A stretch of DNA of 25,010 nt from the IMG/VR virus record IMGVR_UViG_3300046733_000123, positions 1 to 25,010 of that record, one strand, 5' to 3'. The notes under the pieces are model-generated. The model made no database searches and was not told where the DNA came from. It saw only the letters and a program-made list of their open reading frames with translations. Position 1 is the stretch's first letter; each line of letters opens with the position of its first letter. Shown here one piece after another: positions 1-25,010 of the stretch. This stretch comes from a virus. Both the position numbers and the translations under genes were made by a program.

Positions 1-96
1 TGAGTCGTCCTGAAGCAAAACGTCCGTCATAAAGTCAACAGAAGCGACACCATTATCTGATGCGTACTGTTTGATTTTGCTTGAAAGTGATGCCAT
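1..96 (-). CDS. 5' part of an unidentified gene cut by the left edge
   Basis: Only the first 32 codons are inside the window. They begin MASLSSKIKQYAS and remain open to base 1. The start is well supported: an AAAGGAGAT ribosome binding site lies just upstream, in the gap after the 57-aa gene. It continues the minus-strand tail operon, so it is expected to be another late gene. The visible residues are polar and show no diagnostic motif, and I do not recognise the family. Confidence 0.6.
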   Translation of the reverse strand, partial: MASLSSKIKQYASDNGVASVDFMTDVLLQDDS

Positions 97-125
97 AGTT
101 TTTATCTCCTTTAGGTTATTATATA

Positions 126-299
126 TTATTCTGGTGGGTTATCAATAACTGTATTTCCTTCTGAAATCCACTCCTGAATTGCTTGGTAGTGTCTGTTTGC
201 TTCATCTTCTGGAACATACCAAAATGAACCATCTGTGTTTGTTAGTTTGAAGTTTTTGAAAACTCCATCAACATAATTTTTTTCTACTTTTTCAATCAT
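126..299 (-). CDS. Small conserved tail-region protein (57 aa), fibre-assembly-like
   Basis: This 57-residue protein starts MIEKVEKNYVDG. Its ATG is shared with the TAA stop of the upstream fibre gene (TAATG), so it is probably translated by re-initiation. Its core reads FWYVPEDEANRHYQAIQEW, followed by a short Gly-Asn-Thr tail. The pattern Trp-x-Val/Ile-Pro-x-Asp-x-x-Asn-Arg-x-Tyr-x-x-x-x-x-Trp is, from memory, a recurring short motif in phage tail-fibre assembly and XkdW-like proteins. The position directly after the last fibre gene fits that role. A function in fibre assembly or attachment is inference; the gene call itself is firm. Confidence 0.7.
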   Translation of the reverse strand: MIEKVEKNYVDGVFKNFKLTNTDGSFWYVPEDEANRHYQAIQEWISEGNTVIDNPPE

Positions 300-1402
300 T
301 ACAACTCCGCATCTACAAATATTTGTGTTCCTGTTCCATTTGTTATAAATTGAGACGAACCACCGACTGGCTCTAATCCTGAAGATACATTTGCATTTAA
401 GTTACCACATATCTCACTAAAATTATCAGAACTTATACTTGTACAATCTCTAGAAGTACCAGCATTGTATAATGAAAAAGTGTTTGCCGCTGTAAATGTA
501 ACACTTGGATTTGCTCTTTTTTCAAAGTATTGAAATACTGGGTCACATCTAGTTCCAACTACATTTTCACCTAATGTCATTCTACAATCATTTTTCTTTG
601 GAGCTAAATCTTGGAAATACCTTAAACATCTGTTTTTATTCACATCATGTGGCAAGAACTCAAAATCAGATGCAGTTGTTCCAGCTTCTAATTGTACGCC
701 TGTGATTTGAACAAAATCATTTGCACTAGCTAAAGCATGTACTTGACCTACTGCTCTATTTGCGTTTGTTACAGAGTTCCAAGATGTATTTAATGTTCCA
801 GATGTATAATTACTTCCAGCAGTAAACCAAAATTGTAATGCTAAACTTTCATTATTATCATTACCCAATGTTCCTGTTGTATCTGCAGCAAAAGTAATTG
901 TTTTCTTTTCCCAAGTTTCAGATGAAGAAACAGTATATGATTGTGAATTTTGTCTTGTGTTATCAGTATCATATAACTCTGCAATATAAGTTCCAGTAAC
1001 TGTTGCTTTAATCCAAAAGGATACAGTTAAACTTTCAGCAGATGATGTTCCTTTTTTTATATATTGTAAATTTTGACCTTCTATTTTTTGTATAAAAATA
1101 TTTGTATCATTAGCTCCTGGACTACCACCAGAACCAGCTTCTCTAACTTTAAACGATTTTGCAAAACCAGAACCAGTAGGTGCGTCAGTTTCTTGTGATA
1201 CATTTAATGTTCCAGCACCTCTTGTTAATTGAAATCTATCTACTGTATGATAGCCAGTAGAAACATTAGAAGCAGAAGTTCCTCTTTGTGCTATGCTCAT
1301 GTCACCATTGATGATGATGTTTCTGAAGTTGACATTGTTATCAAGTTTCGATTGAGGTACATCCTCGATCATGTTTGTTGTATCTATTCTACTTAATGCC
1401 AT
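299..1402 (-). CDS. Tail fibre / putative carbohydrate-binding protein (367 aa)
   Basis: A 367-aa protein whose N-terminal 25 residues (MALSRIDTTNMIEDVPQSKL) look like a short attachment segment. They are followed by FRNIIINGDMSIAQRGTS and the YHTVDRF motif, a signature I know from phage fibre proteins of the 'NIIINGDF..AQRG' type with a jelly-roll carbohydrate-binding fold. The rest is rich in Ser, Thr, Asn and Gly and predicted beta. The start has an AGGAAG site overlapping the end of the preceding fibre gene, three bases away. It is the largest and last of four tandem fibre genes, probably a receptor-binding fibre. The ligand cannot be read from sequence. Confidence 0.75.
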   Translation of the reverse strand: MALSRIDTTNMIEDVPQSKLDNNVNFRNIIINGDMSIAQRGTSASNVSTGYHTVDRFQLTRGAGTLNVSQETDAPTGSGFAKSFKVREAGSGGSPGANDTNIFIQKIEGQNLQYIKKGTSSAESLTVSFWIKATVTGTYIAELYDTDNTRQNSQSYTVSSSETWEKKTITFAADTTGTLGNDNNESLALQFWFTAGSNYTSGTLNTSWNSVTNANRAVGQVHALASANDFVQITGVQLEAGTTASDFEFLPHDVNKNRCLRYFQDLAPKKNDCRMTLGENVVGTRCDPVFQYFEKRANPSVTFTAANTFSLYNAGTSRDCTSISSDNFSEICGNLNANVSSGLEPVGGSSQFITNGTGTQIFVDAEL

Positions 1403-1404
1403 AA

Positions 1405-1941
1405 TTAACTTCCTATCCTGTATCCACCGAAGTATGTTATTGGATATGAATCACCTACAGCAACCCCATCTCCAGATGTATCATTACAAAGACCAAAAAA
1501 TTCAAAGTAATCAGATGAACCATTTGCTTCTAAAATAATCATATTACCAGCAGAGATGTTTGCGGCCTCTGCAGAAATATGAGTATGTAATTGTAATTGA
1601 GCTGCTATTGATCCATTTTTATAAATAGAACCTGATGTAGAAGCATTGTTATCATCTCCAGCACTTGTTCTTACATTTGCATAAAAACAATATTTACCAG
1701 CAACTGTTGGAGTAAATCTATAGTTAGTAGAGTTATCGTAGCAATTGTCAGTATCAAAACTTTCAGTATTAGCTTGAATTTTTACTTGTGTATTATCTGA
1801 TAATGTTTGATTAGAACTTACAAATGCTTGAAAAGCAGGTTTCATAATATTCTGCGTAGTAAGATTACCCGCACCATCAGATCCGATAATGCTGTTACCG
1901 CCAAAGTCCTGTAGTTGATTTGCTTTTATAATTGATGCCAT
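1405..1941 (-). CDS. C1q-like tail fibre tip protein A (178 aa)
   Basis: The first ~33 residues (MASIIKANQLQDFGGNSI...) form a short anchor segment of a kind I associate with marine phage fibres. From about residue 35 a C1q/TNF-like jelly roll begins: PAFQAFVSS at its start, FTPTVAGKYCFYANV in the middle (the C1q 'FTP..AGxY' signature) and YFGGYRIG at the C-terminus. C1q-like domains form trimers and serve as adhesive tips. It is the first of three adjacent C1q genes going leftward in map order and the last of them to be transcribed. An AGGAAAA site precedes the ATG. Receptor binding is inference from the fold. Confidence 0.75.
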   Translation of the reverse strand: MASIIKANQLQDFGGNSIIGSDGAGNLTTQNIMKPAFQAFVSSNQTLSDNTQVKIQANTESFDTDNCYDNSTNYRFTPTVAGKYCFYANVRTSAGDDNNASTSGSIYKNGSIAAQLQLHTHISAEAANISAGNMIILEANGSSDYFEFFGLCNDTSGDGVAVGDSYPITYFGGYRIGS

Positions 1942-1948
1942 AATTTTC

Positions 1949-2539
1949 CTATTCTATAATTTTGTATGCTCCGAAAAAAGTTCTGTCATCTCCAGTATCT
2001 ATACCTACATCTCCACCAGTATATGTTTGTATGTTTGCATAAAGTTGAACATAGTCTGAACTGCCATTTAAAGTTAATACTGATGAAATTGGTACACTCA
2101 TTCTTCTAGATACAGTACCTGAATTTGATTCCAGCATCATATCTGCAAATCTATAAGCTGAACCATTTAAATAAATTATTGTTTGTGATTTATATAAATT
2201 TCCATTATTAACTTGTGATTGACCAGCTATAGAACCATATATAAAATATTTACCAGCTACTTGAGGTGTAAATTTTCCAGTAGAAGTATTGTAAGCACTA
2301 GCTGTATCAAACTTTTCAACATCAAATGTTACTAATGTACTAACATCATTAGATGGAGTTGCATCATTATCAAGATATGCTTCAAAAGCTGGGGTGTTAG
2401 TTCCACCAAAACCTGTCTGCGTTCCGTTATTTGTAATTGTTACACCTGAAGGTACCGTAAACGTATCCCCAGAACTACCCAGAGTTACTGTGCCGTTGTC
2501 CGCGATTGGTTCTATATTTGTTGTTTTAATTGTTCCCAT
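1949..2539 (-). CDS. C1q-like tail fibre tip protein B (196 aa)
   Basis: A short, gene-specific N-terminus (MGTIKTTNIEPIADNG) leads into a linker, SGDTFTVPSGVTITNNGTQ, and then a C1q-like domain with PAFEAYL, GKFTPQVAGKYFIYGSI and a terminal FFGAYKIIE. The linker is nearly the same as that of the next gene upstream, so the two are paralogues or have exchanged modules. An AGGATCATA site lies before the ATG. Length and domain layout match a fibre tip rather than a full fibre, so the protein probably docks on another fibre or the tail hub by its N-terminus (inference). Confidence 0.75.
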   Translation of the reverse strand: MGTIKTTNIEPIADNGTVTLGSSGDTFTVPSGVTITNNGTQTGFGGTNTPAFEAYLDNDATPSNDVSTLVTFDVEKFDTASAYNTSTGKFTPQVAGKYFIYGSIAGQSQVNNGNLYKSQTIIYLNGSAYRFADMMLESNSGTVSRRMSVPISSVLTLNGSSDYVQLYANIQTYTGGDVGIDTGDDRTFFGAYKIIE

Positions 2540-2546
2540 TATGATC

Positions 2547-3113
2547 CTATTCTATAATTTTGTATCCACCAAAACATCCAGAAACTGATGGAGATGAAGC
2601 ATTTGAGTAATGAAAAATTTCTAAATAATCTCCAGAACCATTAAATTCAATTACTCCAACTAAGTATAAAGCTGTAATTATATCTAAATTATCATTGGTA
2701 TAAAAATTACTCCAATTAGAAGCTTTGTATGTTGAAGCTATACTGCTTCCATTTTTGCGAAATTCTGTTGAGTTTTGACGACCACCAACTGAGCCTGTCC
2801 AACTACTATCTATTGCTGAATAACAAAAATATTTACCAGCAGTTGTTGGTGTAAATCTACTTGATGCAAAATTACTTCCTACATCAAAAGTTTCAGTTCC
2901 AAAATTAATTTTAGTTGATGTAGCTGAACTAAGAGCTTGACCACTTGATGATACTGCATGAAAAGCTGGAGTATTAATTCCACCAAATCCTGTTTGTGTA
3001 CCATTATTAGTTATAGTCGCTCCACTTGGAATAGTAATTGTGTCTCCAGAACTACCTATCTCTAAACTAGTTCCTGATTGTGGGTCTACTTTATCTACAA
3101 ATAATGTTGCCAT
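2547..3113 (-). CDS. C1q-like tail fibre tip protein C (188 aa)
   Basis: The protein starts MATLFVDKVDPQSGTSLEIG, followed by the linker SGDTITIPSGATITNNGTQ, and then a C1q-like domain: PAFHAVSSSG, SRFTPTTAGKYFCYSAI and the C-terminal CFGGYKIIE. The linker is almost identical in protein to that of tip protein B, while the tip sequence is clearly different. The start has only a weak site (GGTAG), and the gap to the upstream gene is one base, so coupled translation is likely. Role inferred: an alternative or additional receptor-binding tip. Confidence 0.75.
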   Translation of the reverse strand: MATLFVDKVDPQSGTSLEIGSSGDTITIPSGATITNNGTQTGFGGINTPAFHAVSSSGQALSSATSTKINFGTETFDVGSNFASSRFTPTTAGKYFCYSAIDSSWTGSVGGRQNSTEFRKNGSSIASTYKASNWSNFYTNDNLDIITALYLVGVIEFNGSGDYLEIFHYSNASSPSVSGCFGGYKIIE

Positions 3114-3114
3114 A

Positions 3115-3558
3115 TTATACTACCGTTAATGTTCCTTGTACTGTTACCGTTGCTGTAAATGATACTGGACCACATAACATCATGTTGTCCGTTGCAGGAA
3201 CTGTAATTGTTTCTGAAACTGTTGCTAGGTTTTTATATCCACCATTGATTGCAGAAATCATTCCTGCTTGAATACTGTTTTCTCCAGGGTTAATGCTACC
3301 CGTAGACTTACCTTGAAAGACTACATAGATGTTTGCTGTGCCTGATGGTGGGGCTTCTGTGAAAGCTAAAGTTGTACCACCTGATATTGAGTAAGCGGAA
3401 AACGGATCTTGTCTAACGTTTCCAACATATACTTCTGCTTCTGCAGTATTTGAAACACTTTGACTTAATGTAAAATTGACCGTGGATCCATCACCATTGA
3501 ACTGTTGAGAGTTCATGGTATTTAAATTTTGTTTTGGCGCGTTTCCTAAATACGACAT
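3115..3558 (-). CDS. Tail fibre N-terminal-type protein (147 aa)
   Basis: The N-terminus MSYLGNAPKQNLNTMNSQQF followed by FNGDGSTVNFTLSQSV, VGNVRQDPFSAY and TTLAFTEAPPSGTANIYVVF matches a beta-rich domain that I know from marine phage fibres, where it often precedes a variable C-terminal part. Here the protein stops soon after this domain. It may therefore be a connector on which separately encoded tips assemble, consistent with the three C1q genes immediately downstream (inference). A GGGAG site lies before the ATG. The family is recognised by pattern only. Confidence 0.65.
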   Translation of the reverse strand: MSYLGNAPKQNLNTMNSQQFNGDGSTVNFTLSQSVSNTAEAEVYVGNVRQDPFSAYSISGGTTLAFTEAPPSGTANIYVVFQGKSTGSINPGENSIQAGMISAINGGYKNLATVSETITVPATDNMMLCGPVSFTATVTVQGTLTVV

Positions 3559-3566
3559 GATTCTCC

Positions 3567-3899
3567 CTATGTACTGATTGCGTCAACTGCACCTACCACT
3601 GTATCCAAAGAACTAGCTGTATCTGATTGAACATACAGTTGGTCTCCAGAAGCAAGTACAATCTTACTTCCTCCGTCAATAAGCTCTAGTGAGCCGCCAC
3701 TGACAATCGGCGCATTTTTGATTAAATAATAATTTGCTGAGGATCTTCTAAGATAAACATCTACATTAATAGTTGATGTAGTTACGTTAGCCATTCTAAT
3801 ACTAATTAAAGTATCAAAACTATCTGCAGCCCCACCTAAAGCATCTACTGCTGACGTTCCTGTATTTCTTGTTAGGTAGTTTCTAAAGTTTTGTGCCAT
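3567..3899 (-). CDS. Conserved structural protein of unknown role (110 aa)
   Basis: The protein starts MAQNFRNYLTRNTGTSAVDA and is a single predicted beta-sandwich with short alternating strands (INVDVYLRRSSANYYLIKNA, DQLYVQSDTASSLDTVVGAV). It has no Cys, signal peptide or membrane segment. Similar small beta proteins are common among virion structural proteins of marine phages. AAGGAAT precedes the start. Its place between two fibre genes suggests a tail or fibre accessory protein. No specific function can be assigned. Confidence 0.65.
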   Translation of the reverse strand: MAQNFRNYLTRNTGTSAVDALGGAADSFDTLISIRMANVTTSTINVDVYLRRSSANYYLIKNAPIVSGGSLELIDGGSKIVLASGDQLYVQSDTASSLDTVVGAVDAIST

Positions 3900-3914
3900 A
3901 ATTTATTCCTTATA

Positions 3915-4910
3915 CTATAACGCGATTGCCATTGCAACGGCAAAACCCGCTGAAGCTCCCGCTGATCCACTTGATGCTGCAGTAACTCTACCTTTTGCAT
4001 CTACTGTAATTGATGAATTTGTATAGCTAGCTGCTGATACTCCAGAGTTAGCTAGTGTTAATGCTCCGCCAGATGCGATTGTTGCATCACCTGACATTGC
4101 AGATTCTTGATAACTTGTACCATCTCCTATAAGTATTTTACCTGATGTTACATCAGGCATTATTAATTGAGACCCTACTGTTAAATTTCCATTTACATAA
4201 TTAGATATAGTATTTGCAAAGTTACCCATTAATGAGTGACTTGAACATTGGTAATATAAAACATTTGGTGTGTTCACATCAACTGCTATTTGTGTATACG
4301 CACCAGATGATCCTGGTGTACCATTAGTAGTTACTCCTGTTGTGTAAGCCGTAGATTTATCTGCTTCTAAATAAAATAGTAAAGGGTGACCACTGTTTGT
4401 AGAATCTGATTGATCAAATCTATAGTAATACTTGTATGATGAATCCGCACCTGAAAATGTAATCGCAGGTGATTCTAATCCATCAAAGAAATATGCACTT
4501 GAAGATCCTTGACCTGAATATGGATGTGCTGTTGTTTTAGTACCAACTTTAACTGTAATTATTTTTGGCGCTGATGAAGAACCATACTCTTCTGGTTTAG
4601 GTAAACTAATCTTTGCACCAGGCACTGTACAAAATACTTCTGTTGCACCTGCAAAGTTTACAAGAGCATCACTATTAGAACTGGAGATAACATTAGTTCT
4701 AGCAAGTGTACTTGCTCCGCCATTTAAAGTTCCAAAACCAACTTCAAAGTTATTTGTTCCTGTTTCAAAGATACAGTAATAAGTGGTATTGCCTCCACCG
4801 ATACCAGAAGAAAAAGATTCAAAACCTGAAACTGCTCCACCTAGTGTAAACGTTCCTGTTCCAGTTGTTGCACTGGATTCTTTTACCCTATCGTTTAGTT
4901 TAAACGCCAT
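3915..4910 (-). CDS. Tail fibre / tail protein with repeated fibre module (331 aa)
   Basis: The N-terminal ~110 residues begin MAFKLNDRVKESSATTGTGT and contain GFESFSSGIGGGNTTYYCIF and FGTLNGGASTLARTNVISSS. This is a domain I recognise from the N-termini of many phage tail proteins. The C-terminal part carries the fibre-type stretch GDATIASGGALTLANSGVSA and SITVDAKGRVTAASSG, ending in a small-residue hydrophobic tail (GFAVAMAIAL). The protein is rich in Gly, Ser and Thr. It is likely a tail-attached fibre or appendage protein. An AGGA site lies before the ATG. Confidence 0.7.
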   Translation of the reverse strand: MAFKLNDRVKESSATTGTGTFTLGGAVSGFESFSSGIGGGNTTYYCIFETGTNNFEVGFGTLNGGASTLARTNVISSSNSDALVNFAGATEVFCTVPGAKISLPKPEEYGSSSAPKIITVKVGTKTTAHPYSGQGSSSAYFFDGLESPAITFSGADSSYKYYYRFDQSDSTNSGHPLLFYLEADKSTAYTTGVTTNGTPGSSGAYTQIAVDVNTPNVLYYQCSSHSLMGNFANTISNYVNGNLTVGSQLIMPDVTSGKILIGDGTSYQESAMSGDATIASGGALTLANSGVSAASYTNSSITVDAKGRVTAASSGSAGASAGFAVAMAIAL

Positions 4911-4918
4911 TTAAAATC

Positions 4919-5344
4919 CTACGATGTTAAACTAATAATTGCATTACTAGCAGTAGAAGGATCAGGAAACGAAATAGTGAAGTCACCATTCGTTGCTGTC
5001 TTCGTTCCACCAAAATCTAAAACCACACACAACTTATCGCCTTGATCATCATTGTAAATTGCTGCAAAAGCTGCAGAAAAAGTTGCACTTGACCATGTTA
5101 CATCCGCAAAGTCTACAGATGTAGTTGCAGTTGTAGCTACAACTGCTTGACTAGCTAAAGTTTTTCTAACATAGTTTGAACTACCTGCTGAAGAAACTTC
5201 GTTGGTAGTTAAAGCAACTGTGCTAGATGTTGAGTAAGGATTAGATGTGTACAATGCTATTTTAAAAGCGTCTCCGCCATTCGCAAAATTATGCGTTCCT
5301 GACATCAATTCACCTTTAAAAGAAAACGGTACTACATTTGCCAT
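4919..5344 (-). CDS. Conserved tail/virion protein (141 aa)
   Basis: The protein starts MANVVPFSFKGELMSGTHNF, followed by GDAFKIALYTSNPYSTSSTV, TNEVSSAGSSNYVRKTL and a late VVLDFGGTKTATNGDFTISF. It is an all-beta, Ser/Thr-rich protein of a type frequent between adaptor and fibre genes of marine phages. AAGGAGAT precedes the start at good distance. It is probably a virion component near the tail (inference from position and composition). The exact role is unknown. Confidence 0.65.
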   Translation of the reverse strand: MANVVPFSFKGELMSGTHNFANGGDAFKIALYTSNPYSTSSTVALTTNEVSSAGSSNYVRKTLASQAVVATTATTSVDFADVTWSSATFSAAFAAIYNDDQGDKLCVVLDFGGTKTATNGDFTISFPDPSTASNAIISLTS

Positions 5345-5362
5345 AATATATTATCTCCTTAT

Positions 5363-6052
5363 TTACGGTGATGGCGATTTTATTTGTGAACGAATAGCGC
5401 CATCTTGCCATTCATCTCTACGTCTTCTACCTTCTTGTTCAATAGAATAAGATTTTGCAGCCTTTTGATATGACTGTTCGTAGTATTGTAACATATCTAC
5501 GGGTCCTTTCAAGTACCCATATGCTTCTACCAAACATGCATACAAAAGTAAATCCTGATATTTGTTGGATACATAAGTACCATTTGTAGCCGCTGGAGCT
5601 GCAGATGGATTCGTTGTATCAGTAATACTAATTGGTTGTTTTGTATAAGCTAGTGTAATTTCAAACGTAGCATTTGGTGTAGGTGCTACCACCCAAAAGT
5701 TAGCATCCCAGTTACCGTAATATTTTGGAAGTCCTGAAGAAGTTCCAGGAGTATTATAGTACTCAGCCATAAAACTTGTGTCTCTTTTATCTAAAAATAC
5801 CTGGTCTCCAGAGCTGTCTTTCAATTGAACATACCTAATAAATCTTAAATCAGAGGGAATAGTTACATATCTATTTCCTGAAACTAAGTTAGATGTAGCG
5901 TAGAATCTATTATCGTCTGTATCTACTTCTCTATAAATTCTGTTTTCAGCATTTTTAATTATTGTGTTTAAAACTCCTGTAGATAAAACTCCGTCGTCTA
6001 CCTCAGTATAATTTCTAATATCATCTTGTAAGTTTGCTAATGTGTATGCCAT
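5363..6052 (-). CDS. Head-tail adaptor protein 2, SU10/P22 gp4-like (229 aa)
   Basis: The N-terminal ~45 residues (LANLQDDIRNYTEVDDGVLS, then an alpha-helical IIKNAENRIYREVDTDDNRF) are followed by a beta domain with YVTIPSDLRFIRYVQL, GLPKYYGNWDANFWVVAPTP and a C-terminal helical pair (YQDLLLYACLVEAYGYLKGP) that is highly charged near its end. This order (helical start, 'IP.D' beta strand, 'G.P.YY...P.P', C-terminal helices) is that of phage adaptor proteins that join the portal to the tail. The start overlaps the previous stop (TAATG) with no clear ribosome site, so it depends on coupling. It shares this layout with the 241-aa protein two genes upstream. Confidence 0.75.
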   Translation of the reverse strand: MAYTLANLQDDIRNYTEVDDGVLSTGVLNTIIKNAENRIYREVDTDDNRFYATSNLVSGNRYVTIPSDLRFIRYVQLKDSSGDQVFLDKRDTSFMAEYYNTPGTSSGLPKYYGNWDANFWVVAPTPNATFEITLAYTKQPISITDTTNPSAAPAATNGTYVSNKYQDLLLYACLVEAYGYLKGPVDMLQYYEQSYQKAAKSYSIEQEGRRRRDEWQDGAIRSQIKSPSP

Positions 6053-6546
6053 TATGGTGATAGTGTAACCGGACCAGCCGATATACTTCCTCCTCCTATT
6101 TTTGCAGTTGCAGTTGCTGTACCTGAAGCTGTAAATGTATAGTTATTAGCATTTGTAACTGTAATTGTAAATCCCGAAGCGTTATTAATATCTGCAGAAG
6201 TTATACCTGCACCAGGTTCAGCATCTCTAAACCTAACAGTATCACCTGTAGTTCTTCCGTGATTATCTTCAAATACAGATATAGTCTGAGACCCATTTGT
6301 AGCGGATAATGGATTTAAAGTTAATACTCTTGCAACAGCAGGCTCAACTCTTGCAGGTCTCGCATTTAATAAACCTTGTGGATCTGCACTATGTGGTTTT
6401 GGTTCTAGTTGAGGATGCTTAGGCTCAAACTCCGATATGTGAACTCTTGCACCATTCCATTCTATTACCATTTCAGAATATGGAAACGCTAATCCTGATC
6501 TATCAGAAATAAACTGTGCGTATTTACCTGAAGAAAGATTAGACAT
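6052..6546 (-). CDS. Conserved protein between the adaptors, with tail-type C-terminal domain (164 aa)
   Basis: The N-terminal half has a distinctive conserved look: SGKYAQFISDRSGLAFPYSE, MVIEWNGARVHISEFEPKHP and QLEPKPHSADPQG. The second half is a small beta module (FEDNHGRTTGDTVRFRDAEP, then YTFTASGTATATAKIGGG) similar to modules repeated in phage adhesins and tail proteins. The gene is coupled on both sides (TAATG overlaps). I know the N-terminal pattern from marine phages but not a function. Its position between two adaptors suggests a part of the neck or tail hub (inference). Confidence 0.65.
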   Translation of the reverse strand: MSNLSSGKYAQFISDRSGLAFPYSEMVIEWNGARVHISEFEPKHPQLEPKPHSADPQGLLNARPARVEPAVARVLTLNPLSATNGSQTISVFEDNHGRTTGDTVRFRDAEPGAGITSADINNASGFTITVTNANNYTFTASGTATATAKIGGGSISAGPVTLSP

Positions 6547-7271
6547 TAAGACTCCGGATAGTAAACTTTAGGACTAATAAAAGTACTTGATGATGAACCG
6601 TCCTCTTGTAAAGCTCTTTGTAATTCATCTTCGTATAACATCTTTAGCATTTGAACTCTTTCAGGTGCATTTTTAATTGCAAGATAGTAAGCTAAACCGG
6701 CAGTCATACAAGGCACAAATCTGTAGGGCACGTCTGCATCGTTAGTATAATCTCCTGCATCTTGAATTCTTTTTACATAATAATAATTTAAAAACTTACC
6801 TGCTTCATTAGATCCAGGTGTTAGATATAGAGTTATTGTAATTTTATCTATAAACCTTTGAACGAAATATTGTGATGGTGTTCCAGTAGAACTTTTATTT
6901 GATAATGCTTGATACTGTGATCTACTTATTTTTGTAAGGGGTGTATCTACACTTGAGTTTCTATATGACGCTTCTAGTATATCATCAACACCATAAACAG
7001 CTGTAGCACTTGAAGCACCATCTGCTGTTGATCTAAACATTGTGTATGTTGCTTGATCTGCAACTAATGTAATATTATTGTTTGCAACTTCCCAATAATG
7101 TAAACCTCTATTGGCCCATTCTTGAAATAAAATATTAAGAGATCTTCTTGCAGATTTTAATTGATAGCCAGAAACACCCTGTATACCTAACCTTTCATAC
7201 GACTCTTCAACAATATCTGAAATAGAAAAACCTTTTTCAAAGGTAGTTGTACCCGAAGTAGTGTTCGCCAT
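6546..7271 (-). CDS. Head-tail adaptor protein 1, P22 gp4-like (241 aa)
   Basis: Residues 16-60 hold the signature of P22 gp4-type tail accessory proteins: SDIVEESYERLGIQGVSGYQ, then LKSARRSLNILFQEWANRGL and HYWEV. A beta domain follows (YTMFRSTADG, GVDDILEASYRNSSVDTPLT, SRSQYQALSNKSSTGTPSQY) with DKITITLYLTPG, and the C-terminal part is helical (FVPCMTAGLAYYLAIKNAPE). The protein would bind the lower face of the portal and close the filled head. An AGGAGAG site precedes its start. The preceding gene in transcription order is a small structural protein. Confidence 0.8.
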   Translation of the reverse strand: MANTTSGTTTFEKGFSISDIVEESYERLGIQGVSGYQLKSARRSLNILFQEWANRGLHYWEVANNNITLVADQATYTMFRSTADGASSATAVYGVDDILEASYRNSSVDTPLTKISRSQYQALSNKSSTGTPSQYFVQRFIDKITITLYLTPGSNEAGKFLNYYYVKRIQDAGDYTNDADVPYRFVPCMTAGLAYYLAIKNAPERVQMLKMLYEDELQRALQEDGSSSSTFISPKVYYPES

Positions 7272-7279
7272 TTACTCTC

Positions 7280-7549
7280 CTATTTATCTAAAATAACAGT
7301 TACCGTTGAATTTGAAATTGCTGAAATAGTCATTCCACCTTCAAATAAAATTCCGTCTTCTGCTAGATTATAAGAAAATACATCACCTGCTGGTACATCT
7401 ACTTGAAACTGTGTTACTGAGTTTCCGTCTTGTAGTGTAACTGAACCTGCAGAACCTGTTGATGCTAAAATAATTCCTCTTAATCTTGTTCTTCCTGCGA
7501 ATACAGAACCTGTTCCTGTTTTTCTAACTGCTTTTACGTCTGACTTCAT
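7280..7549 (-). CDS. Small beta-structured virion protein (89 aa)
   Basis: The protein starts MKSDVKAVRKTGTGSVFAGR and continues with RLRGIILASTGSAGSVTLQD, FQVDVPAGDVFSYNLAEDGI and LFEGGMTISAISNSTVTVIL. It is a single beta domain. Its strand pattern (Arg-x-x-x-Ile, then Val-x-Leu-x-Asp-Gly, Phe-Gln, Gly-Ile-x-Phe, Thr-Val) aligns by eye with that of the 104-aa neighbour, so the two look paralogous. The start is coupled to the previous stop (TAATG). It is probably a virion surface or neck component (inference). Confidence 0.65.
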   Translation of the reverse strand: MKSDVKAVRKTGTGSVFAGRTRLRGIILASTGSAGSVTLQDGNSVTQFQVDVPAGDVFSYNLAEDGILFEGGMTISAISNSTVTVILDK

Positions 7550-7863
7550 TAGCCTGTGTATCCTATTGTTACAGAGTCTGTAGTAGTTAAATCTAAATAG
7601 ACTCCTGTTTTAAATCTTATGCCAGAACCAGGTATCATTATATCTAACCCTTCATCACTAAATTTAGCTTGAAACTCTAAAGAACCTGTTCCATCTGTTC
7701 CATCATGTAGTTTTACCAAACAATTAGTTCCACTGTGGGCCTGAATGTAAGTAACTCTACATGGTCCTAAGTTTACACTTCCACCAGTAATAGTTTTAAA
7801 CCTACCATCTGCCGTTAAAGTTGTAAACTTTTGATCGCTTATAAATGATCCGCCGCCTGCCAT
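7549..7863 (-). CDS. Small beta-structured virion protein, paralogue of its neighbour (104 aa)
   Basis: The first 30 residues (MAGGGSFISDQKFTTLTADG) are followed by a beta domain: RVTYIQAHSGTNCLVKLHDG, LEFQAKFSDEGLDIMIPGSG and IRFKTGVYLDLTTTDSVTIG. The order of strands mirrors that of the 89-aa protein downstream. A GGAGAA site lies before the ATG, just below a stable hairpin that separates this gene from the 134-aa gene. I do not recognise a named family. A structural role is inferred from the operon context. Confidence 0.65.
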   Translation of the reverse strand: MAGGGSFISDQKFTTLTADGRFKTITGGSVNLGPCRVTYIQAHSGTNCLVKLHDGTDGTGSLEFQAKFSDEGLDIMIPGSGIRFKTGVYLDLTTTDSVTIGYTG

Positions 7864-7884
7864 AACTATTCTCCATTAAATTTA

Positions 7885-7904
7885 TGTGGGGCCGAAGCCC
7901 CACA
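7885..7904 (-). terminator. Hairpin with UUCG loop after the 134-aa gene
   Basis: TGTGGGGC at 7885-7892 pairs perfectly with GCCCCACA at 7897-7904. On the minus-strand RNA the loop is UUCG, a very stable tetraloop. The stem begins 13 bases after the stop of the 134-aa gene. The following bases (UAAAUUUAAUGGAG) are only moderately U-rich, so it may be a partial terminator or an RNA-stabilising 3' end rather than a full stop. Confidence 0.65.
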
Positions 7905-7916
7905 ACAAATTAATTA

Positions 7917-8321
7917 TTACGCTATTGTTGCACCAACTGTTGAAGTTGCAACCCAACCAACAGTGCTGTTCCAAACTAAAGTAGCTGACTCTCCTACTGC
8001 ATCGAAAGTAATTGTAGTTCCGTTTGCAAAAGTAGTTGGAGTTAAAGTCCCATCTCCACCGTCAACAATCATGTTAATGATTTTAATTTGACCTGAAGTT
8101 GTTCCATCAGCTAAAGTTAATGCATTAGCTCCAGTAGTAGTTAGTTCAGTTACCAAATTAGTTAGGTCAACTGCACCTGCTCCTGATAAAGATTGAACAC
8201 CACCTCTAATAGCTTTTCCATAAGATGCATTAGATGTGATTGCACCTGTGTCTGCGTTTTTTGTTATATCTTCAAAACCGTTTTCTGATCGGACCGGTCC
8301 TGTAAATGTAGTATTTGCCAT
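7917..8321 (-). CDS. Conserved marine-phage virion protein (134 aa)
   Basis: The N-terminus MANTTFTGPVRSENGFEDI is a pattern I know from many marine phages ('MANTTF.GPVRS..GF'), where the gene sits in the structural region near the capsid gene. The rest is predicted beta with GKAIRGGVQSLSGAGAVDLT and a C-terminal ATLVWNSTVGWVAT. The start has the strongest ribosome site of its neighbourhood (AGGAGG). The gene has its own promoter-like sequence and 5' hairpin upstream and a tetraloop hairpin downstream, so it is likely made in high amounts, e.g. as a capsid fibre or decoration (inference). Confidence 0.7.
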   Translation of the reverse strand: MANTTFTGPVRSENGFEDITKNADTGAITSNASYGKAIRGGVQSLSGAGAVDLTNLVTELTTTGANALTLADGTTSGQIKIINMIVDGGDGTLTPTTFANGTTITFDAVGESATLVWNSTVGWVATSTVGATIA

Positions 8322-8342
8322 AATTATATCCTCCTAGTTTAC

Positions 8343-8383
8343 AAACATAGTCTCTAGGCCGTCGACTATACGCGTCTATGTTT
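8343..8383 (-). promoter_or_regulatory. 5' leader hairpin of the 134-aa gene
   Basis: AAACATAG at 8343-8350 and CTATGTTT at 8376-8383 form an 8-bp stem, 22 bases above the start codon. Inside, TAGTC (8349-8353) and GACTA (8364-8368) can form a competing shorter hairpin. It lies between the promoter-like sequence and the AGGAGG site, so it would be part of the mRNA leader, possibly stabilising it. Confidence 0.4.
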
Positions 8384-8406
8384 TGATTTAATTGTATAGT
8401 AATTAT

Positions 8407-8435
8407 TTTATATACTAGATTTGAGTAGAGCGCAA
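8407..8435 (-). promoter_or_regulatory. Sigma70-type promoter for the 134-aa gene
   Basis: Read on the minus strand: TTGCGC (8435-8430), a 17-base spacer, then TATAAA (8412-8407). It sits in the longest gap inside the structural block (162 bp) and points at the 134-aa gene, giving a leader of about 80 bases. The -35 element matches four of six consensus bases. AT-rich DNA makes chance -10 boxes common. Confidence 0.45.
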
Positions 8436-8483
8436 GAGAGCCTGTAGTGTGAATTGAATTTATTCAACGATGTAGCTTTTTGT

Positions 8484-8702
8484 TTAAGTAGCTACAGAAA
8501 CTTGTGGTTCAGAGCCTTCTACCTTATTTTGCTGATGTGCTTTTGCAGCTTCAGCAAGTTTTATATGGCTAATTACTTCTCTGACTTTTCGGTCAATCTT
8601 AACCATATTAAGAGTATATCTACCCTCTTTAAGATGCTCCTGTTCCCACTCTAGATCCAGACCTCTCTTCTTCGTGTAAAGGTCCTGTAGATGTTCTTGC
8701 AT
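8484..8702 (-). CDS. Small coiled-coil protein of unknown function (72 aa)
   Basis: I place the start at the ATG giving MQEHLQDLYTKKRGLD because GAGGAAG lies six bases before it; an earlier in-frame ATG at 8717 (five more residues) has no such site. The protein is almost entirely helical and charged (LEWEQEHLKEGRYTLNMVKI, then VREVISHIKLAEAAKAHQQN). Its start overlaps the upstream gene by 74 bases in another frame. I recall similar short helical proteins next to capsid genes in marine phages, but no function is known to me. Confidence 0.6.
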   Translation of the reverse strand: MQEHLQDLYTKKRGLDLEWEQEHLKEGRYTLNMVKIDRKVREVISHIKLAEAAKAHQQNKVEGSEPQVSVAT

Positions 8703-8898
8703 CGATAACTTCCTCATAAGTTATTCTCTTTACTCTTGGATCATTCATTTCTCCAAGATGTTCCCATTTTATATCACCTTTTCCCAATTTGTCAATAATT
8801 GCGTTTTCGATATCTAACGGTGAATCAATACTACTTATCACAAAATCTGCATGAAGTTGATAAGCAAATATTTGGACTCTGAAGTTTTTAGGGTGCAT
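8629..8898 (-). CDS. Unidentified protein downstream of the capsid gene (89 aa)
   Basis: The protein starts MHPKNFRVQIFAYQLHADFV with AGAAAGGA at proper distance before the ATG, just after the hairpin that follows the capsid gene. The first ~65 residues look like a folded alpha/beta domain (SPLDIENAIIDKLGKGDIKW, RVKRITYEEVIDAR). The last ~20 residues are low complexity and overlap the next gene, whose ribosome site lies inside this frame. No family is recognised. Confidence 0.55.
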   Translation of the reverse strand: MHPKNFRVQIFAYQLHADFVISSIDSPLDIENAIIDKLGKGDIKWEHLGEMNDPRVKRITYEEVIDARTSTGPLHEEERSGSRVGTGAS

Positions 8899-8918
8899 TT
8901 TTCCTTTCTATTTAAAGA

Positions 8919-8945
8919 TTGTGGCCGAACTATGTCCGGCCACAA
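8919..8945 (-). terminator. Terminator-like hairpin after the major capsid gene
   Basis: TTGTGGCCG (8919-8927) and CGGCCACAA (8937-8945) form a perfect 9-bp stem with a 9-base loop, starting 9 bases after the capsid stop codon. On the minus strand it is followed by UCUUUAAAUAG, a short U-rich run. It probably ends or trims the capsid transcript while letting some polymerase continue. Confidence 0.65.
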
Positions 8946-8954
8946 AATTATTGA

Positions 8955-9863
8955 TTAAGCACCTGGTGATGCAAAAATACCTCTAGGGTCTGATACGCCA
9001 AATACGTATCTTTCTCTAGCTTTGTATCTTACGTTTCCAGTATCGAAATCGCCTTCCATTTTTGTAGTTAATGGAGCTCTTTCCATATGCTTCATACCAT
9101 TAGGCACGTCTGTAGTGATATAGAACGCATCTGTGTCAGTTAAATAGTGGTTAACTGTGTATCCACCAGGAACCATTCCCATAGATACAAGTGCGTTAAT
9201 ATCATTATCAGCAGTTCCAACTCTTTGTGAAGACTTCATAAGTCTTTCAGCAGTGAATTGTAGTGCAGATGGAATGATCATCTTCACAGCTTTTGCAGCA
9301 ATCTTTAAACCTCTTTCATCAGTAAGAGCAGCGATATCAATCATTGCTTGTTCTAATGAAGTTTCGTTTAAGTCCGCAGCTGTTGCCAATGTATTACTGA
9401 AAGTTCCAGAAATAGTTGGGTGAGCTGTGTTGAAAAGAGTTACACCATCGCCTGAAGTGAAACTCAATCCAGGTAAACCATTGTTCAATGGTGAAGCTGC
9501 TTTAACTTGTTTAGTTTGAGCCATAGATCTTGCTAAAGCTTTTGTATATCTAGACGCAAGTCTGTCATACAAATTGTCCTCAATAGCTTCCTCAGTGATA
9601 GCAAACCCAAGAGCGATTGTCTCGTGAGTGTATCTAGCTGTGAAAGTTTCTTGAGCACTGTCGTAAGTTACACCAGAACCTTCTGGTTTAACTTGTGCTT
9701 GAGCGAAACCTGATAACATAACTTCTTCTTCAAAAGCTCTGTCAGATGACTCAGTTGTGTATATTTCAGCATGTTCTTGTTCATACTGTTTATACTCCAG
9801 GCCGAATAAGGCATTCAAACCTGGCTCTAGTTCTTTAACTAGTTGATTACGTGATATAGCCAT
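8955..9863 (-). CDS. Major capsid protein, HK97-fold type (302 aa)
   Basis: A 302-aa protein in the expected place after scaffold and decoration genes. Motifs typical for this capsid family are visible: an N-terminal LVKELEPGLNALFGLEYKQY, the FEEEVMLSGFAQAQVKPEGS region, RYTHETIALGFAITEEAIED, the loop DGVTLFNTAHP near residue 140, MIIPSALQFTAERLMKSSQR and a C-terminal RYKARERYVFGVSDPRGIFA. Similar sequences are annotated as Mu gpT-like or HK97-fold capsid proteins. There is no N-terminal protease-dependent delta domain, consistent with a separate scaffold. AAGGAGT lies upstream. The gene is flanked by hairpins, which fits high expression. Confidence 0.9.
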   Translation of the reverse strand: MAISRNQLVKELEPGLNALFGLEYKQYEQEHAEIYTTESSDRAFEEEVMLSGFAQAQVKPEGSGVTYDSAQETFTARYTHETIALGFAITEEAIEDNLYDRLASRYTKALARSMAQTKQVKAASPLNNGLPGLSFTSGDGVTLFNTAHPTISGTFSNTLATAADLNETSLEQAMIDIAALTDERGLKIAAKAVKMIIPSALQFTAERLMKSSQRVGTADNDINALVSMGMVPGGYTVNHYLTDTDAFYITTDVPNGMKHMERAPLTTKMEGDFDTGNVRYKARERYVFGVSDPRGIFASPGA

Positions 9864-9877
9864 AATTTAATTACTCC

Positions 9878-10450
9878 TTATATACCTGCCACGTTGTTTC
9901 CAAGAATGTGCTCATTGATAATAATTCTAAGAGCAAAGCCCTCAGCAGTAGTATCTGAATGATCAGGATCTCTAGAAACACCTAGGATTTTAAGTTGAGC
10001 TTTAGTAGCCGCCGTTGTAGCCGAAATTTTTGATTTCGAAATAAACAACGGTGTGGTTCCTACAGCTGCGACCTGGTCAGCACATCCACCAACTTCATTT
10101 TGGTTGAATGCAGTGTCCGCAGACATAATTTCATATATCTGTCTTGGGTCGTCGTTTACGAAAGCAACGATATCAGTAGCAGTGTTACTTGCTGGTGAAA
10201 AGTTGCTGAACGTTGGTTTACTAGTTGTAGCGTCAGTGTAGAAAACGCCGTTCAGTGTACCCAGATTATTTTCATCTGTGTTTCCTGAAGCGAGTACAAC
10301 ACCATCTGCAGTTAATTGCACCATTGCTGCGTGCGAAATTAAAGCAGAAGAAGCTGCAACGCTGTACTCTGTAAGAGCACCTACGTTATCTGTCTGACCA
10401 ACTTTTTTAATGGGTCTTAAACCGAACCCAGTTGTTGACGCGTTAGCCAT
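9878..10450 (-). CDS. Putative capsid decoration or head structural protein (190 aa)
   Basis: The protein starts MANASTTGFGLRPIKKVGQT, followed by ALTEYSVAASSALISHAAMV, GTLNGVFYTDATTSKPTFSN and IVAFVNDDPRQIYEIMSADT. It is predicted beta-rich, with a C-terminal ALRIIINEHILG. The pattern 'TGFGLRP....G......L.EY.VA' directly before the capsid gene recurs in marine phages, where it is taken as a head structural protein. AAGGAG precedes the start. It is likely present in equal or high copy with the capsid protein (inference). An alternative is a minor head protein. Confidence 0.65.
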   Translation of the reverse strand: MANASTTGFGLRPIKKVGQTDNVGALTEYSVAASSALISHAAMVQLTADGVVLASGNTDENNLGTLNGVFYTDATTSKPTFSNFSPASNTATDIVAFVNDDPRQIYEIMSADTAFNQNEVGGCADQVAAVGTTPLFISKSKISATTAATKAQLKILGVSRDPDHSDTTAEGFALRIIINEHILGNNVAGI

Positions 10451-10473
10451 ACGTTTCTCCTTAAAATGTACCT

Positions 10474-10485
10474 GCCCCGAAGGGC
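10474..10485 (-). terminator. Small UUCG hairpin before the decoration/capsid pair
   Basis: GCCC (10474-10477) and GGGC (10482-10485) enclose a loop that reads UUCG on the minus-strand RNA. Flanking CTG/CAG and GTAC/GTAC can extend it imperfectly to 10467-10494. It sits in the 77-bp gap before the decoration gene and is followed by UACAUUUUAAGGAG. It may be a partial terminator or a processing site giving a stable capsid mRNA. Confidence 0.4.
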
Positions 10486-10527
10486 CTCCAGTACGGTTAA
10501 TTCGCTGGTTTCGGAATTGTTAAAAAA

Positions 10528-11025
10528 TTAACTTTTCTTTGAACCACCGAAGGTTACACGAGTATCTCTATCAACATTGATAGGCATACTCTTATGCTGT
10601 TCCTTTGCAAGATCGGCGTCTATTGCAGCCTGCTGATCCTGTGCTTGTTTAGCATAGTATTCAGTTCTTTGCTGCGCGATCTCCTCTGGTACCCTTGTCA
10701 GCACAAGGCCTCCGTGCCCGATAACCCCTGCGTATTTGCCATCTGCGATAGTTGGGAAGTCTTCTTCTGGATATTCATCTGATCTTACTAACTCATACCC
10801 GGATCTTAAGCGTCCTTGTATGTTTTTTGTATCAGTGAATCCTTGGATTTCTACCCTGACCCATCTGTGTCTATATCCATTTGGCGCGTTGGGCGTATCT
10901 AAGTACGATGGTGGAGTCCAAACTTTTGGTCTCTCTTTTGGAGCTACCGTTTTTGCTTGTGTCTCAACTTTTGTTGAATCACTTTTATTTGTTTGGCTCG
11001 CACGAGTTGGTTGTTTCTTTTCCAT
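10528..11025 (-). CDS. Conserved head-region protein (165 aa)
   Basis: A polar, Lys/Gln-rich N-terminal 35 residues precede a conserved core: WTPPSYLDTPNAPNGYRHRW, VRVEIQGFTDTKNIQGRLRS and GYELVRSDEYPEEDF, then IGHGGLVLTRVPEEIAQQRT and a helical C-terminus. I know this core from marine phages between scaffold and capsid genes, but no function is established to my knowledge. AAGGAGG precedes the start. It could be a minor capsid or assembly factor. Confidence 0.6.
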   Translation of the reverse strand: MEKKQPTRASQTNKSDSTKVETQAKTVAPKERPKVWTPPSYLDTPNAPNGYRHRWVRVEIQGFTDTKNIQGRLRSGYELVRSDEYPEEDFPTIADGKYAGVIGHGGLVLTRVPEEIAQQRTEYYAKQAQDQQAAIDADLAKEQHKSMPINVDRDTRVTFGGSKKS

Positions 11026-11029
11026 ATGC

Positions 11030-12037
11030 CTATACCTCCTTCGTGTTCATAAGTTGTTTCGCATATTCTTCTAGTGGCACACCTAATTTTTTAGCAATTG
11101 CTACTTGAGATGATGTGAGTCTCACTGATTTACGACTAGTCTTTGTACTACGCGTTGCAGAGGCAACGGTTTGTGTAGGTTTACTAACCGATTTGTTCAT
11201 AGGTTTATCAAATTTATGTGGAAATTCCAACCTAATTCTTTTGTCGATTTCCTCATAATATTCTTCTGACCTAGGATCAATTCCTTCTTCTTCGGTAAGT
11301 TTTCTGTGTAAATCGAACGCTGTATACGTCATTGCACTATCCTTACCAAACCACTCGTTATTACTAGCCCAGTCCTCTGCCCTTGGATCAGGTGGAGTTT
11401 GAGCCTGTTGTCGCGGTTGTTGATATAATGGTTGTTGTACAGGTGTTTCTTTAGCTGCTGTTTCCTGCATTTGATGCTGGGTCTTAAGTTCAGCTAATTT
11501 ACCTTGTTCATAACCAAGTTGAGAAATAGCGGCCAAAGCTTCTGTTTCAGCTTTTGGATCTTCTGCTTGTCTAGCTGCTCTTAATTTCTCTTGAGCCGCT
11601 GCAATAGAAGAAGTAATTCTTCCTTCCATTTCTGCAACATAATTTTTATCTAAAGAATCTGCCGTAGTTTTAAATTGGTCTCTTTCCCTTTTAACACTAT
11701 CAGCAAAACGTAAAGCTTCTTCTTTTTGTCTTTCAGCTTCACGCATTCTTTTCGTTAATTTAGCTATTCGCTTTTTAACGCCTTCAGAATACTCTTCAAT
11801 TTGTTTACTGTTGTCTTCTTGTTTATCACTTGCTTGAACATCAGACTGCTCCACAGGTTTCTCAGATGAGTCACCGGCGATACCACCGTCTTCAAGTTTT
11901 GTTTCACGTTCATTTTCATATGTTTTGTCCTCTGTTGGTTGTTCTACAACCCCTTCTGTTTTTTCTTCTGGCAATTGAATATCTACTTCGGGACCGGAAG
12001 TATCGATATCAACTGTTTTCTTTTCTTCTTCTTGCAT
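11030..12037 (-). CDS. Scaffold protein for head assembly (335 aa)
   Basis: The N-terminal ~85 residues are acidic and disordered (VDIDTSGPEVDIQLPEEKTE). A long coiled coil follows (about residues 88-190: KKRIAKLTKRMREAERQKEE, then QEKLRAARQAEDPKAETEAL), then a Gln/Pro linker, and a basic C-terminal helix-turn-helix (VRLTSSQVAIAKKLGVPLEE). This order is characteristic of phage scaffold proteins, whose C-terminal helices bind the capsid protein. AGGAGAT precedes the ATG. The gene lies between GroES and the head genes. Confidence 0.8.
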   Translation of the reverse strand: MQEEEKKTVDIDTSGPEVDIQLPEEKTEGVVEQPTEDKTYENERETKLEDGGIAGDSSEKPVEQSDVQASDKQEDNSKQIEEYSEGVKKRIAKLTKRMREAERQKEEALRFADSVKRERDQFKTTADSLDKNYVAEMEGRITSSIAAAQEKLRAARQAEDPKAETEALAAISQLGYEQGKLAELKTQHQMQETAAKETPVQQPLYQQPRQQAQTPPDPRAEDWASNNEWFGKDSAMTYTAFDLHRKLTEEEGIDPRSEEYYEEIDKRIRLEFPHKFDKPMNKSVSKPTQTVASATRSTKTSRKSVRLTSSQVAIAKKLGVPLEEYAKQLMNTKEV

Positions 12038-12054
12038 AGTATCTCCTATGATTG

Positions 12055-12489
12055 TTAAAATTCGTGGAATATATCTTCAGGGTTTTCCACGGTTGCTAAA
12101 ACTTCGTCATCATTTAAAAGTCTTATTTCACCCCCATCTATTTTAATTCGTGATCCGGCATATCTTGCAAAAATAATCCAATCACCTTTTTTACACCATG
12201 GTCCTTCTGGGTATCTTTCTTTGTCATAGCAGTGTGGGCCCATGTCTAAAACTAAACCACAAGTTGATGCTACTTGTGATCGTTCTACTGTTTCATCCGC
12301 TAATATTAAACCACCTTTAGTTTTATCTTTTTGTTTAAAAGGTAAAACTAAAATTCTCCAACCCGTAGGTTTAGGTAATTTTGATGATTCGTCTATTTGT
12401 TTTTTTTCTTTTTTTTCAACACCAACTAGTTCTTTATTTGGTAGAACTATCTTTTGGTTTGATGCTGATAATTGTTCCTTGTTCGTCAT
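12055..12489 (-). CDS. groES: Phage-encoded GroES-like co-chaperonin (144 aa)
   Basis: From residue 41 on this is a Cpn10/GroES domain: PTGWRILVLPF at its start, the mobile loop GGLILAD (59-65) that would contact GroEL, VASTCGLVLDMGP and the C-terminal KKGDWIIFARYAGSRIKIDG with EIRLLNDDEVLATV. A charged ~40-residue N-terminal extension is not part of normal GroES (about 97 aa). The start has AAAGGAG six bases upstream. The first part overlaps the preceding gene by 56 bases. Lying next to scaffold and capsid genes, it likely replaces or adapts host GroES for folding the capsid protein, as T4 gp31 does. Confidence 0.93.
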   Translation of the reverse strand: MTNKEQLSASNQKIVLPNKELVGVEKKEKKQIDESSKLPKPTGWRILVLPFKQKDKTKGGLILADETVERSQVASTCGLVLDMGPHCYDKERYPEGPWCKKGDWIIFARYAGSRIKIDGGEIRLLNDDEVLATVENPEDIFHEF

Positions 12490-12667
12490 TTTGCTCCTTT
12501 GTTTTTAGCAGGGTGGATATTTCCTGTAATAAATACTGATAAGTTCGTATTTGTCCTAACATATACTGGTATTTTTCCATGCTGTCAACATTACCGTTAG
12601 TCATTGCAACTACGACATCATCGTGTCTCATTTTAATCACTCTTCTTATTTTTTCTACAAAATCCAT
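12434..12667 (-). CDS. Small helical protein of unknown function (77 aa)
   Basis: The protein starts MDFVEKIRRVIKMRHDDVVV, followed by a clear helix, MEKYQYMLGQIRTYQYLLQE, and a polar tail that overlaps GroES. The pattern 'GNVDSMEKYQYMLGQIRTYQ' is one I recognise from other marine phages, always small and without assigned function. The start ATG overlaps the end of the previous gene. It may be a dimeric assembly or internal protein (inference from helical content only). Confidence 0.6.
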   Translation of the reverse strand: MDFVEKIRRVIKMRHDDVVVAMTNGNVDSMEKYQYMLGQIRTYQYLLQEISTLLKTKEQNDEQGTIISIKPKDSSTK

Positions 12668-12885
12668 TATAATGTTTCTCCTCTTTCTGGTTCAAACTCA
12701 TCTAATACATCTAGCTTTTCTTTTGCCGCAGCTATTTTTTCAATCTGTTTGTTAACTTCTTCTATGTGTTGTGGATGTTCTCCAATACCTACTGAGTTAT
12801 CTAAAAAAATATTTGCAGTTGCGTCTGCTTCTGCAATATCTGCTTCGTATCTAGCTCTTAGTGCGTCTAGTATTGCTCTTCGCAT
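12667..12885 (-). CDS. Small helical protein of unknown function (72 aa)
   Basis: I choose the ATG giving MRRAILDALRARYEADIAEA, because AAAGGAG lies just before it; a longer frame from 12912 would add nine residues without a ribosome site. The protein is nearly all helix (ADATANIFLDNSVGIGEHPQ, then HIEEVNKQIEKIAAAKEKLD) and acidic at its end. It overlaps the 39-aa gene upstream by 35 bases and touches the 77-aa gene downstream. The function is unknown. Confidence 0.6.
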   Translation of the reverse strand: MRRAILDALRARYEADIAEADATANIFLDNSVGIGEHPQHIEEVNKQIEKIAAAKEKLDVLDEFEPERGETL

Positions 12886-12970
12886 TTTTTCTCCTTTCGA
12901 ATAAACGGTCAACTAAGCTTCCAACATTATCTAACCAACCAAAAAATTTATAGATAAATCGATCTAGCAT
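12851..12970 (-). CDS. Very small basic amphipathic protein (39 aa)
   Basis: Thirty-nine residues begin MLDRFIYKFFGWLDNVGSLV and end in a basic tail (RRKNAKSNTRRTKS). The ATG lies within the last codons of the upstream gene (AAATGCTAG). The aromatic/basic start could form an amphipathic helix that touches membrane. I recall similar 35-40-aa 'MLDRF(I/L)Y.FFG' proteins in marine phages. It could be mistaken for noncoding sequence, since it ends inside the next gene, but context and pattern support it. Confidence 0.5.
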   Translation of the reverse strand: MLDRFIYKFFGWLDNVGSLVDRLFERRKNAKSNTRRTKS

Positions 12971-13245
12971 TTCCATCTTCTTCGTGCCTGACGGATACGA
13001 GAATTTGGATCGTTACGTGTTTTTGCTGATGATCGTTTTAGTTGTCCTAGTGATCTCGCGCAGTATGATTTTCTGCGTTTTGCAGCTTTTGATCCAGGCT
13101 TCACTTTTCCTGTCACGGCTGTTTTTAATTTACTTCCAGGGTTTGCTGCCCTGTAAGCTCTTACACCTTTAGCTGTCATTCCAGCTCCAGATTTTGTTGG
13201 TCTATAATTTGCTCCAGGACCTTTAGTAGTTTTTCTAATTGTCAT
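12964..13245 (-). CDS. Basic DUF6321-like protein (93 aa)
   Basis: This 93-aa, strongly basic protein has the motifs KTTKGPGANYRPTKSGAGMT, AKGVRAYRAANPGSKLKTAV and RRKSYCARSLGQLKRSSAKT, and ends RNDPNSRIRQARRRWKC. I recognise these as the pattern of the DUF6321 family found in viruses, whose function is not known to me. Two Cys are present, one of them the last residue. The start overlaps the previous stop (ATGA). Charge and size suggest nucleic-acid binding, which is inference. Confidence 0.7.
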   Translation of the reverse strand: MTIRKTTKGPGANYRPTKSGAGMTAKGVRAYRAANPGSKLKTAVTGKVKPGSKAAKRRKSYCARSLGQLKRSSAKTRNDPNSRIRQARRRWKC

Positions 13246-13493
13246 TTTCTTTTTGCAAATGTTGAAACATTGGTTGGCTTTCCTCCGGGATTACCCGCAG
13301 CTCTCTTTCGTCTGACAGCAGAGGCCTTTTGCCCTTTTGACATCCGTGTGGCTTTTGCAAGTGGGACGCATTTTGGATATTTTCTTTTGCTCCCCTTCGA
13401 TCGACCGCAAGGTTGATACTTGCCGTTCTTCTTCGGTGCTCCGATGTCTACCCATTTCTCTTTGACCCATTTTCTTAGACCACCTTCAGCCAT
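13242..13493 (-). CDS. Basic DUF5872-like protein (83 aa)
   Basis: The protein starts MAEGGLRKWVKEKWVDIGAP, followed by KYQPCGRSKGSKRKYPKCVP, RMSKGQKASAVRRKRAAGNP and GGKPTNVSTFAKRK. This matches what I remember of DUF5872, a small viral family. Two Cys, fourteen residues apart, could bind a metal with other ligands. It is coupled by overlaps to both neighbours (TAATG, ATGA). Like its neighbours it is rich in Lys and Arg. A packaged DNA-binding protein is one possibility. Confidence 0.7.
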   Translation of the reverse strand: MAEGGLRKWVKEKWVDIGAPKKNGKYQPCGRSKGSKRKYPKCVPLAKATRMSKGQKASAVRRKRAAGNPGGKPTNVSTFAKRK

Positions 13494-13642
13494 TATTTTC
13501 TCTTGGATTTTTTCTTCTTTTTTCCACCTGGTTTTATTTTACCAGAACATACAGCAGAGCCGTACATGTTTGCATATGCCGAAGGATACACTTTAAATTT
13601 ACGCTTCGCTGCTGCTTTACCTTTTGCACAAAGTTTAGCCAT
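13493..13642 (-). CDS. Very basic mini-protein (49 aa)
   Basis: Forty-nine residues with 17 Lys/Arg and no Asp or Glu: it begins MAKLCAKGKAAAKRKFKVYP and ends in a run of lysines. Start and stop are both fused to neighbours by TAATG overlaps, which argues strongly that it is translated. Two Cys (positions 5 and 32) are present. A core SAYANMYGSAVCSGKIKPGG is distinctive. I recall related sequences in marine phages. A DNA-binding role is inferred from charge alone. Confidence 0.6.
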   Translation of the reverse strand: MAKLCAKGKAAAKRKFKVYPSAYANMYGSAVCSGKIKPGGKKKKKSKRK

Positions 13643-13794
13643 TACTTAGCTCTTCCGCCATCCTTCATGTAACCCATTTTGTTTCTAACTTTTTTGGGTA
13701 ATTTTTTTAAACCTTTTTGTTTTGGTTTAACCGGTTTTAAAACTTTTTTACCGTTTTTAAACATAGGTCTTTTCATCATCATTGTTCCTGGCAT
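13642..13794 (-). CDS. Very basic mini-protein ending in DGGRAK (50 aa)
   Basis: Fifty residues with 18 Lys/Arg against one Asp. It begins MPGTMMMKRPMFKNGKKVLK and ends YMKDGGRAK. Both ends overlap neighbours as TAATG. The repeating Lys-Pro-Lys pattern suggests an extended, unfolded chain. The C-terminal DGGR motif also occurs in three other proteins of this window (199, 405 and 638 aa). Confidence 0.55.
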   Translation of the reverse strand: MPGTMMMKRPMFKNGKKVLKPVKPKQKGLKKLPKKVRNKMGYMKDGGRAK

Positions 13795-14393
13795 TATTTT
13801 CTTCCTTTTTTATATGCTCTACCGAAACCACGTTTTGCAAATGGTTTCTTTTTTACTCTACCACCTTTTGCAAAGTAGTCGAATTCTGATGTTTTAAAAT
13901 TTTCTTCCGGTATGATTACATCTTCTACAGGCTCCATTTTAACCTTATTTCTGTTAGCATAAGCAGCTTTGTTTGGATATGTAACACCACCAGTTTGAAT
14001 ACTACCATCAGATAAAATATTAATAGCTTTTTGATTTAAGCCACTAACTTTTTTACCACTTTGATAAATTCCAGCACCAGTGCCCATCTTTGGATCTGTA
14101 TTTACAAATTTAGTTCTTTTGTTTCCGACACCAGTGTTGACACCTTTTTTATAAACATTACCAATTGAGTCTACTTTCAATCTTGGAATTGGATTAACTT
14201 TAGGTTTGTTATCTTGAATTGTTTTAGGTGTTGTAACTTTAGGTTTTACTATTGGTATATCAAACCCGGATTCTTTAGCTTCATTGTCCGCTATAGAGGC
14301 ATTTCTTCTTCTATTAGCTAACATAGCGGCACCTCCAAGTGCAGCCAATGCACCTAATATTTTTCTATTTCTTCTTCTAGACTTTTTACTCAT
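13794..14393 (-). CDS. Basic protein with N-terminal hydrophobic segment and FAKGGRV motif (199 aa)
   Basis: The N-terminus is MSKKSRRRNRKILGALAALG, a basic stretch followed by ~16 hydrophobic small residues (ILGALAALGGAAMLA), so it could be a membrane anchor. The middle is disordered, Pro/Lys-rich (KPKVTTPKTIQDNKPKVNPI), with a small beta stretch (ILSDGSIQTGGVTYPNKAAY). The end has FAKGGRV (174-180) and a basic tail, GFGRAYKKGRK. GGAGGAAA precedes the start. The function is unknown; virion-internal or membrane-associated roles are possible. Confidence 0.6.
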   Translation of the reverse strand: MSKKSRRRNRKILGALAALGGAAMLANRRRNASIADNEAKESGFDIPIVKPKVTTPKTIQDNKPKVNPIPRLKVDSIGNVYKKGVNTGVGNKRTKFVNTDPKMGTGAGIYQSGKKVSGLNQKAINILSDGSIQTGGVTYPNKAAYANRNKVKMEPVEDVIIPEENFKTSEFDYFAKGGRVKKKPFAKRGFGRAYKKGRK

Positions 14394-14779
14394 TATTTTT
14401 TTCCTCCGTTACGAAAAATTTGTGTACCCTTTATACCATAAATACTCGCTACGACAAGTATCCATAAATTTGTAAACCACGATGGAAGCTGCGAGAACAT
14501 GTCGAAGAACAATTTTACCTTATCCATCGCTGTTGGGTCATCCGATATCACTGCCCACGCGAGCACCAACACGGGCAAACTTAGAATTATCAAAACGGCC
14601 TCGTCCTTCCAGTCCGATTGCCTTGCCTCTAATAATTTGCCTTGGTAAGCTTCTTGACCTTCGGCCATTTTTGTAGCATGCATCAATTGTGCTTCTGACA
14701 TAGCCATTTTCGTCTTCTGCTTGTTAGCATAAATTTTACTTCCAGCAGAAACGGCTAATTTGATTGCCGATAACCACAT
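14393..14779 (-). CDS. Holin-like membrane protein (128 aa)
   Basis: An N-terminal helical, charged region (residues 15-58) precedes two hydrophobic segments: about 61-79 (AVLIILSLPVLVLAWAVIS) and about 101-116 (WFTNLWILVVASIYGIKG). The region before the first ends in QSDWKDE, and the stretch between them is amphipathic (KVKLFFDMFSQLPS). The layout resembles the gene-transfer-agent 3TM holin family and similar marine phage proteins. It would form membrane lesions for lysis. No endolysin gene is visible in the window. An alternative is a membrane protein acting during DNA entry. Confidence 0.55.
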   Translation of the reverse strand: MWLSAIKLAVSAGSKIYANKQKTKMAMSEAQLMHATKMAEGQEAYQGKLLEARQSDWKDEAVLIILSLPVLVLAWAVISDDPTAMDKVKLFFDMFSQLPSWFTNLWILVVASIYGIKGTQIFRNGGKK

Positions 14780-14781
14780 GA

Positions 14782-14973
14782 TTAGTACCAGTCAGCTTTA
14801 CTTTTTTTCTCATCAAGCATTGCTCTTTGACCTTTTACTTGAACTGACTGAGTTTCAGTGGGATTTGACACTTTAACCTCAACTCCTCCACTTCTAAAGC
14901 CATCTTTGTTCAAGAACATGTCATGATCTACATGAGTCATACCTGCGTGACTGTTTTTTTTATTTTTTTTCAT
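14782..14973 (-). CDS. Small conserved protein ending in KADWY (63 aa)
   Basis: The protein begins MKKNKKNSHAGMTHVDHDMF and ends with SVQVKGQRAMLDEKKSKADW plus a terminal Tyr. AGGAGAA lies before the ATG, which directly follows the portal stop. The 'GQR.M....KSKADWY' end is one I recall from small proteins near portal genes of marine phages. No function is known to me. It is hydrophilic and without membrane segment. Confidence 0.6.
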   Translation of the reverse strand: MKKNKKNSHAGMTHVDHDMFLNKDGFRSGGVEVKVSNPTETQSVQVKGQRAMLDEKKSKADWY

Positions 14974-14975
14974 AT

Positions 14976-17492
14976 TTATTCTCCTCTATTTCTGATTATA
15001 GCAACATTTCCAGGCATTTCACCCATTTTCGGTGCTGATGGAATTGTTTTACTCAAAATTGTCTTTTCAATAGACGTATCAGCTCTTAGTTTAGCTAATT
15101 CTTCGTTTTGTTCAAGCTTTTCATCGTGCATTGACTGGTTCATCATGGCTCTAGACTTGTCTAAATTCAATCTTTGATCAGCTTGTTCGTGTTTTTGTTG
15201 ATTATCCATTGCTCTAAGGTCTAATTCTCTTGCTTTTAGCTTAGCAATTGGGTCATTTCCAAAATCACCCATGATTTTATTCTCTTCTTCCTTAAATTCT
15301 TGAGTCATATCAGCAATTAATTTAGCTTTTCTTGCTTCAATAGCCATACTCATTTGCATAATTTGTTGTTGAATCTCTGGACTCTGTGCCATTTGAGGAT
15401 TTTGTTGTGCCATTTGTTGCATTTGCATTAATTGTTGTATTTCTTCTCTGAATTCTACCTCTAATTGCTCTTGTGCCATTAAAGAAATATGTTCAAAAAT
15501 ATTTTTTTGTAATGCACCCATAATTACAGGATTATTTTTTGCCATATTAGTTGCCATAAAATTTAAATGCGAAGTAATATGTGCTCTATGATCTTGACCT
15601 TTAAATGCTTGAAAAGGTTTACCACTCATTGCTAAAATATTTTCAGTAGCAGGATCCATCGGCATTGGTTGTTGAGGTGGTGGTAAAATTCTATTTACAT
15701 CTTTTACACCAATTGCAGAATACATATCCTTGTATGCTTCATACAAGTTGTGCATTTGTGGGTTTGACATCGCAAGTTGTAGTTCTGTTTGAGCTAAACT
15801 TATTCTTTGTGATTGTGAGAATATGTTTGGATCTGCAACAGGTAAAATATCTACTTTTTCATCAAAGTCTGCAACCTTAATATTTCTTTGTCCACCTACA
15901 ACGTCATATGGATATTCTGGTGGTAAGTAAGTTTTGAATACATCAGCTAATAAAACAAATTCTTTTTTAAGTGCCACATACAATCTTTTATGTATGGCTG
16001 ACATGACTCTGGAACCACGTTCTAAAAGAGCAATGGTCGTTCCAACAGCGGCCTGTTGGTTGCCGTCACCGACCTGCATGTCAGCAATGGCGGCAAATCG
16101 TTGTCCTGCTTGAACCACTATTCCCATTAATTGTAATAATGTTGCTGATGGTTCTTTAAAAGGTAAAGGCATAAATGCATCTCTGATATTTCCTCCAGGT
16201 GCATCTACGTCTCTAAACTCTCCGGGTTGAATCGATTGCGCTTCATCTCTAACACGAATACCTCTTTGTTTAAATCCAGCAGGCATATTTGAAAACGTAC
16301 CAGCATCTAACAATTGTCTAAGTGCATTCGTTGCAGTTCTTGATAATCCACCGATCATGTGGATTAAGCCAAAACCATAAAAACCTAGTCCAGGTAAAAA
16401 TTTAAAATGTGCAAAATATTCTATTTTATTTTTTAATGGATCTTCTGCTTTATAGTTTCTTCTAATTGACAGAACTTCTCTTGACGATGTATCAATTGTT
16501 ACAATGTAAGGAAGTTTAATTCCTGTCGGGTTTTGTTCTTGATCTTTATCTTCAAAACCTTCTAGGTCAAGGTTTGTATGTACTTCTAGAATAGTGAACA
16601 TCTGTTCATCTCTAGTTTTCTTAACTCCTTCAAGTTCTCTTTCTTTTTTCTCTACTTCTGACTCTTGTGCATAGCCTGGTGTAATTTCTATGTCTCTATA
16701 AAAACCAGATACTTGTTTTTTTCTTAATTCATTTTCTGACATTTTTAAAACATGCACGATTGAATCTGCATCTTCTAAAGATGTTGCAGTGTATGGAACT
16801 ATCAGGTCATCTGCCGGAACAAATTTAGACACGGCTCTGTCAAGAACTTCATCGTAATAAATTTTCTTGAAAGCAGAGCCGCTAAGAGGGAGATAAAAAA
16901 GTAACTGATCGAACTCGGGTTCATACTCTTTCATCACGTTCATGAGTTGATAGTTCATGAAATTTTTTACTCTCGTTGACTGCTCTTCTTTTTGTCTTGA
17001 AGGTATACCCATAATTTGAGTATGCACTGGACCAGTCGCTGGAAGTAATTCTTTGTAAGCTTGCGCTTGAAACTGTGTTACTGCTTCTGCTAATACAGGG
17101 TGTGTTGCACCACTTGCATTTGAGAATGGTTGGGATCTTGTCTCGTATTTAAATCCTAATAAATCTAAACCTTTTGTATATGAATCTTCCCAGTCTTTTC
17201 TAGATGCTTTGTACTGTGTATAGTTTTCAAAAAGTTCAGAACCTAATCTACCTAAAACATCTTCAGGTAATAGGTCTGCTAAATTGTCAAAGTGTTCGTT
17301 AGTTCCTGGCTGGTTTACAGCTTCAGGATCAAAAGTAATTGTAGCACCACCGTCTTCATCTTGTTCAACCTGAACATCTTCTGGTCCAACTTGTTCTTCA
17401 ATGTTTTCTTGAGACGCTTCTGCTATCTCTTCTTCACTAGGTAATTTTATTTCCTGCTCTACGTTTGGTAGAGACTTGTCTATTGTTGACAT
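14976..17492 (-). CDS. Portal protein, P22-like with long coiled-coil C-terminus (838 aa)
   Basis: At 838 aa this is a large portal protein. A disordered acidic N-terminus is followed by the body with YETRSQPFSNASGATHPVLA, LLFYLPLSGSAFKKIYYDEV, KFVPADDLIVPYTATSLEDA and GLIHMIGGLSRTATNALRQL, then QVGDGNQQAAVGTTIALLER near the inner channel region. The last ~160 residues are Gln/Met-rich coiled coil, comparable to the barrel of the P22 portal. It forms the dodecameric ring for DNA packaging and tail joining. CGGAGAA precedes the start. Its first 55 bases overlap the 54-aa gene. Confidence 0.9.
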   Translation of the reverse strand: MSTIDKSLPNVEQEIKLPSEEEIAEASQENIEEQVGPEDVQVEQDEDGGATITFDPEAVNQPGTNEHFDNLADLLPEDVLGRLGSELFENYTQYKASRKDWEDSYTKGLDLLGFKYETRSQPFSNASGATHPVLAEAVTQFQAQAYKELLPATGPVHTQIMGIPSRQKEEQSTRVKNFMNYQLMNVMKEYEPEFDQLLFYLPLSGSAFKKIYYDEVLDRAVSKFVPADDLIVPYTATSLEDADSIVHVLKMSENELRKKQVSGFYRDIEITPGYAQESEVEKKERELEGVKKTRDEQMFTILEVHTNLDLEGFEDKDQEQNPTGIKLPYIVTIDTSSREVLSIRRNYKAEDPLKNKIEYFAHFKFLPGLGFYGFGLIHMIGGLSRTATNALRQLLDAGTFSNMPAGFKQRGIRVRDEAQSIQPGEFRDVDAPGGNIRDAFMPLPFKEPSATLLQLMGIVVQAGQRFAAIADMQVGDGNQQAAVGTTIALLERGSRVMSAIHKRLYVALKKEFVLLADVFKTYLPPEYPYDVVGGQRNIKVADFDEKVDILPVADPNIFSQSQRISLAQTELQLAMSNPQMHNLYEAYKDMYSAIGVKDVNRILPPPQQPMPMDPATENILAMSGKPFQAFKGQDHRAHITSHLNFMATNMAKNNPVIMGALQKNIFEHISLMAQEQLEVEFREEIQQLMQMQQMAQQNPQMAQSPEIQQQIMQMSMAIEARKAKLIADMTQEFKEEENKIMGDFGNDPIAKLKARELDLRAMDNQQKHEQADQRLNLDKSRAMMNQSMHDEKLEQNEELAKLRADTSIEKTILSKTIPSAPKMGEMPGNVAIIRNRGE

Positions 17493-17601
17493 TATTTTTC
17501 TCCGAGTTCGATACTACTATAATCTTTTTTGTAGGAACATTCAACCCTTGTGGATTAGGTCCTCTAAGTGGTGGTATCGTAGTTGTTAGTTTTTTAGTCA
17601 T
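17437..17601 (-). CDS. 54-aa protein overlapping the portal start
   Basis: The frame begins MTKKLTTTIPPLRGPNPQGL, followed by NVPTKKIIVV and a polar tail that runs 55 bases into the portal gene in another frame. The start overlaps the stop of the 638-aa gene by eight bases and has no clear ribosome site, so coupling is likely. The Pro-rich 'TTTIPPLRGPN.QGLNVP..KIIVV' core is one I recall between these same genes in marine phages. The ribosome site for the portal (CGGAGAA) lies within it. The function is unknown. Confidence 0.5.
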   Translation of the reverse strand: MTKKLTTTIPPLRGPNPQGLNVPTKKIIVVSNSEKNNVNNRQVSTKRRAGNKIT

Positions 17602-19510
17602 CTTGTAATAGTTTCATCCCTTGTAAACCTAACGATGCACCGAATCCAAGTATACCAGCTCTTGATAATACTCTTAAAGCACCGGGGCTCATGCCTAATG
17701 AAGCAATGCCTCTAACTGCTGATGGCAGTCCTTTTGTTAGTTTTGGTGTTGTATCTGCAAATGCGGGATACAAATAATTTAATGGATCTGTTGCAATATC
17801 TGCAGCAGAATCTCCTTCTGCTATTTGACTCGTAATATCCATAGCAGCTAATGGAGCTAGTAATCCTGGTGATGCTGCAACTCCAAGTCCTCTTCCTAAA
17901 ACTCTTCCTGCAGTTCTCATCATACCTTTTTGTTCAACACCTAAACCTCTTGATCTACTAGCTTTGATTGTTGATGGTGCACTTATGGCCGTTGCACCTG
18001 CAATAGATGCACCTGCTACCGGTAATTGATAATCTAAAATATCCGGTCTTTCAAAATCTGGTGCGATCGGATTCATTGCCATAGATACCAACATATTTTT
18101 TTGTTGGTCTTCGTTTGATAGATAACTTGTTGAATCATCATTTCTAAATTCTTTTACGATTGCTTGTGCTGCTGCTCCTGCTGCACCGGCTAATGTAAAT
18201 CTTTTTACACCTGGTGATTTTGCAAAGTTTAAGACTTTTTGAAATAGTCCTTGTGGGTTTTTTTGAACGGCTTCGTCAAACTGAGCTACACAACCCCTAC
18301 CTCCATCAGCACGTTTAGATCTTCCAAAAATAGAACAAACGTTGTCTATATTGTTTTCAAAATTTTTTCTTAAATTTGTATTTACAAATAAATTTTTTAT
18401 TTCATCAGGTGCTTCCATTGATTCTAATGTTTTTACAATTCTAGGAAAAGTACCTGTTGTACTGTCATAGGCCACATCTGCTGCTGCACCTACTCTTCCA
18501 ACGTTTGGGAGCTCGACTCTTACGTTTCTTTCTTTTAAGATATTATCTAATTGATTCGCTGTTTCTTCGTTAACTCCTTTGTTAAAAAAATTTGTTAACT
18601 GACTTTGTACAAAAGCTCTGTTAAATTGATTAGGTGTTATATTTACATTAGTTGGATATCTCCCACCTCGTTTTCTTTTAGCCACCGGACTAACATCGAA
18701 TAAATCAAATAGACGCCCGTCTTTGGCTTTCTGTAAATAATAGTCATCTGATTTTAGTCTAGAAAAAAAATTACCTGTATCTTTATCTAAACGTATAGCC
18801 ATCATAGCTTTTACATTTTGACCGAAAGGAGTAGTATTAATCAACTCTGGTTTATTCTGAAAATAATCATTTATTGCTGATATACCACCCTGTATTTTTT
18901 TAATATTTTGTTTATCTAGTTCACTAGCACCCTTTGTAACTGCTTTTACGTTTTCATATCTTCTTTTATTTCTTTTGTATGCTACTTCTTCTGGATCACC
19001 TGCAGGAGTTTTAAAACTAGTACTCTTTCTTTTATTTAAAGCAGTTTCAGCGTCTTCTCTAGTGTTGAAGTATCTAAGACCTATAAACTCTTCAGGTATA
19101 GCAGTTTTTTTAATATCTTTACTAGGTCTTCCAAACTCAATTTTAAATTTTGCATCTGCTGGAATATCTGGGTTTCTTGTTCTGTCTATATTAGTTACTT
19201 CCCGTATAGAATTAAATCTAGGTTCTGTTCTTCTAGATTCTTCAAAAAATTTAAAATCTTTTAAGGCAATTGGTTTTATTAAATTTGTTTTTCTTCCTTG
19301 GGTTAAAATTCTACTAATGGTAGATCTTCCAATATCTAAATTATAGGGTTCGCTTTTTAAAAATTTTACTATTTGATCAGGACCTAATTTTTCAGTCTCG
19401 TATGTGTCTAAAATTAATTTTATAGTTTCAGCATCTAGACCTGATCGTTTACCACCACCTGTAAAATAATTTGAATATACCTCTTGGACTTTATTTATAT
19501 CTACAGCCAT
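17594..19510 (-). CDS. Large protein with N-terminal HTH-like region, probably virion-internal (638 aa)
   Basis: Residues ~24-71 look like a helix-turn-helix (AETIKLILDTYETEKLGPDQ, then IGRSTISRILTQG). Around 146-162 is RYFNTREDAETALNKRK, reminiscent of small DNA-binding or arm-type domains. A basic, mostly helical middle follows. From ~440 there are several hydrophobic, Ala/Gly-rich segments (LAGAAGAAAQAIV; VAGASIAGATAIS; LGVAASPGLLAPLAAM; ILGFGASLGLQGM) that could insert in a membrane. RADGGRG is at 400-406. GGAGGTG precedes the start. Between terminase and portal, such a protein may be packaged and ejected with DNA (inference); no enzymatic motif is seen. Confidence 0.55.
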   Translation of the reverse strand: MAVDINKVQEVYSNYFTGGGKRSGLDAETIKLILDTYETEKLGPDQIVKFLKSEPYNLDIGRSTISRILTQGRKTNLIKPIALKDFKFFEESRRTEPRFNSIREVTNIDRTRNPDIPADAKFKIEFGRPSKDIKKTAIPEEFIGLRYFNTREDAETALNKRKSTSFKTPAGDPEEVAYKRNKRRYENVKAVTKGASELDKQNIKKIQGGISAINDYFQNKPELINTTPFGQNVKAMMAIRLDKDTGNFFSRLKSDDYYLQKAKDGRLFDLFDVSPVAKRKRGGRYPTNVNITPNQFNRAFVQSQLTNFFNKGVNEETANQLDNILKERNVRVELPNVGRVGAAADVAYDSTTGTFPRIVKTLESMEAPDEIKNLFVNTNLRKNFENNIDNVCSIFGRSKRADGGRGCVAQFDEAVQKNPQGLFQKVLNFAKSPGVKRFTLAGAAGAAAQAIVKEFRNDDSTSYLSNEDQQKNMLVSMAMNPIAPDFERPDILDYQLPVAGASIAGATAISAPSTIKASRSRGLGVEQKGMMRTAGRVLGRGLGVAASPGLLAPLAAMDITSQIAEGDSAADIATDPLNYLYPAFADTTPKLTKGLPSAVRGIASLGMSPGALRVLSRAGILGFGASLGLQGMKLLQDD

Positions 19511-20727
19511 TACACCTCCAGGATGCCGGCAAGACCACCGTTTCTAAATCCAATACCTACATCTATGCCGAGTTGTTTTTGAATCTCCATAATCTCATCT
19601 GGGAAGTCATCTGGATTTTTTAAAACTTTGTTGAGTGTTTTAAAGTATTCTGTTTTTTCTTTTCCAACTAAACTTTTGTCCGTGCCTAAACTTGCAAACA
19701 ATCTTGAAATATCTCTACCTTGAATACCATATTTACGTAGTGCTTGAAAACCCATTCTTGCGGCACCACCAGCGAACATGGGTACACGTCCACCATCTGC
19801 AAATTCAAAATCTTTTGGATCAACCATGTCGGGATCGAATGATCTACTAGTTATTGTATTACCTCTTGCATCCCTAACTCCAACTAAATTTTCTGCAAAC
19901 TTTTGTATGTCATCTGCATTATCTAATTTTGAAACTGCTGATGCAACCTTTGGTCCAAAATATTTTTGAACAAGTAATAGTGGATCACCTAATCCACCGC
20001 CGCCACCTTCAGTCATAAATTTAAAATCATCTACTTCCATAATAGTTGATAGTGATGGTCCACCTGGATTTGTTGGATCTTCTAAATCTTTTACTCTATT
20101 TAAAAAATCTCTAGCGTTTGCTCTTGCTACTGGTTTTGCATTTTCTGCAACACCTGCGTTCATGTAAATTTTATTTACTAAGTCATCTACAATTAAACTA
20201 TTGTTCTTAACAGACTTAATCGCCTCAAGTCCTGCACCTGTAAATGGCGCTGCAATATCATCTTTACCTCCACGTGAACCTGGGGGTGGTAAATCATCTG
20301 CCATTCTAGATGGTAAGATTGTATCTCTTGGGTCGACACCTTCTGGTAAATCTACGTCATCTCTTAATGACATCAAACCTTCTGCATCTAAGTTTCTAGT
20401 TCTTGTTGCAAGATCTGTTACGTTCGCTGGCGCTGCAGCAGGGTTATAGAACTCATCCATCTTAGACATATTCTCTAATAACTTACCCGCTTGGAGATCA
20501 TTTAATTTATCTCCAGCTGCATAACTAACCGAGTCTTTTAATTCTTCAATTGCTTTAGACTGAGGTAATGCACCTAGTGCATTAGTGTTTAAATCCATTT
20601 TTAATATTTCAGGCTCACCTTTACCAATGAAACTAATATTGGTTTTAGTTCCTAAAACATCAGATACATTCCCACCAAGCTTTTGGTAGAGTTTTATAAT
20701 TTGATTTACTATCTCTCGTTTAGCCAT
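19510..20727 (-). CDS. Large unrecognised protein, probably virion-associated (405 aa)
   Basis: The N-terminus, MAKREIVNQIIKLYQKLGGN, is helical. A long polar, partly disordered middle contains DLPPPGSRGGKDD and a six-residue Gly-rich turn (TEGGGGGLGD). The motif FADGGRV is at 309-315, followed by PMFAGGAARMGF. The C-terminus ends FRNGGLAGILEV, a hydrophobic tail of a type I recall in large proteins beside marine phage terminases. It overlaps terminase by eight bases at its start, with a weak ribosome site. No enzymatic motif was found. A structural or ejection role is inference. Confidence 0.5.
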   Translation of the reverse strand: MAKREIVNQIIKLYQKLGGNVSDVLGTKTNISFIGKGEPEILKMDLNTNALGALPQSKAIEELKDSVSYAAGDKLNDLQAGKLLENMSKMDEFYNPAAAPANVTDLATRTRNLDAEGLMSLRDDVDLPEGVDPRDTILPSRMADDLPPPGSRGGKDDIAAPFTGAGLEAIKSVKNNSLIVDDLVNKIYMNAGVAENAKPVARANARDFLNRVKDLEDPTNPGGPSLSTIMEVDDFKFMTEGGGGGLGDPLLLVQKYFGPKVASAVSKLDNADDIQKFAENLVGVRDARGNTITSRSFDPDMVDPKDFEFADGGRVPMFAGGAARMGFQALRKYGIQGRDISRLFASLGTDKSLVGKEKTEYFKTLNKVLKNPDDFPDEIMEIQKQLGIDVGIGFRNGGLAGILEV

Positions 20728-22186
20728 AATATTCTAATCTACTTCTATCTGGCAATGGTTCGTCTTCGTACGAGTCTTTGTTACGAACTATGCCACCTTG
20801 TTTAATACGCATAATTGCCTGTGTTGTGGAGTCGACATAGTCATCGTAATCTCCAAACGGAAATGATGCGCACTCTTCGACAACCTCTTGAGCGTAGTGT
20901 TCGTGCATAGGAGCCCAAATCATACCCATCTCAAAAAGCGGTGCTACTGAGTTTACTCTAGCATGTTTATCATTTCCTCGGCTCGGCGTAAAGTTAATTA
21001 CGGGAATTCCCATATCTCTTAATTCTGCCGTCAAAGGTATACCAGAGGCCTTTGCCTCCACGATCACCATATCAGGCCGCCAATATAAATACTCCTCATG
21101 AGCAACTTTTCTAAGCTCTGGAAACTCATAACGATCTTTGAAAGCATTTAATAATATTATATTAGACCTACCATCATCGTCTTTAAAAACTCCCCAGGTA
21201 GTAATAGCTGAAAAGTCAGCAGATTCTTTTTTCAAGAAAGCTGTATCATATGATTGTATGATAAAATCACAACTAGGTGGATCTTTGTGTTCCCAGTTCA
21301 TCCACCAGTCACGTTTTAATATTGCACCTTCTTCAGCGGTTGGCTGTTGCATATACTGAGCGTTCCAGTTGTTAACTGGAATAGATGCTTTAGTTTTTAA
21401 TAATTCGTCCCTGGTCCAGTATTCCGGCCAAACAGGTTTACCATCCGGTAATAGTGCGGGTAGTTCTACGACTTCCCATTCGTCAGAGTTCTCTTCTCCC
21501 TGAGCCCTGAGCAATTGTCCAGTTAGGTCCTTGGTACTCCAACGAGTCATAACACAAACGATACGACCTCCTGGCTGTAAACGCTGACGTGGACCTGATG
21601 TATACCAGTTCCATGCTTTCTCGAATGACTTACTATCTTTTTTAATATCTTGTTCTTTGTGCGGGTCATCAATGATTAGTAGATCAGCACCACGACCTGT
21701 AATTGCTCCACCAACACCGGCAGCGAAGTATTCTCCTCCCTGTTCCGTTTTCCATTTACCAGCGGCTTGGGAGTCCTCCATCAGACGAGTATCAAATAAT
21801 TGTTTATAGTTTTCTTGGTCTACCAAATTCTTGGTCTTACGGCCGAAGTCGATTGCAAGATCAGCCGTGTGTGTTGCTTGAATGATCTTTAACCGGGGAT
21901 CGAGGCCAACCATCCATGCCGGGAGTAAGTATGAGGCAAACTCCGACTTCGTGTGTCTTGGCGGCATGTTAATGATCAGTCTTTTAATTTTCCCGCTAGC
22001 GAGATCATTAAATTTTTTATTAATTTTTTTGTGGTGAGAACCTTCAATAAACTCAGGCCAAACGTATTTGACAAAACTCAAAAAGTCTTTTTTGATTTTA
22101 GGTCTGGCTTTATCTAATTCTACACTCTTTTCTAAATCCAAAAGTCGTGCTCTTTCTTCTGGAGTCAATCCTGAAAAATTTTCCAT
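20720..22186 (-). CDS. terL: Terminase large subunit (488 aa)
   Basis: All motor parts are present: Walker A-like MPPRHTKS (74-81), Walker B DLLIIDD (168-174), and coupling motif VMTRWS (212-217). The nuclease domain has D314 in SYDTAF, E377 in VIVEAKASG, and D449/D452 in DDYVDST, the expected acidic metal site of an RNase H-like fold. The length is normal. It would cut concatemers and drive DNA into the prohead through the portal. Unusually, the ATG lies in an A/T-only stretch with no Shine-Dalgarno-like sequence. No small terminase is recognised nearby. Confidence 0.96.
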   Translation of the reverse strand: MENFSGLTPEERARLLDLEKSVELDKARPKIKKDFLSFVKYVWPEFIEGSHHKKINKKFNDLASGKIKRLIINMPPRHTKSEFASYLLPAWMVGLDPRLKIIQATHTADLAIDFGRKTKNLVDQENYKQLFDTRLMEDSQAAGKWKTEQGGEYFAAGVGGAITGRGADLLIIDDPHKEQDIKKDSKSFEKAWNWYTSGPRQRLQPGGRIVCVMTRWSTKDLTGQLLRAQGEENSDEWEVVELPALLPDGKPVWPEYWTRDELLKTKASIPVNNWNAQYMQQPTAEEGAILKRDWWMNWEHKDPPSCDFIIQSYDTAFLKKESADFSAITTWGVFKDDDGRSNIILLNAFKDRYEFPELRKVAHEEYLYWRPDMVIVEAKASGIPLTAELRDMGIPVINFTPSRGNDKHARVNSVAPLFEMGMIWAPMHEHYAQEVVEECASFPFGDYDDYVDSTTQAIMRIKQGGIVRNKDSYEDEPLPDRSRLEYYG

Positions 22187-22251
22187 AAAATTTTTTATAA
22201 TATTTTTTATATAACCTATTTTTGAAACCTTGGCTATAAGAGTCTAAATCT

Positions 22252-22263
22252 TACATATATGTA
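22252..22263. promoter_or_regulatory. 12-bp palindrome in the terminase leader
   Basis: TACATATATGTA is a perfect palindrome 66 bases above the terminase start codon. Its place, between the hairpins and the AT-rich leader, would suit an operator. AT-rich palindromes also arise by chance. Confidence 0.3.
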
Positions 22264-22290
22264 CACATCTGGGACCCCTTCTGCCATTTA

Positions 22291-22317
22291 GGGTGGGCCC
22301 CCCCAAAGTTTTCAAGC
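22291..22317 (+). repeat. Degenerate third copy of the GC-rich repeat
   Basis: GGGTGGGCCC followed by CCCCAAAGTTTTCAAGC matches 23 of 27 positions of the copy at 24893-24919, in the same orientation. It is a conspicuous GC-rich island in an AT-rich intergenic region. Confidence 0.55.
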
Positions 22318-22356
22318 AAAAACACAAGATGTAGTGGTACCTCTATCGAAACACAC

Positions 22357-22388
22357 TATGCATAAATGACATATGTTGTTTATGCATA
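22357..22388. repeat. Perfect 10-bp inverted repeat upstream of terminase
   Basis: TATGCATAAA (22357-22366) and TTTATGCATA (22379-22388) with a 12-base spacer that itself contains CATATG. It may be an operator for a dimeric protein or an RNA hairpin; with no U tract it is unlikely to be a terminator. Confidence 0.45.
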
Positions 22389-22402
22389 CCCTATAAGAGT
22401 TT

Positions 22403-22440
22403 GTAGGATTTGTGGCTCATACCTAAACCACAAACCCTAC
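22403..22440 (-). terminator. Strong hairpin after the early small-gene group
   Basis: Bases 22403-22415 pair with 22428-22440 over 13 positions. On the minus-strand RNA all 13 pair (one as G-U); on the plus strand the same position is an A-C mismatch, so the structure is better as minus-strand RNA. It begins 12 bases after the stop of the 79-aa gene. No U tract follows, so Rho-independent termination is not certain; RNA end protection or processing is possible. Confidence 0.55.
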
Positions 22441-22452
22441 TGCGAGATCAAA

Positions 22453-22692
22453 TCAGAAAGGCATTTCCGATTGTTCCTCTTTCACTTCATCAGTTAAAAC
22501 TAAAGGCAATAAACCTTTATCAACTTCTTGTAAGTGATGAGAATATCTTTCCCTGTCCTCGTTCAATGTATCAAGTGCAACAAGAATTCTTGTTGCAGTT
22601 TTTAAGTCATACATTTTACTTTTATGGATTGAATATCTTGGAGTTTCCAAAAATATTTCTTTCTCAATAATGAAGTATTTTTGATCTATCAT
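22453..22692 (-). CDS. Unidentified small protein (79 aa)
   Basis: The protein starts MIDQKYFIIEKEIFLETPRY, followed by a helical KTATRILVALDTLNEDRERY and a polar, acidic end (LTDEVKEEQSEMPF). The start is fused to the previous stop (ATGA), so it is translated by coupling. It is the last gene before the terminase leader. I do not recognise the family; an early regulatory or host-interaction role is only possible by context. Confidence 0.55.
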   Translation of the reverse strand: MIDQKYFIIEKEIFLETPRYSIHKSKMYDLKTATRILVALDTLNEDRERYSHHLQEVDKGLLPLVLTDEVKEEQSEMPF

Positions 22693-22880
22693 AATTTAAT
22701 ACTCCAACTATCTGACGCAGTTCTATAACCATCTGCGTCAATATCAAAATAGGTCATTAACATACGACCTTGTTTCGATATCCAATATCTGCATTTATCT
22801 GTCCACAATGCATTTCTTGTTATTGTTTTCTTATCACTCGCTGAATAGTAAGTAATAACAAAAGGTTTATTGTTTATCAT
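22689..22880 (-). CDS. Unidentified small protein (63 aa)
   Basis: I start it at MINNKPFVITYYSASDKKTI because AGAAAGG lies six bases before that ATG; a frame from 22895 would add five residues. The rest (WTDKCRYWISKQGRMLMTYF, then DADGYRTASDSWSIKL) looks like a small beta/alpha fold. Aromatic and basic residues alternate as in small nucleic-acid or ligand binding domains, but nothing specific is identified. It overlaps the gene upstream by 14 bases. Confidence 0.55.
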   Translation of the reverse strand: MINNKPFVITYYSASDKKTITRNALWTDKCRYWISKQGRMLMTYFDIDADGYRTASDSWSIKL

Positions 22881-23100
22881 AATAACCTTTCTCAACTAAA
22901 TACTTGTATAAATTCTTACAAGTTTTAGGTGCTTTCTTGTCGTCTATAAAATGCAACACAGCTTTAGTAAAACTAGAAAATCCTGTTACTCTTGGATTAG
23001 TCATAAGCATACCACTTGTTGCCTGTCTTTTTAATGCCTGTAATAATAATTCCTGTTGGAATGTAAAACCACTCGGCATTGTTGTTTCTGCTATTGTCAT
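22867..23100 (-). CDS. Unidentified small helical protein (77 aa)
   Basis: The protein begins MTIAETTMPSGFTFQQELLL, then QALKRQATSGMLMTNPRVTG and a C-terminal KTCKNLYKYLVEKGYYDKQ. It is mostly helical and basic. GAAAGCGAG lies upstream, just below a 13-bp perfect hairpin in the gap after the 334-aa gene. The function is unknown. Confidence 0.55.
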   Translation of the reverse strand: MTIAETTMPSGFTFQQELLLQALKRQATSGMLMTNPRVTGFSSFTKAVLHFIDDKKAPKTCKNLYKYLVEKGYYDKQ

Positions 23101-23128
23101 TTATTCTCGCTTTCTATAACCTTTTTGG

Positions 23129-23158
23129 TTATGGGATTAATTTATATTAATCCCATAA
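23129..23158. repeat. 13-bp perfect hairpin between early-side genes
   Basis: TTATGGGATTAAT (23129-23141) and ATTAATCCCATAA (23146-23158) form a perfect 13-bp stem with a TTAT loop, in the 71-bp gap between the 334-aa and 77-aa genes. Neither strand has a long U tract after the stem. It may be a processing or attenuation site, or an operator. Confidence 0.5.
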
Positions 23159-23171
23159 TTAAATCAACAAA

Positions 23172-24176
23172 TTAATTTAGGTTATCCACATTTTTTTGTT
23201 GTTGTTGCATATATGCAACTCTTTCTGCTATCTTCTGCTCTCTAGTTTTTTCAGTATTTTTCATACCTTTTATTCTTTCAGCTAGATTTTTTGGATTATA
23301 AATAACTAGCCCTGTACTATTAGTTCTAACTATTTCTGCGTCAGTAATATCTAGACCAAGTTCAGTTGCTAACTCAATCGCTTCATCAAGCCATTTATAA
23401 CCTTTTAATCCTAGCTTGATCTCTTTCATTTGTTTCAAGATACTTTCAATCCATTTAGTATGAGCCATAACGAAAGCTGATTTTTGTTGTTTCCAAGAAA
23501 TTAAAAAGTCAAACTCCTCTTTCTCACACGCAATAGAACGATCTCTACAATAATCACGACCAATTAAATCTAATTGGTATTTGTCGTTCCACTCTTTACC
23601 ATATTTGGTTTCGTTGTTTCTTCCACCAGATAAACCCAAATATTTTTCGTTGTTCTCAACAAACTTTCTTTTGTGTGGGTTGTCGTCTTTGTCGGCTTGT
23701 TCAATTAAGATGTCTGCGTTGCAATCATCTTGAGCATTGATCTCATCTCTAAACAAAGCAAAACCATAACTTTGATCTCTATTAGATGAATAATTATTTG
23801 TTTCATCAATATCGCCATTTAAACGAAAATCAAAATGTTTTTCTATTGGTACATTTTCTTCAATAGTAGTGTTTCCATTGTAGTCAGTTTTTTCTTTATT
23901 ACCCATGTAATGAAAATGAAAACAACTATCTTTTGCAATCGTTGAAACATTTTCAAACTTATTTTGTAAGTAATAAGCTTTCTCAACATCATCTTCGGTA
24001 TAATGTCGTCTTACTATTTTTTCTGCAACACTCCAAGCTTGATCGTTAATATCAATTTGATCTGCTTTTAAAGTATCATACTTTCTTTTTTCTTGAGTGT
24101 CCTCTTGTTGCAAGTGTACTTTAATACGATTTGCAATCTTGTTTCGGTATTCTTGGTTTAGTCTTATTCTAGCCAT
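23172..24176 (-). CDS. Conserved marine-phage protein of unknown function (334 aa)
   Basis: The N-terminus, MARIRLNQEYRNKIANRIKV, is basic and helical. A middle region contains CFHFHYMGNKEKTDYNGN, KHFDFRLNGDIDETNNYSSN and SYGFALFRDEINAQDDCNAD. The C-terminal third holds SAFVMAHTKWIESILKQMKE, LGLKGYKWLDEAIELATELG and TNSTGLVIYNPKNLAERIKG. I recall this overall pattern from marine phages without a proven role; the N-terminus resembles that of nucleotide-modification-associated (Nmad5) proteins, but I hold that loosely. AGAGGAC precedes the start. It is the first gene of the leftward operon, directly at the divergent control region. A perfect DnaA box lies in its last codons. Confidence 0.6.
   Translation of the reverse strand: MARIRLNQEYRNKIANRIKVHLQQEDTQEKRKYDTLKADQIDINDQAWSVAEKIVRRHYTEDDVEKAYYLQNKFENVSTIAKDSCFHFHYMGNKEKTDYNGNTTIEENVPIEKHFDFRLNGDIDETNNYSSNRDQSYGFALFRDEINAQDDCNADILIEQADKDDNPHKRKFVENNEKYLGLSGGRNNETKYGKEWNDKYQLDLIGRDYCRDRSIACEKEEFDFLISWKQQKSAFVMAHTKWIESILKQMKEIKLGLKGYKWLDEAIELATELGLDITDAEIVRTNSTGLVIYNPKNLAERIKGMKNTEKTREQKIAERVAYMQQQQKNVDNLN
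23182..23190 (+). other. Perfect DnaA-box sequence inside the 334-aa gene
   Basis: TTATCCACA, the consensus DnaA box, overlaps the last codons (Val-Asp-Asn) of the 334-aa gene. Since it is coding it may be coincidental. Confidence 0.3.
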
Positions 24177-24223
24177 TTGTCCTCTTTCTTTTTTATTGGT
24201 TAATAATTATTTGTTTTAAACTA

Positions 24224-24253
24224 TTGACTTCTAAAGTCAAGGGATTATATAAG
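24224..24253 (+). promoter_or_regulatory. Promoter with overlapping palindromic operator, divergent control region
   Basis: TTGACT (24224-24229) and TATAAG (24248-24253) are 18 bases apart (or ATATAA at 17), a good sigma70 promoter toward the plus-strand gene. The -35 is one half of the palindrome TTGACTT-CTA-AAGTCAA (24224-24240), so a bound repressor would block it. The same palindrome also offers a TTGACT on the minus strand, toward the leftward operon, but with no clear -10. Confidence 0.6.
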
Positions 24254-24295
24254 ATAATATATTAATTTATAAAAACTTTAATATCAATTAAAGCA

Positions 24296-24333
24296 TACTT
24301 GCAGTTGGCAGTATAAAAACGCAACTGCAAGTA
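24296..24333 (+). promoter_or_regulatory. 12-bp inverted repeat in the leader of the plus-strand gene
   Basis: TACTTGCAGTTG (24296-24307) and CAACTGCAAGTA (24322-24333) are perfectly complementary with a 14-base loop. It ends 21 bases above the start codon, right before AGAAAGGACAG. It could be a leader hairpin controlling translation or a second operator. Confidence 0.55.
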
Positions 24334-24354
24334 GCATAACAAGAAAGGACAGAA

Positions 24355-24732
24355 ATGACATTACAATATTGTCAATCTCATAAGTGCCATACTTATGACA
24401 CAAAGGACAGAAAACGAGGTTCCAAAGGAAATAAGACAAATCAAACTAGAAGAAGATCATCATTTTATTATGGGGGTGGAAATTTTTGCTCATTAAATTG
24501 CTATGATGATTGGGCAAGGGATTTTATGGAAAGAGCCATTGATCAAGTATCTGGTAGGATTAACGAGCCATATATCTTAACAGAAGAAAATGCGTGGACA
24601 AAAACAAGAAGATATAATTGGGGTGGTGGTACAGGCTACGATATGACTTACTTTTGGAAAAACATGGTTTCCAATAGAGAGATTGAAATTACTGAAGAAG
24701 AATTTAATAATCAATCTCAACCTAATTTATAG
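24355..24732 (+). CDS. Small Cys-rich, putative zinc-binding protein (125 aa), the only plus-strand gene
   Basis: The protein starts MTLQYCQSHKCHTYDTKDRK, with Cys6 and Cys11, and has a second pair in NFCSLNCYDDWARDF, Cys45 and Cys49, similar to the 'FCS..C...W' half of FCS/MYM-type zinc fingers. Between them is a very basic stretch (RKRGSKGNKTNQTRRRSSFY). The C-terminal half is acidic and aromatic (RRYNWGGGTGYDMTYFWKNM). AAAGGA lies before the ATG. A small nucleic-acid-binding regulator is a reasonable guess. It is transcribed away from the late genes and has an unusual structured 3' region directly after it. Confidence 0.65.
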   Translation: MTLQYCQSHKCHTYDTKDRKRGSKGNKTNQTRRRSSFYYGGGNFCSLNCYDDWARDFMERAIDQVSGRINEPYILTEENAWTKTRRYNWGGGTGYDMTYFWKNMVSNREIEITEEEFNNQSQPNL

Positions 24733-24752
24733 TTTCATCTGTCCTTGATGAA

Positions 24753-24892
24753 TAGTTAGGGTTGCAAAGTGGGGGAATATAAACCCCTAAATTAAGGGAT
24801 CTATGCGCTTGGATATCCAATATAGGTAATTAGCAGTGCTTACCTATCCCTCAACACTTGCAACTCTAACTAGAATTTTTTGTTTTTTTTTT
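24753..24892 (+). ncRNA. Candidate structured noncoding RNA with terminator
   Basis: An 18-bp outer stem joins 24753-24771 with 24855-24872 (7 bp, one G-U, 7 bp, bulged A24768, 3 bp). Inside are a GGGG/CCCC hairpin (24772-24775 with 24784-24787), a 6-bp helix (24795-24800 with 24846-24851), and within it two hairpins: TTGG/CCAA (24809-24820) and AGGTAA/TTACCT (24824-24829 with 24840-24845). GCGC at 24805-24808 could pair with loop bases 24836-24839 as a pseudoknot. A run of 16 T with one interruption follows (24876-24892). The G-U pair would be C-A on the other strand, favouring plus-strand RNA. No tRNA features are seen. It may be cut from the end of the 125-aa gene's mRNA. Confidence 0.6.
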
Positions 24893-24927
24893 GGGTGGGC
24901 CCGCCCATAGTTCACAAGCTTCAAGCA
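24893..24927 (+). repeat. GC-rich repeat copy 1
   Basis: GGGTGGGCCCGCCCATA is followed by a segment with two CAAGC motifs (24915-24919 and 24922-24926). The core is almost self-complementary around GGGCCC. It is identical in its 17-base core to copy 2. Confidence 0.75.
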
Positions 24928-24962
24928 GGGTGGGCCCGCCCATAATCTACAAGCCCGCAAGC
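24928..24962 (+). repeat. GC-rich repeat copy 2
   Basis: The same 17-base core as copy 1, directly adjacent and in the same direction, followed by CAAGC at 24950-24954 and 24958-24962. The near-tandem layout is iteron-like. Confidence 0.75.
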
Positions 24963-24978
24963 TGTCAAGAAAATTATC

Positions 24979-24987
24979 TGTGGATAA
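24979..24987 (-). other. Perfect DnaA box next to the repeats
   Basis: TGTGGATAA, the complement of the consensus TTATCCACA, lies 17 bases after the second GC-rich repeat, in noncoding DNA. With the repeats and the T-rich tract it may mark a replication origin. Confidence 0.4.
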
Positions 24988-25010
24988 CTTAAATATTTTA
25001 CTTGTGGGAT

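What the first reader, a model, noticed from the sequence alone, without database searches (positions are those of the whole stretch)
24753..24892. Candidate new structured phage RNA with its own terminator
The segment right after the 125-aa gene folds by eye into a closed, multi-branched structure: an 18-bp outer helix with one G-U and one bulged A, three hairpins, a possible pseudoknot, then a run of Ts. This is far more structured than any other noncoding stretch here, lies outside any gene, and the strand preference from the G-U pair agrees with the direction of the T tract. It could be a regulatory or decoy small RNA, or a stable 3' end. I do not recognise a known class.
Basis: partly seen in the sequence, partly recalled or inferred. 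Interest (0 to 1): 0.8.

Follow-up and report, generated by a model that had tools for sequence, protein, structure and literature searches.

The report
Swappable self-pairing phage RNA on terminator
A virus of the ocean's commonest bacteria ends one of its messages with a folded RNA tip that belongs to a previously unlisted, widespread family of phage RNAs whose parts are swapped between viruses and appear built to stick to copies of themselves.

Summary
The structure is real: an 18-bp outer helix (one G-U, one bulged A), inner branches, then a T tract. In ten related phages the same spot after the 125-aa gene holds a plain terminator hairpin, so the outer helix is a terminator stem. The inside is not a random insert. 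Its 59-nt core is 100% identical to part of a ~550-nt noncoding region in a phage only 66-77% identical elsewhere. That RNA belongs to a family whose core is absent from Rfam, found in at least 120 marine phage contigs and in the isolate HTVC027P, always divergent from the same 334-aa gene. A covariance model built without the window or that phage recovers exactly 24754-24872. Compensatory changes support helices and a pseudoknot; in relatives the outer stem is replaced wholesale by other complementary sequence. Heads are swapped between phages and between stems. Heads carry a variable but nearly always palindromic stretch whose central, adjacent bases covary, which points to pairing between two molecules. 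Best reading: an intrinsic terminator carrying a modular, probably self-associating RNA domain. Dimerisation and purpose are inferred; no expression data were available.

The parts
24224..24251 (+). Promoter-like element TTGAC-N-GTCAA-GGGATTATATA, between the divergent 334-aa gene and the 125-aa gene
   Evidence: Same motif 130-484 nt upstream of the RNA in 39 of 107 family loci and upstream of the 125-aa gene in L004, L008, L148. Not reported by the strict sigma-70 scan, so inferred.
24296..24333 (+). 12-bp perfect inverted repeat in the 5' leader (TACTTGCAGTTG / CAACTGCAAGTA)
   Evidence: the repeat finder I4. Resembles the first hairpin (GACTTGC..GCAAGTAGG) of the chain RNAs by eye only.
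24355..24732 (+). 125-aa gene whose message the RNA ends; no Pfam match
24753..24771 (+). P1, 5' arm of the 18-bp terminator stem (bulged A at 24768)
   Evidence: plain terminator stems at the same place in ten relatives
24772..24787 (+). P1a hairpin GGGG-AATATAAA-CCCC
   Evidence: Homologues GAGG/CCTC, GTGG/CCAC, GCGG/CCGC with A-rich loops; four pair types in five sequences
24788..24794 (+). Joining strand TAAATTA (family: TATAACA, TATATCA, TATAGTA)
24794..24852 (+). 59-nt head module, 100% identical to L022:525-583(-)
24795..24800 (+). P2, 5' arm AGGGAT
   Evidence: Pairs with 24846-24851; P2 covaries in the family
24805..24808 (+). Pseudoknot, 5' strand GCGC
   Evidence: Pairs with GTGC 24836-24839; homologous pseudoknot supported by compensatory changes
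24809..24820 (+). Self-complementary palindrome TTGGATATCCAA (proposed intermolecular contact)
   Evidence: Palindromes at this position vary but stay palindromic, central adjacent bases included
24824..24829 (+). P3, 5' arm AGGTAA
24836..24839 (+). Pseudoknot, 3' strand GTGC, directly abutting the P3 3' arm as in the family
24840..24845 (+). P3, 3' arm TTACCT
24846..24851 (+). P2, 3' arm ATCCCT
24855..24872 (+). P1, 3' arm of the terminator stem
24876..24892 (+). T tract (TTTTTTGTTTTTTTTTT) of the intrinsic terminator
   Evidence: T tracts follow the stem in L002-L010

Best explanation
Positions 24753-24892 are an intrinsic terminator whose loop has been replaced by an ~80-nt pseudoknotted RNA domain. 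Transcription of the 125-aa message stops at the T tract, leaving an mRNA whose 3' end is closed by the 18-bp stem and topped by this domain. The domain (P1a hairpin, P2, pseudoknot, palindrome, P3) is one member of a modular pelagiphage RNA family. In most family members the same unit sits inside a chain of modules at the same locus, apparently a noncoding RNA; in some of the window's close relatives it forms a 3' UTR. Heads are exchanged between phages by recombination at or near the stems. Each head most likely sticks to copies of itself through its palindrome (TTGGATATCCAA here), so that transcripts of one phage pair with each other. Shown from sequence: terminator position, family membership, pseudoknot, head exchange. 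Inferred: termination in vivo, dimerisation, and that dimers protect or gather the phage transcripts.
For: Ten relatives have a plain terminator hairpin with a T tract at the same place. The 59-nt head is identical in L022, whose conserved genes are only 66-77% identical to the window's. Model R2, built without window or L022, aligns end to end to 24754-24872 (+), 21.7 bits, E 1.7e-5 for 811 bases, and finds 3' UTR copies in L003, L004, L148. P1 is replaced wholesale in L005 (CTTGGGCG/CGCCCAAG) and partly in L013. Classes a and b: 99.4% and 99.8% of cells paired, 12 and 13 pairs with two-sided changes, 0 of 500 shuffles as high. Palindrome in class b: four pairs, 100% paired, adjacent central columns A-U 12, U-A 4, G-C 3. 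The RNA lies divergent from the 334-aa gene in 105 of 105 loci that hold it. Head exchange: 68 of 89 locus pairs with the same head B differ in head A. That covarying adjacent bases mean intermolecular pairing is the argument of PMC12286853.
Against: R1 does not find the window, and R2 finds it only with filters off in a small stretch. The thermodynamic optimum (-44.6) differs inside P1 from the conserved fold (-37.9 without pseudoknot or dimer); P1a has probability 0.24 in the ensemble. The 47-sequence set was chosen by an exact 18-mer, so its P1 cannot vary. An automatic test for variable palindromes over mixed head clusters was negative or weak. No transcript was seen. A palindrome could also act in DNA.
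Confidence: 0.62

Rival explanations
1. An ordinary intrinsic terminator with a passenger loop: recombination dropped a spare RNA module into the terminator loop, and only stem and T tract matter here.
For: Close relatives manage with a plain hairpin; a stem with a T tract is sufficient for termination by established knowledge.
Against: Similar modules with different heads sit as 3' UTRs in L003, L004, L005, L148 after another gene, and the window head still has every conserved feature including pseudoknot and palindrome.
Confidence: 0.18
2. A decoy or regulatory RNA that binds a host or rival-phage protein or RNA; head diversity reflects an arms race and the palindromes are part of a protein-bound structure.
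For: Heads are highly diverse and shuffled. In HTVC027P gp33 and gp34, next to the RNA, are expressed strongly at 6-9 h (PMC12753301).
Against: No target was found or tested; covariation of the two central adjacent palindrome bases is not expected from a monomer bound to a protein.
Confidence: 0.12
3. The palindromes act in DNA, as binding or exchange sites through which cassettes are swapped, and RNA folding is secondary.
For: Palindromes are two-fold symmetric in DNA too, and heads do move between stems and phages.
Against: P2, P3, P1a and the pseudoknot covary, with a G-U pair at one pseudoknot position in all 19 class b sequences, which would be a mismatch on the other strand. Shared heads end at the stems, not at the palindrome.
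Confidence: 0.06
4. A packaging RNA like that of phi29, linked by loop-loop contacts, given the nearby terminase genes.
For: Terminase genes are within a few kilobases, and pRNA also multimerises by loop contacts (general knowledge).
Against: HTVC023P and 023Pt_psg01 gave no R1 or R2 match in the stretches searched, and several close relatives have only plain terminators after the 125-aa gene; a packaging part should be constant.
Confidence: 0.02

Closest known systems
GOLLD and ROOL RNAs (phage and prophage ornate RNAs; structures in PMC12286853)
   Same: Phage-encoded structured noncoding RNA of unknown purpose; covarying palindromic loops read as intermolecular contacts
   Different: No Rfam match to either; ~120-nt unit instead of 600-800 nt; heads are swapped between stems; can sit on a terminator in a 3' UTR
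Flavobacterium-1 RNA (Rfam RF02976)
   Same: Found as a separate module downstream of the family core in 12 of 20 loci checked, including HTVC027P
   Different: A different sequence and structure; the window does not contain it
Intrinsic (Rho-independent) terminator
   Same: Stable stem followed by a long T tract after a gene, at the place where relatives have a plain terminator
   Different: Loop of ~80 nt with its own conserved fold instead of 3-10 nt
HIV-1 dimerisation initiation site (general knowledge)
   Same: Self-complementary loop sequence that differs between lineages yet stays palindromic
   Different: Not homologous; dimerisation here is inferred, not shown

Membership tests
Pelagiphage modular RNA family (defined here, models R1 and R2) | Matched by a covariance model built without it | tested here: met
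   R2, 24754-24872 (+), 21.7 bits, E 1.7e-5 with filters off in 811 bases; not with default filters, not by R1
Pelagiphage modular RNA family (defined here, models R1 and R2) | P1 closing helix, P1a hairpin with A-rich loop, P2, pseudoknot abutting P3, palindrome between them | tested here: met
   All present; P1a covaries with relatives
Pelagiphage modular RNA family (defined here, models R1 and R2) | Located divergent from the 334-aa gene | tested here: met
   Window gene 23172-24176(-), RNA on +; 105 of 105 family loci that hold the gene. In the window the 125-aa gene lies between.
Intrinsic terminator | Stable stem plus T tract downstream of a gene | tested here: met
   the simple scanner missed it because it limits loops to 8 nt
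Intrinsic terminator | Transcripts end at the T tract | not testable with these tools
   no transcript data
GOLLD / ROOL | Match to the family's covariance model | tested here: not met
   No Rfam match in the window or, beyond Flavobacterium-1, in relatives
GOLLD / ROOL | Homo-oligomer | not testable with these tools
   Only indirect: covarying palindromes
Flavobacterium-1 (RF02976) | Match to its model at the gathering score | tested here: not met

The most novel reading that the evidence does not exclude
Pelagiphages carry a cassette system made of RNA: standard stem joints that accept interchangeable heads, each head holding a variable self-complementary tag, so that every phage makes an RNA that recognises its own copies and not those of a competitor. 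The window shows such a tag used on an mRNA 3' end, which would let a message join that assembly.
Probability: 0.3. Interest if true: 0.93.

Novelty: new variant of a known kind. Interest (0 to 1): 0.8.

Why it matters
It adds an unlisted, widespread RNA family to phages of SAR11, including one phage in culture (HTVC027P, host HTCC1062), so it can be tested directly. It shows RNA modules being exchanged between stems and between phages much as protein domains are. The variable palindromes give a rare case where natural sequence variation predicts RNA-RNA self-recognition, adding to the recent evidence that phage RNAs assemble into multimers. It may also explain the name of Flavobacterium-1 RNA: that element is a module of this phage locus, which is found on a single-cell genome scaffold labelled Flavobacterium.

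Tried and rejected
Known RNA class: rejected, no Rfam match in the window at gathering or relaxed thresholds. tRNA or tmRNA: none. Hidden gene: 102 of 121 cores have stops in all three sense frames and variation is compensatory. Close DNA match in sequenced phages: none for the window stretch (chance-level hits only). The match in L023 to an 18-mer of the head is chance, inside unrelated sequence. Automatic palindrome test on mixed head clusters: negative or weak, since classes do not align to one centre. Model R1 on the window: no hit. MAFFT on heads alone: poor alignment, not used. Search for more L005-type copies: only the same contig. The tblastn query was translated in the wrong frame of L005; the places it located are still those after the 131-aa gene, as the DNA read shows. 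Papers on noncoding RNA in pelagiphages: none found.

Full report
WHAT IS THERE. The stretch folds at -47.2 kcal/mol against -37.2 for shuffles, z -2.64. Rfam has no match.

THE OUTER HELIX IS THE TERMINATOR OF THE GENE. A search with the 125-aa protein gave 20 loci. Nine of them that keep the same sequence after the stop codon (L002-L010), and L148 found later, have at this exact place a simple hairpin and a T tract. Its stem sequence differs between them but stays complementary. The window, and its identical contig L001/L024, are the only ones with a large head here.

THE HEAD IS A MODULE SHARED WITH A LARGER RNA. An 18-mer of the head hits L022. There 59 nt (window 24794-24852) are 100% identical, while conserved genes of the two phages are 66-77% identical at the DNA level. 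In L022 these 59 nt lie in a roughly 550-nt noncoding region, divergent from the same neighbour gene and followed by a terminator-like hairpin. The isolate Pelagibacter phage HTVC027P shares the flanking core at the same locus. The window's closest TerL relatives are 023Pt_psg01 (65.9%) and HTVC027P (63.4%), so it is a pelagiphage-like phage of the HTVC023P type.

A FAMILY OF MODULAR RNAS. The core motif GTAGCATAGTGACTGATC is in at least 120 stretches of viral contigs, at which point the scan stopped, and in one single-cell genome scaffold labelled Flavobacterium. Where the 334-aa neighbour is on the contig, the RNA is divergent from it in 105 of 105 cases, 202-1045 nt away. The layout is stem A with a head, the core with head B, often stem C with a head, and often Rfam's Flavobacterium-1 RNA (12 of 20 loci). 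The core itself has no Rfam family.

HEADS ARE EXCHANGED. Of 89 locus pairs that share the same head B, 68 have different heads A; of 75 that share head C, 55 differ in A. The same head families occur in stems A and C with the stem base changed to fit, up to 0.90 identity. The window extends this to a terminator stem.

STRUCTURE SUPPORTED BY COMPENSATORY CHANGES. Class a (19 sequences): 99.4% of cells paired, 12 pairs with two-sided changes, no shuffle as high. Class b (19): 99.8%, 13 pairs. Supported are P2, P3 and a pseudoknot (for example ACGCC/GGCGT, TCGCC/GGCGA, GCGTC/GACGC). P1 is invariant in these sets because they were chosen by an exact 18-mer; it is tested by L013, L005 and the 3' UTR copies, where it differs yet stays complementary. 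The shuffles do not correct for shared ancestry among related phages; the slid controls do, in part.

THE WINDOW IS A MEMBER. Model R2, made without the window and without L022, aligns to 24754-24872 (+) from end to end, 21.7 bits, E 1.7e-5 for 811 bases (about 5e-4 if scaled to the whole window), with filters off; the default filters drop it. The same model finds copies that form the 3' UTR of the next gene in L003, L004 and L148, E 0.003-0.024, and R1 found one in L005. The P1a hairpin is GGGG/CCCC in the window, GAGG/CCTC in L003, GTGG/CCAC in L004 and L005, GCGG/CCGC in L013. The window lacks the 131-aa gene; its downstream flank is close to the flank after the 131-aa gene's RNA in L006, so its RNA may be the positional counterpart of those 3' UTR copies (by eye).

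PALINDROMES. Between the pseudoknot strand and P3 lies a palindrome: GGGATCCC, GGGTACCC, GGAGCTCC, GAGATCTC, GGATATCC and others in class b; all four pairs are kept in all 19 sequences, including the two central adjacent bases (A-U 12, U-A 4, G-C 3). Neighbouring bases in one strand cannot pair with each other, so this points to two molecules, the argument made for GOLLD and OLE (PMC12286853). One head family in stems A and C shows the same with GCTCGAGC, GTCCGGAC, ACCGCGGT, GCCTAGGC and GCCCGGGC, and one exception. A blind test over mixed clusters did not pick this up. The window carries TTGGATATCCAA. RNAcofold favours its homodimer (-101.1 against 2 x -44.6), weak evidence on its own.

STRAND AND CODING. 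G-U pairs in the pseudoknot of all class b sequences fit only the + strand, as does the T tract. Of 121 cores, 102 have stops in every sense frame.

HOW IT WORKS, AND HOW SURE. Shown from sequence: terminator position, membership, pseudoknot, head exchange. Inferred: termination in the cell, dimerisation, and function. The papers on HTVC027P transcription and on HTVC023P-type genomes do not mention noncoding RNA in the main text; the former reports strong 6-9 h expression of gp33 and gp34, which lie just downstream of the RNA.

KNOWN OR NEW. The nearest kind is the ornate phage RNAs GOLLD and ROOL, to which it does not belong by sequence. I found no description of exchangeable heads on standard stems, within a library of open papers only. 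Hence 'new variant of a known kind', with a more novel reading left open.

Noticed in passing
L145:1-1300 (KB911123.1); L025:3190-3310; L030, L034, L036, L041, L060, L075 and others: Rfam's Flavobacterium-1 RNA is a module of this phage RNA locus; its name fits a single-cell genome scaffold that carries this phage region.
   Followed up: partly
window 24893-24919 and 24928-24954; similar in L001-L010, L016, L022, L148: Repeated near-palindrome GGGTGGGCCCGCCC with a conserved tail (ATAGTTCACAAGC) follows terminators in this phage group, often twice, before the next promoter.
   Followed up: no
window 24224-24251: Promoter-like TTGAC-N-GTCAA-GGATTATATA: an inverted repeat overlaps the -35 box, as in an operator; shared by RNA loci and the 125-aa gene.
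   Followed up: partly
L002 and L006, just after the 131-aa gene (L006 about 5940-6110): Another multibranched 3' UTR RNA on a terminator stem (AATTTGGGC/GCCCAAATT) with a two-armed head that could not be assigned to a head class.
   Followed up: partly
L075:4044-4159 and 4251-4367 (-): Two copies of the RNA core in tandem, with heads of different classes.
   Followed up: no
window 24355-24732; L022:2708-3046: The 125-aa protein and a 112-aa protein of L022 both have paired cysteines (CxxxxC near the N-terminus, then FCSxxC) suggestive of a small zinc-binding protein; no Pfam match for the 125-aa protein.
   Followed up: no
window 24753-24771; L144, L043 heads: P1's AGGGTTGCAAA recurs in some heads of another class (AGGGTTGCAAACTG); homology or chance not settled.
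   Followed up: no
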